The notes under the pieces were generated by a model. That model made no database searches, had not been told where the DNA came from, and saw nothing but the letters and a program-made list of their open reading frames with translations. This document shows, one piece after another, positions 1-64,000 of a stretch of DNA of 64,000 nucleotides; position 1 is the stretch's first letter; each line of letters begins with the position of its first letter. The stretch is from Lentimicrobium saccharophilum (lineage in GTDB: Bacteria; Bacteroidota; Bacteroidia; Bacteroidales; Lentimicrobiaceae): the NCBI RefSeq assembly GCF_001192835.1, contig NZ_DF968183.1, forward strand, positions 1,075,338 to 1,139,337, written 5' to 3'. Position numbers and translations under genes: made by a program.

Positions 1-2607
1 TTCTCAATTACAGACGGAAATCCTGACAATATCTTCAGCATTGATCCCCTGAGCGGTGAGTTATCCGTCAGCAACAGCAGTGCACTGATGGCTTCGGCCA
101 TTGAAATGTTCACCCTGAACATCCTGACCGAAGACAACGGAAATCCCGCGCTCTCAGCATCTGCAATTGCCACCATCATGGTTACCGACAGCAACCTGCC
201 TCCTTCCATCGATAATCAACTCTTTGCCATTGACGAAAATGCAGTGTCAGGCTCTATTGTCGGCCAGGTGACCGCCACAGACCCCGATCTGAACCAGGTT
301 CTCTCTTTCAGCATTATCGGCGGTAATACTGATAATGCATTCCAGATCTCTGAAAACGGATTACTCTCTGTTGCCAATGCTGGTCTGATGGATTTTGAGA
401 CATATCCTGTATTCAATCTCACCGTTCAGGTAACTGACAACGGCTCCCCTGCCCTGTCGGCTTCGGCAATGATTACCGTTGAGCTCAACGATATCAACGA
501 GACCCCGGTGATCGACCCGGACCAGTCATTCCAGGTTGATGAGCATGTGCCGGCCTTAACCCAGGTCGGAACTGTGATGGCTACTGACCCCGATTCAGGA
601 CAGTCTCTCACGTTCACCATACAGGGCGGAAATACCAACAACGCCTTTGCCATCGACGCTCTTACAGGTGAAATTACCGTGGCCGGAAATATCTGCTTCG
701 AATACTGCAGCCAGTACAACCTGCTGGTGAGGGCCACCGACAACGGTTCTCCCGCTTTGTCAGATGAGGAAACTGTTGTTATTCTTCTGAATGATGTGAA
801 CGAAACCCCGGTAATCGCCCAGGGCCAGGCATTCCAGGTTGATGAGCATGTGCCTGCCTTAACCCAGGTAGGAACTGTGATGGCTACTGACCCCGACTTA
901 GGACAATCGCTCACTTATACCATTCAGGGCGGAAATACCAACAACGCCTTTGCCATTGACGCCCTTACAGGTGAAATTACCGTGGCCGGAAATATCTGCT
1001 TCGAATACTGCAGCCAGTACAACCTGCTGGTGAGGTCAACCGACAACGGATCTCCTGCTTTATACGGCGAGGAAACGGTGGTTATCCTCCTGAACGATGT
1101 GAACGAAGCTCCCGTTATTGCAGATCAGAGTTTCGGCGTTTCCAGAACAGCGCCTGCAGGCACCCTTATCGGAACAGTGGTGGCTTCTGATCCTGATTTT
1201 AACCAAACGCTTACTTTCTCAATTACAGACGGAAATCCTGATAATATCTTCAGCATTGATCCCCTGAGCGGTGAGCTGTATATTACAAGTACAAATACGC
1301 TGGGGATAATTTTAGAGGAATTTGTATATCTGAATGTTACGGTCAGTGACAATGGCAGCCCGCAGGAAGCATCAGGTGCAGTTATAACAATTGTATTGGA
1401 TGCAATGAACAACAATCCGGTTATCCAGGACCAGGTATTCTCAATAAATGAGAACGCAACTGGCGGAATGGAAGTGGGTCAGATAGCAGCTTTCGATCCT
1501 GACGCTGACCAGGAATTAACTTTTAGCATAGCAGATGGGAATACCGGTGAAGCATTCTCGGTATCTCCGGAAGGATCTATCACAGTTCTGAATTCCGGAA
1601 TGCTTAATTATGAGACAACACCTATTTTCCAACTTGTTGTAGTAGTAACAGATAATGGAATTCCGGCAATGTCTGCAGAGGCTGTGGTGACCATCAGCCT
1701 GACTGATATCAACGAACCTCCTGTAGTTTATCCTCAAAGTTTCTTTATTGATGAAAATCTGCCAAACGGTCAGTTTGTTGGCGTGGTTGAAGCTTTTGAT
1801 CCTGAATCAGGCAGCAATCTGCAATTTGAGATTGTTTCCGGGAATACCGGTAATGCATTCCGGTTGCATCCTGTCAATGGCCAATTGTATATAAGGAACA
1901 GCACTGCCATTAATTTCGAGGAAAACCCAGTCTTTTATCTTATGGTGAGGGTAACTGACAGCGATAATCATGCAACGGAAGAAATCATTACCATATATGT
2001 TATAGATGGAAATGATCCTCCGGAAACCTATAATTTCAGCTTTTTCGCCGACTATTATTCACCTGAAGGGACGGTGATCGGTGTTGTAGAATCTTATGAT
2101 CCTGATCAGGGCCAAATACTGACCTATGAGTTTATGGAAGGCAATTTCGATAATATCTTCAGCATTCACCCCTATACCGGAGAGATATTTATCAGTAACT
2201 CTAACGCCTTCAGAGCCAGCAACACAGGTCAGCACAATTTGTCAGTAAAGGTTTCTGACAATGGTTCACCCCCGATGTCATCGCTCTTCTACGTGAAGAT
2301 TGCCATTGCCAGACCTGATGTTGAAAAGACGACAGTCTCAGATGACAACAACCCGCTCAAACGCCTGGATTTCAAGGCATATCCCAATCCATCAGCCGAT
2401 GGAAGATTCACCCTCGCATTTGAATCTGAGCCTTCCCCGGATGCAACAATTTCAATAACAGATATTTCCGGAATTGTAAAATTTGAGACGAAACCAAACA
2501 GTACGCTGAACTATCCGCTGGATCTCAGCCATCTTAGCAAGGGATTCTATATAATACAAATAACCAACGGTCAATACCGCACGAAGGACAAACTGATTAT
2601 TCAATAA
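1..2607 (+). CDS. Cadherin-repeat T9SS-exported protein, 5' end outside the window
   Basis: The reading frame is open from base 1, so this is the C-terminal part (about 868 residues) of a longer protein; the first internal Met at 88 is not the start. It consists of consecutive cadherin-like repeats of about 100 residues, each with the calcium-binding patterns ATDPD, TDNGSPAL and DVNE/DINE. The last about 75 residues form a type A T9SS sorting domain beginning with AYPNPSADG and ending in a short basic strand (KDKLIIQ). The protein is therefore expected to cross the outer membrane by the type IX system and sit on the surface or be released, probably as an adhesin. Two repeats (about 525-1124) are nearly identical at DNA level. 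The family assignment is firm; ligand and role are unknown. Confidence 0.93.
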   Translation, partial: FSITDGNPDNIFSIDPLSGELSVSNSSALMASAIEMFTLNILTEDNGNPALSASAIATIMVTDSNLPPSIDNQLFAIDENAVSGSIVGQVTATDPDLNQVLSFSIIGGNTDNAFQISENGLLSVANAGLMDFETYPVFNLTVQVTDNGSPALSASAMITVELNDINETPVIDPDQSFQVDEHVPALTQVGTVMATDPDSGQSLTFTIQGGNTNNAFAIDALTGEITVAGNICFEYCSQYNLLVRATDNGSPALSDEETVVILLNDVNETPVIAQGQAFQVDEHVPALTQVGTVMATDPDLGQSLTYTIQGGNTNNAFAIDALTGEITVAGNICFEYCSQYNLLVRSTDNGSPALYGEETVVILLNDVNEAPVIADQSFGVSRTAPAGTLIGTVVASDPDFNQTLTFSITDGNPDNIFSIDPLSGELYITSTNTLGIILEEFVYLNVTVSDNGSPQEASGAVITIVLDAMNNNPVIQDQVFSINENATGGMEVGQIAAFDPDADQELTFSIADGNTGEAFSVSPEGSITVLNSGMLNYETTPIFQLVVVVTDNGIPAMSAEAVVTISLTDINEPPVVYPQSFFIDENLPNGQFVGVVEAFDPESGSNLQFEIVSGNTGNAFRLHPVNGQLYIRNSTAINFEENPVFYLMVRVTDSDNHATEEIITIYVIDGNDPPETYNFSFFADYYSPEGTVIGVVESYDPDQGQILTYEFMEGNFDNIFSIHPYTGEIFISNSNAFRASNTGQHNLSVKVSDNGSPPMSSLFYVKIAIARPDVEKTTVSDDNNPLKRLDFKAYPNPSADGRFTLAFESEPSPDATISITDISGIVKFETKPNSTLNYPLDLSHLSKGFYIIQITNGQYRTKDKLIIQ
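525..1124 (+). repeat. Two near-identical 300-bp tandem cadherin units
   Basis: The segments starting near 525 and 825 repeat with an exact 300-bp period (100 codons) and very few differences, including a shared pair of cysteines in the motif ICFEYCSQ. In addition bases 1-60 match 1216-1275 with one difference. This shows recent internal duplication or gene conversion within the cadherin gene. Confidence 0.9.
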
Positions 2608-2629
2608 AATTACCTGAAATAATCGGGTA

Positions 2630-2661
2630 TGGGCTGGCGCGGGGCCGGCCCATTTTTTTTT
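2630..2661 (+). terminator. Rho-independent terminator after the cadherin gene
   Basis: A 9-bp GC-rich stem (2630-2638 with 2644-2652, one G-T pair), a 5-nt loop and a run of nine T. It lies 22 bp after the cadherin stop and runs into the 3' end of the convergent fcl gene. Confidence 0.9.
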
Positions 2662-3778
2662 ACCCGGAAATGTAATGACGATAAACTGCGGCTATCCCTT
2701 CTTTTAATGACGTTCTAGCCTGCCACCCTAATGTGCTAAGTTTTGAAACATCCAGCAATTTCCGCGGAGTTCCGTCAGGCTTGCTTGTATCAAATACGAT
2801 TTCACCTTTAAACCCCACAACCTCCTTAATCAAAAAGGCCAGATCTTTGATGGATACTTCTTTCCCGCTACCGATGTTAATGTGGGTGTTCCTTATCTCT
2901 GTTTTATCATTGCCTCCGGAGCTATTCCTGAGATCGGAAAAACTATGGTTTTCCATCACAAATACACAGGCATCAGCCATATCTTCTACCCAGAGAAACT
3001 CCCGCAATGGCTGTCCTGTGCCCCACAGCGAGAGTCTGACGTGGCGGTCATTGTCCTTAATGATTTCAGCAATTCCAAACCGGCCCAGGTAATTCAACAG
3101 CTCATGATCTTCTGTATCAATAGTGATCCCTTCTGCTTGGTTCCGGATCAGATCATTTCTGATTTCCCGGAGGTCGCCTTTTTCAAGACATTTTCCCAGA
3201 TGAATTTTTCTGAGCAGTGCGGGAAGAACGTGCGAAGTTTCGAGGTTGAAATTATCGTTATAACCATACAGATTGGTCGGCATGACTGAAATAAAATCAG
3301 TTCCATACTGCAGATTATACGATTCGCACATCTTCATACCTGCAATCTTGGCGATGGCATAGGGTTCATTGGTATACTCCAGTTCACCGGTAAGCAGGCA
3401 ATCTTCCGACATAGGCTGAGGCGCATTTTTGGGATAGACACAACTGCTGCCCAGAAACAACAATTTCTTCACGCCGTTGAGATATGCCTGATGAATTATA
3501 TTATTCTGAATCTGAAGGTTTTCATAAATAAACTGCGCCCTGTATTTATTATTGGCCATAATACCTCCGACTTTGGCGGCGGCCAGAAAAACAAATTCAG
3601 GTTTTTCATACTCAAAAAACGCAGTAACTTTTGACTGGTCTGTCAGGTCTAATTCCTCAAAAGTTCTGGTGATTAAATTGACATATCCTTTTCGCTGAAG
3701 ATTATTCATGATGGCGCTGCCTACCAAACCCCGGTGCCCGGCGATGTAAATCCTGCTGTCCTTATTCATTATGGCCAT
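2660..3778 (-). CDS. fcl: GDP-L-fucose synthase
   Basis: Epimerase/reductase converting GDP-4-keto-6-deoxymannose to GDP-L-fucose with NADPH, in the cytoplasm. It is an extended-SDR protein with the nucleotide-binding motif GHRGLVG (residues 14-20) and the catalytic Y-x3-K as YAIAK near residue 140. At 372 residues it is about 50 longer than the enterobacterial enzyme. The extra length is an insertion before the [18 protein letters not shown] segment, a variant I know from Bacteroidota. The start could be Met1 or Met4 (3769). It lies 22 bp downstream of gmd, with which it makes a complete GDP-fucose pathway from GDP-mannose; the fucose would serve surface glycans or glycoprotein O-glycans. 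Confidence 0.95.
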
Positions 3779-3800
3779 TGTTTATCGCTTTCTTTCAGGT

Positions 3801-4919
3801 TTATTCAAAATAGCTTAAGATATCATACCCGCCATCTCTCAGGTACCGATCTTTTTTCATCAGTTTGATATCTCCTTCCATCATATCTTTAACCAATCCT
3901 TTCAGGTCATATTCCGGAATCCAGCCCAGCTTCTCCCTGGCTTTTGTCGGATCTCCCAGCAACAGGTCGACTTCAGTCGGCCTGAAATACATAGGATCCA
4001 CAGCAAGCACCTCTTTACCTGACGACAACTGATATTCCGGATTACTGCAACCGGTAACATACGCCTTTTCATCCACTCCTGATCCTTTAAATTCTATGGA
4101 AATACCTACCTCACCAAAGGCCAGTCTGACAAATTCCCTGACCTCTGTTGTAATCCCGGTGGCTATAACAAAATCTTCAGGTTTTTCCTGCTGAAGGATG
4201 AGGTACATTGCCCTGACATAATCCTTTGCGTGTCCCCAATCCCGTTTTGCCGAAAGATTTCCCAGAAACAATTTATCCTGCATACCCAAAGCAATGCGTG
4301 AAACGGCCATTGTAATCTTCCTGGTTACAAAGGTTTCTCCGCGAACAGGCGATTCATGATTAAACAATATTCCGTTTGCAGCAAAAAGCCCGTAGGCCTC
4401 CCGATAATTCACCGTAATCCAGTATGCATACATCTTAGCGACTGCATAAGGGCTCCGGGGATAGAAAGGGGTTTTTTCAGACTGCGGGATCTGTTGCACC
4501 AAACCATACAACTCGCTGGTAGACGCCTGGTATATCCTTGTCTTCCCGGCAAGGTTCAGCAACCTTACCGCTTCAAGTATCCTTAATGTTCCGATACCAT
4601 CAGCATTTGCGGTATATTCGGGAGAGTCGAAACTCACCTTGACGTGCGACATGGCTGCAAGGTTATAGATCTCATCGGGCTGAACCTCCTGAATTATCCT
4701 TATGAGATTGGATGAATCGGTCATATCTCCGTAATGGAGAATAAAATTGCGGTTTTCAATATGCGGATCCTGATAAAGATGATCAATCCTGTTGGTATTG
4801 AATAAGGAACTGCGTCGTTTGATCCCGTGAACAATATACCCTTTGCGCAAAAGGAATTCGGCAAGATAGGCACCATCCTGACCAGTGACACCGGTAATCA
4901 GGGCTACTTTTTGTGACAT
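3801..4919 (-). CDS. gmd: GDP-mannose 4,6-dehydratase
   Basis: Catalyses the first step from GDP-D-mannose to GDP-L-fucose, forming GDP-4-keto-6-deoxy-D-mannose. Extended-SDR fold with the Rossmann motif GVTGQDG at residues 10-16, the family segment [16 protein letters not shown], and the catalytic YAVAK near residue 160. The length of 372 residues is standard. It is first gene of a two-gene minus-strand operon with fcl. The start ATG at 4917-4919 matches the usual N-terminus. Confidence 0.97.
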
Positions 4920-5116
4920 AAAGCTTAAATTAGCGTTCTATATTACAAAACTAAGAAAAAACGACCAGTATAAACCGCATATACATTCATCTTGTTCAGG
5001 TAAAACTCTTTCCGCCGAAAAGAGCATCGGCATGGTCTACCGGACCGGAGACCCGACAGATAATTTTATATTACCTTTGCGATCAGAATATCTAAACATA
5101 TCGGCTTTCCAGACCA

Positions 5117-5902
5117 ATGAATCATCGTATCTTTTACCTGATGCTGAGCCTGAGCGGCGCAGTCATTCTTTTATTTATTATTGCGCCGCTTGCAGGGATT
5201 TTTATTAAAAGTGAAGGCAGTGAGCTATTGGCCGCGACCCGGGACAGCGAGGTCACGGGAAGTATCTGGCTGACCATTGGAACATCTATGGCAGCAACAG
5301 TAATTTTCGCAATATTGTCATTGCCATTTGCTTGGCTTCTGGCAAGGCGTAAGTTCAGACTGAAAAAGCTTGTATTGGGTATAATAGATCTTCCTGTAGT
5401 TATTCCGCACACAGCCGCCGGAATTGCATTATTGGGCGTTATATCGCGCGATTCATTGGTTGGCAGGCTGGCGGAGAAAGCCGGCATCGATTTCGTAGGG
5501 CATCCCTCTGGGATTATTCTGGCCATGGCTTTTGTAAGCCTTCCGTTTTTTCTAAATGCAGCCAGGGAAGGGTTTACCGGAGTTCCAGAGCGGCTTGAAA
5601 AGGCAGCATTAAACCTTGGCGCTTCCCCTTTGAGGGTATTTCTGACCATCTCCATACCGCTGGCCATGCGGCAGATTATCTCCGGTTCAGTGATGATGTT
5701 TGCCAGGGGAATGAGCGAATTCGGAGCAGTAATCATTATTGCATACCATCCTATGACGGCACCGGTGCTTATTTTTGAAAGGTTCAGTTCCTTCGGATTA
5801 CAATATGCCCGACCGGTTTCGGTAATTTTTATAATCATTTCCGTCATATTGTTTCTTTTAATGAGATTGTTGGCAAGAGACCCTGAAAATGCTAGAAATT
5901 AG
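5117..5902 (+). CDS. Molybdate/tungstate-type ABC transporter permease
   Basis: Inner-membrane permease of 261 residues with about six hydrophobic segments and a BPD_transp_1 domain. The EAA loop that docks the ATPase is visible as EKAALNLGASPLRVFLTI. The overall sequence resembles ModB/WtpB, the permeases for molybdate and tungstate. It overlaps the downstream ATPase gene by 14 bp, so the two are translationally coupled. No gene for a periplasmic substrate-binding protein lies upstream or downstream, although such transporters need one. A TAccTTTG box (5072-5079) upstream could be a -7 element, but I see no matching TTG at the right distance. Substrate (molybdate, tungstate or sulfate) is inferred. 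Confidence 0.8.
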   Translation: MNHRIFYLMLSLSGAVILLFIIAPLAGIFIKSEGSELLAATRDSEVTGSIWLTIGTSMAATVIFAILSLPFAWLLARRKFRLKKLVLGIIDLPVVIPHTAAGIALLGVISRDSLVGRLAEKAGIDFVGHPSGIILAMAFVSLPFFLNAAREGFTGVPERLEKAALNLGASPLRVFLTISIPLAMRQIISGSVMMFARGMSEFGAVIIIAYHPMTAPVLIFERFSSFGLQYARPVSVIFIIISVILFLLMRLLARDPENARN

Positions 5903-6938
5903 ACACTTATATAAGGACTTCAAACGGTTTTGCATTAGCGATATCAACCTGAAAATCAACAGGGATGATTATTTTGTTCTGCTGGGCGCTTCAGGAGCCG
6001 GGAAATCGGTATTACTGGAACTCATTGCTGGAATTATACGACCCGACTCAGGCAGCATTTTACTGAACGGTAAAGAAATCACTCTTCTGCCGGTAGATAA
6101 GCGCAAAACCGGTCTGATCTTTCAAACCCCTGCGATCTTTCCGCATCTTACTGTAAAACAAAATATCGCCTTTCCCCTTTTCGCGGCAACCCGCCAGTTA
6201 GTCGAACCGAAAGTCAGATCTCTGGCTGAGCAGACCGGCATTTCACACCTGCTGAATGAAAAGCCGGCCAAACTCTCAGGAGGTGAGTTACAACGACTGG
6301 CCTTAGCCCGTACACTGGCATCTGAACCATTGATGCTGTTGCTCGATGAGCCCCTCTCTGCTGTCGATACGCCCATGAAGTCATCCCTCAGGGGGTTGTT
6401 GCGCGGCCTGAACCGCGATGGGATGCCGATGCTTCATGTGACGCATGACTTTGAAGAAGCAGTTGCCCTGGCCACAAAGATGGCAGTAATTGAGAACGGC
6501 AGTATCATCCAGACCGGAACCCCATCGGAAATCATTAATCAGCCGAAAAGCGGATTTGCTGCAGGATTTACCGGTGAGCAAAACTTCTTTAAATCAGAAA
6601 TCAAAGGGCTTTATGCATTTATTGAAGCAGGCAGTTCCGGCAAGGACCGGTTCAGAATTCATCTTAACGAAATATTTGAGGAAGGGCCGGCCAGCATCCT
6701 GATCCGCAGCAGTCATGTTATCGTTGCAAAAGAAGAACCTGAACTGAGCACCACAAATAACTTCAGCGGAAGAATTACCTCGATCAGCCCGCTAAGAGAG
6801 GGTTATGAAATATGTATTGAAAACGGGCTCCGGTTTTATGCCCGGATTACCAGGGATGCGCTTGACAAACTCAGCCTTGCTCCCGGGCAGGAGGCATGGG
6901 CATGTTTCAAAGCTTCAGCTGTGGAAGTAATCCGTTAA
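5889..6938 (+). CDS. Molybdate/tungstate-type ABC transporter ATPase
   Basis: ATP-binding subunit of 349 residues. Walker A is GASGAGKS (33-40), the signature is LSGGELQRLALARTLA, and Walker B is LLLLDEPLSAVD followed by the switch histidine in HVTHDFEEA. The C-terminal about 130 residues form an accessory domain ending in a TOBE/MOP-like stretch (ITSISPLREGYEICIENG), as in ModC/WtpC and CysA-type ATPases. It overlaps the permease gene and is followed after 52 bp by a MobB-like gene, which favours molybdate or tungstate as the substrate. Confidence 0.85.
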   Translation: MLEIRHLYKDFKRFCISDINLKINRDDYFVLLGASGAGKSVLLELIAGIIRPDSGSILLNGKEITLLPVDKRKTGLIFQTPAIFPHLTVKQNIAFPLFAATRQLVEPKVRSLAEQTGISHLLNEKPAKLSGGELQRLALARTLASEPLMLLLDEPLSAVDTPMKSSLRGLLRGLNRDGMPMLHVTHDFEEAVALATKMAVIENGSIIQTGTPSEIINQPKSGFAAGFTGEQNFFKSEIKGLYAFIEAGSSGKDRFRIHLNEIFEEGPASILIRSSHVIVAKEEPELSTTNNFSGRITSISPLREGYEICIENGLRFYARITRDALDKLSLAPGQEAWACFKASAVEVIR

Positions 6939-6990
6939 TTATGCTGCTATTTTATTCTTCTCCTGATCTGAAAACAACCCCGACCTTATC

Positions 6991-7551
6991 ATGATCTCAT
7001 TGCCTAACCTGATCATTATCGGAGGATCGTCGCGAAATGTAGGAAAAACATCCATATGCCTTGACCTGATTTCAAGGTATGCGTCAAAACTGGACATTAC
7101 CGGCCTGAAAATTTCCGCCATTAAGCCGGAAGAGAAAATTTACCACGGAACCCATGGGCATGTGTTTAAGGGCAGAAATTTCAGGATCTATGAAGAGCCG
7201 AAACCTGATGACCATAAAGATACGGCCAGAATGCTGAAAGCCGGTGCAAAAAGAGCCGTTTACATCGAAGCAGCCGACGAGCACCTGGCAGAAGCATTTG
7301 CCGGATTCAGGAATTTATACGGAACAACCGGTCCGATTATCAGTGAATCAAGAAGCTTGAGAAAACTGGCAATTCCCTCACTCTTCATCCTGATAAAGCA
7401 TTTTGAGGCGGCCCTGATAAAACAGGATTTTTATAAATACGAAGCCCTTGCAGATCTAACTGTAAACATCAAACCCGGCTGCAACACCTCTGCTTCCGTT
7501 GCTTCACGGATATTCTGGGATCAGGATCATTGGGCGCTTTCAGCGGACTAA
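6991..7551 (+). CDS. MobB-like P-loop protein (probable molybdopterin-guanine dinucleotide biosynthesis)
   Basis: 186 residues beginning with a strand and the P-loop GGSSRNVGKT (11-20), the variant typical of MobB and related SIMIBI-type NTPases. The rest has a MobB-like alternation of strands and helices and no membrane segments. MobB proteins bind GTP and assist attachment of GMP to molybdopterin. The position directly after a molybdate-type transporter pair supports that role. Sequence similarity to classical MobB is weak by eye, so a different P-loop function is possible. The stop is only 10 bp from the stop of the convergent LRR gene. Confidence 0.6.
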   Translation: MISLPNLIIIGGSSRNVGKTSICLDLISRYASKLDITGLKISAIKPEEKIYHGTHGHVFKGRNFRIYEEPKPDDHKDTARMLKAGAKRAVYIEAADEHLAEAFAGFRNLYGTTGPIISESRSLRKLAIPSLFILIKHFEAALIKQDFYKYEALADLTVNIKPGCNTSASVASRIFWDQDHWALSAD

Positions 7552-7561
7552 AACCTTAGGC

Positions 7562-10213
7562 TCAGTAATAAATTACTTCCACTCCCGGTCTGGAGGACCT
7601 GAACTGATCGGCCCGTTTTGCGGAAACCCGCGTATTGTATATTTTAAGCGTTTTAAGGTTTGTCAGGTCTTCGAGTGGCTTAAGGTTGCTTACCCTGGTA
7701 TTGAAGCAACTCAGATAAACAAGCTGGCGGGCAGATGACAAAGCATTTAATCTTGATATCTGCGTCCCTGAAATATCAAGAATTTCAAGCTCCGGAAGAA
7801 ACTCCAGCGGGTCTATTTTACTCAAGGGCGTATTGGAGCAGTTCAGTTTTTTCAATGTCCGGTGAGTAGTAATCGGACTCAAATCCGACAACGGAGTGTC
7901 GGAGCAATCCAGTTCCTGAAGCCGCGTAATAAGACCCAACGGCAGGAGATCAGAGACCTGAACGCCACTCATATTCAGGACTTCAAGCCTTTTTAACATG
8001 GAAACCGGCATCAGGCTGACGATTTCCCTGTTTCGTGATATGTCCAGATTCCGTATAGATGCAATCTTGTGCAGCTGATCGCGATCTGGTTCAACCCCAA
8101 CCGGCTCATATCCGGAAAAAACCCTTTTCCAGACCTGATCGAGAGAAGCCCACCATTTCTGAAGTTCGGGTGTCTGATAGATCACCAGAACGCCAGGAAT
8201 GCTGTCCCATAACCTCTCCACAACCCGGCTAAGTCCGGGGACCCCATCTCCATAAATCAGTTCAAGGCGACTAAACCCAGAAAGTATTTCAAGATTCTGC
8301 GCCTGCAACTGATCGATTCCGATTCTGCGGAGATTGCTCAGGCCTTTCAGCGGGATGAGATCAACCACCTTTGTTCCTGAAATATTCAAATCCCTGAGCT
8401 TCTCAAGGCGGCTCAGGGGACCGGCATCAATTACCAAGGTATTCGAAACATCAAGTACCTCAAGATCAAACAGATCTTTGATCGCCATCAGATCTGTGAT
8501 TCCCGTTGATGCTGCGTACAATTGATTGAGCGAACTTAGCTTGCGCAATGGATCAAGGGTTGTAATCCCCTGATTACCTGAAATATCTATCCGTCTCAGG
8601 AATGATATTTCATGCAACTGTTCCCTTTGCGGAGGTGAATCCAGGGGCAGCATTGCTGAGAAAACACCTTTCCATATATCAGGCATGGTCTGCCACCAGG
8701 CGGTGAGCTCCTCCGACTCATAAATTACTTTCACGCCAGGTTGCTGCTGCATGAACTCCTGGGCAATAGCCTTGTTTACAAATGTCTTATCGCAATAGAT
8801 AACCTTTAACTTTTTCAGATTCTTCAGAGGCGCAATCTGTGCAACAGGAGAACGATCGAGATAAACATACTCAAGTGACGGCATTTCCGCAAGCGGGGAG
8901 ATATCACTGATATAGGTCTGCACCAGAAGGACACGTTTCAGATTTTCCATCCCTGTCAGCGTGGTGAGATCATTCAGCGGAGTGCCTGATAAGTCAAGCA
9001 CTTCGAGACCCGAAAGCCCGGAGAGACTTTCAAGCGATTTTACAGGTAAATTATTGAGCCGCAATTCCTTAAGCTTGATCAATTCACGGATGGGCGAAAT
9101 GTCGTCTACTGACAATCCGGTCAGGAATAAGTATTCCAGCATTTTAAAATTGGCAACCGGTTCAATATCGGCAATAAAAGTATTTGACAGGTCAAGATAA
9201 CGAAGGCTGGTAGAATACTGAAGCGCATTGATCGAACTGATCAATGTTCCGGAGGCAATGAAAGTTTCGAGTTTTGAAAGGTTCCGGATTGGCTCTGGCT
9301 TGACCACTTTCGCTCCTGAGATGTTAAGATGTTTGAGCGCGGTGAGCGCGCTGAGCGGATCGAGATCATAAATTCCCGGCACGCCGGAAATATCGATTTC
9401 TTCAGTACGCCATATCCTCCGGATCTCATTGAATACTCCTGCAGGTGACACAAAAAGGGTATCTCCCGTTTCCGTCGAATCGGCCTGACTGAAATTCCCG
9501 TTAGCCCTGACCATATAATCACGACCGATGGCAATTATTTCATGCATGGGAATATCCTCCCCTGCCAGCGTATTTCCTGAAAAAAAGTTTCTCCAGCCCT
9601 TCCCAAGATTGTTCCACCAGGTTATCAACTCCTGTTCTTCGCTCGACCTTGTGGTATAGATACTGGCAATCTTAAGATCCCTGCTGGCATCATCCAGGTT
9701 GATTTCTATGAAACGAGGCTTATTGTCATTGATCTTCACACCTTCCAGCGTAATTCCGTTCAGGTTACGGCTGGTCTTTATTTTAAAATACAATTCGCCT
9801 TTTTCATTTGTTTCCTGTGTAATTTCCTCAATCGTAAACCGGAAAGCCACCTCCCTGAAAAAGAAATCGATATCTTTCAGGTAAGCCTGTACATCTTTAT
9901 TGGTAACGACATCCCGCTTTTCTACCAGATCATCCTCAATCTGTACCCTGGCATCACGGAAAAATTTGAGGAATGACTGGTTGATGATGATATCTTTCTC
10001 CTTATACTCAGCTTTGGCGCTGCCGAGGGTATTGAATGCATATTCCATGAAATTTACCAATTGGGCTGCCTGTTTCTGATAACCGGCCAGTTCTTCGGCC
10101 GATAAACCTGACACAGACGCGCTATCCGGCACTTTCTCATTCTGTTGCGCAAAGCCTGAAAAAGCAACAATCACCAACAGGAACAAAACACCAATCTGTA
10201 ATAACTTATTCAT
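7562..10213 (-). CDS. Exported leucine-rich-repeat protein with repeated Trp-rich modules
   Basis: The start is placed at 10213, giving 883 residues that open with a signal peptide (MNKLLQIGVLFLLVIVAFSG, cleavage after FAQ); the longer frame to 10252 adds a non-signal extension. The start overlaps the stop of the upstream gene by 8 bp. After a 190-residue N-terminal domain come three blocks of 22-residue internalin/SDS22-like repeats (LxxLxxLxISGTxVxDLxPL). Each block is introduced by a module of the form EL-x2-WW-x5-W-x3-FSG followed by LHEI and LDIS (about 9577-9645, 8651-8735 and 8100-8190 on the plus strand). The protein ends with the same VIYY phrase that precedes the second and third modules. 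No T9SS domain is visible; a periplasmic or surface protein-binding role is inferred. Confidence 0.85.
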   Translation of the reverse strand: MNKLLQIGVLFLLVIVAFSGFAQQNEKVPDSASVSGLSAEELAGYQKQAAQLVNFMEYAFNTLGSAKAEYKEKDIIINQSFLKFFRDARVQIEDDLVEKRDVVTNKDVQAYLKDIDFFFREVAFRFTIEEITQETNEKGELYFKIKTSRNLNGITLEGVKINDNKPRFIEINLDDASRDLKIASIYTTRSSEEQELITWWNNLGKGWRNFFSGNTLAGEDIPMHEIIAIGRDYMVRANGNFSQADSTETGDTLFVSPAGVFNEIRRIWRTEEIDISGVPGIYDLDPLSALTALKHLNISGAKVVKPEPIRNLSKLETFIASGTLISSINALQYSTSLRYLDLSNTFIADIEPVANFKMLEYLFLTGLSVDDISPIRELIKLKELRLNNLPVKSLESLSGLSGLEVLDLSGTPLNDLTTLTGMENLKRVLLVQTYISDISPLAEMPSLEYVYLDRSPVAQIAPLKNLKKLKVIYCDKTFVNKAIAQEFMQQQPGVKVIYESEELTAWWQTMPDIWKGVFSAMLPLDSPPQREQLHEISFLRRIDISGNQGITTLDPLRKLSSLNQLYAASTGITDLMAIKDLFDLEVLDVSNTLVIDAGPLSRLEKLRDLNISGTKVVDLIPLKGLSNLRRIGIDQLQAQNLEILSGFSRLELIYGDGVPGLSRVVERLWDSIPGVLVIYQTPELQKWWASLDQVWKRVFSGYEPVGVEPDRDQLHKIASIRNLDISRNREIVSLMPVSMLKRLEVLNMSGVQVSDLLPLGLITRLQELDCSDTPLSDLSPITTHRTLKKLNCSNTPLSKIDPLEFLPELEILDISGTQISRLNALSSARQLVYLSCFNTRVSNLKPLEDLTNLKTLKIYNTRVSAKRADQFRSSRPGVEVIYY

Positions 10214-11033
10214 GATAAATATATTTGAGTAAGATATTTTTCTGCTCTTCATTTATCTTCATTAAGCCTGAAATCAGCCAACCGGAATTGCCACCCGGCC
10301 TGTTAAAATCCGAAAGCTCAAAATACCATCCCGGAACCTGAAAAAAATGGAATTTCACGCTGCTTACAGTTTTAAACTTCAGGCTGCCTTTTTTGAATTC
10401 ATACAAAAACAAAGTCAGATAATCCGGCAGGTAATCCTTTTCAGTATAGAGTTCTACATAATCCTTTTCTTTAAAAACCCTGACGAGATTCATGAAATCC
10501 AACTCATGACTGAGGGGGTGAAGGAAATGACTTCCGGTTTCCGTGTTCATGCTGAACATTAGCTGAAAATGCCTGAAATACACATTGGATATAACCCATT
10601 TGTGTCCAAGGTTTTCCTGCTCAAGCTTCAGAAACAGGGTCAATTCTTCATCCTTGCCCTGGTAAAGGAACCTGGTAGTGACTTCAGCAAACCACTGCCC
10701 ATCGTGGAAGTTTAGAAAAGCCGGAGATTCCGGATCCAATACATCACTGATAAATGCATCTTTAAGCGGGTCGGTAATGGAGGAGTTCTGGTAATCAAAA
10801 AGCACATGAAGGTATTTCTGACGAAGATCGAAACTGCGGAAATCTTTATCGCCGCTGTAAAACCTGTCCCCGGTGGTACCCTCTTCGCCGTTGAAACGGC
10901 GGAAAAACTGATTAACCTGTTTGGTCTGGGCGATAAACACACTTTCATCCCCAAGCAGCGAATTAAATGCCTGAGCGTGCAATGCTGCAGGGAATATCAT
11001 TGTTAACAGGGCAAAGAAAAAGGTCTTCCTCAT
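10206..11033 (-). CDS. Exported protein of unknown function
   Basis: 275 residues with a clear signal peptide (MRKTFFFALLTMIFPAALHAQ). The mature part is rich in aromatic residues and alternating strands (e.g. HKWVISNVYFRHFQLMF), and about residues 40-160 look like a compact NTF2/SnoaL-size alpha-beta domain, but I do not recognise a family. It overlaps the start of the LRR protein by 8 bp, so the two are translationally coupled and probably act together. Confidence 0.75.
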   Translation of the reverse strand: MRKTFFFALLTMIFPAALHAQAFNSLLGDESVFIAQTKQVNQFFRRFNGEEGTTGDRFYSGDKDFRSFDLRQKYLHVLFDYQNSSITDPLKDAFISDVLDPESPAFLNFHDGQWFAEVTTRFLYQGKDEELTLFLKLEQENLGHKWVISNVYFRHFQLMFSMNTETGSHFLHPLSHELDFMNLVRVFKEKDYVELYTEKDYLPDYLTLFLYEFKKGSLKFKTVSSVKFHFFQVPGWYFELSDFNRPGGNSGWLISGLMKINEEQKNILLKYIYHE

Positions 11034-11086
11034 GCGACAGATTTTGAAGCGTCAAATAATCAATGCTTTACCAGACAGCTTAATAT

Positions 11087-11129
11087 AAAACTGGCTCGGG
11101 AATTGCACAATGGGGCACCCCGAGGCCAG
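11087..11129 (-). terminator. Probable terminator or attenuator inside the four-gene cluster
   Basis: On the minus strand a 10-bp stem with one bulge (11119-11129 with 11091-11100) is followed by TTTTATATT. A shorter internal GGGG/CCCC hairpin (11112-11121) competes for the same bases. It lies between the 191-residue gene and the 275-residue gene and may split the cluster into two transcripts. Confidence 0.5.
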
Positions 11130-11152
11130 AAAAATAATCAGTAAGGCACAGA

Positions 11153-11728
11153 TCAGCCCGGCTTGGTTTCAGTTACCCTGATATCGCCCAGCAACACATC
11201 CCAGAAACCGATGATACGTCCGGATATCTGCGTGGTTTTCCTTTCAACATAAACCGTGACATCTTTCTTTGTGACGTCCACGTATCTGAGCCCTTCTTTG
11301 GTAGTTCCTTCAAAGCGCTGAAAAATGGTGATCACGCCAACGTACCTGCCGTCAGGTTGCCTTTCAAGATCGCTGATATATTGAATATTATACCAGGAAA
11401 TGGTAACCTTGTCGTAATTCAGGGCCATAAGCCGCTCAAGATATTCCCTGATTCCATAGTAATTAACCTCTTCGCGGTTGATGGAAGAAACGCCCATCAG
11501 CGCACCGTCGGCAAACAACTCAAGGGTACGTTCAATCACCCGGTTTGCTTCCGACCAAGGCGTATCCTTATTACCCACAATACTGATGTACTTGCTGAGG
11601 TCCCTCACTTTTTCAAGTGCAAGTGAATCGATGGCCTGTTTACGCGACGGGGAGATATCGTCCTGTGCTGCCAGGTTTGCAGAAAAAGCAATAATCAGGG
11701 CAGCGGCTATGCTTAATATTCTTGTCAT
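11153..11728 (-). CDS. Exported protein of unknown function
   Basis: 191 residues starting with a signal peptide (MTRILSIAAALIIAFSANLA, cleavage near AQ). The mature protein is mixed alpha/beta with no cysteine and no recognised motif. Strands such as YVGVITIFQRFEG and KDVTVYVERKT suggest a small NTF2-like or lipocalin-like domain, which is a guess. It starts 6 bp after the stop of the upstream lipoprotein gene, so the two are co-transcribed. Confidence 0.75.
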   Translation of the reverse strand: MTRILSIAAALIIAFSANLAAQDDISPSRKQAIDSLALEKVRDLSKYISIVGNKDTPWSEANRVIERTLELFADGALMGVSSINREEVNYYGIREYLERLMALNYDKVTISWYNIQYISDLERQPDGRYVGVITIFQRFEGTTKEGLRYVDVTKKDVTVYVERKTTQISGRIIGFWDVLLGDIRVTETKPG

Positions 11729-11734
11729 ATCCCT

Positions 11735-12424
11735 TTACTTTTTAATGAGTTCAAGTTCTTTAATTTTTCCATTTGAATCAAAAACCGCATTCAGCACCTT
11801 GTTGGGCGATTTTTTCTGATCCTTGATAAACTCGAGGTACTTGCGAATGGTTGTAGGCCTGTCGTAATCCCTGATCTCGCCTTCACGGCTGATCAGAATA
11901 AGCACAGGGACATCTTCATTGGCAAATGCGGCCAGCGCTTCCCTTATTTTCATGTTGGCGGAAGCTACATCGCCGGCTCCGGCAATGGCATCCAGTGAAT
12001 TGTTAATCTGGCGGTATTGTCCGCCTTCACGCAACTCCCGTTCCTTCGCTTCCTTTTCGCGCTGCAACCGTTCTTCCTCCTTTTTCCGTTCAAGGGCGGC
12101 CCTTTCGCGGGCAAGAATTTCTTCAGCCTGGCCTATCAGGTCATTGATTTCATTGTCATCAATACCCATACGCTTGACAGCCGCCAGTTTGAATTCCTTT
12201 TCTTCAAGGGTCATCCTGCCATCGTCGTTGATAATTGCCAGCAGATCTGATTTGGCTTTTGCCTTTTTCTCTGCAAGCTCCTGAGCTGCCTTCTTCTTTG
12301 CAGCTTTCTTCTGACTGGTACATGAACTGAAACCGGCCCCAAGGGATACCACCAGCATCATGATCAAAAACAGCCTGAAATTACCCGTTGTTCCGGTACG
12401 GAAGGGATTACTTTTTCTCATCAT
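11735..12424 (-). CDS. Lipoprotein with a charged coiled coil, unknown function
   Basis: 229 residues. After a long basic N-region there is a hydrophobic stretch and a lipobox ending GFSSC (Cys35), so this is a predicted lipoprotein. Residues about 40-130 are almost purely Lys/Glu/Arg/Ala and should form a long coiled coil. The C-terminal 95 residues are a small globular domain (PVLILISREGEIRDYDRPTT). It is the first gene of the minus-strand cluster leading to the LRR protein. A periplasmic tether or scaffold is plausible but not shown. Confidence 0.75.
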   Translation of the reverse strand: MMRKSNPFRTGTTGNFRLFLIMMLVVSLGAGFSSCTSQKKAAKKKAAQELAEKKAKAKSDLLAIINDDGRMTLEEKEFKLAAVKRMGIDDNEINDLIGQAEEILARERAALERKKEEERLQREKEAKERELREGGQYRQINNSLDAIAGAGDVASANMKIREALAAFANEDVPVLILISREGEIRDYDRPTTIRKYLEFIKDQKKSPNKVLNAVFDSNGKIKELELIKK

Positions 12425-12652
12425 AAATCAGATATTTTGAATTAAAACTCACAAAGTGAACAAATATTATGTTCAAATTCCTTCTTAAAACCGCTATTTA
12501 ACATAATTTGCAGTTCAGGTCAACAAAAGTAATTCATTTTAAGTCTTAATAACAATAATCAGCCGGGTGAAGCGGTAAAATAGTTTACAGACCCTGCATG
12601 GTGCAGCGAATGAATATCATAAGGTGTTCGGGTGTTAAGGTGTTTAAGTTTA

Positions 12653-12692
12653 ATTCAAGGATTCAAGGATTCAAAGATTCAAAAATTCAATA
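12653..12692 (+). repeat. Tandem 8-bp repeat, five units
   Basis: Five consecutive units of the pattern ATTCAAGG, the last three drifting to ATTCAAAG, ATTCAAAA and ATTCAATA, with an exact 8-bp period. Probably a slippage-prone microsatellite in non-coding DNA. Confidence 0.9.
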
Positions 12693-12731
12693 ATTAGAAT
12701 ACTCTATACCATCGATTTATCTGTTATTCAA

Positions 12732-12835
12732 TTTTTAGAAATTAAAAATTAGAAATCAGAAATTCTAACAGGCCGGATGTTCAATACCGGGATTCAGAAA
12801 AAAAATCCCTGCATCGGAAGGCAGGGATCAGAGGA
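12732..12835. repeat. 104-bp direct repeat, copy 1
   Basis: Matches 18407-18510 over 104 bp with four differences, all in the first 40 bp; the remaining about 65 bp are identical. In copy 2 this sequence is the region immediately downstream of tRNA-Leu, including its terminator. Here no tRNA is attached and the match ends abruptly at 12835. Confidence 0.95.
12797..12828 (-). terminator. Orphan copy of the tRNA-Leu terminator
   Basis: Perfect 8-bp stem (12805-12812 with 12821-12828), 8-nt loop, and a run of eight A on the plus strand that gives a T tract on the minus strand. Identical to the terminator behind tRNA-Leu at 18480-18503. Here it may terminate the convergent-side 13005-13739 transcript. 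Confidence 0.8.
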
Positions 12836-12839
12836 ATAT

Positions 12840-12887
12840 TCCGGACTAAAGCAGGCCACCCAATCCGGAGTAAAGCAAGCCCGTTAA
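12840..12887 (+). repeat. Tandem 24-bp repeat, two units
   Basis: Two adjacent units beginning TCCGGACTAAAGCAGGCC and TCCGGAGTAAAGCAAGCC (16 of 18 positions match), followed by the start of a third (TCCGGG). It directly follows the end of the 104-bp direct repeat. Confidence 0.8.
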
Positions 12888-12979
12888 TCCGGGTTATATT
12901 GTCAATCCCATTTTTCTTATGACTTACAATTATACCAATGATTTTGTTTTTAGTCAGCGACTGCGTTTAAGACTTATTT

Positions 12980-13755
12980 GTTATGTGTTGTAAATTATTA
13001 TATTTCAATCATTTGCAAGCTTGAAATTTAATAAATAATCCAATAATTTTGAATGAATCAGACTTAAATTACATCCTTTGCTTTCAATTAATTGTCCATT
13101 TGTTTTAATCACGAAATTACTCGTTTCTCCGTCAATCGGGCATCCTCTCTCAAATGGTAAATAAATTGAATAATAATCGGCTAGTTTTTGTTTTAAAATC
13201 AAAATTTCTGAATCATTTAGCTGTTCCTTGATTATTTTGTGCTTTCTCTTGAATCGTCTTGATTTCAGCGGTAAGTAAGTAATCTTATCGTAATAGTTTC
13301 CTTGGTTATCAATCCGAATCAATCTGTTATCAGACCACGGTGTCAGATATTCAAGCTCAATGTACTCAAAATCAAAAATCTTACTTGAGAATAATTTTAA
13401 ATCCTTATATTCAAGCTGAAAATTACTTGGCGAAATAAGAGTCAATGTACTATCAGTCTGTTTTGAAATATTATATTTTAATCGTTTGACTTTGTATCCT
13501 AATGGCGTGTTTGGCTCGTATTCATTCTTCTTTATAATCAAATCATTTCCGATAATCTCATATTTTGCAGTATCACGGACTTGATATAAAGATGAATAAA
13601 TCAATGAATCATTAATCAGCTCGACAAAATTAAAATCAGAATCAACCAGAAATTTTCCAATCAATTCAGTCTTTAAAACTTGTCCAAAAGTTAATTGACA
13701 AGAAATCAAAACGCTAAATATGATTATCTGTGTCTTCATTTTTATTACACATAAC
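12980..13755. repeat. 9-bp inverted repeats bracketing an AT-rich gene
   Basis: GTTATGTGT at 12980-12988 and its perfect complement ACACATAAC at 13747-13755 flank the 13005-13739 gene closely on both sides. The arrangement, with the repeat just before the start and just after the stop, resembles the borders of gene cassettes. Confidence 0.7.
13005..13739 (-). CDS. AT-rich exported protein of unknown function
   Basis: The start is set at 13739, because the protein then begins with a signal peptide (MKTQIIIFSVLISCQLTFGQ); the frame to 13817 adds an unlikely leader. 244 residues, mainly beta strand, rich in Lys, Ile, Leu and Asn. Phrases such as YEIIGNDLIIKK and LTLISPSNFQLEYK resemble lipocalin-like proteins of Bacteroidota, but I cannot name a family. 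Two cysteines near the C-terminus (RGCPIDGETS and SKGCNLSL) could pair. The base composition is clearly more AT-rich than the neighbours and the gene lies between 9-bp inverted repeats, which points to acquisition by transfer. Confidence 0.7.
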   Translation of the reverse strand: MKTQIIIFSVLISCQLTFGQVLKTELIGKFLVDSDFNFVELINDSLIYSSLYQVRDTAKYEIIGNDLIIKKNEYEPNTPLGYKVKRLKYNISKQTDSTLTLISPSNFQLEYKDLKLFSSKIFDFEYIELEYLTPWSDNRLIRIDNQGNYYDKITYLPLKSRRFKRKHKIIKEQLNDSEILILKQKLADYYSIYLPFERGCPIDGETSNFVIKTNGQLIESKGCNLSLIHSKLLDYLLNFKLAND

Positions 13756-13863
13756 GTTCCCGGGCTATGAAGCGTTTCGGTTTTAAAAGTTTCCGCTTTT
13801 CGGATTTCTACTACCATTCGGAAATAGTAAGGACGCTAAATTAACCTCCGTAACAACAATGCT

Positions 13864-14019
13864 TTATGAGCCTGTTTTACCCAAAGTAATTCCTTGTTTT
13901 TTCAGGCTTTCTCTAACATTGTACTTGTATTCCCTGCTAAAATCTTTAGTAAACTGAAATATCTCAAGCAAAAGGTCATAACAGGCTTTATATACCGGAA
14001 GATCATAATGTAAACCCAT
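13864..14019 (-). pseudogene. Truncated avd-like four-helix-bundle protein (DGR accessory protein)
   Basis: A 51-codon frame starting MGLHYDLPVYKACYDLLLEI and continuing with FTKDFSREYKY and RESLKK. This is the N-terminal third of the four-helix-bundle family (usually about 115-125 residues) that includes Avd, the accessory protein of diversity-generating retroelements. After SLKK the family normally continues with a helix of the type ETIEL; here it changes to an unrelated tail and stops, so the gene is truncated. It lies 71 bp downstream of the FISUMP-domain gene on the same strand, the order seen in DGRs of this phylum. The break coincides with the border of the cassette-like 13005-13739 gene. 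Similar proteins also occur without DGRs, for example in rRNA intervening sequences. Confidence 0.75.
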
Positions 14020-14090
14020 AATTCAAAAAAAATCGATCCTGCCATAGGCGGGATACCGCAATTGTCAAATAGACAAATAGTCAAAGAGTC

Positions 14091-15416
14091 TTAATCCCTG
14101 AGGCAACGAACAGAGAAGCCAATTTGCTTACTGCCGTAGCTCCTGTAGACATAGCTGTAATTGTAAAGCAGGGTTCGGTACCAGGCAAGGCTTGAACTGA
14201 ACTCACCGGAACTCCAGAAGTAACCGTACGCACCAATGTAGCTGAATGTACCATTGCCGTAGCGGTAGCCCCCCGGAAGACCTGAAAATCCGCTCTCATT
14301 GGTTGCTCCGGTATTGGGTAAAATCCACCATGGGTGTGCATCGGATTCTGTGCGGGTACTCTTCATTTTACCACCGGCAATGCTTTCACCACCAAGGTAG
14401 TCGGTTAAAATTATCCATTCAGAATCGGTCGGTGTATGCCAGCCGGCCGGGCAAAGTCCCTTGCTATCAACCACTGCATACCAATTGTACAATGCGCCGT
14501 AACTGTCTTTCCAAGAAATGTCGTTGTCATACCAAGCATAAGCGCCGGTAGTAAGGTTGATCCAGGTATTGTCGTCCGTGACATTGGGAATGGCAGTACC
14601 GTTCCGATAGGTTGTGGTTTTCAGGTTCTCTTTCATCCAGCATTGATTACCTATCTGCACAGTATTATATACATTGCCATCAATATCGGTTATCGTTGGA
14701 GTACCGGGGCATGGATCGCCGGTATAATGAAAATAATAGGTCTCGTCACCTGTGGGTGAACTCGTAATGACTCGTTCACCAAGATCAGTAAAAGAAGTGA
14801 ATTTAAGTGTGTCACCCAGTCCAAATACAAAAATGTTCAGAAGGTTTCCCGATTTATAATCCCCGGCTCCGGTTTTCAGCTGCCCGTTGTATCCCAGTTT
14901 GTAAAATCCTGAAGCATCCGCATCGGTTGGATAATTTAACAATTTTATTGTTCGGGTTTGATTATCTGCACGGGCAGTGAGAAAATAGAGGCTTTCCCTG
15001 CCAGGGTAAAAGGTGAAGGAATGGGTGCCCTGTTCTAACGGAAATTCCTGATTGGCCACCTCTCTTCCCAACACATCACTGACAGTAACCACAACCTCCT
15101 CTCTTTCATTCAAAAAAAGCTCAATTGTCGTTTTGCCTATTATTGGATTTGGGTAGTTTTGGGAAAGGGAAAAACCTTTGCCGCTGAAAGTGCCGATTTC
15201 TTCCATTCCGGTGATATAGTCTAATACTAAAACAGTATCAGGTGCATAAAGCGTGGTGTCCCCACCCTGGGTCAGGTTCTCGATCAGGATGCTGTTCAAT
15301 GGCAGATGCTGGGTATTGCTATCGGCGGTATAGGTCAGGGTCATTGTTGCTTTCTGGGCCATCGCGCCCGTGATCATTGCGATCATTAAAACGGTAGGCA
15401 AAAATCTTTTTTTCAT
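14091..15416 (-). CDS. FISUMP-domain secreted protein, probable DGR target
   Basis: 441 residues: signal peptide (1-20), a T9SS-like sorting module placed internally (about 84-160, with QNYPNPIIGKTTIEL and VSDVLGREV), a linker domain, and a C-terminal FISUMP domain (245-441) with YNTVQIGNQCWMKENLKTT, GLCPAGWHTPTDSEW and the end GFSVRCLRD. FISUMP domains have a C-type-lectin-like fold and are known variable proteins of diversity-generating retroelements. The last 60 residues (14091-14276) are rich in Tyr, Ser and Asn at alternating positions, as in a DGR variable region built from AAY codons. A truncated avd-like gene follows. A minimal hairpin GCGG-TATC-CCGC lies downstream at 14047-14058. 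FISUMP genes also occur without DGRs. Confidence 0.85.
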   Translation of the reverse strand: MKKRFLPTVLMIAMITGAMAQKATMTLTYTADSNTQHLPLNSILIENLTQGGDTTLYAPDTVLVLDYITGMEEIGTFSGKGFSLSQNYPNPIIGKTTIELFLNEREEVVVTVSDVLGREVANQEFPLEQGTHSFTFYPGRESLYFLTARADNQTRTIKLLNYPTDADASGFYKLGYNGQLKTGAGDYKSGNLLNIFVFGLGDTLKFTSFTDLGERVITSSPTGDETYYFHYTGDPCPGTPTITDIDGNVYNTVQIGNQCWMKENLKTTTYRNGTAIPNVTDDNTWINLTTGAYAWYDNDISWKDSYGALYNWYAVVDSKGLCPAGWHTPTDSEWIILTDYLGGESIAGGKMKSTRTESDAHPWWILPNTGATNESGFSGLPGGYRYGNGTFSYIGAYGYFWSSGEFSSSLAWYRTLLYNYSYVYRSYGSKQIGFSVRCLRD

Positions 15417-15848
15417 AAAACATCAATTTAATTTCTTAGAACTCTGTGATCATTTTAAGCTGTCTTATTTGATGTATGCTTTCTCTTCATTATGTTGGCT
15501 AAAAAGTGTATATCCGCGACTAAACCAAGGACTTTAATCTGTCCTAATGGTTAGCCATAACTTATTGTCAATCAAGACAAAATTCAACAAAATAGCGATG
15601 CAATGCACATTTTTAAACGCTAATAAGCGCTTGGAATTGCCAAATTATCTGCGCAACTCAGGCCCAAATATATAACATTGAAATAAAAAGAGCAATAAGA
15701 GATTGGGATTGCAGCAGTACTTTGCATAAGCTATTACGGAAAGGCTGGTATTATTTACCACCTATCAGAAAAGTTTCAGAATGCTACAAGGCCAAATTAA
15801 AAACTTCTATATTACATTCAATTACAAATGATTATCGAAGTTTATAGG
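15417..15848. other. Gene-free AT-rich stretch upstream of the FISUMP gene
   Basis: No convincing coding frame, RNA gene or strong promoter. It ends at the 3' side of the altered tRNA-Leu copy. Confidence 0.5.
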
Positions 15849-15934
15849 TACCCGAAGCCGGGGTCGAACCGGCACGGCCACAATGGCCAAAGGATTTTTA
15901 AGTCCTTCGTGTCTGCCAATTCCACCAACCGGGC
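15849..15934 (-). tRNA. Second tRNA-Leu copy with an 8-nt anticodon loop, probable pseudogene
   Basis: Matches the intact tRNA-Leu (18513-18597) over its full length with five substitutions and one inserted A. The insertion enlarges the anticodon loop from 7 to 8 nt (CTTAAAAA). Two of the other changes disturb the acceptor stem: positions 7 and 66 become T-T and the 6-67 pair becomes G-T. The T arm, D arm and long variable arm remain intact. The upstream flank is also related for about 17 bp, but the downstream terminator is absent. It is probably a decaying duplicate; an expanded loop is also the hallmark of frameshift-suppressor tRNAs, so activity cannot be excluded. Confidence 0.8.
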
Positions 15935-16187
15935 ATCCGGCAGGCAGACAAAAAAATTCGCCGCACCCAAGTAGAATTGCCGCCGCGACATATCTGCACC
16001 TTCGGTTTATGTTACGAAATTTCAGAAATATGCCATCTTTTCAGTTTCTGTCATGCTTAAAAACAGCGTGCTGATTTGCATATGATTGCTCCGTGATTGC
16101 TCCGTACCTAGTCTATGATTGGCTCGAGGCGGAGAAATGCGTTTTAACCGGATTTAAAAACCCCTTTAAAAGCCCAATATAACCCTG

Positions 16188-16213
16188 AAAAAGGCCATTC
16201 CGGGCCTCTTTTT
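16188..16213. terminator. Possible bidirectional terminator
   Basis: Five-bp stem AGGCC/GGCCT (16192-16196 with 16203-16207) with A5 before and T5 after, so a short hairpin plus T tract exists on both strands. Weak, and there is no clear gene on either side. Confidence 0.35.
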
Positions 16214-16570
16214 ACATCCGTTTACACACTTTTACATCCGGATGTCAGTAAGCTTTCCATTTTACTTATGCCATTTCCTGACAGATGAGTGCATAAGGAT
16301 GCAAATTTCATGTCAAAACGGAAATGAAACTGAATTTCTATAATACTTTGTAATCCCAGAAAAGTAAAGCAGAGCGGAAAAATTATCAGCTTTCGCATAA
16401 GCGGCCTTCTAAAGTTGACCTTCAAAGGCTTATATTCAAAAAAATGAATAATCTTAATGCGATCTGAAACAAGGGTCAGGTTTAGGCAGCCGTGTTGCGA
16501 AAGCGCGGCCCCGCGGCCTGAGCGGATAAAAAGATGAATGTTCGCTTATGAAAATTGCATCAGAACCTAA

Positions 16571-16611
16571 AAAAAGAAGACCTAACAAGTTGGAAGAGAA
16601 CTTGTTAGGTC
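16571..16611 (-). terminator. Strong hairpin with T tract on the minus strand
   Basis: Perfect 13-bp inverted repeat (16579-16591 with 16599-16611), 7-nt loop. On the minus strand it is followed by TTCTTTTTTT. The stem core CCTAACAAGTT resembles a terminator-like hairpin I associate with Bacteroidota intergenic regions. It lies outside the insertion sequence. Confidence 0.6.
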
Positions 16612-16698
16612 AGTTCGTTGACAGATTCAGGCCGGGACAAAACTACTCCGGTTGGCTAAGAATGTGTAAATAGGGTCTGCTGTTAAAGTATAAAAACC

Positions 16699-16728
16699 TT
16701 GTCCGATAGCAGATTGTGGTTATATTTG
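16699..16728 (+). promoter_or_regulatory. Promoter of the transposase gene
   Basis: TTG (16699-16701), 19-nt spacer, then TATATTTG (16721-16728), matching the Bacteroidota TTG/TAnnTTTG consensus, 10 bp before the start codon, so the mRNA leader would be very short. Confidence 0.7.
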
Positions 16729-16737
16729 GGGTAACAA

Positions 16738-18279
16738 ATGCATGGATTTATGCGGAAGACTTATAAAAAGCTTGCACCAACCCCCAAATATGTCAGTCCG
16801 GCTCAACTGACCCTCGAAGGATTCGAGACACCATTCGAGCGCTCACTTAACCCGAAAAATCGATGGGTAGTTTTGGCCCGATTGATTCCATGGGATGAGA
16901 TATGCAATATTTATCTTAAACATATTGGCATCAGCCCTACTGGCAGGCCACCAATCAGCCCACGGATAGTCATAGGGTCACTTATTATTAAGCACCTGTG
17001 CAATCTGGATGACAGGGAAACAGTAGATCAAATCTCGGAGAACATCTACATGCAATATTTTCTTGGATATCCTAGTTTTAGTGACCAGGCTCCATTTGAC
17101 CCATCGCTGTTGACAGACTTTCGCAAGAGGTTAAGCATTGATCAGGTAAATGCCATAAATGAACGCATCGTATTTCTGAAGGCCAAGTTTGAATCACAGC
17201 AGGGCAATGCTCCGAAACCAGAGGATAAATACAGATCAGAAGACAATGAACAGGAACCGGACAACAAGGGCCGTCTGATTATTGATGCAACAGCTTGTCC
17301 ACAAGATATAGCATACCCGACAGACCTTGATCTGCTCTCAGATGCAAGGGAGAAGACGGAACAACTCATAGACAAGTTGTATAATCCACAACTTCATATA
17401 AAAAAGCCAAGGACCTACCGACAGGTAGCCCGAAAGAGATATTTGCAAACTGCACAGAAGAAAAACAAGTCAAAAAAGGTTATTCGCAAAGCTGTTGGTA
17501 GTCAGCTGAGGTTTCTTGCACGCAATTTACGTTCGGTAAACAGTATGTTGGACAGCTACGGTCAAATTCCGCTTGAGCCCAAAGATCACAAGTATTTGTT
17601 GGTAATCAATACGCTTTTCGAACAGCAGAAGCAGATGTACGACAACCACAGCCACAGTATTGAAAGCAGGATTGTAAGCATTCACCAGCCCCACGTAAGA
17701 CCAATTGTAAGGGGCAAGAGCCATGCAAAAGTTGAGTTTGGGGCTAAGATTCATATATCGCTAATCGATGGAATCTCATTTCTGGATGAGCTTAGCTGGG
17801 AAGCGTTCAATGAAGGAAGTCACATGATGGATTACATCGAACGGTACAGGAAAAGATTTGGATTTTATCCTAAAGAAGTGCTGGCAGATCAAATATATTG
17901 CAATCGTTCAAACAGAGCAGCTCTGAAGGAAAAGCAAATTAAACTATTAGCCAAGCCGCTTGGCAGGCCTTCGGCAGTGTCAATTCACGTAAGTCCGGGA
18001 GAAAGGAATCCAATCGAAGGCAAGTTCGGACAAGCCAAAACCGGTTACGGGTTAAATCGCATCAGGGCAAGGCTGAAGGGAACAAGCGAAACGTGGATTG
18101 CGAGCATATTTTTAGTGCTCAACCTGGTCAAACTGGCCGGGTTGGGTGCCCTATCCTTGCCTGGTAGATTGGCTATGAGTTTTTCAGCAATGCTGTTGCA
18201 GTTTGAAGGAATTGATTTTGGACCGGAAAGATCATGGCGCCGGAATGTTTGCCTATATGCATATGTAATCCTCAGATAA
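16738..18279 (+). CDS. DDE transposase of the IS5/IS1182 type
   Basis: 513 residues. The N-terminal part is a DUF772-like domain (YVSPAQLTLEGFETPF, then NRWVVLARLIPWDEI). The catalytic acids read D183 (LIIDATACPQD), D384 (EVLADQIYCN) and E427 (NPIEGKFGQAKTGYGLNRI), spread over a domain with a long helical insertion between the first two. No frameshift or stop interrupts it, so it should be active. The start could also be Met5 (16750). The gene sits between inverted repeats and a target duplication. Exact IS family is not certain, since IS5 and IS1182 groups share these motifs. Confidence 0.93.
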   Translation: MHGFMRKTYKKLAPTPKYVSPAQLTLEGFETPFERSLNPKNRWVVLARLIPWDEICNIYLKHIGISPTGRPPISPRIVIGSLIIKHLCNLDDRETVDQISENIYMQYFLGYPSFSDQAPFDPSLLTDFRKRLSIDQVNAINERIVFLKAKFESQQGNAPKPEDKYRSEDNEQEPDNKGRLIIDATACPQDIAYPTDLDLLSDAREKTEQLIDKLYNPQLHIKKPRTYRQVARKRYLQTAQKKNKSKKVIRKAVGSQLRFLARNLRSVNSMLDSYGQIPLEPKDHKYLLVINTLFEQQKQMYDNHSHSIESRIVSIHQPHVRPIVRGKSHAKVEFGAKIHISLIDGISFLDELSWEAFNEGSHMMDYIERYRKRFGFYPKEVLADQIYCNRSNRAALKEKQIKLLAKPLGRPSAVSIHVSPGERNPIEGKFGQAKTGYGLNRIRARLKGTSETWIASIFLVLNLVKLAGLGALSLPGRLAMSFSAMLLQFEGIDFGPERSWRRNVCLYAYVILR

Positions 18280-18406
18280 ATTGTAAGCAGATGCCTGCCG
18301 TTAATGTTGATGTAAAACGTTTGAGTTTTTCAGCAGACCCTAAATATGAAAATGTAAACCCTGATATTTCAATTTATATTGTTACCTATATACTATAAAG
18401 ATCTGT

Positions 18407-18510
18407 TTTTTAGAAATTAAAAATCAGGAATTAGAAATTCGAACAGGCCGGATGTTCAATACCGGGATTCAGAAAAAAAATCCCTGCATCGGAAGGCAGG
18501 GATCAGAGGA
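18407..18510. repeat. 104-bp direct repeat, copy 2, downstream of tRNA-Leu
   Basis: Partner of 12732-12835 with 100 of 104 positions matching. This copy is in its natural context: it begins 2 bp beyond the tRNA-Leu 3' end and contains the tRNA terminator. The two copies enclose the whole accessory region. Confidence 0.95.
18473..18503 (-). terminator. Terminator of tRNA-Leu
   Basis: Perfect 8-bp stem ATCCCTGC/GCAGGGAT (18480-18487 with 18496-18503) with an 8-nt loop, followed on the minus strand by a run of T. It ends 10 bp from the tRNA 3' end. Confidence 0.9.
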
Positions 18511-18512
18511 TG

Positions 18513-18597
18513 TACCCGAGGCCGGGGTCGAACCGGCACGGCCGCAATGGCCAAAGGATTTTAAGTCCTTCGTGTCTACCAATTCCACCACTCGGGC
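18513..18597 (-). tRNA. tRNA-Leu (anticodon UAA)
   Basis: 85-nt class II tRNA. The acceptor stem GCCCGAG pairs with CTCGGGT (first pair G-U) and the discriminator is A. The anticodon stem AAGGA/TCCTT encloses the loop CTTAAAA, giving anticodon UAA. The long variable arm (GGCC/GGCC) and the T arm with GGTTCGACC are intact. CCA is not encoded (ACA follows). It decodes UUA, and UUG by wobble. Confidence 0.95.
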
Positions 18598-18610
18598 ATC
18601 CAACAGGTAG

Positions 18611-18635
18611 AAAAAAAAACCCCGAAGATTCGGGG
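18611..18635 (-). terminator. Terminator between tRNA-Gly and tRNA-Leu
   Basis: Stem CCCCGAA/TTCGGGG (18620-18626 with 18629-18635) followed on the minus strand by nine T. It would separate the two tRNA transcripts or reduce read-through. Confidence 0.85.
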
Positions 18636-18639
18636 TCCG

Positions 18640-18712
18640 AGCGGAAGACGGGACTCGAACCCGCGACCCTGACCTTGGCAAGGTCATGCTCTACCAACTG
18701 AGCTACTTCCGC
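18640..18712 (-). tRNA. tRNA-Gly (anticodon GCC)
   Basis: 73-nt tRNA. Acceptor GCGGAAG pairs with CTTCCGC and the discriminator is U, as usual for bacterial tRNA-Gly. The anticodon loop TTGCCAA gives GCC. The D arm (GCTCAGTTGGTAGAGC) and T arm (GGGTTCGAGTCCC) are canonical. CCA is not encoded. Confidence 0.97.
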
Positions 18713-18766
18713 TTATCGCTTTAGCGGGTGCAAATATACAACCAGTTTTCTATCTGCCAAAAAAAA

Positions 18767-21397
18767 TCACGATTTTTTTAAAAGTTTTTTGATTTCATTC
18801 AGTTTCATCAGCGCTTCCACCGGCGTAAGGGTATTGATATCAGTATCCAGGATATCTTCCCTGATTTGTTCAAGCAGCGGATCATTCAGCTGAATAAAGC
18901 TCAACTGGAAAGGATCACCGGCAGCCTTTCCCCCCTTTTTCCTGGCCGGTGTACCCTGCAACTGCCCTCCCCCATGCGATTGCTCCAGCAATGCCAGCAT
19001 TTCATTGGCCTTCTCGAGCACCGTTTTAGGCATGCCGGCCATGCGGGCTACGTGGATGCCAAAGCTGTGCTCACTCCCGCCAGGCTCCAGTTTACGCATG
19101 AAAATCACTTTGTTTCCGGCCTCCTTGACTGAAATATGGAAGTTCTTAATCCGCCGGTAGTGACTGGCCATTTCATTCAATTCATGATAGTGCGTGGCAA
19201 AAAGAACTTTTGCCTTGAACAACGGATGCTCGTGAAGAAACTCTGAAATGGCCCAGGCAATGCTGATGCCATCGTAGGTACTGGTGCCGCGGCCGATCTC
19301 ATCAAGCAGGATCAGGCTTCTGTTCGAAATATTGTTCAGGATGCTGGCGGTTTCATTCATCTCAACCATAAAGGTCGACTCTCCGGACGAAATGTTATCG
19401 GAAGCCCCGACACGGGTAAAAATCTTATCAACCAGACCTATCTGCGCTTCACCGGCAGGAACAAAACAACCAACCTGAGCCATCAGCACAATCAATGCTG
19501 TTTGCCGGAGTAAAGCTGACTTCCCCGACATATTCGGGCCGGTAATGATGATGATTTGTTGCGTTGAATCATCCAGAAACACATCATTGGCAATATACTT
19601 TTCGCCCGGGGGCAGATGTTTTTCAATCACGGGATGACGGCCACCGGCAATACTCAGGCGGAATTCCTCATCAATTTCAGGCCTGACATATTGATTTTCA
19701 GCGGAAACGCGCGCGAACGACAAAAGACAATCGAGTTTTGCCACAACCCCGGCATTGGTCTGTATCGCCTCAATGTAATCCATCAGGCCCGAAACAAGGT
19801 TGTTGTACAAAGCCGTTTCCAGATTGAGCATACTTTCTTCCGCATTCAGGATTTTTTCCTCATACTCTTTCAGCTCCGGGGTTATGTAGCGCTCCGAATT
19901 CACCAGGGTCTGCCTTCTTTCCCATTCGGGCGGCACCTTGTCCTTATGCGTGTTGGTTACCTCAAGATAATATCCGAAAACATTGTTATAGGCCACTTTG
20001 AGTGACGGAATTCCGGTGCGTTCCGATTCGCGCTGCTGCAGCCTTGCCAGATAATCCTTGCCGGAATGGGCCAGTTCGCGCAATTCATCCAGCTCGGGAG
20101 AAACACCGGGGGCAATGACATCTCCTTTGTTCAGCATCACCGGCGGATCAGGATTCAGTTCCCTGCCTATCCTGTCTGTCATCCGGGCACACAGATTGAT
20201 CAGTTCAGCCATAAGGTTCATCGGCTCAACCGGAGAGCCGGAACAGATTTCCTTAACAGGGCCTAGGGCCAGCAGCGCCCGGCGCAACTGCACCACTTCG
20301 CGCGGATTGATGCGCCCCACAGCCACTTTGGAGATGAGGCGTTCCATATCGCCCATCACCCGAATCTGCTGATAAAGCGACTCAGCAATCGCCTGCTCCT
20401 TCATCAGATACTCAACGACATCCAGGCGATCGTTGACCGGCTTCTTTTCTTTCAATGGCAAAACCAGCCATCGGCGCATCAGCCTCGATCCCATGGGTGA
20501 AATGGTCTGATCCAGCACATCTATCAAGGTAGTAGCCTGATCGTTGGGAGAATACAGAATTTCGAGGTTGCGGACGGTAAATTTATCCAGCCACACGTAA
20601 TGATCCTCCTCCACCCTTGATATGCGACAGATATGGCTGACTTTGTCATGCTGTGTTTCGGCCAGATAGTGCAATGCGGCACCAGCCGCAATGACCCCGT
20701 TACCCTGATCTTCAACGCCGAAACCCTTGAGGGAAAGGGTATCAAAATGCCGGAGAAGGAGCTCCTGACCGAAATCAATGGTGAATACCCAATCTTCAAA
20801 AGTATTAATATAGAATTTTTCGCCGAAGAGCGCGATAAACTCCTGCCGTTTCGACTTCTGAACAATGACTTCGCTGGGATGGAATGTCTGGAGCAGTTTG
20901 TCTATGTAGTCATTATTGCCCTGCGCGATCAGAAATTCACCGGTGGAGATGTCCAGAAAGGCAATCCCCGTGGATTTCGGGAGCAGGTGAATGCTGGCCA
21001 GAAAATTATTCTGCTTGTTTTCAAGCACTTTATCGTTATAGGAAACGCCCGGCGTTACCAATTCAGTAACCCCTCTTTTTACAATCTTCTTGGTGAGTTT
21101 AGGATCTTCAAGCTGGTCGCAGATGGCCACCCTGTGGCCTGCCCTCACCAGTTTGGGCAGGTAGGTATCCAGCGCGTGGTGGGGAAATCCTGCAAGCTCT
21201 ACATATGAGGCAGCACCGTTGGCCCGGCGGGTCAGCACAATCCCCAGAATTGCAGAGGCTTTGACAGCATCCTCTCCGAATGTTTCATAAAAATCACCCA
21301 CCCGGAATAACAGTAAAGCATCCGGGTATTTTGCCTTGATGGAGTTGTATTGCTTCATCAGGGGCGTTTCAACTACACTTGCGGTTTCCTTTGCCAA
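18767..21397 (-). CDS. mutS: DNA mismatch repair protein MutS
   Basis: 876 residues, the normal length for MutS1. It recognises mismatches and recruits MutL. Near the N-terminus the mismatch-reading motif appears as [17 protein letters not shown], containing the conserved Phe-x-Glu. The ATPase core has Walker [14 protein letters not shown] (about residue 619), the [12 protein letters not shown] segment, and [14 protein letters not shown]. The C-terminal end carries a dimerisation/tetramerisation tail ([16 protein letters not shown]). A TAttTTTG box (21424-21431, minus strand) upstream could be its -7 element; no TTG stands at the standard distance. Divergent from the RNA methyltransferase gene. 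Confidence 0.98.
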
Positions 21398-21457
21398 ATG
21401 TTCTCCCTTTTTCTGAAAGGAAACAAAAATAATGACTTTGGCCTAAACTGAGACCGG

Positions 21458-21489
21458 TTGTTCATAAATCGCAGGACTTATTAATTTTG
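21458..21489 (+). promoter_or_regulatory. Promoter of the RNA methyltransferase gene
   Basis: TTG (21458-21460), 21-nt spacer, TAATTTTG (21482-21489), a full match to the Bacteroidota consensus, 22 bp before the ATG at 21512. Confidence 0.7.
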
Positions 21490-21511
21490 CATTAATCAAA
21501 AATGATTGAAT

Positions 21512-22060
21512 ATGAGCTTTACAAAACTGACCACCGAACAGCTGAACAGATTAGATATCAACGACTTCAGGGAATCAACCAAGCTGCCATTGGTGGTGGT
21601 ACTTGACAATCTGCGCAGTCAGCATAATACAGGCTCAATTTTCAGAACTGCCGATGCCTTCCGGCTTGAGGGAATACATTTGTGCGGAATCACAGCTATA
21701 CCGCCCGCCCGTGAAATCCATAAGACCGCGCTCGGGGCCACCGAATCGGTTCAGTGGAAATATTTTGAAACCACCATGGATTCTGTGAGGCAGTTAAAGG
21801 ATGAAGGATACATCATCGTTGGTATTGAACAGACGGATCGGAGCAGGATGATCGGCAATTTTAAAGCAGAAACTGACAAAAAATATGCAATTATTCTGGG
21901 AAACGAGGTTCATGGAATCGGCGAGGAGGTGCTTGCCCTCTGCGATTTATGCATAGAAATTCCGCAATACGGAACGAAACACTCATTGAATGTTTCTGTT
22001 TCTGCAGCGATTATGATCTGGGAGTTTTTCAGGCAAACGGGTCATCTGCTGGATAGCTGA
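21512..22060 (+). CDS. SpoU/TrmH-family RNA 2'-O-methyltransferase
   Basis: 182 residues from the ATG at 21512; the frame also offers a TTG at 21506, but the ATG fits the promoter and family better. The three SPOUT motifs are present: NLRSQHNTGSIFRTADAF, GNEVHGIGEEV and IPQYGTKHSLNVSVSAAI, which together form the knotted SAM-binding site. There is no N-terminal L30-like substrate domain, so it is a minimal TrmH/TrmL-type enzyme acting on tRNA or rRNA. The exact nucleotide cannot be deduced. Confidence 0.93.
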   Translation: MSFTKLTTEQLNRLDINDFRESTKLPLVVVLDNLRSQHNTGSIFRTADAFRLEGIHLCGITAIPPAREIHKTALGATESVQWKYFETTMDSVRQLKDEGYIIVGIEQTDRSRMIGNFKAETDKKYAIILGNEVHGIGEEVLALCDLCIEIPQYGTKHSLNVSVSAAIMIWEFFRQTGHLLDS

Positions 22061-22452
22061 AATTTCGTAATCTGAGAAACAAGTATTTTATTAAAACTCT
22101 GTTATCACCGATAAGAACTGGTATGTTTACGCTAGATTTGAAATTAATATATATGACATAGTTATTACTTTTTTAAATAAACCTGATAAATGATGAATCC
22201 CCTTTAACATTTATGTATAACGGGACTGCAAATTCTGAACTTTTAATCAATATTTTTGTTCTGATGCTGAATAGAAGCATATCTGTTTCAGAAAAAGAAA
22301 AAATTATTGAACATTTTTTACTGAAATGGCCAATTTTAGGGTATTTTTTTTGAAAACCTGCGAAACTACCCTATATTTGTCCAAACTTTTGAGAACCGAA
22401 TTTTTTTGCAGACAAAAAACAACCTTAAACCGATAATTTAATCGAAACCATT
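22061..22452. other. AT-rich intergenic region with the OmpA/TPR gene promoter
   Basis: No gene seen. The last 100 bp hold the promoter at 22350-22379 and a leader of about 65 nt. Confidence 0.6.
22350..22379 (+). promoter_or_regulatory. Promoter of the OmpA/TPR gene
   Basis: TTG (22350-22352), 19-nt spacer, TATATTTG (22372-22379), an exact fit to the Bacteroidota housekeeping promoter pattern, about 75 bp before the start codon. Confidence 0.8.
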
Positions 22453-24903
22453 ATGAAAAAAGCAAGCTACAAATCAATCATGATGCTTCTTATCCTGATG
22501 TTGGGTATCGCGCCTGCCCTTGTCTTCGGGCAGGATGCAGCAGGCTCAGGAAAAAGCGAGGCCAAATCAACTTTCGACAAACACTTCTTTCTGCAAGCCA
22601 GCGGTGGGGTTTCGCAATTTTTCGGTGACCTGAACGAAAAAAATCTGTTCAATGAAAGAATGAACTTCTTTTACGGATTGGGCGCAGGATACCAGTTTTC
22701 GCCGGTCTTCGGCATCAGGGGAGTTTTCAACAACGGATGGGTTGTAAGCACATACGATCCTCAGGACCTGAGGATGTCATCCAGTTTATGGGATGCACAG
22801 CTGCACGCAACCGTCAGCCTCACAAACCTGATTTTCGGTTACAAACCGGAGCGTTTCCTGAACGTTTACGGATTTGCCGGAGGAGCGCTTGCTAATTTCT
22901 CCTCTATTCTTTACCAGAACAGCAATGAATTAGTGATTGACCAGAATGGTCCGGATGCAGATCCTCCATTCAGCCAGGACCCAATGAAAGAATTTGTTGT
23001 TCCTGCAGGTCTCGGACTGAATTTCCGACTTGCGGAAAAATGGGATCTCAACCTGGAATACAATCTCCGCACCATGTTTACAGATGAGCTCGACCTGGTC
23101 GAAAGCGGCAAAGGCAACGACGCTTATTCAACGGCCATGCTGGGGGTTACTTATAAATTCAAACCCAGCGCCAATCTCAAGTCAATGGAGAAGAATTACG
23201 GACTGGTTAAATATGAAACCACTCCTGACCCGCTTGTCAGAGTTGGTGATACTGTTTGTGTGAATGTGAAGGTTATTTTCCCCGAGAAATATTTTGCCAA
23301 GAAAGCAGCCATGAATTTCCAGCCGGAAATCAAGTATGCCGGCACTTCCAAAAAACTGAAACCCGTCAATTTCCAGGGCGAAGATGTTAACGGTGACGGC
23401 ATCGTTATCAACTACAAAACCGGAGGCAGCTACACTTATGTTGACTGTGTTCCTTATGAGCCCGGCATGAATGTTTCTGATCTGGTCGTTTCACCTACCC
23501 TTTATGAACCCAAGGAACCAGTCTCACTGAACGCAACTCCTGAAGAAATCAAGGGCAAATACAAAGTGATTGACCTTCCCGAGCGTAAGCTTGCCGATGG
23601 TGTAATTATTACCGGATCACGCATTCTGCATGACGAAGACCTGATCCTTGCCGATCACGGTTACGAAAAAGAGACCATTGTCAGTAAAGATGCAACCATT
23701 TACTTCCAGGTAAATATGCACAACCTTAACTGGAATCTGCCACTGAACAGGAATAACCAGGTGCAGCAGAAACTCGACGAACTTGCTTCATTTATCAGGA
23801 TGGGTTATGCAATCCGCGATATCGATATCAACGCATGGGCTTCACCCGAAGGTGAAGAAAGTTTCAACCAGGGATTGTCAGAGCGCCGTGCTCAGGCAGG
23901 CAAAAAACACCTCCTGGATATGCTCAAGAAAATGGCCAAGGACAAGAAAGAGCCATTTGTAATCGAAAATCCCGAGGAAACCCTGAAATTCAACACCTAT
24001 GCAAACGGTGAAGACTGGAACGGATTTATGCAGGCTGTTGAGGCTTCCAACATCGGCGACAAGCGCATCATTATGAATGTGGTTAACTCTCAGCCCGACG
24101 TTACCAAACGTGAGCAGGAAATCCGCAATATGAGCGTTGTTTACAAGGAAATTGAGGACGATATCCTGCCTCCGCTCCGTCGCGTCGTGATCCAGGTGAA
24201 CTGCTTCGAGCCTAAGAAAACCGATGAAGAAATTGCCAACCTCGCAACAAGCGATCCGTCAAAACTTGATGACAAGGAACTGCTTTATGCCGCTACCCTT
24301 ACCAATGACAATGATACCAAGCTCAGGATTTACAAAACTGCCACCACCCAGTTCCCGAATGACTGGAGAGGCTTTAACAATGCTGCTTACTATGAATTGA
24401 CGAGCAATCAGCTTGGTGAAGCTGCATCACATCTGAACAAAGCCGATCAGCTTGAACCCAATAACAAAGCAGTAGTCAATAACCTCGGAGCTCTTGCATC
24501 CAAGAAGGAAGATTACAAAGGCGCTGCCGCCCAGTACGCCAAAGCAAAAACCCTTGGCGCTGAAGTAAATTACAACCTCGGAATCACCCAGCTCGCAGCC
24601 GGTAAATACGACCAGGCACTCAGCCTGATGGGCAGCAAGAAATGCAACACCAATGTTGGTCTTGCACAGGTGATGACCGGCAAGTACAGCGAAGCAGCCA
24701 ACACCCTGAAATGTGCTCCCGAAAGCGCACATAACTACTACCTTATGGCAGTGGCAGGCGCACGCAATGCTGATGTGAAGATGATGATTGACAACCTGAC
24801 AAAAGCAATCCAGGGAGATCCTTCACTGAAAGCACAGGCCGCTGAAGACCGTGAATTTATCAAGTATTTCAGCAATGCTGAATTTATGAGCCTCGTTAAG
24901 TAA
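22453..24903 (+). CDS. Outer-membrane OmpA-like protein with TPR region
   Basis: 816 residues: signal peptide (about 1-26, ending ALVFGQ), an N-terminal beta-barrel domain (about 45-240, many alternating aromatic strands), a middle beta-rich part, an OmpA C-like peptidoglycan-binding domain (about 435-590, with DIDINAWASPEGEESFNQGLSERRAQA), and C-terminal tetratricopeptide-type repeats (WRGFNNAAYYELTSNQLGEA, VVNNLGALASKKEDYKGAA). It should link the outer membrane with the cell wall and bind a partner by its TPR region. It has a strong promoter and a strong terminator and stands alone, so it is probably an abundant envelope protein. Confidence 0.9.
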   Translation: MKKASYKSIMMLLILMLGIAPALVFGQDAAGSGKSEAKSTFDKHFFLQASGGVSQFFGDLNEKNLFNERMNFFYGLGAGYQFSPVFGIRGVFNNGWVVSTYDPQDLRMSSSLWDAQLHATVSLTNLIFGYKPERFLNVYGFAGGALANFSSILYQNSNELVIDQNGPDADPPFSQDPMKEFVVPAGLGLNFRLAEKWDLNLEYNLRTMFTDELDLVESGKGNDAYSTAMLGVTYKFKPSANLKSMEKNYGLVKYETTPDPLVRVGDTVCVNVKVIFPEKYFAKKAAMNFQPEIKYAGTSKKLKPVNFQGEDVNGDGIVINYKTGGSYTYVDCVPYEPGMNVSDLVVSPTLYEPKEPVSLNATPEEIKGKYKVIDLPERKLADGVIITGSRILHDEDLILADHGYEKETIVSKDATIYFQVNMHNLNWNLPLNRNNQVQQKLDELASFIRMGYAIRDIDINAWASPEGEESFNQGLSERRAQAGKKHLLDMLKKMAKDKKEPFVIENPEETLKFNTYANGEDWNGFMQAVEASNIGDKRIIMNVVNSQPDVTKREQEIRNMSVVYKEIEDDILPPLRRVVIQVNCFEPKKTDEEIANLATSDPSKLDDKELLYAATLTNDNDTKLRIYKTATTQFPNDWRGFNNAAYYELTSNQLGEAASHLNKADQLEPNNKAVVNNLGALASKKEDYKGAAAQYAKAKTLGAEVNYNLGITQLAAGKYDQALSLMGSKKCNTNVGLAQVMTGKYSEAANTLKCAPESAHNYYLMAVAGARNADVKMMIDNLTKAIQGDPSLKAQAAEDREFIKYFSNAEFMSLVK

Positions 24904-24923
24904 TCCTTAACAACCATACTTAG

Positions 24924-24956
24924 AAAAGCCGGCAGATTGCTCTGCCGGCTTTTTTT
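24924..24956 (+). terminator. Strong terminator after the OmpA/TPR gene
   Basis: 13-bp stem (24924-24936 with 24941-24953), tetraloop TTGC, continuing into a T run, 20 bp after the stop. Confidence 0.96.
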
Positions 24957-25449
24957 CCCTGCCAAAACACTATGGTTTTAATAGAATATCTCCGCAATAT
25001 TCAGGCAAGGAGGAAATTATCTTAAGTTTGATTCTTAATCTGTAAATCTATCAAGTATTTAAAAGCCTCTGCTTACAGATACAGATCAGGCAGAAAGAAC
25101 ACCAAAGCACACGCTAAAAATATGATGATCTTTCCTACCTGATACGCCATGGAAAACCAGACGCATATCCGGTTATAATGAAGCTATAAAAAAAATGAAA
25201 CAGCCAGTCATATAAAGATCCCGTACCGGAGATGCCTGACCCCTATTGAACCGGAGTTGTCAACCAGTATTTAACAGTATAAATGCCCCCCGGACTGATT
25301 TTGCTACTTAATCATTGATCTGTATCCTGTATGATGAAAAACATGCAGGCCACAATTTAATTACATGGGGATATCCTGTTGAAGCAACAGAGACAGGAGA
25401 AATTATAACCGGCCAGGCTGATAAACATGCATAACAACTGGCCACTTCA
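24957..25449. other. Gene-free region
   Basis: No convincing gene. A short frame at 25321-25434 (plus strand, reading LITWGYPVEATETGEIITGQ) looks protein-like and might be a gene fragment, but it has no start and only 38 codons. Confidence 0.4.
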
Positions 25450-27000
25450 TCAATAGAATGCCATTTTATTGATGTAGAAAACATTTTTATTACTGCGGCT
25501 GCTTACATAACTGTTACGTATATTCTGATAGCCGTAGACAACGAAATAATTGTTGTACCATCGTTCGATGCTGCTGTTTGTATCTTCAAAAATTCTGTCG
25601 CGCGGGCTCAGCGTCTCAATATCTGAATTTACAGGACTTTCGATCGTAGTGTTCCGGTCAATTAACTTCGAAGTAATCTTGCCATCGTGAGCATAGGCCA
25701 GGACCAGCCCTTCAGTATCCTCCCATGCCAACACCCTGCGTTTGAGTTTTTGAGAGAGTATATTTCTCAATTCCAGATCATTATTCCATAACAGATTGCC
25801 TGCCTGATCGAAGCCCGCGATAAAAGTGGTAAGGTATCTGAAGCCTTCAAATACGGAATAGGTAGAGGGGTAAGGACGCCCGTAATAATCGTAAACCATG
25901 GTAGTCACGCTCCTGTATTCAGGATAATAAGCTTCTGCAATAAACACGAACTGATCTTTCCAGCGGAAAACCTCATGGGCAAGAATATCATGATCCATAG
26001 AATAATCACGCCCTTTCTCAATACGATTGTTCCCTCTCCTGACATTCAGGTCGGAAGGACGGCGCAGGTACCTGAAAAAGTTACCGAAATCGGTAAATTC
26101 ATAAAAATTGGCATTCTCCTCAGCGTTATTCCGGATCAGCACGGAGAAGAAACCAGTGGAAGCCACACCTACCGACTCCACTCCCTCGATGGTCCTGGCC
26201 CTGCTGCTGCGCCCGTAAGAGCCGATGATCAAATCCGTATTACTGTCAACCCTGTAAGCAAATGCAGTGTTAATCAACCTGTTTTCATCAAATTTACTCA
26301 GTTGAAGGTTGGAGATAATCTGGCCGTTTGCACTTGCCTTTACCAGAAAGTACGCTCTTTTCCGGGCAGATCCGAGGGTTCGGATAACAGCTGAGATAAC
26401 TCCGCTAGGTTTATCTATGCTGATGGATTCTATGACAACATTACCGGGAACCCCCGGGGAGATCACAGAAATCTGACTGTTGCTGAACTGATATGCCAGT
26501 ATCACAGATTCTTCATTCCGGATATTGATCCCTGCCACCGCGAATTGCTCGCCTGCGCTGAAATAAGCCACTCCGGACTTTTCAGGCACTGTCCGGGCAG
26601 TTTCTGTTAGTTCACCGGTTGCGAGCCTGATATCGATAATCCTGAAGTTATCCTCACTGGCTCCCCTGGGAGAATGAAAAAAGCATATCAGGCGATTGTT
26701 GGTATACAAAGCTTCTTCCAGCACAAATCCTTTGGGCAGAGGGAAAGATTTTCGCCAGTTTTCCTTCAGGTCGGTATCAAGCAATGCAGCAACCCAAAGC
26801 ATGTTCTGTTGCTCATCGGTATCAGAACTGAGGTAAATGATTGAAATACCGTTCTGCCCGCATGGAACAACCTTGTATATATCTGAATCGTCTTTCACAG
26901 GAATTTCCATCCTGACCGGCTTGTTATCCTGGGCCATAAGTGACAGGACACCAGGAGAAAGGAAAACAAACAGGAACATGAATACAGTTGATCGCATCAT
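25450..27000 (-). CDS. Exported protein of unknown function
   Basis: The start is placed at 27000, where the protein opens with a signal peptide (MMRSTVFMFLFVFLSPGVLS, cleavage after LMAQ); the frame to 27225 includes 75 implausible residues. 516 residues of alternating strands with repeated phrases of the type NGISIIYLSSDTDEQ and LICFFHSPRG, suggesting a beta-propeller-like fold. I see no enzymatic motif, lipobox or T9SS domain. It stands 231 bp after dnaK on the same strand. Confidence 0.8.
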   Translation of the reverse strand: MMRSTVFMFLFVFLSPGVLSLMAQDNKPVRMEIPVKDDSDIYKVVPCGQNGISIIYLSSDTDEQQNMLWVAALLDTDLKENWRKSFPLPKGFVLEEALYTNNRLICFFHSPRGASEDNFRIIDIRLATGELTETARTVPEKSGVAYFSAGEQFAVAGINIRNEESVILAYQFSNSQISVISPGVPGNVVIESISIDKPSGVISAVIRTLGSARKRAYFLVKASANGQIISNLQLSKFDENRLINTAFAYRVDSNTDLIIGSYGRSSRARTIEGVESVGVASTGFFSVLIRNNAEENANFYEFTDFGNFFRYLRRPSDLNVRRGNNRIEKGRDYSMDHDILAHEVFRWKDQFVFIAEAYYPEYRSVTTMVYDYYGRPYPSTYSVFEGFRYLTTFIAGFDQAGNLLWNNDLELRNILSQKLKRRVLAWEDTEGLVLAYAHDGKITSKLIDRNTTIESPVNSDIETLSPRDRIFEDTNSSIERWYNNYFVVYGYQNIRNSYVSSRSNKNVFYINKMAFY

Positions 27001-27231
27001 AAGGCAGCTTCTTCGATTGGTAAAATTAACAATAATCCTCCAGTTTGTATGGGCGGTGCAAATCATCATGGATATGGCGAATTTCTTCTTCCCTGAATAT
27101 CTGGGAAACAATTCAAAATCCATGATCCGGATGATTACCGGTTTCAGCATGCAATATAAACAGCAATGGCGAACCGGAGGGTTCACCATTACCAACAAAT
27201 TTCGTGCAGAATCAGGATTCTGCAACAGATA

Positions 27232-29142
27232 TTACTTTACTTCTTCAAAGTCGACATCGGTAACTTCCTGATCGGGGCCTTTGGATGAACCACCATCACC
27301 GGCTGCTGAAGCGGGGTCACCGGCTGGTTGACCGGAAGCCTGACTGGCTTTGTACATCTCTTCACTGGCAGCCGACCAGGCTGAGTTCAATGAAGCCAAT
27401 GCGGCATCTATTCCGGCAATATTACGGTTTTTGTGGGCTTCCTTCAGTTCTTCAAGGGCCTTTTCGATTGGTGCTTTCTTTTCTGCAGGCAGTTTATCTC
27501 CAAACTCCTTTAACTGCTTTTCCGTCTGGAAGATCATGGCATCGGCGCTATTCAGCTTATCCACCTCTTCCTTGGCTTTACGGTCGGTTTCAGCATTGGC
27601 GGAAGCCTCATCTTTCATGCGTCTGATCTCATCTTCCGAAAGTCCTGATGAAGCTTCGATGCGGATCTGCTGCGATTTTCCGGTTCCCTTGTCTTTGGCA
27701 GACACGTGCAGAATTCCGTTGGCATCAATATCAAACGTAACTTCAATCTGCGGGATACCGCGGGGTGCCGGTGGAATACCATCCAGATGGAACCGGCCGA
27801 TGCTCTTGTTATCACGTGCCATCGGGCGTTCTCCCTGAAGGATATGTATTTCAACCGATGGCTGATGGTCACTTGCTGTTGAGAATACTTCCGATTTCTT
27901 GGTCGGGATGGTTGTGTTGGATTCAATCAGACGCGTCATCACACCACCCAGGGTTTCAATACCGAGTGACAAGGGGGTAACGTCGAGCAACAACACATCC
28001 TTAACCTCTCCGGTCAATACACCGCCCTGAATGGCAGCACCGATGGCCACTACTTCATCGGGGTTTACCCCTTTCGAAGGAGCCTTGCCGAAGAAATCCT
28101 CAACAATTTTCTGAATAGCAGGTATACGGGTTGAGCCACCGACCAGGATAACCTCGTCAATATCAGCGGTGGTTAAACCGGCATCCTTCAATGCCTGACG
28201 GCAAGGATCGATGGTAGAACGAATCAGTTTATCATTGAGCTGCTCAAACTTCGAACGTGAAAGGGTACGCACCAGGTGTTTGGGAATGCCATCCACCGGC
28301 ATGATATAAGGCAGGTTGATTTCGGTAGATGTTGAACTTGAGAGTTCAATCTTGGCTTTCTCAGCAGCCTCTTTCAGGCGTTGCAGAGCCATGGGATCTT
28401 TTCGCAGATCAATACCCTCGTCGTTTTTAAACTCCTCTGCCAGCCAGTCAATGATATTATGATCGAAGTCATCACCGCCAAGGTGGGTATCCCCGTTGGT
28501 CGATTTCACTTCAAAAACGCCATCTCCGAGTTCAAGAATGGAGATATCAAATGTACCTCCGCCAAGGTCGAACACGGCAACTTTAATATCCTTGTTTTTC
28601 TTGTCGAGGCCATAAGCAAGCGCAGCAGCGGTAGGCTCGTTGATGATACGTTTTACCGTAAGTCCTGCGATTTCTCCGGCTTCTTTGGTTGCCTGACGCT
28701 GAGAATCGCTGAAATATGCCGGCACGGTAATCACCGCTTCGGTTACTGACTGACCGAGGTAATCTTCAGCGGTCTTCTTCATCTTCTGAAGCACCATCGC
28801 TGAGATTTCCTGAGGGGTGTAGTTGCGGTCATCAATCTGCACCCTGGGGGTATTGTTATCTCCTTTAATTACTTTATAAGGAACCCGGCCAACTTCTTTG
28901 GTAACCCGGTCGAATGTCTCACCCATAAACCGCTTGATGGAAAAAACAGTACGGTGAGGATTGGTAATTGCCTGACGCTTGGCAGGATCACCAACTTTGC
29001 GTTCTCCGTTTTCGGTAAATGCCACAATTGAAGGCGTGGTTCTGCGGCCTTCGCTGTTGGGAATAACTACCGGTTCATTTCCTTCCATTACCGATACACA
29101 CGAATTGGTGGTACCGAGGTCAATTCCAATGATCTTACCCAT
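27232..29142 (-). CDS. dnaK: Molecular chaperone DnaK (Hsp70)
   Basis: 636 residues, normal length. The N-terminal ATPase domain begins [19 protein letters not shown] and contains [20 protein letters not shown] and [16 protein letters not shown]. The substrate-binding domain shows [17 protein letters not shown], and the C-terminal lid ends in a variable tail with the acidic [11 protein letters not shown]. It folds and protects proteins with DnaJ and GrpE, neither of which is adjacent. I found no CIRCE inverted repeat in the 150 bp upstream. Confidence 0.99.
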
Positions 29143-29280
29143 TTTATCTTAAATTTTTAAAATGTCAATTTTGTTTTCGTGGCAATTGTCAAGGATTATG
29201 CCAAGCTTGAAAAATAGCGCATACTAATAGGAACCACCTGTCCAGATTGACCATATAATCCTAATTATCAAATATTTAGA

Positions 29281-29309
29281 CAAAATAAAACCGGCTAAGC
29301 ATAGCCGGT
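29281..29309 (-). terminator. Terminator after the 29388-30428 gene
   Basis: Stem ACCGGCTA/TAGCCGGT (29290-29297 with 29302-29309), tetraloop, followed on the minus strand by TTTTATTTTG. It separates the lipoprotein gene from dnaK. Confidence 0.85.
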
Positions 29310-29387
29310 CGTTTAATTTTGCCATGACACCCGGATTATGACATTTCGTCAGCAACCACCTCCTGAAGCTTTATCCGAGAAACGCTG

Positions 29388-30428
29388 CTAATTTCCTATT
29401 TTCTTGACAAATTTCAGGTTTTCATTGATCAGGCGTTCTTCGGTCGAAGGCCCGATCCTCATTTTTACAGAAGGTGTTTCCGTAGATTTTAAATAACGGC
29501 AGGAAAAAAGCCCGATCCCGTTTTCAATATTGGTATAATCGGGCTTCTCCTGGACAATCCCGGAAGAAGGTTCATTTACTTCCATATAGGTGTTCAGTTC
29601 ATCGCCTGAAACAGCAAAAAGGAACTCGACCCTGTTGACCAGCCTGGAAACAACATCATTCTCGCTGAACTCATCCCCTGATTTATAAGGAATCAGGCTT
29701 TTGCAGACGGTGAAGAAGCTGGCCGGGCTGTAAAGCAACTCCATCGATTCACCGCCTTGCACCGAAACAGATTTTGCAGAACTGAAATTCCAGTCAATAC
29801 TTCTTGCCAGGGTATCACGTCCGGGACCAATCACCTCATCGAACCAGAACCTCACGGAAACATTATATCTCCGGCCGTTTTTTGCCGAAAACCATTTAAC
29901 CCGCTGATTGCTTTCGGCTGTGAAATTAATGCTCTGCTGTCCGGGCCGGGGTGTTTCAACAGCAAAGTCATGAACCAGCGGCGTTTGCGCCGTTATGACT
30001 TTCCCTGTAATCTTGTTCTTTATTTCAAGGTGATAGGTATAATCTTTATTTACGTAATCAGCCGGAACTTTAAAGGATGCTTTGTAAACCACCTGTTCCG
30101 GCGCATAAAATATGCCTTCCTCCTTATTAAATAAGGTTGTGGTATCCAGGTTGAAACTCCTGGTTTCTGTTGACCCTGCTTTCTCAATGATCCGGACTTC
30201 AAGGTTATTAAGATATGAAGCGGAATCTGCCTCCTGAGCATAGGTAAGGGCATTCCCTTCACCCAGAAAAGCCTTGTTGATCTTCACATAGTGCACTGAA
30301 TCGTTCTGACTGATCAAACCATAGACCACGGTGATATCTTTCCATTCGGCAGTAACATCAAAGTCGGTTTCACAGGCATTAAAGGATAACATCGAAACCA
30401 GGGCAAACAAAAAAAACACTTTCTTCAT
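29388..30428 (-). CDS. Lipoprotein of unknown function (DUF4249-like)
   Basis: The start is set at 30428, giving 346 residues with a lipoprotein signal (MKKVFFLFALVSMLSFNAC, Cys19); the longer frame to 30545 is unlikely. The mature part is beta-rich and starts DFDVTAEWKDITVVYGLISQ, a pattern I associate with DUF4249-type outer-membrane lipoproteins of Bacteroidota, partners of TonB-dependent receptors in some species. No receptor gene is adjacent here. Family call is by impression only. Confidence 0.7.
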   Translation of the reverse strand: MKKVFFLFALVSMLSFNACETDFDVTAEWKDITVVYGLISQNDSVHYVKINKAFLGEGNALTYAQEADSASYLNNLEVRIIEKAGSTETRSFNLDTTTLFNKEEGIFYAPEQVVYKASFKVPADYVNKDYTYHLEIKNKITGKVITAQTPLVHDFAVETPRPGQQSINFTAESNQRVKWFSAKNGRRYNVSVRFWFDEVIGPGRDTLARSIDWNFSSAKSVSVQGGESMELLYSPASFFTVCKSLIPYKSGDEFSENDVVSRLVNRVEFLFAVSGDELNTYMEVNEPSSGIVQEKPDYTNIENGIGLFSCRYLKSTETPSVKMRIGPSTEERLINENLKFVKKIGN

Positions 30429-30897
30429 CGGTATAGTCTTAGGCAGTAAAATGCAATAGTATTGACAAAAACAATTTAGGGCTGACAAATTTACATAAAA
30501 ACTGAAACACATTGATAGGCGTATTATAAAATAGGAATAACGCATCCTGCAGAAAACCGGGATCCTAAAGAAATTTTACCCCGGATCCTGAAATCCCTGA
30601 TGAAATTATAAAGACAGGTTGCGGTTTCATCGGGTATTTATTTTGACTTAAACTATTGTGCTGCAGCCTGGTGCACTCATATTTTTCTGATGAATCCGAA
30701 CAGATTGTGGAACAAAGACGGGTGCAACTGTTAACGAAGAACCTGTCAGATGTTAAATATCCTGAAGGCTTCCCTGAAAAAGCATGAGGTATGCTTTTGT
30801 TTTGTAGCTTTGTAATCAGTTGTGATGCCACTTTTACGCCGGGCAGCGCTGTGCAAAAACAGCATTTGTTTCAAATCTCTCTAAAGATTATCTTCCT
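30429..30897. other. Intergenic region between divergent genes
   Basis: No gene or clear promoter consensus seen. It contains the starts of both divergent transcripts (lipoprotein and panB). Confidence 0.4.
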
Positions 30898-31728
30898 ATG
30901 ATAACACCTGACATCTCAAAGTTTGCCAATGTAACAAAGGTTACAACGCATGTGCTTCAGGAAATGAAACTGAAGAATGAAAAGATCGCAATGCTGACTG
31001 CCTATGATTATTCAATGGCCCGGCTGCTTGACAAAGCGGGCATCGACGTTATACTGGTAGGTGATTCGGCATCCAATGTTATGGCAGGCCACACCTCTAC
31101 CCTTCCGATCACCCTGAATGAGATGATTTACCATGCATCCTCTGTGGTTAGGGCCGTGAAACGGGCGCTGGTAATCACCGATCTGCCTTTCGGAACTTAC
31201 CAGGGCAATTCAAAGGAAGCGTTGAGCTCATCCATCCGGATTATGAAGGAATCCGGATCGGATGCAGTGAAAATGGAAGGCGGGCGCGAAATCCTCGAAT
31301 CGATTGACAGGATTTTATCCGCGGGAATACCCGTAATGGGACATCTGGGTCTGACGCCGCAGTCGATTCACAAGTTCGGCACCTATGTTGTGCGGGCGAC
31401 CGAAGAAAATGAAGCCCGTAAGTTGGTCGAAGATGCCCACCTGCTTGAAAATGCCGGCTGTTTCGGCATTGTTCTCGAAAAAATCCCCGCAAAACTGGCA
31501 GCACAGGTAGCCAAAGAAATCAGAATTCCGATTATCGGCATCGGCGCCGGTCCTGATGTTGACGGACAGGTGCTGGTTTTGCATGACATGCTTGGCATCA
31601 CCCAGGAGTTCTCCCCGCGGTTCCTCCGCCGCTACCATAACCTGAGCGAAGAAATCCAGGGATCGGTGAAGTCATACATCCGGGATGTTAAAACTGTTGA
31701 CTTCCCGAATGAAAGGGAACAGTATTAA
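30898..31728 (+). CDS. panB: 3-methyl-2-oxobutanoate hydroxymethyltransferase
   Basis: 276 residues. Transfers a hydroxymethyl group from methylene-tetrahydrofolate to ketoisovalerate, giving ketopantoate in pantothenate/CoA synthesis. Typical segments are [36 protein letters not shown], the Mg-binding region around DAVKMEGG, and [20 protein letters not shown] near the C-terminus. No other pan gene is adjacent. The downstream pseudouridine synthase starts 70 bp later and may be co-transcribed. Confidence 0.97.
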
Positions 31729-31798
31729 AGATAGCAACTTAAATCAACTGTCCGGTTCTGCCTGACAGTTATGGTGCAACATATCTGCCCGACAGGCT

Positions 31799-32512
31799 AT
31801 GACCGGTTTACCTCAGATTCTGTTTGAAGACAATCACCTGCTGATTATCAATAAAAGGCCGGGCGAAATCGTGCAGGGCGACAAAACCGGCGATGCCCCG
31901 CTGGTTGATCAGCTGAAGATATATCTGAAAGAAAAATACAATAAACCCGGGGCAGTTTTTCTGGGCCTTGTTCACCGTCTCGACCGGCCGGTAAGCGGGG
32001 CGGTTATCTTTGCCAAAACCTCAAAATCACTTAGCCGGCTTACCCGGATGGTAAAAGAGAGAGAGATCACGAAAATATACTGGGCGGTGGTTGATCGCCT
32101 GCCTGAACCGGAGGAAGGCACGCTGGTAAATTTCCTGATCAAGAATGAACGCCAGAACAAGTCATATCCTGCAGAAGAACATACCCCCGGCGCAAAAAGG
32201 GCAGAACTCCGCTACAAGCTCATCGCCTCAGGAAAAACATATCACCTGCTTGAAATCAGCCTGCTGACAGGAAGGCACCACCAGATCAGGGCGCAACTCG
32301 CCTTGGCAGGCTGCCACATCAAAGGCGACCTTAAATACGGCGCAGCCCGCTCCAACCCCGGTGGCTCAATCAGCCTTCATGCCCGTATGCTTGATTTCAT
32401 TCACCCGGTAAGCAAGGAAAAAATCAATATTATTGCTCCGGTTCCTGCAAATCCGGAATGGCAATACTTCACTGATAATAATTCTCATCAGGCGGGGGCT
32501 CTTTCTTTCTGA
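31799..32512 (+). CDS. RluA-family RNA pseudouridine synthase
   Basis: 237 residues. The catalytic motif is HRLDRPVSG with the nucleophile Asp62, preceded by LLIINKRPGEIVQ and followed by the RluA-type KIYWAVV and GRHHQIRAQLA segments. There is no N-terminal S4 domain, so it is of the short RluA/RluC-D-like type. Target (rRNA or tRNA uridines) unknown. Confidence 0.95.
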   Translation: MTGLPQILFEDNHLLIINKRPGEIVQGDKTGDAPLVDQLKIYLKEKYNKPGAVFLGLVHRLDRPVSGAVIFAKTSKSLSRLTRMVKEREITKIYWAVVDRLPEPEEGTLVNFLIKNERQNKSYPAEEHTPGAKRAELRYKLIASGKTYHLLEISLLTGRHHQIRAQLALAGCHIKGDLKYGAARSNPGGSISLHARMLDFIHPVSKEKINIIAPVPANPEWQYFTDNNSHQAGALSF

Positions 32513-32697
32513 AAAGCAACAACGGGGAAGCAACCGGAAAATCCTTTACTTTAAAGCCAACACATGACCGGCAAATAGTTTTGTGATTATATTAGTGGTT
32601 TACAAGCCGTGAAACATGGAAATTCGGGAGATTTGAGCCTGCGCCCATGACAAAATCCAGATTTGATTGTTGTTGATTCACCGCAAAACCTGATTTC

Positions 32698-35514
32698 GTG
32701 AAAAAAGGATTTTCAGCCCTGATACTCACCGTCCTGATCATTACATCTACTGCATTGCATGCGCAGTACTATGATATTGGTCAGGCACCGGCGCGTACCC
32801 GCTGGATGAAAATAGACACCGGCAACTTCAGCATTATTTATCCCGGTTTTCTTCACAAAAAGGCCGGACAAGCAGCTGTACTTTTCAGCACGCAAACAGG
32901 AAAGGTAGCTTCGGGCATGCAGACAGTTCCGCGTAAAACGCCCATTGTACTACATCCTCAAAGTGCAATTACGAATGCCTTTGCAATGTGGGCTCCCAGG
33001 CGGATTGAGCTTTACACCACACCTCCTCAGGACACATATGCACAACCATGGCTGCACCAACTGGCGCTCCATGAATACCGTCATATCGTTCAGCTTTCGA
33101 AACTTGATCAGGGGATTACCCGCTTTTTCGGCTATCTTTTCGGACAGCAGGCGGCTGCAGTCTCCACAGGGCTTTTTGTCCCTTCCTGGTTTATCGAAGG
33201 TGACGCAGTGATCACCGAAACGGCCCTGAGCAATACAGGGAGAGGCCGGACACCATCGTTCAATGCTCCTTTAAGGGCCCTGCTGGCAGAAAAAGGGGCA
33301 TACAGCTACCCGAAAGCAAGCCTGGGATCATACCGTGATTTTGTCCCGGATATTTATACAATGGGGTATCATATTATCGCAGCTTCACGCACCCTTTACG
33401 GGCAGGCCTCCTGGAACGAAGCCATGAATTCCGTTGCGAGAAAACCCTGGTTGATTGCACCATTTAATCACGGACTCAAAAGTATATCAGGGCTGAATAA
33501 AAAAGGAATATACCGGCAATCAATGGCTTATCTTGATAGTCTCTGGCAAGGCAAACAGCCATCGGACGAAGCAATCCGGACAATGCCCAGACATCCCAAA
33601 AGCTATACAAACTACCACAGTCCGCAGCAGTTGAATGATTCCACATTCATCTCCCTCAAAACCTCCCTTCATGATATACCCCGGATTGTAAAAATATACA
33701 GTAGTGGCCGTGAGGAAATACTTCATACTCCGGGGTATATTTTTGACAACCGCATCTCCTTCAGCAACGGTATGCTTGTATGGTCAGAATACCGTCCGCA
33801 TGTCCGCTGGGCTACCGTCAGTTTCACTGATCTGGTTTACCTCAGCACTGAAACCGGGGAGATTACACGAAAATCGTTCAGAAAGAGACTCTATGCTCCG
33901 GCAATAAGCCCTGATGGAAAAAAAACCGCCGTTTCAGAGACCGATGAAACAGGAAATCACTACATAACAGTTATTCAAAGTGACACGCTGAACAGATTCA
34001 TTGTTCCGGAAGACGTTTTTCCATCTTTTCCTTCCTGGTCGGAAGATATGAGAAAAATTACCTTCATTGGGACAAGTGAATCCGGAAAAGCCTTGTATAT
34101 GCTTGACCTGGATGAACAAATCTTCTCAGTTTTGTTACCTTATGCCTTCACGGAAATCAGCGAGCCACATTTCACGGATAAAGGCATTCTCTTCACAGCA
34201 TCTGTATCAGCAAAAAGCCAGGTCTGCCTCCTGGAAATCACTTCGGGTGAGGCAAGTGTGGTCACTTCATCAGCTTATGGCGCCTTTGCACCTTCATTCT
34301 CATTCAACAGATTGACATACCTCGAATATACAGCCGAAGGGACCCGTATCGCCAACCGTTCAATCAATCATCTGAACAGCCGGCCATACATACCTGATAC
34401 AGATCAATCATGGTCGCTGGCCCGGACTCTTTCAAAGCAGGAAAATTTTGATGGCAGCGTGTTCGAAATGCCTGACACCGGTTTTACGCAAAAAAGATAC
34501 AGGAAAGCGGCCCATCTCTTCGGAATTCACAGCTGGGCTCCGCTATACATCGATATCAGCGGCGAAACGGCACGACCCGGATTTTCAGTAATGAGTCAAA
34601 ACCTACTGAGTACCATGTTTATCACTGCCGGCTATGATTATAATCCATCAGAAGAAACGGGCATGTTTCGTGCAAGTCTTGCATGGAAGGCCTGGTTTCC
34701 TGAATTCAGGGTTACTACATCTCATGGCTTGAGAGCATCGTCCTTTACAGGGGATGACAATATGACAAGACGGTTCACCTGGAATGAAACCAACCTTGAC
34801 CTTAGCATCAGCCAGGCACTGAACCTTTCACGCGGCAACGTTAACTCAGGAATTTACGGAGAAATCACGCACAATTTCAGCCAGGTCAGGCACCTTTCCG
34901 GCACGCCTGAGCGCTTTATGAAGGGAATATTCTCAGGAATGAGCTATCGGGTCTTCGGATATTCCTATCAGCGGCAGGCCTATCGCGATCTGGCCCCTGA
35001 CTTCGGGATTAATATGGATGTAAGCTTTCGCCATACTCCTGCCGGTGAAATCAATGCCGGAAGTGTTTTCGGCATACAATCACAGCTTTTTCTGCCAGGC
35101 ATTGCCGCAAATCACTCATTATCTGTTTATGGCGCTTATCAACAAACCGATCCGGGGGATTACCGGTATGCCAACCTGATCAGTACTTCACGCGGTTATG
35201 TAACAATACCATTTGGCGAGCAATTGATCAGCTGGAAAGCGGCCTACCGCCTGCCTCTGTTTTATCCGGATTTCCATCTGGGCGGCCTGTTGTACATTAA
35301 ACGCTTAAGGGCCAATGCCTTTTATGATTTTACGGAAGTGAGAGAATCACAAAACGACGGGCATTTCAATGCGACCGGTCTTGACCTGATCAGCGATGTA
35401 CACCTGCTCGGATTGAGCACCCCGGTAAGTGCCGGCATCAGAAGTGTTTACACTTTCAGAGAGGGTGTTCCTGTGTTCGGATTCCTGTTCTCGGTAAATT
35501 TTTACGAGTATTGA
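32698..35514 (+). CDS. Outer-membrane protein with metalloprotease-like, propeller and barrel parts
   Basis: 938 residues, GTG start, signal peptide ending LHAQ (23). An N-terminal domain carries HEYRH (125-129), an HExxH zinc motif, and 38 residues on E167 in WFIEGDA, the usual third ligand of gluzincin (MA-clan) peptidases. The middle (about 300-590) has TolB-like propeller motifs (LYAPAISPDGKKTAVSETD, PSFPSWSEDMRKITFIGTSE). The last about 330 residues are alternating amphipathic strands ending in a C-terminal aromatic (NFYEY), as in outer-membrane barrels. All zinc ligands are present, so proteolysis is possible. It is a stand-alone gene; substrate unknown. Confidence 0.8.
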   Translation: MKKGFSALILTVLIITSTALHAQYYDIGQAPARTRWMKIDTGNFSIIYPGFLHKKAGQAAVLFSTQTGKVASGMQTVPRKTPIVLHPQSAITNAFAMWAPRRIELYTTPPQDTYAQPWLHQLALHEYRHIVQLSKLDQGITRFFGYLFGQQAAAVSTGLFVPSWFIEGDAVITETALSNTGRGRTPSFNAPLRALLAEKGAYSYPKASLGSYRDFVPDIYTMGYHIIAASRTLYGQASWNEAMNSVARKPWLIAPFNHGLKSISGLNKKGIYRQSMAYLDSLWQGKQPSDEAIRTMPRHPKSYTNYHSPQQLNDSTFISLKTSLHDIPRIVKIYSSGREEILHTPGYIFDNRISFSNGMLVWSEYRPHVRWATVSFTDLVYLSTETGEITRKSFRKRLYAPAISPDGKKTAVSETDETGNHYITVIQSDTLNRFIVPEDVFPSFPSWSEDMRKITFIGTSESGKALYMLDLDEQIFSVLLPYAFTEISEPHFTDKGILFTASVSAKSQVCLLEITSGEASVVTSSAYGAFAPSFSFNRLTYLEYTAEGTRIANRSINHLNSRPYIPDTDQSWSLARTLSKQENFDGSVFEMPDTGFTQKRYRKAAHLFGIHSWAPLYIDISGETARPGFSVMSQNLLSTMFITAGYDYNPSEETGMFRASLAWKAWFPEFRVTTSHGLRASSFTGDDNMTRRFTWNETNLDLSISQALNLSRGNVNSGIYGEITHNFSQVRHLSGTPERFMKGIFSGMSYRVFGYSYQRQAYRDLAPDFGINMDVSFRHTPAGEINAGSVFGIQSQLFLPGIAANHSLSVYGAYQQTDPGDYRYANLISTSRGYVTIPFGEQLISWKAAYRLPLFYPDFHLGGLLYIKRLRANAFYDFTEVRESQNDGHFNATGLDLISDVHLLGLSTPVSAGIRSVYTFREGVPVFGFLFSVNFYEY

Positions 35515-35569
35515 CCTGAATGACAGTTTATTTACTATATTCGTTTCATCAATCATCCGGGTAAAAGGC

Positions 35570-35926
35570 ATGAAATTTCCGGTCAGGCTGCTTCTCACAA
35601 CAATCACCGTACTTGTAACAGCGTATATTTTACCAGGCATCAGTTCAGAAACTTTTCTGGCCGGGCTTTCGGCTGCCGCAGCGCTTGCACTGCTAATAAC
35701 CAGCACTAAAAGAATATTTCTTAAACTGAAAATCCCGATGAATATGATTTTCTTCGGTTTTATCCTTTTTACCCTGATCACAATGCTCACCCTGCTGATT
35801 TCAGAATTTATTCCCGGTTTCAGCGTGAGGAGTATCTGGCATGCATTGATGTTCAGTATAATTCTCACCGGGATAACCTCAGTCATCAATTCTTTGGTAG
35901 CTTCAGAAGACGGTTTTCATCATTAA
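35570..35926 (+). CDS. Small four-helix membrane protein (phage-holin-IV / PF04020-like)
   Basis: 118 residues with four hydrophobic segments. The phrases LLTTITVLVTAYILPGIS, ALLITSTKRIFLKLKIPMN and EFIPGFSVRSIWHALMFSII match the widespread family PF04020, named after mycobacteriophage holins but found in most bacteria as a chromosomal membrane protein of unknown role. There is no phage gene nearby, so lysis function is unlikely. It starts 55 bp after the preceding barrel protein gene. Confidence 0.8.
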   Translation: MKFPVRLLLTTITVLVTAYILPGISSETFLAGLSAAAALALLITSTKRIFLKLKIPMNMIFFGFILFTLITMLTLLISEFIPGFSVRSIWHALMFSIILTGITSVINSLVASEDGFHH

Positions 35927-36162
35927 TACCCTTAATCACGGCCTGCTTAAGCAAACTGCTGATTGCAGCCCGAAGCCTTTTAATTCATATCGCCGCTAAA
36001 ACCGGATACTCAGGATTTTCCGGGTATAAAAGAATTATCATTATACTAACCGGCTGCCGGATACCTGCAAATCCGTCTTCCGCTTCACAATTTAGTGCGA
36101 AAATGTAGATTTCAATTTGCGCTCTTCGTATTTTCGTGACATAATTTACCAAAGGAAAAAGT

Positions 36163-36627
36163 ATGAAAAGCAGAATGATCAGCCTTCCCGATACAATTGA
36201 GGAAATTATCTCGGGTTGCGAGGTTTGTTATGTGGGGATGGTAGACCCGGAGCATAAGCCCTATACCCTCCCTTTCAATTTTGGCTACGCTGATGAAACA
36301 GTTTACCTTCATTCGGCACCCACCGGCAGAAAAATAGAAGTACTGAGGAATAATCCGAATGTCTGCATTGCATTCAGCACCGCGCACGAGCTTTACAAAC
36401 AATCGGAACAGGTAGCATGCAGTTATGGTATGAAGTACAAAAGCGTACTGATCAGCGGAAAGGTTGAATTTGTTGAAGATTTCGATGAGAAAGTCAGGAT
36501 ACTGAACATCATTATGCGGCAATATACGCAGCGCGACGATTTCAACTACAACGCCCCCGCAGTGAAAAATGTTGCCGTGATGAAAGTCAGGGCTGTAAAA
36601 ACGGAAGCGAAAGCATTCGGTTATTAA
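36163..36627 (+). CDS. Pyridoxamine 5'-phosphate oxidase-like flavoprotein
   Basis: 154 residues forming a split beta-barrel: CEVCYVGMVDPEHKPYTLPF, VYLHSAPTGRKIEVLRNNP and VCIAFS are characteristic of the NimA-like/PNPOx-related group that binds FMN or F420. Some members reduce nitroimidazoles. The strand end SGKVEFVEDFDEK is also typical. Substrate unknown. It converges with the PAP2 gene (3-bp gap). Confidence 0.85.
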   Translation: MKSRMISLPDTIEEIISGCEVCYVGMVDPEHKPYTLPFNFGYADETVYLHSAPTGRKIEVLRNNPNVCIAFSTAHELYKQSEQVACSYGMKYKSVLISGKVEFVEDFDEKVRILNIIMRQYTQRDDFNYNAPAVKNVAVMKVRAVKTEAKAFGY

Positions 36628-36630
36628 ATA

Positions 36631-37212
36631 TCAGGAAGCCGGGTCCTTTCTCCGGAGACGGGCTTTCAGCATCCGGAACAATAAAAAAACGAGATATCCG
36701 GTCAGTGCACCGGTGAGCGCGCCGCCGATCACATCGCCCGGATAATGGACTCCCAGATAAATCCTGCTGTAGGATACCAGGCCTGCCCAGGCAAGCATGA
36801 CCGGTATTATCCATTTGTAACGGATTGCCAGTACCAAACCAGTAAAGACCGCCACCCCGAAGGTATTGGTGGCATGGGAGGAAACAAAGCCATATTTTCC
36901 GCCACATTGTCCGTATAACGTCCTGACCATCCCGTCCAGTGCAGGTTCATGGCAGGGCCGAAGGCGCATAAATACATCTTTAAACAGTTTAACCGAAATC
37001 TGATCCGTAAGGGTCACCAGCAGGGCAACCATCAGGAGCACCAGCCAGAAATGGTTACGGTTTTCCCTGAACATCAGAAATAGAAGAAAGGCATAAAGAG
37101 GCACCCAGATGTACTTATCGCTGAACCAGTACATGAGGAAATCGAAAAAAGGCGAATGCAATCCGTTAATAATCAGAAATAATTTCTGATCAAATTGTAT
37201 CAGGGCATCCAT
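36631..37212 (-). CDS. PAP2-family membrane phosphatase
   Basis: 193 residues with about five membrane segments. The three phosphatase motifs are present: KLFKDVFMRLRP, SSHATN (replacing PSGH) and SRIYLGVHYPGD. Likely substrates are undecaprenyl pyrophosphate or lipid phosphates at the outer face of the inner membrane. It starts 3 bp after the obg stop on the same strand, so the genes form an operon. Confidence 0.9.
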   Translation of the reverse strand: MDALIQFDQKLFLIINGLHSPFFDFLMYWFSDKYIWVPLYAFLLFLMFRENRNHFWLVLLMVALLVTLTDQISVKLFKDVFMRLRPCHEPALDGMVRTLYGQCGGKYGFVSSHATNTFGVAVFTGLVLAIRYKWIIPVMLAWAGLVSYSRIYLGVHYPGDVIGGALTGALTGYLVFLLFRMLKARLRRKDPAS

Positions 37213-37215
37213 CTT

Positions 37216-38217
37216 CTAAAAATATGGTTGGTGCAAAGCTTTCCAGATTTCGTCCTTCAATTCGGCGATTCCCTGGCCAGTGTGCGAAGAAATAAAAACC
37301 ACGGGCACTTCCGGAAATTTCCGTTTTTTCAGCTTGCGCAGCTGTTCCGTGTCGAGCAGATCGCATTTCGTGACGGCCAGCACGTGTTGCTTGTCAATCA
37401 ACTCAGGATTGTACTGTTCCAGCTCGTTCAGCAGGATATCAAAATCTTTTCTGATGTTTTCCGAAGAAGCCGGAATCATAAACAGCAGTGCAGAGTTTCT
37501 TTCGATGTGCCGGAGAAAGCGCAGGCCCAGCCCGCGGCCTTCAGCGGCGCCTTCGATGATGCCCGGAATGTCGGCCAAAACAAATGAACGGTCGTCACGA
37601 TAAGCGACTATGCCTAAATTTGGCCGGAGGGTGGTAAAAGGGTAATCGGCAATCTCAGGCTTGGCGGCAGAAACCACCGATAGAAGGGTCGATTTTCCTG
37701 CATTGGGAAATCCAACAAGTCCAACATCGGCCAGTATCTTCAATTCCAGTATTTTCCAGGCCTCAATACCGGCTTCTCCGGGCTGTGCATAACGGGGGGT
37801 TTGGTGCGTAGGTGATTTGAAATGATCATTACCCAGCCCTCCCCGGCCTCCTGGCAGAATGATTACCATTTCACCATCGGCAGTAACCTCAGCCTCCTGT
37901 TCCATGGTTTCAGGGTCTTTCACTACCGTGCCCAGCGGCACCTCAATGATGACATCCCTGCCGCTTGCACCGGTTTTTCTGTTATTCCCTCCGTTACCAC
38001 CATCTCCGGCCTTCAGGTGTTTTGTGTACTTCAGGTGCAGCAGTGTCCATAACTGAGCATTGCCTTTCAGAATAATATGTCCTCCCCGGCCACCATCACC
38101 ACCGTCGGGTCCTCCGCGCGGATTTCCGCGGGTCCTCAACAGATGGGCTGAACCGGCGCCACCCTTACCCGATCGAAGGTTAAGTTTTACATAATCAACA
38201 AAGTTAGAAGAGGGCAT
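37216..38217 (-). CDS. obg: Ribosome-associated GTPase Obg
   Basis: 333 residues. The glycine-rich Obg fold ([20 protein letters not shown], then [15 protein letters not shown] and [14 protein letters not shown]) is followed by the G domain with G1 [12 protein letters not shown]3 [12 protein letters not shown] and G4 TKCDLLD. The C-terminal OCT domain is absent, as in many Gram-negatives. It binds the large ribosomal subunit and couples growth to GTP/ppGpp. Co-transcribed with PAP2. Confidence 0.97.
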
Positions 38218-38254
38218 AAAGAGGTAAATAAAGAATTAAGGGATGCAAAGCTAC

Positions 38255-38277
38255 AAAAAAAAGCCGGCTTCGCCGGC
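38255..38277 (-). terminator. Terminator after the adenylate kinase gene
   Basis: Stem GCCGGC/GCCGGC (38263-38268 with 38272-38277) with a 3-nt loop, followed on the minus strand by eight T. It separates adk from obg. Confidence 0.85.
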
Positions 38278-38307
38278 AGTTTACATAATATTCAATATTA
38301 CAGCCAC

Positions 38308-39477
38308 TTACCTGAGCATTTTCATGGCAGCTTCCACCTTCTCACTTAAGCGCTCAAATACCAGCTTTTCATCCCCTATGGCATTCAAAGAGGCAAACTT
38401 ATGTTGTTTGTTGTAGAAATCGGCTACAGGAAGTGTCTTTTCGTTATACTCTTCAAGGCGGTTGATGATCAGTTCGGTGTTCATGTCATAGGAACGGGCC
38501 TGGGGGGTTTTCGACCGGGCATTGAGGCGTTTGATGGATTCAATTGTAGAAGCGTTTAATTCAATGCAATAGGATACTGACGAATCCAGGCGCCTTAAGA
38601 GCCCATCAAGGATGTATGCCTGTACAATGGTTCTCGGAAAACCTTTGAAAACAAACCCCCTGACGTTATTGTGCTGCCTTATCTCACTTTCAATCAACCG
38701 GATAACGATCTCATCGGGCACCAACTCACCCCTGTCCATGATGTCTTTGACTTTGACCCCGATCTCGGAACCGGCTTTAATTTCCCTTCTCAACAGAGAT
38801 CCTGTGGAGATATAATAAAGGTTGTATTTCTTTGCAAGCAGCCTTCCCTGTGTACCCTTTCCGGAACCAGGTGCACCGGTCAGCACGAGGTTAAACCAGA
38901 CTTTTTGCAGGGTGTTATCAATGGATTGAACCAGACGGTCAAAAACTTCACTGATCTCACCAACACCCTGAATCGGGATGTATTTATTCCTGTCTTTGTA
39001 AAAATCGGCTACCGGTTTGGTTTTATTGTTGTACTCTTCAAGCCTGAACTCGATTACCTCAGCATTATCATCCGTGCGGCCTGAAATTTTGCCCCTTTCA
39101 AGCAACCTTGCAATCAGTTCTTCGCGGGGCACTTCCAGGCTGAGCATACATGCCAGGGAGGTGTTCAGCTTGAGCAGCAGGCCTTCGAGGATATAAGCCT
39201 GAACCATTGTCCTGGGGAATCCGTCGAACAGTATCCCGTTTTTATCAGCACTGGCAATAATCCGCTTTTCAATAAGCTGAACGATCATTTCATCAGACAC
39301 CAACTGACCCCGGTCGATGAGTTCTTTGGCTTTCTTTCCAAGTTCACTTCCCTCGGAGATTTCCTGGCGCAACAGGTCGCCCGTGGAAATATAGGCCAGT
39401 TTATATTTTTCGACCAGCAGGGCAGACTGAGTTCCTTTTCCTGCGCCCGGAGGGCCAAACAAAGCGATATTAAGCAT
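38308..39477 (-). CDS. adk: Double-domain adenylate kinase with degenerate second half
   Basis: 389 residues made of two complete adenylate kinase domains in tandem; normal enzymes have about 190-215. The first (1-190) is canonical: P-loop GPPGAGKGT, STGDLLR, DGFPRT and LID motif GRTDD. The second (195-389) keeps the P-loop GAPGSGKGT but has STGSLLR, KGFPRT (Asp replaced by Lys278) and a changed LID (ARSKTPQARSYD). The first half should make ADP from ATP and AMP; the second may bind nucleotide without efficient catalysis, or act as a regulatory or scaffold domain. The frame is uninterrupted, so this is a true fusion. Confidence 0.93.
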   Translation of the reverse strand: MLNIALFGPPGAGKGTQSALLVEKYKLAYISTGDLLRQEISEGSELGKKAKELIDRGQLVSDEMIVQLIEKRIIASADKNGILFDGFPRTMVQAYILEGLLLKLNTSLACMLSLEVPREELIARLLERGKISGRTDDNAEVIEFRLEEYNNKTKPVADFYKDRNKYIPIQGVGEISEVFDRLVQSIDNTLQKVWFNLVLTGAPGSGKGTQGRLLAKKYNLYYISTGSLLRREIKAGSEIGVKVKDIMDRGELVPDEIVIRLIESEIRQHNNVRGFVFKGFPRTIVQAYILDGLLRRLDSSVSYCIELNASTIESIKRLNARSKTPQARSYDMNTELIINRLEEYNEKTLPVADFYNKQHKFASLNAIGDEKLVFERLSEKVEAAMKMLR

Positions 39478-39542
39478 GATTATTCAGTTGACAGGTAAAT
39501 AAGGGATCCAATACCAGATAACGGGTGGCTTTCAGAAACAAT

Positions 39543-40082
39543 TTATTCCACAATTTTATAAATATCCGGCAGATTACGTGCAAATCCATCATAATCCAGA
39601 CCATATCCGACAATAAAATCATTGGGAATTTCCATTCCGATATAGTCGATTTTATAATCTGCCCTGAAAGCGCCGGGCTTAAAGATAAGTGTGGCAATCT
39701 TCACATCGGCAGCTTCCTGATTGTGCAGTATTTCAAGCATCCGCTGAATGGTAAGTCCGGTATCAATAATATCTTCAATGATAATCACCGAGCGGCCTTT
39801 AACCACCTCGTTGAGCCCGATAAGCTCGCTGACCACCTGGGAGCTGCGCGTTCCGGTGTAAGAAGATAATTTGACAAAAGAGATATTGCTTTCAATATCC
39901 ACTTTTTTCAACAGGTCGGATGCAAACATAAATGCTCCGTTCAACACAATGAGGAAGATAGGCACCTTTCCTTTCATATCGGAATTGATCTGATCGGCAA
40001 TCCTGCTCACCGATTGATCGATGGCATCCGCCTTAATGAAAATTCCAAATTCTTTGTCCCGGACTTTAATTTTATTTTTCAT
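39543..40082 (-). CDS. hpt: Hypoxanthine phosphoribosyltransferase
   Basis: 179 residues. The PRPP-binding loop VIIIEDIIDTGLTI and the LNGAFMFASDL segment identify purine salvage phosphoribosyltransferases that make IMP or GMP from hypoxanthine or guanine. It lies 65 bp upstream of adk on the same strand, so purine salvage and nucleotide phosphorylation are linked. Divergent from purE. A TAttTTTG box at 40102-40109 (minus strand) is a possible -7 element. Confidence 0.96.
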   Translation of the reverse strand: MKNKIKVRDKEFGIFIKADAIDQSVSRIADQINSDMKGKVPIFLIVLNGAFMFASDLLKKVDIESNISFVKLSSYTGTRSSQVVSELIGLNEVVKGRSVIIIEDIIDTGLTIQRMLEILHNQEAADVKIATLIFKPGAFRADYKIDYIGMEIPNDFIVGYGLDYDGFARNLPDIYKIVE

Positions 40083-40230
40083 TGACGATGAGTTAAGCGG
40101 TCAAAAATACGATAATTTAAATAATCAGGAAAGACGTGCGAACCTTTTGATTAAATTATCGTTAAGGCTTGGGTAAACCTCAGGCCGAACCGGGCTTTTG
40201 ATTATTTTTGCATCAAACAAACCTTTCAAC

Positions 40231-40734
40231 ATGGAACCAAGAGTCAGTATAATTATGGGCAGCACATCCGATTTACCGGTGATGAAGGAAGCTGCAGAAA
40301 TCCTGAATGAATTTCAGATTCCGTTTGAGATCAATGCTTTATCAGCTCACCGCACACCAGATGAGGTAGAAGCCTTTGCGAAATCGGCATACAGCCGCGG
40401 TATCAGGGTAATAATAGCCGGTGCGGGCATGGCAGCCCACCTTTGCGGGGTGATCGCAGCGATGACGACCGTTCCTGTAATCGGGGTCCCCATTAAAGCA
40501 TCCCTCGATGGCCTGGACTCCCTGCTGGCCATCGTGCAGATGCCTCCGGGAATTCCCGTTGCCACTGTTGCCATTAACGGCGCCCGTAATGCCGGCATTC
40601 TTGCCGTTCAGATGCTTGCCACAGGAGATGAGGCGCTACAGATGAAACTTATCGCATTTAAGGAAGACCTGAAAAAGAAAATTGTGAAAGCCAACGAGGA
40701 ACTCAGTTCGGTGAAATATGATTACAGGGTCTGA
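40231..40734 (+). CDS. purE: N5-carboxyaminoimidazole ribonucleotide mutase
   Basis: 167 residues from the ATG at 40231; the frame begins with a TTG at 40198 that falls upstream of the likely mRNA start. Typical class I PurE: IIMGSTSDLPVMKEAAEIL, ALSAHRTPDEV, AGAGMAAHLCGVIAAMTTVP and the GIPVATVAINGARNAGILA region. It converts N5-CAIR to CAIR in purine synthesis; purK is not adjacent. A TAttTTTG box (40203-40210) lies just before the start. Confidence 0.97.
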   Translation: MEPRVSIIMGSTSDLPVMKEAAEILNEFQIPFEINALSAHRTPDEVEAFAKSAYSRGIRVIIAGAGMAAHLCGVIAAMTTVPVIGVPIKASLDGLDSLLAIVQMPPGIPVATVAINGARNAGILAVQMLATGDEALQMKLIAFKEDLKKKIVKANEELSSVKYDYRV

Positions 40735-40810
40735 TTTCGTCTCCTGAAAAAACCATTGCCTGCCCCGGTTGATTTCAGTGCTTTATGCTGCATCCGGGGC
40801 ATTCCGGAAG

Positions 40811-41479
40811 TTATAATTTCTTTACCATCATCAACCCGTCCCTTATAGGGAGCATGAGGTGCTCAACACGCGGATCATTTTTCACGTGCAGGTTGAAGGC
40901 AGCAATGCCGCGCGTTTCCTTGTCATTTAAAGCGTCAGCATCCATCACCTTACCATACCACAGCACATTATCGGCTATGATGACCCCCTCCTGACTGAGT
41001 TTTGGAAAAACCGTCTCATAATAATTTACATAGTTTTCCTTATCGGCATCGATAAATACCAGATCGAATGGCCCTTCAATTTCAGGGATGATATCCATGG
41101 CATTTCCCTGATGGGTTATAATTTTATCGCGCAGTCCGGAAGCAATAAAATATTTTTCAGCGATATGGGCAACTTCAGGATTGTTGTCGATGGTATGCAA
41201 GCAGCCCCTGTCGTCGAGTCCGGATGCCATATAGATGGCTGAATATCCGGTAAAAGTGCCGATTTCGAGAATACGGCGGGGCTTCAGCATCTGAATAATC
41301 ATTTTAAGCAACCTTCCCTGGAGTAATCCTGAAAGCATGCCGGGGGTTGTCACTGCCAGATGGGTTTCCCTGATCAGCTGCTGCATCAGGGGAGGCTCCT
41401 GCGTAGTATAGTCAAGGGCATACCGTTCAAAAGCGGGGACTGTGGTCGGATATTGCGGCCGTTCAAAAAGTTTGCTCAT
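40811..41479 (-). CDS. SAM-dependent O-methyltransferase (caffeoyl-CoA type)
   Basis: 222 residues of the Methyltransf_3 family. SAM is bound by ILEIGTFTGYSAIYMA and the divalent metal by the acidic FIDADKENYVNYYE, with a second metal site near IIADNVLWYG. Bacterial members act on catechol-like or unknown small molecules. Its start overlaps the stop of the M16 peptidase gene by 4 bp (ATGA), so the pair is translationally coupled. Confidence 0.93.
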   Translation of the reverse strand: MSKLFERPQYPTTVPAFERYALDYTTQEPPLMQQLIRETHLAVTTPGMLSGLLQGRLLKMIIQMLKPRRILEIGTFTGYSAIYMASGLDDRGCLHTIDNNPEVAHIAEKYFIASGLRDKIITHQGNAMDIIPEIEGPFDLVFIDADKENYVNYYETVFPKLSQEGVIIADNVLWYGKVMDADALNDKETRGIAAFNLHVKNDPRVEHLMLPIRDGLMMVKKL

Positions 41480-42708
41480 GCTTTGCGGTTTTTGTAGACA
41501 AGCATACTCATTTGTGCCGGGTCAAATATTTCATGCGCAACTTCAAGCACCATATCAGCCGTAATGGCATTGATTTTCGAGATCAATACTTCGTGGGTGT
41601 CAACGGTGTCATACACAAGCATGCTTTTCGCCATCGAAAGCGCATCGTTGAGGTTTGATTCAAAAGAAATGGCAATCTGACCGATAAACTGTTGCTTGGC
41701 CGTATGCAGCTGAATCATTCCCAGCGGTTTGGCCATAAATCTATCCAGCTCTGCCCGTACCAGCGTCAGTGCTTTATCGAGCGAACCATTATCGGTACCC
41801 AGATAGATCATGAATGAACCGGTTTCAGCGTATGGTGTATAAACGGATTCGATGTTGTAAGACAATCCATGACGTTCGCGCAGGGCCATACTCAGCCTTG
41901 AATTCATCGCGGGACCGCCCAGCAGGTTTGTCAGCAGGGCCAGGGCGGTACGCCGGGCATCTGCATAACCATAAGCATGGTTCCCTATAATACAATGGGT
42001 CTGAAAATTCCGCCGGGGTTTGATGAGTTGTTTTGGTTCCGATGCGGCGAAAACCTGCCGTGAGTCAGTGCGCAGATTTTCAGGAAGGCACCCGAAAGCT
42101 TCGTTTACAAGCTTAACCAGCCGCTCGAAACGGATGTTTCCCACCGAGCTGATTACGATCTGATTGGTATGGTAATGACCGGATATAAACCCGAGAATCC
42201 TTTTACGGGTGATTCTTTTCACGCTTGCAGGTGTACCCAGAATGGACTTACCCAGGGGGTGTCCGCGGAATAACATCTCCTCAAATTCATCAAAAATCAG
42301 TTCCGACGGGCTGTCCTTATATGCATTGATTTCGTCAATCACCACATCTTTTTCCTTGTCGATTTCTTTCTCAGGAAAAGTGGAATTAAACAGGATATCC
42401 GCAAAAAGTTCAATAGCCCTGGCATAATAGGCGCTCAGGAATGAGGCATGAATACAGGTTTCCTCCTTGGTGGTGTATGCATTCAGATCAGCCCCGATGT
42501 TCTCGAGCCTTCCCAGCACCTGATGGACTTTTCGCTTGCCGGTCCCTTTGAAGATAACGTGTTCGATAAAATGGGCCAGGCCTTCCTCCCCGGGCAATTC
42601 GTCGCGCGAGCCGGTATTCACCATTACAGCAAGATGGGCGACCAACCTGCCTGAGTGCCGGTGAACGATCCTTATGCCATTGGAAAGTGTATGAAACTGA
42701 TATTGCAT
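41476..42708 (-). CDS. M16-family zinc peptidase
   Basis: 410 residues from the ATG at 42708 (the frame to 42750 adds an unlikely hydrophobic leader). The inverted zinc motif HFIEH (46-50) and a downstream acidic ligand region (VVIDEINAYKDSPSELIFDEF) are intact, so this is the active subunit type. A second M16 half follows (GGPAMNSRLSMALRERHGLSYN). No signal peptide, hence probably a cytoplasmic processing peptidase of the PqqL/YmxG kind. Overlaps the O-methyltransferase gene. Confidence 0.93.
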   Translation of the reverse strand: MQYQFHTLSNGIRIVHRHSGRLVAHLAVMVNTGSRDELPGEEGLAHFIEHVIFKGTGKRKVHQVLGRLENIGADLNAYTTKEETCIHASFLSAYYARAIELFADILFNSTFPEKEIDKEKDVVIDEINAYKDSPSELIFDEFEEMLFRGHPLGKSILGTPASVKRITRKRILGFISGHYHTNQIVISSVGNIRFERLVKLVNEAFGCLPENLRTDSRQVFAASEPKQLIKPRRNFQTHCIIGNHAYGYADARRTALALLTNLLGGPAMNSRLSMALRERHGLSYNIESVYTPYAETGSFMIYLGTDNGSLDKALTLVRAELDRFMAKPLGMIQLHTAKQQFIGQIAISFESNLNDALSMAKSMLVYDTVDTHEVLISKINAITADMVLEVAHEIFDPAQMSMLVYKNRKA

Positions 42709-43135
42709 CCTCAAAATAACGGGATGCAAAATTAGAAAAAATATCGGCACCGGTGAAAAGGGAAGTTTGCAGGTGAAATGCGCATCTCACCGTGGACAAT
42801 CTCTTGTTCAGACTAGCGGAAAATTGTCAGCACTGCATCCATTCAAAGCATCATAACCTTGTAGAAGTCACCTCTCCTTATCGATATATTCAAGTGTCCG
42901 GTATATTTGAAATTTATTCACGGAAAATCCCCTTCATTGCTATTCTTTATGCTTCAATTTCTTGTTATTTCCGATTTTTTTTATTACATTTATAGGTTAT
43001 ATTGGTTCCCAACACACTGATCCTGAATATTTCAGGTGTTACCTTCCGAATTGCTCCCCTGCGCTGGTTTTCAGGTTTATCCGTATTGACTTCCGAAGTC
43101 AGAACTGAGTATTCACCATATAAACCTTAAGTATC
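42709..43135. other. Intergenic region between divergent genes
   Basis: No gene, RNA or full promoter consensus found. AT-rich in the middle. Confidence 0.4.
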
Positions 43136-45409
43136 ATGAAAACAAAAAGCGTGACTTTTCTGATTCTGGGAGTCATGTTGCTGGCGATTCCATTGGGCCA
43201 TGCCCAGGAAGTTCTTTACGATGGAAGCTTTTCTACGACAACTACCAGTGACATCTACCTTTATGATCCGCCTCTGATGAATGTCTGGTGTTCGTTTCAG
43301 AATTACGGTATCATTGCATACCCGCAGATTGTTGATGGCGTTTGTTATTACCAGATTGAGTCGGCCGGTTATGAAGCCTGGGAGGTTCAACTCACCCAAT
43401 ACGGGTTTATTTTATTGCCGCAGCACACCTACCGGCTTTCTTTCGATGTAAAGGCAGATGCTGAACGGCCTTTCGGACTCTTTCTCGGAGAGTACTTTGG
43501 AAACTGGACTACACTACTGGGATGGGACAGGTACTTACAATTTGCCACGACCGAATGGCAAACCATCACCCTTGACTTTAAATCCGCGTGTACTTTCGAT
43601 ATCAACAAGCTGAGCTTTGAGATGGGCGGAATCAATATCAGCATGTATTTCGACAATGTAATGCTGGAAGACCTCGGACCCTATGAACCCTCCGTGGGTA
43701 TATTAGGAAGTTCCGTCTTCGGCTGGGATTTTGATGTTGATATGTACACCGAAGACGGGATAATCTATTCGCTGCAAAACTTCCCGCTGGTAAGCGGCCA
43801 TGCAAAATTCAGGCAGGACGATATGTGGTGTGTAAACTGGGGAGGAAGCACATTTCCCAATGGTTTTGCTCCCATATACGGCCCGGATATCCCTGTTACC
43901 AATGCAGGCAATTATGATATTCTTTTCAACCGTGAAACCGGCGAATATTCCTTCACCTGCGTCGATAACTGCTCACCCTACATCGGCATCACCGGAACTG
44001 CTGTGCCGCCTGATTTCGGATATGGCCCCGATGTCGATTTGTTAACCAACGGTGGCATGATCTATACATTGCCCGGTTATACTTTTACCGACGGGGAAGC
44101 TGTTTTCAGGCAGGACGACAACCCTGAACTGACATGGGGTGGCTCCACTTTTCCGGCTGGGGTGGCAGTTGCCGGCGGAGGCCCCATTCCGGTTGTTGCA
44201 GGCTCATATACCGTTTCGTTCAATCTGGCCACCGGGGAATACAATTTTACCTACCCGGATATCGGAATTCTGGGCACTGCTTTGACCGGCTGGATGGATG
44301 ACATTGATATGGTTACAACAGACGGAGTGATCTACTCACTTTCAGATTATTATTTCTCAGAGGGCGAAGTAAAATTCAGGCAAAGCAACAACTGGGATGT
44401 GAACTGGGGTGGTTATGGTTTCCCCTCAGGTTGGAGCTGGCAGGACGGGCCCAATATCTACGTCCCTGAAGGAACCTATACGGTAACTTTTAACCGCCAG
44501 ACCGGAGAGTATAATTTCGCGGCAACCACCTGCCCCAATCCGGGAATTCAATGCCCTGAATTTTTATATTTTAGCAACGATCCGGGCGAATGTGGCGCCA
44601 TGGTTTATTATCCTGAAATTGTTCCTTCTCCCAATTGCGGTGGTGAAGGAATTGTTATCACACAGACCGAAGGCCTGCCATCGGGCTCATTTTTCCCTTT
44701 GGGATATACCTGGAATGCATTTTTGCTGACCAATAACGAAGGGAATACCGCAGCATGCGGATTCGGTGTCTATGTTTACGATTCCGAGCCTCCGTCAATT
44801 ACAGGAATCAGTGATTACTTTGAGCCACTCTGGCCTCCTGACCACAGAATGGTGCCGGTTGAAATTGAATACAGTTCAACGGATTTTTGCGGAGCAACCT
44901 GGTGCGAGCTTTATGTTTTCAGCAATGAGCCGGAAGATGGACTGGGCGACGGCGACCTGGCGCCTGACTGGGAAATCATTGACCCGCACAATGTACTGCT
45001 GAGGGCCGAAAGGTCGGGTAAGGGAACCGGGCGCGAATATACCATCCTGATCGTATGTTACGATGAATACGGAAATACTGCATTAGCGCAGGTCTTGGTT
45101 ACAGTGCCTCACGATTTGAGAAAACTAAAAACGGAAATATCCGAGAACGGATCAGTTTCCCGGAGTGCCGGATTTGAAGTTGAAATCCGGCCAAATCCAA
45201 CCGCTGAACAGTTTAACCTGAAAGTTGAATCCGCTTCTGATGAAACGGTCAGCATCCGCATCTCCGATATGACGGGAAGAGTGATCTTTTCGCAGGATGC
45301 ACTGAATAAAAACACTATCAGTTTTGGCGGAAATTTCGTTCCGGGGATTTATTTCGTCAGGATAGCGCAGGGTGAAAAAGTTAAAACGGTGAAAGTAGCC
45401 AAACAATAA
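43136..45409 (+). CDS. T9SS-exported protein with CBM-like and SusE/F-like modules
   Basis: 757 residues. Signal peptide (MKTKSVTFLILGVMLLAIPL, cleavage after GHAQ). Residues about 25-190 resemble a CBM4/9-type jelly roll (YRLSFDVKADAERPFGLFLG, INISMYFDNVMLED). Then come three imperfect copies of about 90 residues with the pattern GIxGTA-x-DxDMxTxDGxIY-x-FRQ-x-WGGxxFPxG-x-TVxFNxxTGEYNF, like starch-binding modules of SusE/SusF. A Cys-rich HYR-like part follows. The last about 75 residues are a type A T9SS sorting domain (RPNPTAEQFNLKV, SIRISDMTGRVIF, VKTVKVAKQ). Probably a secreted carbohydrate-binding protein; no catalytic domain seen. Confidence 0.87.
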   Translation: MKTKSVTFLILGVMLLAIPLGHAQEVLYDGSFSTTTTSDIYLYDPPLMNVWCSFQNYGIIAYPQIVDGVCYYQIESAGYEAWEVQLTQYGFILLPQHTYRLSFDVKADAERPFGLFLGEYFGNWTTLLGWDRYLQFATTEWQTITLDFKSACTFDINKLSFEMGGINISMYFDNVMLEDLGPYEPSVGILGSSVFGWDFDVDMYTEDGIIYSLQNFPLVSGHAKFRQDDMWCVNWGGSTFPNGFAPIYGPDIPVTNAGNYDILFNRETGEYSFTCVDNCSPYIGITGTAVPPDFGYGPDVDLLTNGGMIYTLPGYTFTDGEAVFRQDDNPELTWGGSTFPAGVAVAGGGPIPVVAGSYTVSFNLATGEYNFTYPDIGILGTALTGWMDDIDMVTTDGVIYSLSDYYFSEGEVKFRQSNNWDVNWGGYGFPSGWSWQDGPNIYVPEGTYTVTFNRQTGEYNFAATTCPNPGIQCPEFLYFSNDPGECGAMVYYPEIVPSPNCGGEGIVITQTEGLPSGSFFPLGYTWNAFLLTNNEGNTAACGFGVYVYDSEPPSITGISDYFEPLWPPDHRMVPVEIEYSSTDFCGATWCELYVFSNEPEDGLGDGDLAPDWEIIDPHNVLLRAERSGKGTGREYTILIVCYDEYGNTALAQVLVTVPHDLRKLKTEISENGSVSRSAGFEVEIRPNPTAEQFNLKVESASDETVSIRISDMTGRVIFSQDALNKNTISFGGNFVPGIYFVRIAQGEKVKTVKVAKQ

Positions 45410-45717
45410 AACTATTCTTGCCGATGATTCACGGGGCTGTCCGGGTTTGCCGTACGGCCCCTTGTTTCCGGAAGGATTTCAACTGATTCTATTTTAACAG
45501 CATCTACTTGTTTGCTTTCGACAGAATCTGATTACCAAGACATGGTTATTGCTTTTCCATCCCTTTCATTTCTGTCAGGGGCTGCCGGACTATAACCTTA
45601 GAAGGTATTTGTAACAAACCTTCCGGGAAACATTAAATTATAACAGAATCGGGGATCAACATGCAAGGCCGTTGCTTACCGGAAATACAAAGCAACACTA
45701 CCCATTTCAGGATATTA
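45410..45717. other. Intergenic region between convergent genes
   Basis: Apart from the terminator at 45433-45467 I see nothing recognisable. Confidence 0.4.
45433..45467 (+). terminator. Terminator after the T9SS SusE/F-like gene
   Basis: 12-nt arms (45433-45444 with 45450-45461) pairing with one mismatch and one G-T, 5-nt loop, followed by TTGTTT. Confidence 0.7.
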
Positions 45718-46263
45718 CTAGCGCTCCAGGGGAAACTTCCTGACGAAGGAAAGCCAGAAAAGCGGTTGATAGCCGCGCAATTCGCCGGTTTCAGTATAAC
45801 TCTCAACCAGGGGGCATACTGCAATGACTTTTTTGGTGATTTTTCCGTTATCCTGGTTCAGGTACCATTCTTCCAGAAACCTCAGCCGTGAAATATCCGA
45901 CAATTGCAATTCGCGTTTGATAACGGTATCGTAATTCTCATATGGTTCGAAAGGCCGCTGAAGGGTGAGCAATTCTGTACGCGTACCCCGTTCAAGAATC
46001 TCCCCTGCCGATAACTGTTTGCTGGTCATCACATCATAAACCTTCACCTTTCCTTCACGGGCGGATGTAATCACCGCCTGCACGAGTTTCTCACGTTTCG
46101 GCCCCTCGAGGTTTTGCACCCACCAGGCCAGGTCTGTTTCGGGTGACTTCAGTGTTACATCATACTGAATTCTCTCGGTCAGCAACTCCCCTTTGCCGCT
46201 TCCGCAGGAGATCAGCAATACACCTGAGAAGATCAGTAAAAAGATAAAGGTCAGTTTTTTCAT
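45718..46263 (-). CDS. PorN/GldN-like lipoprotein
   Basis: 181 residues with lipoprotein signal (MKKLTFIFLLIFSGVLLISC, Cys20). The C-terminal half reads LRFLEEWYLNQDNGKITKKV, VIAVCPLVESYTETGE and PLFWLSFV, which resembles the pattern of GldN/PorN, the periplasmic ring protein of the type IX secretion machinery (EDWYFD, IIGICP, FWVYYPE). It is shorter than PorN (about 280-350) and no other por/gld gene is adjacent, so it is more likely a paralogous lipoprotein than the core component. Confidence 0.6.
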   Translation of the reverse strand: MKKLTFIFLLIFSGVLLISCGSGKGELLTERIQYDVTLKSPETDLAWWVQNLEGPKREKLVQAVITSAREGKVKVYDVMTSKQLSAGEILERGTRTELLTLQRPFEPYENYDTVIKRELQLSDISRLRFLEEWYLNQDNGKITKKVIAVCPLVESYTETGELRGYQPLFWLSFVRKFPLER

Positions 46264-46444
46264 GGCGTTTCAGTTTAAAAATTAGGGGTTCCACTTCCCT
46301 TAATGCAAAAATACCAAACTTATCTTTTACCAGGCTGCAAATCAAAAATCCACGGTGTAAAACTTCCTGAGGGAATCATTTTTCCTTACATTTAAACTTA
46401 TACCTTTGCACAAAATTCAGCACCTGATCAGTTGGGAGACAATC

Positions 46445-48172
46445 ATGAAAAAGGCGGAAAAAACCACGCGCGTTTCTTCAGGGAAACGAAACCCGGAACA
46501 TTTGGTCCTGCCGGGCAAACTGTCGCTTAGTTACCCGCACGCCGCCATTCTGCTGATCCTTACCTTTACTTTTTTACTTTACGCAGGCGCCCTCCGCAAC
46601 GACTTTATGATTGGCTGGGACGACGGGGAATATCTTACGGCCATATCAGGGGAAGGAAGCATCAATGTGCCGGAGATTTTCAGCAGCTTTCACCTGGGCA
46701 TGTACCAGCCGCTTGCCGTGCTGAGTATGGCCATCAATTACAAATTATCCGGCCCTGAGCCTTGGATTTTTATTCTGACCAATATACTGCTGCATCTGAT
46801 GAATACAGCACTGGTATTCCTGCTGATGCGGCGCTGGATGAAAAGCTGGATTGCCGGGGCTATTGTCGCACTGCTGTTTGCCATACATCCCATGCATGTG
46901 GAACCGGTGGTCTGGATTTCGGCCCGAAGCTCGGGCCTTTACGCGCTCTTTTTCCTGCTGGGACTGATTGCCTACGACAAATACACAGACCAGGGTCACA
47001 GCCTCAGGCAATATCTGTATGTTCTGCTCTTTTTTGTGCTTGCCCTGTTCTCCAAATCCATGGCTGCCACCTTCCCGTTAGTGCTGCTGATGGCAGACTA
47101 TCTGAAGCAGAGAAAACTCCGCTGGAGATTATTGACTGAAAAAATCCCGTTTTTTGCGGTTTCAATCATTTTCGGCCTTGTTGCAATCAGGGCCTCCGCA
47201 TCCTTCGGGCATATTACCGTGCTTGAACAGGACTACAACTTTTTTCAGCGGATCTTCCTGATCCTTTACGGTATCTCATTTTACATCCTGAAGCTTTTTG
47301 TACCGCTCAACCTGTCGGCAATATATGCTTACCCTGAAATCAGCGGGGGGAAACTCCCGGCCTATGTATTTTCCTCGGTCATCGTCCTGATTGCAGCAAT
47401 TGCTGTGATCCTTTACCGGCGGAAATACCGCAGGGAGTTTATTTCCGGAGGCATGTTTTTCCTGATTACCATCGGCATGGTCCTTCCATTGTTCTGGTCA
47501 AGGATATTCATCACTGCCGACCGGTATACATATATCCCATACATCGGCTTTTTTATGATTATTGGCCGGTATGCCGCCAATCTTTGGGAAACGCGGAATA
47601 CCATTGACAAAACTACCCGCAGAATGATGCTTTCGGCCTCTGTTTTACTGGTGATTATACTGGGAGCCTCAACCGTTAGCCGGATAACCGTCTGGAAAAA
47701 CACCCCCACCCTGCTCTCAGATGTAATTGACAAAAAACGTTCTGATGCGGATATGGCCCATGGATACTTTTACCTGGGCAATTATTACGATGCTGAAAAC
47801 AATGCAGCGGAGGCCATAAAATATTATGATCTTTCATTAAGCCGTAATCCCTCCTACCTGCTTGCATTGAACAACCGTGGCATTCTGAAAGGCAAATCCG
47901 GCCAGATCAGTACGGCAATTGCCGATTTTGATCAGGCCATCCGCATCAAACCCGATTATGCCGAAGCATGGTACAACCGGGGCATAGCATATTTTCAGGC
48001 CGGCGAACCTGAACACGCCTGCGCCGACTGGAAAGAATCTGCAAGTCATGGTTTTGCACCCGCGCGCCAGGCTATTGGAAGGTATTGCACGGGCGAAAAA
48101 ATACCAGGTCAGTTACAAATACCTGGGATTGAAGATGGAAGCGGGACTATACCCGGCACAAGGGATAACTGA
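46445..48172 (+). CDS. Polytopic membrane glycosyltransferase-like protein with TPR tail
   Basis: 575 residues from the ATG at 46445; the TTG at 46406 lies inside a TAccTTTG box and is unlikely. About ten to twelve hydrophobic helices with the motif FMIGWDDGEYL after the first helix (an acidic DD pair as in GT-C glycosyltransferases) and HPMHVEPVVWISARSSGLYA, typical of TMTC/PMT-like O-mannosyltransferase relatives. The C-terminal 130 residues are TPR repeats (SDADMAHGYFYLGNYYDAEN, YAEAWYNRGIAYFQAGEPEH). The family is inferred; donor and acceptor are unknown. Confidence 0.85.
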   Translation: MKKAEKTTRVSSGKRNPEHLVLPGKLSLSYPHAAILLILTFTFLLYAGALRNDFMIGWDDGEYLTAISGEGSINVPEIFSSFHLGMYQPLAVLSMAINYKLSGPEPWIFILTNILLHLMNTALVFLLMRRWMKSWIAGAIVALLFAIHPMHVEPVVWISARSSGLYALFFLLGLIAYDKYTDQGHSLRQYLYVLLFFVLALFSKSMAATFPLVLLMADYLKQRKLRWRLLTEKIPFFAVSIIFGLVAIRASASFGHITVLEQDYNFFQRIFLILYGISFYILKLFVPLNLSAIYAYPEISGGKLPAYVFSSVIVLIAAIAVILYRRKYRREFISGGMFFLITIGMVLPLFWSRIFITADRYTYIPYIGFFMIIGRYAANLWETRNTIDKTTRRMMLSASVLLVIILGASTVSRITVWKNTPTLLSDVIDKKRSDADMAHGYFYLGNYYDAENNAAEAIKYYDLSLSRNPSYLLALNNRGILKGKSGQISTAIADFDQAIRIKPDYAEAWYNRGIAYFQAGEPEHACADWKESASHGFAPARQAIGRYCTGEKIPGQLQIPGIEDGSGTIPGTRDN

Positions 48173-48227
48173 AAAACGCCCTGTTTTTTCATCCCCTGAT
48201 AGAAAAACAACTTAAAAACCTAATATT

Positions 48228-50093
48228 ATGAGTACCAACGAAATTAACCGGTTTATCACCGAGATTGAACTTTTTAAAGGACTGGGCGCCACAGAAATTG
48301 ATCAGGTCGTTTCAGCTATTGAAACGCGCAAATACATGGCAGGCGAATACCTCTTTCAGGAAAGCGGCCCCAGGGAGGCCATTTTCATGATCTATGAAGG
48401 AGAAGTGGAGTTGATTAAAAAATCTCCTTTCGGAGCGGAGACAAAACTGAGCTATTTCAGCCGCTTCGACTTCCTTGGAGAAGGCTCACTTACGGAAGAA
48501 GCGCCTCACAGCACCAGTGCGCGTGCGAAGCATAAAACCACCGCATTACTGTTGAGCAAGACATTTTTTGCTGAAAACGGCCCTATCGCGCTCAAGATTT
48601 TTTCAAATATTGCCAGGGTGATTTCGCGCAGGATGCGGCAGGCGAATGCCAGGATGATCAGTTCCGCCGCACAGTATGAATCGGGCCGCACCCGCACAGA
48701 GCATGACCTGCTTGGATTCCGTGAAGTTCCTTACGAGTACTATTACGGAATACAGACATTGCGTGCACTCGAAAATTTCAACATATCGGGGGTGCAGCTC
48801 AACTTTTACCCTGTTTTCGCAGAATCGCTGGCCATGGTTAAACTTGCTGCCGCCAAAGCCAACCACGACCTCGGGCTGCTCAGCAAATCCCTGGCTGATG
48901 CCATAGTGCGTGCCTGTAATGAAATCATTAATGGAAAATATACCTTTCATTTTGTTGTTGACATGATTCAGGGCGGGGCGGGTACATCCACCAATATGAA
49001 TGCCAATGAGGTGATTGCGAACCGTGCGCTTGAAATTCTCGGTTATCAGCGGGGACAATATGAATTCTGCCACCCCAACAACCATGTAAACCTTTCACAG
49101 TCAACCAACGACGCTTATCCCACCGCGATCAAAATCGCGTTGATCCGGAGTAACGAAAAACTGGTGGAGGTCCTTACCGAGCTGATCTCTTCGTTTAAAA
49201 TAAAAGCAAATGAATTCGCCCATGTGATCAAGATGGGGCGCACCCAGTTGCAGGATGCAGTACCCATGACCCTGGGACAGGAGTTTGAAGCCTATGCGGT
49301 AATGCTTGAAGAGGAAATTGCCCGGCTGAACCAGAATGTGCAGCTTTTCCTCGAAGTCAATATGGGCGGAACGGCCATTGGTACCGGAATCAATGCCGAT
49401 CCGCGCTACAGCGGCATTGTTATCAATTACCTCCGCGAAATCACCGGAAAACCCATTGTGCTGGCCACCAACCTGGTTGAAGCAACCCAGGACACCGGTG
49501 CATTCATCATGTATTCATCAGCGGTGAAAAGACTTGCCGTCAAACTTTCCAAAATCTCAAACGACCTCAGGCTGCTCTCTTCGGGCCCAAGGGCCGGTTT
49601 CAACGAAATCAACCTTCCGCCCATGCAGCCCGGCAGCACCATTATGCCTGGTAAGGTCAACCCCGTGATTCCGGAAGTGGTGAACCAGATTGCTTTCAAG
49701 GTGATTGGGAATGACCTTACCGTTACCATGGCAGCCGAAGCCGGTCAGCTGGAACTGAACGTGATGGAGCCGATCATCGTGTACAGCCTGTTTGAATCCA
49801 TCGAAATGCTGAAAAACGGCATGAATACGCTGAACCACCGTTGCATTAAAGGCATCACCGCCAATGAAGACCGCTGCCGCGAAATGGTATACAACAGCAT
49901 CGGTCTGGTGACTGCCCTCAACCCGGTGATCGGATATGAAGCAGCTACCAGGCTCGCAAAGGAAGCGCTGGAGAAAAACCGTAGTGTTTACGACCTGGTG
50001 CTCGAACATAAACTCCTGAGCCAGGAAGAACTCAATGAAATCCTCGACCCCAAAAATATGATTGCGCCGAGGATCATGCCCAAACAAGGATAA
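48228..50093 (+). CDS. aspA: Aspartate ammonia-lyase with N-terminal cyclic-nucleotide-binding domain
   Basis: 621 residues. The N-terminal 145 form a cNMP-binding/CRP-like domain (FKGLGATEIDQVV, YLFQESGPREAIFMIYEGEV, DFLGEGSLTEEAP). The phosphate-binding cassette keeps GE, but the usual Arg position reads PHSTS, so cAMP binding may be altered. From about residue 155 the sequence is a complete aspartase: RTEHDLLGFREVPYEYYYGI, SQSTNDAYPTAIKIA, and the fumarase/aspartase signature GSTIMPGKVNP (about 468-478). It interconverts aspartate with fumarate and ammonia. The fusion suggests allosteric control of aspartate breakdown by a nucleotide signal. A single gene 56 bp after the TPR protein gene. 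Confidence 0.95.
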   Translation: MSTNEINRFITEIELFKGLGATEIDQVVSAIETRKYMAGEYLFQESGPREAIFMIYEGEVELIKKSPFGAETKLSYFSRFDFLGEGSLTEEAPHSTSARAKHKTTALLLSKTFFAENGPIALKIFSNIARVISRRMRQANARMISSAAQYESGRTRTEHDLLGFREVPYEYYYGIQTLRALENFNISGVQLNFYPVFAESLAMVKLAAAKANHDLGLLSKSLADAIVRACNEIINGKYTFHFVVDMIQGGAGTSTNMNANEVIANRALEILGYQRGQYEFCHPNNHVNLSQSTNDAYPTAIKIALIRSNEKLVEVLTELISSFKIKANEFAHVIKMGRTQLQDAVPMTLGQEFEAYAVMLEEEIARLNQNVQLFLEVNMGGTAIGTGINADPRYSGIVINYLREITGKPIVLATNLVEATQDTGAFIMYSSAVKRLAVKLSKISNDLRLLSSGPRAGFNEINLPPMQPGSTIMPGKVNPVIPEVVNQIAFKVIGNDLTVTMAAEAGQLELNVMEPIIVYSLFESIEMLKNGMNTLNHRCIKGITANEDRCREMVYNSIGLVTALNPVIGYEAATRLAKEALEKNRSVYDLVLEHKLLSQEELNEILDPKNMIAPRIMPKQG

Positions 50094-50129
50094 ACTGACA
50101 AGTATGCCAGGCAAGGGGAAGAACGGGCA

Positions 50130-50160
50130 TTGCAGGTTGCAGGGCTTTTTGTTACTTTTG
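50130..50160 (+). promoter_or_regulatory. Promoter of the two-component system
   Basis: TTG (50130-50132), 20-nt spacer, TACTTTTG (50153-50160), full match to the Bacteroidota consensus, 15 bp before the ATG at 50176. Confidence 0.75.
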
Positions 50161-50175
50161 TAGAAACGGTTGACC

Positions 50176-51123
50176 ATGACTTTAAAAATCGCCCTGATTC
50201 TTTCCTTTGTCCTTCAGTTTGTGGCTGCCATCATTGCCTTTTCACTTACCAAACGGACAAGGACCAACATCGCCTGGTGGCTGATCTCTTTTGGATTCCT
50301 GCTGATGGCCGTCAGGAGAATCTTTGAATTCTTCCAGATTTCCGATTCAGACAGCCGGCTGATCACCGGCATGCTGAGTACCTGGACCGGCGTACTGATC
50401 TCGGTGCTGATGCTTGGCAGTCTGATCTTTATCAAACGGATCTTCAATATTCAGAAAAGGATGGATGACCTGAGGAAAGCAAATGAATCGAGGGTACTTT
50501 CTGCCATTGTAAGAACCGAAGAAAACGAACGGCTTAATTTTGCCAAGGAATTGCACGACGGACTCGGGCCATTGCTTTCATCGGTCAAGATGGCCGTATC
50601 GTCTGCACACGCAGGAAACAACAGTCCGCAGAACATGGAAGTGATGATCCATGCCGAAAAACTGATCGATGAATCCATCACTTCGCTGAAGGAGATTTCC
50701 AATAAACTGAGTCCGCACGTACTGAATAATTTGGGGCTCAAAAAGGCCGTAAAATCATTTATCACCCATATGTCGCCGGTCGATAACCTGAACATCAGTT
50801 TCGATTCAAACCTGGGTGAAAAGCGATATCCATACAATACCGAGGTGGTGCTATACCGGGTGATCTGTGAACTGATCAACAATTCACTCAAGCATGCCGA
50901 AGCCCGGAACATTTACATAACGCTGATGGATGAAGCGGACGGCATACGGCTCGATTACCTTGACGATGGCATAGGATTCGACAGCAAAATACTGGAAATA
51001 GGTGAAAAAGGCATGGGATTTGCCAATATCCGGTCCAGAATTAAATCGCTGAACGGGACCATTGAAATCTATTCGGTGCCCAATGAAGGCGTCAGGGTGA
51101 ATGTTATAATAGGAAAATCCTGA
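50176..51123 (+). CDS. Sensor histidine kinase, NarL/HisKA_3 type
   Basis: 315 residues from the ATG at 50176 (a TTG at 50170 is in frame but lies closer to the -7 box). Three membrane helices occupy the first about 90 residues, with almost no periplasmic loop. The phospho-acceptor is in FAKELHDGLGPLLSSVKMAV. The ATPase part shows VICELINNSLKHAEARNIYI (N box) and LDYLDDGIGFD, GMGFANIRSRI (G boxes). There is no separate sensor domain, so the signal is probably membrane-related or intracellular. The response regulator gene follows after 2 bp. Confidence 0.93.
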   Translation: MTLKIALILSFVLQFVAAIIAFSLTKRTRTNIAWWLISFGFLLMAVRRIFEFFQISDSDSRLITGMLSTWTGVLISVLMLGSLIFIKRIFNIQKRMDDLRKANESRVLSAIVRTEENERLNFAKELHDGLGPLLSSVKMAVSSAHAGNNSPQNMEVMIHAEKLIDESITSLKEISNKLSPHVLNNLGLKKAVKSFITHMSPVDNLNISFDSNLGEKRYPYNTEVVLYRVICELINNSLKHAEARNIYITLMDEADGIRLDYLDDGIGFDSKILEIGEKGMGFANIRSRIKSLNGTIEIYSVPNEGVRVNVIIGKS

Positions 51124-51125
51124 AA

Positions 51126-51776
51126 ATGAACAACCTGAAACCTTTTTCAGTTTATCTGGTGGACGACCACAAGCTCTTCAGGGAGGGGCTGAGCCTGTTG
51201 CTGAGAAATCTTCCGTATGTAAGTCAGGTTTTCCAGGCTTCGGACGGCGGTGCATTTCTCTCCGGTTTAAATCAGCAACTACCTGAGCTGGTATTTATGG
51301 ACATCAGCATGCCCGGGCTCGACGGTATAGAAACAACCCGGAAAGCGCTTGAAATCTGCCCGGACCTGAAAATCATCGCATTGTCAATGTATGCCGACGA
51401 GGATTATACCTCGCGCATGATCAGCGCGGGAGCCCGCGGGTTTATTCTCAAAAACTCGGGATTGCAGGAGGTGGAAGAATGTATGAAAGCGGTGATGTCG
51501 GGTCACAATTACTTTTCTCCGGAAATTCTGGACGGAATACTGAAAAATATCACCAAAAAGGAGAAACAGCCCCGGAATTCCGAACTATCCGAAAGGGAAA
51601 CCGAAGTGCTCTACCGGATATGCCAGGGACTTTCGAACCAGGAAATTGCCGGGCGGCTGAGAATCAGCAAACGGACGGTGGACAAACACCGCGAAAACCT
51701 GCTGCAGAAAACCGATTGTAAAAATACTGCGGGGCTGGTGATGTTTGCGATCAGAAACGGGATTGTGGAAGTATAA
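51126..51776 (+). CDS. LuxR/NarL-family response regulator
   Basis: 216 residues. Receiver domain with acidic pocket VDDHKLFREGL, phosphorylatable Asp59 in VFMDISMPGLDGIE and the conserved K in GFILKNSG. C-terminal HTH of the LuxR type (LSERETEVLYRICQGLSNQE, IAGRLRISKRTVDKHRENLL). It forms one unit with the kinase and lies 120 bp upstream of the porin-pst operon, which is a candidate target. Confidence 0.96.
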   Translation: MNNLKPFSVYLVDDHKLFREGLSLLLRNLPYVSQVFQASDGGAFLSGLNQQLPELVFMDISMPGLDGIETTRKALEICPDLKIIALSMYADEDYTSRMISAGARGFILKNSGLQEVEECMKAVMSGHNYFSPEILDGILKNITKKEKQPRNSELSERETEVLYRICQGLSNQEIAGRLRISKRTVDKHRENLLQKTDCKNTAGLVMFAIRNGIVEV

Positions 51777-51782
51777 TTTTAC

Positions 51783-51873
51783 TACGCTTTTAGACGTATG
51801 ATTACGCTTTAAAGCTTATTTCGTAATTACGCATAAACACTGTTTCCGGTAAAATGAGTTGGCGCTAATTTTG
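51783..51873 (+). promoter_or_regulatory. Repeated TACGC motifs and -7 box upstream of the porin-pst operon
   Basis: TACGCTTT occurs at 51783-51790 and 51803-51810 (20 bp apart) and TACGCAT at 51828-51834; the last overlaps the palindrome CGTAATTACG (51822-51831). A TAATTTTG box at 51866-51873 fits a -7 element but lacks a TTG at the right distance, as expected for an activator-dependent promoter. This could be the binding site of a phosphate regulator or of the adjacent response regulator. Confidence 0.45.
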
Positions 51874-51896
51874 AATATTCAAAATTATCTCCACTT

Positions 51897-53180
51897 ATGA
51901 AACACGCCTTTAACAGACGGAATCTCGCCCTGATTTTGCTGATATTTGTTTATCAGGGGGTAAATGCACAGTTTTCCGTTGATGCCCAGTTCCGTACCCG
52001 TGGTGAAGTACGCGACGGTTACCAGAAAATAAATCCTGAAGATGCCTCGCCTGCTGCGCTGATCTCTCAGCGGACAAGATTATCCTTTACTTACGAAACC
52101 TCCAGACTCAGGTTGAAGATTGTTCCCCAGGATGTCAGGTTATGGGGAGATCAGGCCAAAATAAGTGCCACCGGGGTTGGTGACAATCCTTCACTGGATC
52201 TTTATGAAGCCTTCGCCGAACTCAGGATATCGGATGCTATGAGCCTGACTGCAGGCCGTCAGGAACTTATTTACGACAACGGCAGGATGCTTGGAAACCG
52301 CAACTGGAATCAGAACGGGATCAGCTATGATGCGCTCGTGCTGAAATACCGCCAGAACGGCTGGAAAATTGACGCCGGTGCTTCCTGGAACACTCTTTCG
52401 GATGCATCATACGGCAACCTTTATCCCAACGCGCGTATAAAATCGCTGAACTATCTGTGGATCAACAAAAAGGTAAGTGAAAAACTGAATCTTTCGTTTC
52501 TCCATATCTCAGCTGGCTACACCAAAACGGATACGACAGATCCGATGAATTTCAGGCATACAAGCGGAATTTACGGAAATTACAGTGGAGAAAAGCTGAA
52601 TTGCCAGGGCAATGCATACTACCAGTATGGTTATAACCGGAAAGGGCATAAACTGAGTGCCACGCTGATAGAAGCCGAGATCAGCCTGAAAACAGGAAAA
52701 CTGACACCCGGCGCCGGGGTCAGCCTTCTTTCGGGAAATGACAAAATGCCTGGTCCCGATGAAACCGATAAGCTCTTCGATCCGCTTTACGGAAACAGAC
52801 ACGGTTTTAACGGGAATATGGACTATTTCACCAATTACCCTGCACAAACCGGGCAGGGTGGTCTGGCCGATTACTATTTATGGCTCGATTACAAATTCTC
52901 GAAGAAAGTTTCAGTAAGAAATACCTTTCATTACTTTAACCTTGCCGGGACCTATCCGGGCACTACCGATGACAAAGCGCTCGGAATTGAAAACGATCTG
53001 ATTCTGAAATACAGGTTCAGTGACTGGGGCAATCTGGAAAGCGGATATATTTTCTTCAATCAGACAGAAACGTTAAAAGAAATTCAGCAAACCGATTCTG
53101 ACAATTTCAATCAGTTTTTCTACGTACAGCTTACGCTTACGCCCAATCTTTTCAAGCAGACAAACTCCACTTTAAAATAA
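51897..53180 (+). CDS. Outer-membrane barrel protein (alginate-export / porin-like)
   Basis: 427 residues with a signal peptide (about 1-24, ending GVNAQ) and alternating amphipathic strands throughout. Phrases such as AQFRTRGEVRDGYQK, SQRTRLSFTYETSRLRLKIV and LTAGRQELIYDNGRMLGNRNW fit the Alginate_exp/OprP-like barrel family. It is separated from pstS by only 6 bp, so it is translated from the same message. Most likely it is the outer-membrane pore feeding phosphate or a phosphate compound to PstS; the alginate label is a family name only. Confidence 0.85.
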   Translation: MKHAFNRRNLALILLIFVYQGVNAQFSVDAQFRTRGEVRDGYQKINPEDASPAALISQRTRLSFTYETSRLRLKIVPQDVRLWGDQAKISATGVGDNPSLDLYEAFAELRISDAMSLTAGRQELIYDNGRMLGNRNWNQNGISYDALVLKYRQNGWKIDAGASWNTLSDASYGNLYPNARIKSLNYLWINKKVSEKLNLSFLHISAGYTKTDTTDPMNFRHTSGIYGNYSGEKLNCQGNAYYQYGYNRKGHKLSATLIEAEISLKTGKLTPGAGVSLLSGNDKMPGPDETDKLFDPLYGNRHGFNGNMDYFTNYPAQTGQGGLADYYLWLDYKFSKKVSVRNTFHYFNLAGTYPGTTDDKALGIENDLILKYRFSDWGNLESGYIFFNQTETLKEIQQTDSDNFNQFFYVQLTLTPNLFKQTNSTLK

Positions 53181-53186
53181 CAGGTC

Positions 53187-54125
53187 ATGAAACGCAGCAT
53201 AATATTGTTTGCAATTGCATCAGCCATAGTGTTATCAGGTTGTGCATCACGGAAAAAGAAAGACAACACCATTACCCTTTCAGGTGCATTTGCACTTTAT
53301 CCCCTCGCTGTTAAATGGACGGAAGAATACAGCAAAATCAATCCCGAAGTGAGGTTCAATGTTTCCGGGGGTGGTGCGGGTAAAGGAATGGCCGATGCGT
53401 TGGCGGGAGCCGTTGACCTAGGCATGTTTTCGCGGGAGATCTCGGCTGAGGAGAAAAGCAAAGGTGTCTGGTGGGTTGGCCTTACCATAGATGCGGTGGT
53501 GCCCACCATCAGCAGTCAGAATCCCTATCTGCCGGTGCTAAGGCAACAGGGGCTTAGCCGCAGCGACTTCAAAGCCATCTTTATTGATAAAACCGCCGTT
53601 GACTGGGGTGAACTGCTGGGCCAGCCTGAAAAAGCCGGGATAACCATATACACCCGCTCCGACGCATGCGGGGCCGCTGAAACCTGGGCCAAATATCTTG
53701 AAGGACATCAGGAAAACCTGGCCGGAATTGGCATTTACGGGGATCCGGGCATGGCCGATGCTGTTGCAAAAGATAAGCTTGGACTGGGATTCAACAATAC
53801 CATATTTGCCTATGACATCAAAACCGGAAAAAAAAGGCCGGGAATGGAAATCGCACCCATTGACATCAATGATAATGGCATGATAGATCCCGAAGAAGAT
53901 TTCTACGAAACGTTCGACGGGATTCTGGAGGCCATTGCCAACGGCGTCTATCCTTCGCCTCCTGCGCGTGAGCTTTACTTTGTCGCAAAAGGGAAACCTC
54001 AGAAACAGGCCACGCTCGATTTCATCCGCTGGTGCCTGACTGAAGGACAGCAGTATGTGAAGGAAGCAGGCTATGTTCCCATCGACAATGAAAAAATCGA
54101 TTCCTATCTGAAAAAACTCGGATAA
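53187..54125 (+). CDS. pstS: Phosphate ABC transporter substrate-binding lipoprotein
   Basis: 312 residues with lipobox VLSGC (Cys19). Phosphate-binding segments of PstS are visible: ITLSGAFALYPLAVKWTEEY, NVSGGGAGKGMADALAGAVD and TIYTRSDACGAAETWAKYL, the last replacing the canonical SGT loop. As a lipoprotein it is anchored in the envelope rather than freely periplasmic. An EF-hand-like calcium loop (IDINDNGMIDPEEDF) sits near residue 230, an unusual addition. First transporter gene after the porin, followed by pstC. Confidence 0.93.
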   Translation: MKRSIILFAIASAIVLSGCASRKKKDNTITLSGAFALYPLAVKWTEEYSKINPEVRFNVSGGGAGKGMADALAGAVDLGMFSREISAEEKSKGVWWVGLTIDAVVPTISSQNPYLPVLRQQGLSRSDFKAIFIDKTAVDWGELLGQPEKAGITIYTRSDACGAAETWAKYLEGHQENLAGIGIYGDPGMADAVAKDKLGLGFNNTIFAYDIKTGKKRPGMEIAPIDINDNGMIDPEEDFYETFDGILEAIANGVYPSPPARELYFVAKGKPQKQATLDFIRWCLTEGQQYVKEAGYVPIDNEKIDSYLKKLG

Positions 54126-54165
54126 TCACCCGCCTGCCAACAGGCACAAAAAGAATTATAAACCT

Positions 54166-55053
54166 ATGCAGTTGCGGCGACAGATCATCGACAAGCTGAA
54201 CGGATTCTGGATGATTACCACCCTGGTAACCATACTGATATTGCCTTTGGTCATCTGCATCGGTTTGTATATCAAGGCTGCTCCCATTTTTGAACAACAT
54301 TCATTTCTGGAGCTGGTTTTCACATCCAAATGGGAGCCTTCGAGGGGGACATTCGGATTCTGGCCATTTATAGCAGGTTCGCTTTATGTAACCCTGCTTT
54401 CATTTCTTTTTACGGCACCCGTCTGCCTTCTGGCAGCCCTCTACCTTACCCAGTTTGCCCCCAGGGCACTTATCCGCATCATGCATCCGGTAATTGATGT
54501 ACTTGCAGGATTGCCCTCTGTAATTTACGGGGTTTGGGGAATACTTGTCATCGTTCCCTTTGTTTCGGCCCTCTCCGTTCCGTTATCAGGGTCCCCGTCA
54601 TCGGGGTATTCGGTGCTCGCAGGGGGCATCGTACTTGCAGTAATGGTCATCCCTTACACCCTCAATATGCTGATCGAAGTGTTCAATACGGTCCCCAGCG
54701 GGCTGAAAGAAGCCTCCCTTTCGCTGGGTGCAACCATGTGGGAATCGGTAAAACATGTCGTCATCAGGGGCAATTACCCCGGCATCATCTCCGCCTATGG
54801 CCTTGGAATTGCCAAGGCATTCGGTGAAACCATCGCGGTGATGATGGTCGTGGGCAACGTGGTTAAAGCATCGGGCAATCCCTTTAATGCGGCTTACCCG
54901 CTGCCGGCCCTGATCGCCAATAATTACGGTGAAATGCTATCCATACCCATGTATGACTCCGCACTGATGTTTGCTGCATTTCTGCTGTTGATCATCATCC
55001 TGGTTATCAATTTATTCTTCAGGTTACTTATCCATAAAACCAAAAGGCTATGA
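54166..55053 (+). CDS. pstC: Phosphate ABC transporter permease PstC
   Basis: 295 residues with six membrane helices. The permease EAA region reads GLKEASLSLGATMWESVKHV, and the PstC-type segments FGFWPFIAGSLYVTLLS and GIAKAFGETIAVMMVVGN are present. It overlaps pstA by 4 bp (ATGA). Confidence 0.95.
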   Translation: MQLRRQIIDKLNGFWMITTLVTILILPLVICIGLYIKAAPIFEQHSFLELVFTSKWEPSRGTFGFWPFIAGSLYVTLLSFLFTAPVCLLAALYLTQFAPRALIRIMHPVIDVLAGLPSVIYGVWGILVIVPFVSALSVPLSGSPSSGYSVLAGGIVLAVMVIPYTLNMLIEVFNTVPSGLKEASLSLGATMWESVKHVVIRGNYPGIISAYGLGIAKAFGETIAVMMVVGNVVKASGNPFNAAYPLPALIANNYGEMLSIPMYDSALMFAAFLLLIIILVINLFFRLLIHKTKRL

Positions 55054-55904
55054 GACGATACAAAATGCTTGAAGAAAAGTTCTTCATCCGGCTTTCAGCC
55101 CTGTTCACCTATTCGCTGATTGCCGTGCTCGCCTTTATCATTGTTGTAATTTTTTACAAGGGATTTGCAGCCCTCAACTGGGACATGGTACTTAAAACGC
55201 CTAAAGGCGGTTATTACTATGGTGGAGAAGGCGGGGTACTCAACGCGATCACAGGATCCCTCTATATAGCCATCGGCGCAACCCTGATTGCAGTGCTGAT
55301 CGGTATGCCGGCTGCCCTCTACCTGAACGTTCAGCTGATCAGGTACCGTCGTACACAGAACACCATCCGCTACTTTCTTGATGCTTTGTGGGGTATCCCA
55401 TCCATTGTTTATGGTGCATTTGGCTTTACGCTGATGTTATTTTTCGGCATGAATGCTTCCCTGCTGGCAGGGATAATTACCGTTGCCCTGCTGATTTCGC
55501 CCATCATGGTGCGCACCTTCGATGAGGTACTGTGCACCATCCCGAAAGGATTGCATGAAGCCTCTCTGGCCCTGGGATCCACCCGCACTGAAACTGCTTT
55601 CCGGGTCATGTTCAAGCAAGGGTTTCCCGGATTTATTACGGCAATATTGCTATCCTTCGGCAGGGGCATAGGCGACGCTGCCTCAGTGCTGTTCACCGCG
55701 GGTTACACCGATAACATCCCCGTGACCCTTGATGAACCTGCAGCCACGTTGCCCCTTGCAATTTTCTTTCAGCTCGGGTCGCCGATCCCGGAAGTGCGCG
55801 ACAGGGCATTTGCCGCTTCCATCATTCTTACGATCATTATTCTGAGCATCAGCCTCGGTGCGCGCCTGCTGTCGAAGCGATTTTCAAAAACCAACCTGAA
55901 GTAA
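55050..55904 (+). CDS. pstA: Phosphate ABC transporter permease PstA
   Basis: 284 residues, six helices. Characteristic parts are GGVLNAITGSLYIAIGATLI, the EAA motif GLHEASLALGSTRTETAFRV, and GIGDAASVLFTAGYTDNIP. Translationally coupled to pstC and followed after 5 bp by pstB. Confidence 0.95.
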   Translation: MRRYKMLEEKFFIRLSALFTYSLIAVLAFIIVVIFYKGFAALNWDMVLKTPKGGYYYGGEGGVLNAITGSLYIAIGATLIAVLIGMPAALYLNVQLIRYRRTQNTIRYFLDALWGIPSIVYGAFGFTLMLFFGMNASLLAGIITVALLISPIMVRTFDEVLCTIPKGLHEASLALGSTRTETAFRVMFKQGFPGFITAILLSFGRGIGDAASVLFTAGYTDNIPVTLDEPAATLPLAIFFQLGSPIPEVRDRAFAASIILTIIILSISLGARLLSKRFSKTNLK

Positions 55905-55909
55905 AAAAC

Positions 55910-56725
55910 ATGGGCAATCCATATTTATCTCCGAAAAGCAGTGAACAACTCAGGGTTCTCAGGGCTACCGAGCCGGAAGCAGTGCTCCGGGTAAGCAATC
56001 TGAATGTAAGTGCCGGTGACCACCATATACTAAAGAATATTAACCTGGAAATACCCAAAAACCGCATTACCGTGCTGCTCGGACCCTCGGGCTGCGGTAA
56101 AACCACCCTGCTGAAATGCATGAACAAGCTCACCGACCTTTACCGGGAGCTTAAGGTAACCGGGAATATTTATATCGACAATGATGATATATTAAACACC
56201 ACTGCCAGCATACCGGATATCCGGCAAAAAATGGGTTTGCTATCGCAAAGGCCCTACCCTTTGCCGGTTTCTATATACAAGAATGTAGCATACGGCTTAA
56301 AACTGAAGGGCGTCCGCGACAAAAAACTGGTTGCATTCAGCGTTGAAAAGCATCTCAGGGAAGTCGGCCTGTGGGAGGAAGTAAAAAACCGCCTGAATTC
56401 ACCGGCATCCAGTCTGTCAATCGGGCAGCAGCAAAGGCTTTGCCTGGCACGCGGACTGGCCGTAAAACCAGGGATTATTCTGGCCGATGAACCGACCTCC
56501 GCACTAGATCCCACTTCCAGCAAAATCATTGAGGATCTTTTCAGGGACATGAAAAAGCACTATACCATCATTCTTGTAACCCATGTGCTGCGGCAGGCAA
56601 TCAGGCTGGCCGACCATGTAATTTTTATGCATGATGGTGAAATCATTGAGCAGGGCTCACCCGAAGAACTGTTTGAAAATGCCCGCACGGATAAACTCAG
56701 GGCTTACCTGGTTGACGGCAATTAA
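55910..56725 (+). CDS. pstB: Phosphate ABC transporter ATPase PstB
   Basis: 271 residues. Walker A GPSGCGKTTLLKCMNK, signature LSIGQQQRLCLARGLA, Walker B IILADEPTSALD, switch His in LVTHVLRQAIR. An N-terminal extension of about 20 residues precedes the domain. The signature reads LSIGQQ instead of LSGGQQ. No phoU follows, although many pst operons carry one; the next gene is convergent. Confidence 0.96.
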   Translation: MGNPYLSPKSSEQLRVLRATEPEAVLRVSNLNVSAGDHHILKNINLEIPKNRITVLLGPSGCGKTTLLKCMNKLTDLYRELKVTGNIYIDNDDILNTTASIPDIRQKMGLLSQRPYPLPVSIYKNVAYGLKLKGVRDKKLVAFSVEKHLREVGLWEEVKNRLNSPASSLSIGQQQRLCLARGLAVKPGIILADEPTSALDPTSSKIIEDLFRDMKKHYTIILVTHVLRQAIRLADHVIFMHDGEIIEQGSPEELFENARTDKLRAYLVDGN

Positions 56726-56818
56726 GGCGCAGTTTGAAAAGCAGTAAATCTGCAGATTATCCTGTTTCTTTATTCAGCAGCTTATGCAGCGCGGTCGTGA
56801 CCTGCATGTATGGAATTT

Positions 56819-59800
56819 TTACTCTACCCGGGCTGAATCCGGAATCTGCGGTTTCATCACCACGCCGAGGTTTTTCTTACCGTCGATCATGATCACCAGC
56901 GGCTGTTCAAACCTGATGTGACGGATCACCTCGTCTTCATAGAATGGAGTCTGTGAAGCAAGAAAATCGAGATCATAATGTCCGTCTTTCAAGAATGGGT
57001 TGATGGTAAAATACCCCACCCTGAAAGAGGTGAGATTCTGAAAGAAATGCGTTCCCTGGCTCGGATCGATCCGGTAATGCTCCAGGCCAGACTCAACGAT
57101 AACCCGGGCAGCAGAAATCTGAGGCCATTTTACCGGAATTCCCAGCCAGGGGTCATTGCTTCCCCAGCGGCCAGGGCCTACCAGCACATAGTTGCGCTTT
57201 TCAGAAAGAAAACTTTCATTCAGACTTCCGACCCTGATTGCAGTTTCTTTATTGGCCGCCGGATTAAACGACTCGGGTTTGATATAAACAATATCATACA
57301 CGTCGCGGATAATGCCATTGCCCAGAGCATGATGAGCATAGATAACCGTATCCTGTTCAACCACATCCTCAAGATGGGCTTCGATGGCTTCCCTGTTATC
57401 GACAATCGGCCTGATCTGCAACAAATTGAACAGCGCAGGATTACCTTTGGGACGATTCAGGTCCACCGCAAATTCAATTTCAACGGGTTTACTCATCTCT
57501 CGCTGCCCGGTTTCAAGCACGGTGGCAAGAATCTCGGCCAGAGGAAATATATTATGGGTTAAGATATTTGAAAAAGTCACGATCCGTTTTCCTGATCCGA
57601 ACATACCATCGCGAAGCATATTGCTCTCATAGTCAAAAGTGGAGATGATATTTTTCAACGAACCATCTGATTCACCATCCGGAATATTCAACCTCAATAG
57701 ATTGGAACTGTCATCGGTTGAAGGCGTAAATGTACCCGGGCGAAGGTCCAGGGCATAAAAGTGCTTCTGCGTTTCGCGCAGGGCAAATTCAGGCGTAGAT
57801 AACTGAAGAACTTTCCTGGGGTAGCGTGGTGAAAACCTCAGGGTCAGCCCGCCATCAACAATATACTTCCCGAGACCGAGTGCAATGTTGGCTATTCCGT
57901 CCTCCGGTTTTTCCGGAGCGATCGGATAAAAATTTATCGAACGGGCGACTCCTGACATTGTCGGATAAAAACGGTCCCCGTATTGTGTGCCGGTTACCTC
58001 CTGTAGCACGATGGCCATTTTTTCTTCATCAATAACATTGGACGTTGCCGTCATGTATGATTTTGAATCCCTGAAAAAGGCCGATGCATAAACACTTTTA
58101 ATGGCATTGCTCAGATTTTCGATGGTCATCCGCTCATCATTCAAAAAATTAGGAACCATATAAGTGGAGTAGATTCCGGCAAATGGCTGATAGTAGCTAT
58201 CTTCAAGCATACTCGAAGATCTTACGGCTATCGGTTTATTTACCACGGAGATGAAAGTGTAAAGATCCTCATGCAAGCGGAAAGGAAGCCTTCCTGCAAT
58301 GAAATGATCGAGAATCTCCTCATCTGAAATATCTGAGAGCGCAATCTTATAGAGGTTATTATCTTCCATAAACTCATCGAAGATATCCGCCCCGAGCACC
58401 ACCGTACGGGGAATGGTAACGATTACCCCCGGCCATTTGTCAAGCAGGCGGTTGCGTTTGATCATCGAATCGAGAAAGGCAAGTCCACGGGCTTTACCTC
58501 CGATAGACCCCTGCCCTACCCTGGTAAAACTCAGATACTCATCAAAACTTTCGCGGTTAAATTCAGCGATGATTCCCCGTGCTTTATTCAACCTGAACGT
58601 AGCGATGGCATCGAAAATAAAGCGACGGATTTCATCCAGATCGCTGAAGTCGCCCGGGCGAAGATCGCGAAAAAGCTCGGCAAGCGGGAACAAAGCTCTG
58701 GCATACAACCACTTGGAAACGTGGTTGCGATAGATGTGGTAAGCAAGGGAATTATCCGGAATTTCAAAAATCTTTTGCTGAAGGGCTTTCAGGTCGGCAG
58801 CACGGGCAACTTCGAGCCGGGTGTCAGGATCTACAAAAACAAAATCGCCGAAGGCAAAATACTGCTTTATAAAATTCCTCAGTTCGATGGAGAGCGTCTT
58901 TGACTGCTTGTGCAGAAAGCCAACCCTGAGGCTGCGCGCCACTTCGGAATTTGCAAGGTCTGATGACTGCATCAGAATGGGCATAAACTCATCGTCCCGT
59001 TTTACCTTTTCCACCAGTCTGATGCCTGCCTGCTGATCTTCACGGCCATTTCTCGGATAAGAAGTATCGGTGATGATCCCGAGCAGGTTATTTTTATACT
59101 TTTCGTAATAGCTGACAGCCTCCTCGTAATTGGTAGCAAGCAATATCTTAGGTCTGCCCCGCATGCGCAGCATCATCTGGTGCTCATTCAGTCCTTCGGT
59201 CATAAAGGCCTTCGACTGCTTGAAAATGATTTTGTAAATATTCGGCAAATAGCTGGAGTAGAACCGGATAGAGTCTTCAACCAACAAGATCACCTGAACG
59301 CCCACCTCTTTCACATCATTCTCGGCGTTCATTCTGTCTTCTATCAGTTTGATAATGGCAAGCAGAATGTCGGCATTGCCAAGCCAGCAAAACACATAAT
59401 CAATTACTGACAGGTCTTCATTGGCCAGGGTAAGGGTAACTTCGCGCGAAAACGAAGTCAGCACCACTATGGGTTTTTGCGGATATTGTGCCTTGATCCT
59501 TTTTGCAGAATCAAAATTCTCGCTCTTCCCCATGCTAAGCATGGTGATAATAAGATCAATATTTTGATTTTCAAGCACCTTCATAGCTTCAGCCTCTGAT
59601 GATACCTGGATAAACTGAGGGGGATACCGGAGGCTGAGTGAAACATACTCGATAAATATCTGCTCATCAATACGGCCGTCGCCCTCCAGAACGAAGGAAT
59701 CATAATTACTTGCAATCAGCAGTACATTGTAAATCCGTTTTTTCATCAGATTGATGAAAGCCGTATCGTCAAAATAGAATTTCTTTGCGAGTAACGCGTA

Positions 59801-59830
59801 AGGGGTTGATTGCATAGTCTTAATATTCAT
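56819..59830 (-). CDS. PEP-synthase-like protein with N-terminal receiver-like domains
   Basis: About 1003 residues from 59830; a TATATTTG box just upstream makes a start at 59902 unlikely, and 59815 is also possible. The first about 330 residues hold two receiver-like domains (YNVLLIASNYDSF ... LIITMLSMG; VILLVEDSIRFYSSYLPNIY ... LLGIITDTSYP). The rest is a PEP/pyruvate-binding (PPDK_N, ATP-grasp) module: QGSIGGKARGLAFLDSMI, IAVRSSSMLEDSYYQPFAGI and PALFNLLQIRPIV. The swivelling phosphohistidine domain and the PEP barrel of PEP synthase are not recognisable, so it is probably a phosphotransfer or regulatory relative rather than PEP synthase itself. Convergent with pstB. Confidence 0.85.
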   Translation of the reverse strand: MNIKTMQSTPYALLAKKFYFDDTAFINLMKKRIYNVLLIASNYDSFVLEGDGRIDEQIFIEYVSLSLRYPPQFIQVSSEAEAMKVLENQNIDLIITMLSMGKSENFDSAKRIKAQYPQKPIVVLTSFSREVTLTLANEDLSVIDYVFCWLGNADILLAIIKLIEDRMNAENDVKEVGVQVILLVEDSIRFYSSYLPNIYKIIFKQSKAFMTEGLNEHQMMLRMRGRPKILLATNYEEAVSYYEKYKNNLLGIITDTSYPRNGREDQQAGIRLVEKVKRDDEFMPILMQSSDLANSEVARSLRVGFLHKQSKTLSIELRNFIKQYFAFGDFVFVDPDTRLEVARAADLKALQQKIFEIPDNSLAYHIYRNHVSKWLYARALFPLAELFRDLRPGDFSDLDEIRRFIFDAIATFRLNKARGIIAEFNRESFDEYLSFTRVGQGSIGGKARGLAFLDSMIKRNRLLDKWPGVIVTIPRTVVLGADIFDEFMEDNNLYKIALSDISDEEILDHFIAGRLPFRLHEDLYTFISVVNKPIAVRSSSMLEDSYYQPFAGIYSTYMVPNFLNDERMTIENLSNAIKSVYASAFFRDSKSYMTATSNVIDEEKMAIVLQEVTGTQYGDRFYPTMSGVARSINFYPIAPEKPEDGIANIALGLGKYIVDGGLTLRFSPRYPRKVLQLSTPEFALRETQKHFYALDLRPGTFTPSTDDSSNLLRLNIPDGESDGSLKNIISTFDYESNMLRDGMFGSGKRIVTFSNILTHNIFPLAEILATVLETGQREMSKPVEIEFAVDLNRPKGNPALFNLLQIRPIVDNREAIEAHLEDVVEQDTVIYAHHALGNGIIRDVYDIVYIKPESFNPAANKETAIRVGSLNESFLSEKRNYVLVGPGRWGSNDPWLGIPVKWPQISAARVIVESGLEHYRIDPSQGTHFFQNLTSFRVGYFTINPFLKDGHYDLDFLASQTPFYEDEVIRHIRFEQPLVIMIDGKKNLGVVMKPQIPDSARVE

Positions 59831-59986
59831 ATCACAAATATAGATTATTCCGGTTAAATTTGCACAGGCAGTCCGTGAGGCATCTGTAAAATAACGATAC
59901 ACCGGGTGGTTTTGACCGGCTCACAGGAACACTTTATATAACAAGCCACGGCCAATAAGTTCACAAAAATTAACTTTATCCGCATA

Positions 59987-60904
59987 ATGACATCTTACAC
60001 CGGGATTATTGAAAGCATTGCAAGGGAAATAAAACCCCTGCTGAACAAAGGAAAGGTTGCTACCTATATTCCTGCTTTATCGAGAATTAATCCGCAAAAA
60101 TTCGGCATGGCCGTGGCTACTGTCAGGGGAGAACTCTTTACAACCGGAGATGCTACCGAAAACTTCAGCATTCAAAGCATTTCCAAGGTTTTTACCCTTG
60201 CCATGGTGATGGACCGAATGGGAGATTCCCTGTGGGACAGGGTAGGCCGCGAGGCTTCAGGGAACCCCTTCAACTCACTGGTGCAGCTTGAATACGAAAA
60301 CGGCAAGCCCCGCAACCCCTTTATCAATGCCGGAGCACTGGTAGTCACCGATTGCGTGATTTTTGAAAACGAGGATCCGCTTACCGGGTTGATAGATTTT
60401 GTCAGAAATTGCTCAGGAAATCCGTCTATAGATTATGACAGGGAGGTTGCCCGTTCTGAAAAGGAAACGGGGCACCGCAACGCAGCCCTGGCCAACTTCC
60501 TGAAAAGTTACGACAATCTGGCCAATGATGTGGACCGTGTGCTGAACCTCTATTTTCACCAATGTGCACTTTCGATGAGTTGCGTTGATCTTGCGAAATC
60601 ATTTCTTTTTCTTGCCAACGGCGGAACCGACCCTGTCAGCGGAAAGGTCATCTGCGGACCGAGGCAGGCCAAGCGCATCAACGCACTTATGCAGACCTGC
60701 GGTCTTTACGATGAAGGCGGAGAATTTGCCTACCGTGTCGGGCTGCCAGGTAAAAGCGGTGTAGGCGGTGGCATTGTGGCGGTAATGCCGGGCGAACTGT
60801 CGGTGGCCGTATGGTCGCCGGGACTCAATACCGCCGGGAATTCCCTGGCCGGTATGATGGCCCTGGAGCTTTTTACAACCTATACTGCCAGATCCATCTT
60901 CTGA
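59987..60904 (+). CDS. glsA: Glutaminase A
   Basis: 305 residues, the usual length of the bacterial serine-dependent glutaminase family. The beta-lactamase-like active site S64-x-x-K67 lies in NFSIQSISKVFTLAMV; NPFINAGALVVTD and GVGGGIVAVMPGELSVAVWS are further family blocks. It hydrolyses glutamine to glutamate and ammonia. It is a single gene, convergent with a membrane protein gene. Confidence 0.97.
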   Translation: MTSYTGIIESIAREIKPLLNKGKVATYIPALSRINPQKFGMAVATVRGELFTTGDATENFSIQSISKVFTLAMVMDRMGDSLWDRVGREASGNPFNSLVQLEYENGKPRNPFINAGALVVTDCVIFENEDPLTGLIDFVRNCSGNPSIDYDREVARSEKETGHRNAALANFLKSYDNLANDVDRVLNLYFHQCALSMSCVDLAKSFLFLANGGTDPVSGKVICGPRQAKRINALMQTCGLYDEGGEFAYRVGLPGKSGVGGGIVAVMPGELSVAVWSPGLNTAGNSLAGMMALELFTTYTARSIF

Positions 60905-60955
60905 AAACCCGGCTGCATTATAAATAATTGTCTTAAACAACCTTAATTCCATGGC

Positions 60956-61663
60956 TCATCCTGCCCCGGGCTCAGTTCCGGACGATCCCTGTCTCGCCGA
61001 AGAAGGCTCACTGTATCGTTCAATAAGATCTATCATTTTCGCGGTATTGGCATTCTGCTTGTCAGAAATATCATACAATTCTGACATTGTGAGTTGATCA
61101 CCCCTGGTCGAAATAAAAGTATTGAGATTCATCAGATCGGAGAACCAGTTGGTAACAACAATCATAAGCTGTGTGAGGTTAGCCCTGCTGCTTTGCAGTT
61201 CGAGCGGAGGTTTGAATATAAAATGGGACACGATATCAATTAATCCGATGGCTCCAAAAGCAATGGACAGAATCATTTTACCCTGTGCAGCAAAAACCAC
61301 CGCAACCACAATAAGTCCTATCCCGAGCATAAATGCAAGCACATACATCCAAAGCACGAACTTGTAGGCTGTTTTGGCATCGCGGATTACCTCCTGAAGC
61401 GATGACTTGATGCTCATGATTGTCTGCATGGTGTTTTCCAGATTATTCAGTAGCAGGGTGTTGCTCTTGCCGAAATATTCAATGTTTAAACTATTGAATT
61501 TTCTGGCGTTGACCGACATCTCACCCAGAACAGCAAGCAGCCTGTTAAGCTCAGCTTTGTCATCCGGTTCAACAGACTGATCAGCATCCAACTTTACAGA
61601 AACATTTTCATCACGAAACAGAAACTCGTGAATATAATTATAAGCCAGATCTTTGTTTTTCAT
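60956..61663 (-). CDS. Membrane protein of unknown function
   Basis: The start is set at 61663 (MKNKDLAYNYIHEF), giving 235 residues; the frame to 61702 adds a doubtful leader. Residues 1-115 are soluble and helical (probable coiled coil), followed by a pair of membrane helices (FVLWMYVLAFMLGIGLIVVA and MILSIAFGAIGLIDIVSHFI) and a soluble helical tail. I do not recognise a family. Confidence 0.75.
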   Translation of the reverse strand: MKNKDLAYNYIHEFLFRDENVSVKLDADQSVEPDDKAELNRLLAVLGEMSVNARKFNSLNIEYFGKSNTLLLNNLENTMQTIMSIKSSLQEVIRDAKTAYKFVLWMYVLAFMLGIGLIVVAVVFAAQGKMILSIAFGAIGLIDIVSHFIFKPPLELQSSRANLTQLMIVVTNWFSDLMNLNTFISTRGDQLTMSELYDISDKQNANTAKMIDLIERYSEPSSARQGSSGTEPGAG

Positions 61664-61915
61664 TTCATGAAAATTTAAGGTGAATGATAAAAACCATTTC
61701 AATAAAACTGAAAATCAATTCACAGAAAAAAAAAGGTCAGCAGATTTAAGCGTAAGTCAGATATTTCATAAGTAATAAACAAGCCAATATTCATATTGTT
61801 GCCTGAAATATTTCAGTTTAGCAAAGCACTGACCGGCCCCGATCCATAATATCAATTCAGGCCCTTTGCATGGCAATAATTTCTTAGTTTTGCGGTTATA
61901 ATTGCAAACGTAACG

Positions 61916-63421
61916 ATGCGCCTGCCTTTTCTGCTGATTCAGCTTATTTTGTTTTCAAGTTTGATGGTTTCTGCCCAGCAACCCCGAAAAATAAGGCTGG
62001 TGCAGGCGGATGTAATGGCGTACAACAAAGCGCTGGGTGAAAATGTACAGCGCATCATCGGAAATGCGGTTTTCGAGCATGAAGGAGCCTTCCTCTATTG
62101 TGATTCCGCACATCTGAACAATGCAACCAACAGCATGAAAGCCTATAGCAGGGTGCACATCAAGGCCAGCGACACCCTTAACCTTTACGGCGATTCGATT
62201 TATTACAGTGGCGAGACCCGGATTGCGGAAGTATTTGACAATGTAAAACTGATCGACAACCGGACCATCCTGACCACTGACAAATTGATTTACGACAGAA
62301 ATACGGGCATCGCATTTTACCTCACCGGAGGTCATATTGTGAACGACCAGAATACGCTTGACAGCAAACGGGGTTATTATCACACCAATACCAAGGATTT
62401 CTTTTTCCGCGACCATGTTGTGCTGACCAACCCCGATTATGTGATGAATTGCGATACCCTGCAATACAATACCCAGAGCAAAATATCATGGTTCAGTGGG
62501 CCAACCACCATCAAAGGCGAAGAAACTGATATTTACGCAGAAAACGGATGGTACAACACCGTAACGGATATTGCTGAGTTTGATGAGAATGCCCGGGTTA
62601 AAAACGGTGATCAGGTACTTACCGGCGACAGTCTGTATTATGAACGTACAAATGGTTTCGGAGAGGCCTTCAGGAACATTATGGTTATTGATACCGTGCA
62701 AAATATGATTTCGTTCGGACAGTATGCCCGTTACCGCAAGGATCTGGGATACACCCTGATCACCGGGAAGCCCGAGGCCTTGTTTATCGAAGATCAGGAC
62801 ACGTTGTTTTTGCATGCCGACACCCTGCGGGCAACCTTTGATTCAGCTCAGAAAACCAAAGAAATCTTTGCCTTTTACCATGTAAAGTTTTTTCGCACCG
62901 ACCTGCAGGGGATGACCGATTCACTGATCTACAAATTCAGCGACAGCACCATGCGCATGCTCAGATCTCCTGTGTTATGGACTGAAGAAAACCAGATGAC
63001 TTCCGACTCCATTCATGTCCTTACCGGTAATGAAGAGGTGAAGGAACTCCGGCTCTTCAACAACGCATTCATCATTTCGAGCGATACCTTAGGAAGTGGG
63101 TACAACCAGATTAAAGGGCGGAACATGAAAGGCTATTTCATTGACAATGAGCTGATCAAGATCCAGGTAGAGGGCAATGCCGAAACGATTTACTGGGTAA
63201 GGGAGGAAGACGGAACCCTGACCGGAATCAACAAGGCTTTCGCGAGTAATATGAGCATCAGGTTGCGTGACAGGAAAATAAAGCAGATCATTTACATCGA
63301 AAAACCCACCGCTGTATTGCACCCCGAAGGCGAACTCAGCCAGGAAGAGTTGCTGTTGAAAAATTTTATCTGGCTTGACGACCGGAGACCAAAGAAGCGC
63401 GAAGATATCTTTACCTGGTAG
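61916..63421 (+). CDS. OstA/LptA-like lipopolysaccharide transport protein
   Basis: 501 residues with signal peptide (MRLPFLLIQLILFSSLMVSA). The mature part is a repeated beta-jelly-roll pattern (LVQADVMAYNKALGENVQRI, GNAVFEHEGAFLYCDSAHL, VFDNVKLIDNRTILTTDKLI), as in OstA_2/LptA-type proteins that bridge the periplasm for LPS. It is about twice the length of classical LptA. A TAGTTTTG box at 61885-61892 lies upstream of the start. Confidence 0.85.
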   Translation: MRLPFLLIQLILFSSLMVSAQQPRKIRLVQADVMAYNKALGENVQRIIGNAVFEHEGAFLYCDSAHLNNATNSMKAYSRVHIKASDTLNLYGDSIYYSGETRIAEVFDNVKLIDNRTILTTDKLIYDRNTGIAFYLTGGHIVNDQNTLDSKRGYYHTNTKDFFFRDHVVLTNPDYVMNCDTLQYNTQSKISWFSGPTTIKGEETDIYAENGWYNTVTDIAEFDENARVKNGDQVLTGDSLYYERTNGFGEAFRNIMVIDTVQNMISFGQYARYRKDLGYTLITGKPEALFIEDQDTLFLHADTLRATFDSAQKTKEIFAFYHVKFFRTDLQGMTDSLIYKFSDSTMRMLRSPVLWTEENQMTSDSIHVLTGNEEVKELRLFNNAFIISSDTLGSGYNQIKGRNMKGYFIDNELIKIQVEGNAETIYWVREEDGTLTGINKAFASNMSIRLRDRKIKQIIYIEKPTAVLHPEGELSQEELLLKNFIWLDDRRPKKREDIFTW

Positions 63422-63517
63422 CGGATCAAACCAACACCCGGAACCGGACCTGCACGAATTCAGGTGCATTCGGAAACCGATGAACAACTCCGGTCATTTT
63501 CGGACTGACAAACAGGC

Positions 63518-64000
63518 CTATTCTGTTTCAAACAACACCTTTACAGCCTCTGTATTCAGCCGTCTTTTAAGCCACGTTATAATACGTTGCCTGTCTTCCT
63601 GTTCCGGATTATCATTTTTGAACGTCAGCACAACCTGGCCAACGCGTTTTTGCTCACGCGCCGGCATTGTGTATAAATAAGTTTCAGCGTAAGAGCACGA
63701 CACCACATCAGGAAAAATTGCGTTAAGTTCAGCCAGCAACGCTTCTCCCACAAGCGGCTTTTTTTCAAGACTATCCGCTTTACGTTCAGATTCAGCCAAC
63801 TGCATGTTCAGGCGGCTGATCTCGAGTTTCAGGTTATCGACCTCCGAATTTGACGATTCATTGAGCGAGAAACCCTGTCGAATGTTAAGCGTGGCATTTC
63901 CGAGAGAAAAATCCCTGGCTTTTTCTTCCAGCATAAGTTTGTGATCTTCAGTAAGTGTATTTCCTCCATAAACCATCATTATTTCGCGGGTGCCGGGATT
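63518..64000 (-). CDS. C-terminal part of an unidentified protein, start outside the window
   Basis: The frame is open to the right edge, so at least 160 residues of a longer protein are visible. They begin NPGTREIMMVYGGNTLTEDH, continue with a helical segment likely to form a coiled coil (NLKLEISRLNMQLAESERKA), then a small alpha/beta domain (VSCSYAETYLYTMPAREQKR) and end in VKVLFETE. The layout resembles the soluble tail of DUF389-type membrane proteins, but this is only an impression. Confidence 0.65.
   Translation of the reverse strand, partial: NPGTREIMMVYGGNTLTEDHKLMLEEKARDFSLGNATLNIRQGFSLNESSNSEVDNLKLEISRLNMQLAESERKADSLEKKPLVGEALLAELNAIFPDVVSCSYAETYLYTMPAREQKRVGQVVLTFKNDNPEQEDRQRIITWLKRRLNTEAVKVLFETE

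Follow-up and report, generated by a model that had tools for sequence, protein, structure and literature searches.

A FISUMP gene of Lentimicrobium saccharophilum appears, on comparative sequence evidence, to be the orphan target of a diversity-generating retroelement (DGR), whose variable region probably continued to be rewritten, with a DGR core working in trans, after avd, the template repeat (TR) and the reverse transcriptase (RT) had been lost; this reading includes a core that was once resident and has since been lost. The gene lies in the window, which is the whole stretch of 64,000 nucleotides that was analysed (Table 1), and it has a counterpart in an island of a sister genome (G004, UBA5833). 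The avd break is common to both islands, so the break came first and the variable-region differences later. Since the differences followed the break, homing continued without avd, TR or RT in cis.

Table 1. Features of the window and their identity to the sister island
Feature	Position	Strand	Basis or remark	Identity to sister
Island common to window and sister at high identity	12799..16430			94.6-99.5% by segment outside the variable region
Segment	15504-16430			98.4%
Upstream arm of inverted boundary motif	15489..15503		12/15 bases match the downstream arm	
FISUMP target gene, 441 aa, internal T9SS sorting-type domain	14091..15416	-	PF09603 and PF18962 profile matches	
FISUMP residues 1-360				95.6%
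Variable region, 61-codon register counted from LPGG	14097..14279	-	Template-adenine differences	72%
Variable region, last 180 bp of FISUMP gene				72.2%
FISUMP stop to avd				94.6%
Hairpin, 8-bp stem	14036..14054	-	One mismatched pair in window, perfect in sister	
51-codon frame, 5′ stub of avd, homology ~codons 1-46	13864..14019	-	Comparison with L246 avd	96.2%
Downstream arm of inverted boundary motif	13876..13890		Overlaps end of stub frame	
Gap between avd frame and neighbour gene				95.7%
AT-rich neighbour gene, 270 aa	13005..13817	-	Flanked by its own inverted repeat	98.9%
Segment	12799-13004			99.5%
Backbone genes				93.5, 93.8 and 88.5%

A DGR target followed by a truncated avd

PF09603 covers residues 253-440 of the 441-residue product (E = 3.5e-47 in a Pfam profile search), which gives the protein a C-terminal domain of a known DGR target kind. 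The same domain is in print as the target Fib_succ_major (PMC4159848); a literature search pairing "FISUMP" with "diversity-generating retroelement" returned no papers. A Pfam match to PF18962 at residues 88-158 (E = 2.8e-6) puts the T9SS sorting-type domain (window 14943-15155(-)) in the middle of the protein rather than at its C terminus, and a PDB sequence search gave no useful match. The first-pass annotation had described the last 60 residues as rich in Tyr, Ser and Asn. The first two are abundant (11 Tyr and 10 Ser); Asn is scarce, with three AAT codons after residue 370. Tyr is written as TAC 10 times and TAT once at the end of the gene, as against 7 TAC and 14 TAT in the part before it.

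The 51-codon frame starts 71 bp past the FISUMP stop, and the avd of L246, an RT-linked DGR, starts 72 bp past the stop of its own target. Over residues 1-46 of that 113-residue avd the frame is 69.6% identical (E = 3.3e-15), and the full L246 avd is itself a bAvd (PF22296, E = 6.2e-15). General profiles respond weakly, with 16 bits for PF05635 (E = 0.014, cut-off 33.8 bits) and E = 0.14 for the NCBIfam Avd model NF033474. The proposed match to the first third of Avd is thus borne out when the frame is aligned directly with an Avd, though not by general profile. The final few codons overlap the boundary motif instead of continuing the avd homology. Window and sister stubs differ at six bases, four of them in residue-changing codons, and these differences fit what would be expected of a decaying pseudogene.

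Differences between the islands fall on template adenines

To read the variable region we used the templates of L235, L246 and L223, which belong to other families, aligned to it without gaps and with 30 columns of mixed template bases left out. Window and sister (L062) differ at 32 of 51 columns where all templates have A and at 7 of 102 where none has (p = 2.4e-13). Taken one at a time, the templates give p ≤ 6.8e-11 for A, and C, G and T have no excess. No shifted register comes near the adenine value of the true register, and none of 20,000 permutations within codon positions reaches it. The variation extends to some codons upstream of the 61-codon register. Variation directed at adenines among related strains, as the first-pass annotation had predicted, is therefore what these differences display, with templates of other families standing in for a cognate one. 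Together with the PF09603 domain, the adenine-patterned variable region upholds the identification of the gene as a DGR target.

Two loci of genome G018 were compared with the window in the same way. L068 resembles the sister in its pattern, differing at 29 of 51 all-A and 9 of 102 no-A columns, and at positions 1, 2 and 3 of the template Asn codons 14, 12 and 2 times. L063 differs at 32 of 51 and 25 of 102, and at 13, 15 and 12 of 21 Asn codons; it looks old or differently templated. From the L063 pattern it follows that recent diversification is not valid for every orphan target.

The sister island is closely similar outside the variable region

The sister locus, on the contig DJGZ01000047.1 of UBA5833 (also L081), has the same FISUMP gene, avd stub, avd break and neighbour gene as the window. 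Most of the island is closer between the two genomes than the backbone genes are, as after lateral sharing; the constant part of the FISUMP gene is just slightly closer. Within that constant part, ~14701-14960 is 85-92% identical to the sister, and this lower identity means that some recombination has touched the gene.

The backbone gene adjoining the island lies within ~500 bp of tRNA-Leu and mutS in 8 of the 17 genus loci fetched and at 6.1 kb in the window; the other nine loci end early, have wider spacing or are different. The window has tRNA-Leu twice, at 15847-15934(-) and 18512-18597(-), and the copy on the island side carries an extra A in its anticodon loop (taaa), as does the copy in the sister island (L062 785-872). 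A terminator-like stretch of roughly 70 bp forms a direct repeat on both sides of the insert (12770-12835 and 18440-18510). Because of these repeats, the region looks like an insertion or duplication beside tRNA-Leu.

Several loci have short repeats and a candidate GC hairpin behind the variable region. The hairpin has z = -6.2 in the sister, with its perfect 8-bp stem, and z = -1.9 in the window; in a shuffle test allowing no mismatch, 11 of 24 loci reach 0.05 and 13 do not. In phage BPP-1 a stem structure is reported as required for homing (PMC3240598), and the mismatched stem of the window may therefore mean a weakened target.

No mutator found in the own genome or recognised in the genus

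The own genome (G000; 4.5 Mb, 2 contigs, 97% complete) has no RVT_1 match anywhere. The RT of a FISUMP DGR (L155), itself recognised by RVT_1, finds nothing there as a query; across 393 genomes of the order it matches 123 at E ≤ 1e-3, many of them merely through distant RTs. Searched with the variable-region DNA, the genome yields the gene itself and seven short matches at E 1.5 or worse. A template protein query returns the FISUMP gene and no template repeat, and a predicted template query returns that gene and no template (2 of 33 candidates scored). With the L246 avd as query, the stub alone comes up (query residues 4-46 of 113), and the eight PF05635 proteins elsewhere in the genome are not matched. 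Thus, with these queries, G000 has no DGR-type RT, no template repeat and no full-length avd, which supports the first-pass statement that RT, TR and the rest of avd are absent.

In the genus (19 genomes, several incomplete), RVT_1 occurs at 13 places in 8 genomes: 10 with a group II-type motif, 2 with a DGR-type motif and 1 fragment at a contig end. Both DGR-type RTs (G009:C41 and G012:C44) have phage-like genes around them and other targets, and were rejected as mutators. One of them belongs to a prophage-like DGR with another target type (L193, G012:C44; 9682 and 9883), whose 90-base repeat pair has 15 mismatches, every one at a T of one copy, or A on the other strand. Sister genome G004 has only a group II intron-type RT. 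TR and RT had been expected at this locus in close relatives; the sister island has neither, and no FISUMP-type RT or TR was recognised in the 19 genomes, which counts against the first-pass interpretation. The L246 avd query finds five partial copies beside FISUMP genes in 3 of the 19 and two weak other matches in two genomes, and no full-length avd of this type. The template protein query matches 13 of the 19, mostly within long frames; in the subset of matches inspected, those in short frames (G018:C15, G011:C50, G004:C24 and G004:C77) proved to be FISUMP ends, not Asn-rich templates.

A search of viral contigs with one RT gave nothing, and neither did a template-derived pattern. With an RT alignment 79 viral loci came up, and 43 of these also match FISUMP, a template or avd. 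RT identity is at most 48.8% among the best 10 of 54 records from named phages and at most 35.8% among the best 10 of 31 from plasmids.

Proposed diversification in trans and its alternatives

We propose that avd, TR and RT were lost from the window copy, and that a core consisting of RT, Avd and template RNA would then rewrite the variable region in trans. This core may sit in DNA outside the assemblies (phage, plasmid or unassembled), or may have been resident and since lost. Homology at the invariant end of the variable region, together with the hairpin behind it, would direct the mutated cDNA to its target, and the gene would encode a lectin-like protein, secreted and exposed on the surface, whose binding face changes. 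The trans action is something we infer, and several observations weigh against it: no cognate template or mutator was found in any data searched, the pattern of L063 is unlike recent homing, the window hairpin is mismatched, and the FISUMP gene carries traces of recombination.

Some of these observations lend some substance to the view that the gene is a frozen relic. According to it, a complete cis DGR in ancestors or other strains made the diversity, a single loss removed the right half, alleles spread to the stub-bearing islands by homologous exchange, and nothing diversifies them now. The absence of a mutator from G000, the sister's group II intron-type RT, the imperfect window stem and the resemblance of L063 to an old, drifting copy all agree with this, as does the description of orphan targets of Treponema denticola as leftovers (PMC4891356). 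We nevertheless consider it unlikely. With one avd break in both islands, the differences must have arisen or arrived afterwards, and exchange would have to replace almost solely the variable region between flanking segments that are at least 94.6% identical. The first-pass annotation had called the locus a DGR remnant; its anatomy, a target and an avd stub with neither TR nor RT, is that of a remnant, and the suggested frozen protein finds no support, the sister having the same broken avd and a different, adenine-patterned variable region. The other option it had raised, diversification in trans by an RT elsewhere, fits better, although the genome searches yielded no mutator.

Gene conversion with another FISUMP copy, which would need no DGR since the split, is less probable still. 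FISUMP genes are common in relatives (117 of 149 genomes match) and the mosaic segment 14701-14960 shows that recombination happens, yet the own genome contains just one FISUMP domain, and an imported divergent copy should also alter no-A columns, as in L063 (25 of 102), where 7 of 102 were observed. The small number of no-A differences likewise favours a core in trans over exchange with copies that have a core.

Ordinary point mutation with selection for change of the binding face, where varying residues would presumably be exposed in a C-type-lectin fold, is scarcely credible: at the 21 codons where every template has Asn, window and sister differ 14, 15 and 1 times at positions 1, 2 and 3 (29 of 42 at the first two against 1 of 21 at the third, p = 6.4e-7), and transversions dominate in residues 361-441 (20 transitions and 44 transversions, compared with 28 and 20 in residues 1-360).

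Boundaries of the unit

Of 19 loci, 7 have a 15-base motif (up to 3 mismatches) at 40-88 bases upstream of the FISUMP start, and 7 have its inverse no more than 330 bases downstream; in L237 this inverse copy comes after the RT. Five of the 19, window and sister among them, have both arms. The motif was derived from the same loci in which it was counted; three RT-linked loci were counted upstream only, with approximate positions, and at one locus the upstream side runs off the contig. In L083 the arms agree at 14 of 15 bases and in L070 at 9 of 15, and they suggest units that may have inverted ends. No target-site duplication was demonstrated.

Two accounts of these boundaries were considered and not adopted. 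If orphan units were exact deletions running from codon 40 of avd through the end of the RT, the motif should follow the RT, as it does in just 2 of 17 RT loci. As for integron gene cassettes, the seven boundary stretches give z of 0.22, -2.69, 0.61, -1.31, -1.69, -2.61 and 0.66 and do not fold like attC, and the integron integrase model TIGR02249 scores above cut-off in 0 of the 19 genus genomes. Mobilisation of DGRs by transposons, perhaps integrons, has been suggested (PMC3521204).

The AT-rich neighbour gene matches no family in Pfam or NCBIfam, and its inverted repeat arms (12980-12994 and 13741-13755) differ in sequence from the boundary motif. In G013 (L286) it is interrupted by a transposase-like gene, itself given no family identification. 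Replacement of the right half of the DGR by this gene, as first proposed, lacks support because L083 and L086 have a similar avd break followed by the same motif where the neighbour gene has no match.

It is possible, and for now a tentative idea, that DGR targets here move about in non-autonomous units, each made up of target, hairpin, avd stub and inverted boundary motifs and lacking a mutator, which would be hypermutated in trans by cores on other elements, phages included. Such units would be akin to non-autonomous transposons that use foreign transposases.

Implications and comparison with known systems

Our findings suggest that target genes of this kind can spread, and undergo diversification, independently of the mutator. 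A target without a nearby RT carries the full mutational signature, which can be read with templates from other families, and orphan targets could be detected and counted by this means. The action of DGR mutators across replicons and the spread of targets without mutators become testable from here.

The closest parallels are the RT-linked FISUMP DGRs of Bacteroidales (L246, L155, L231 and L239), which likewise have an adenine-patterned FISUMP target with avd downstream. L246 follows the order FISUMP, avd, TR, RT that the first-pass annotation gave as frequent in DGRs of Bacteroidota, and L246 and L239, like the window, have a candidate hairpin between target and avd. Unlike the window, which keeps the target and avd stub only, all four retain avd, TR and RT. 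Seven RT-linked FISUMP DGRs, of which L342 and L343 are on viral contigs, were compared each with its own template and have the same adenine pattern (Table 2). Flaws occur among them as well: L246 has an interrupted target frame, L239 an in-frame stop in its RT, and L244 an RT that matches in two pieces.

Table 2. Mismatches of RT-linked FISUMP targets to their own templates
Locus	Template adenines mismatched	Other columns mismatched
L246	33/73	2/124
L155	19/59	2/134
L239	31/71	1/128
L231	24/64	1/136
L244	44/69	0/124
L342	16/52	1/120
L343	21/51	5/120

Two further loci are partly broken. In L234 (G208:C116, 6548-8534), a DGR that has template and RT, avd breaks off at codon 38, and a gene of the PDDEXK_3 nuclease family (PF13366, E = 2.3e-38) comes next. 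L237 (G230:C1) is a decaying FISUMP DGR with avd and RT interrupted and the template in two pieces.

The phage-borne systems L342-L344 (IMG/VR contigs) have FISUMP target, avd, template and RT in that order, with RTs 54-55% identical to that of L246. They differ from the window in being complete and are not cognate to its variable region; their presence on viral contigs means that such cores can be phage-borne.

The DGR of Bordetella phage BPP-1 also has, as its target site, a GC-rich hairpin shortly after the variable region (PMC3240598), to which the candidate hairpins here are comparable. BPP-1 has a 4-nt GRNA loop, whereas the loops in the loci here are often 3 nt (GAA, TTC or TTT), and the window stem is mismatched.

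Finally, orphan targets as such are known. Treponema denticola is described as having targets far from RT and TR, or in isolates that lack both (PMC4891356), and the window target, without RT and TR, resembles these. What is new is the lateral sharing, the avd stub and mutagenesis that outlives the truncation. The Treponema leftovers are read in that account as remnants, whereas the variable region of the window differs between two copies with the same truncation, so that homing outlived the loss.
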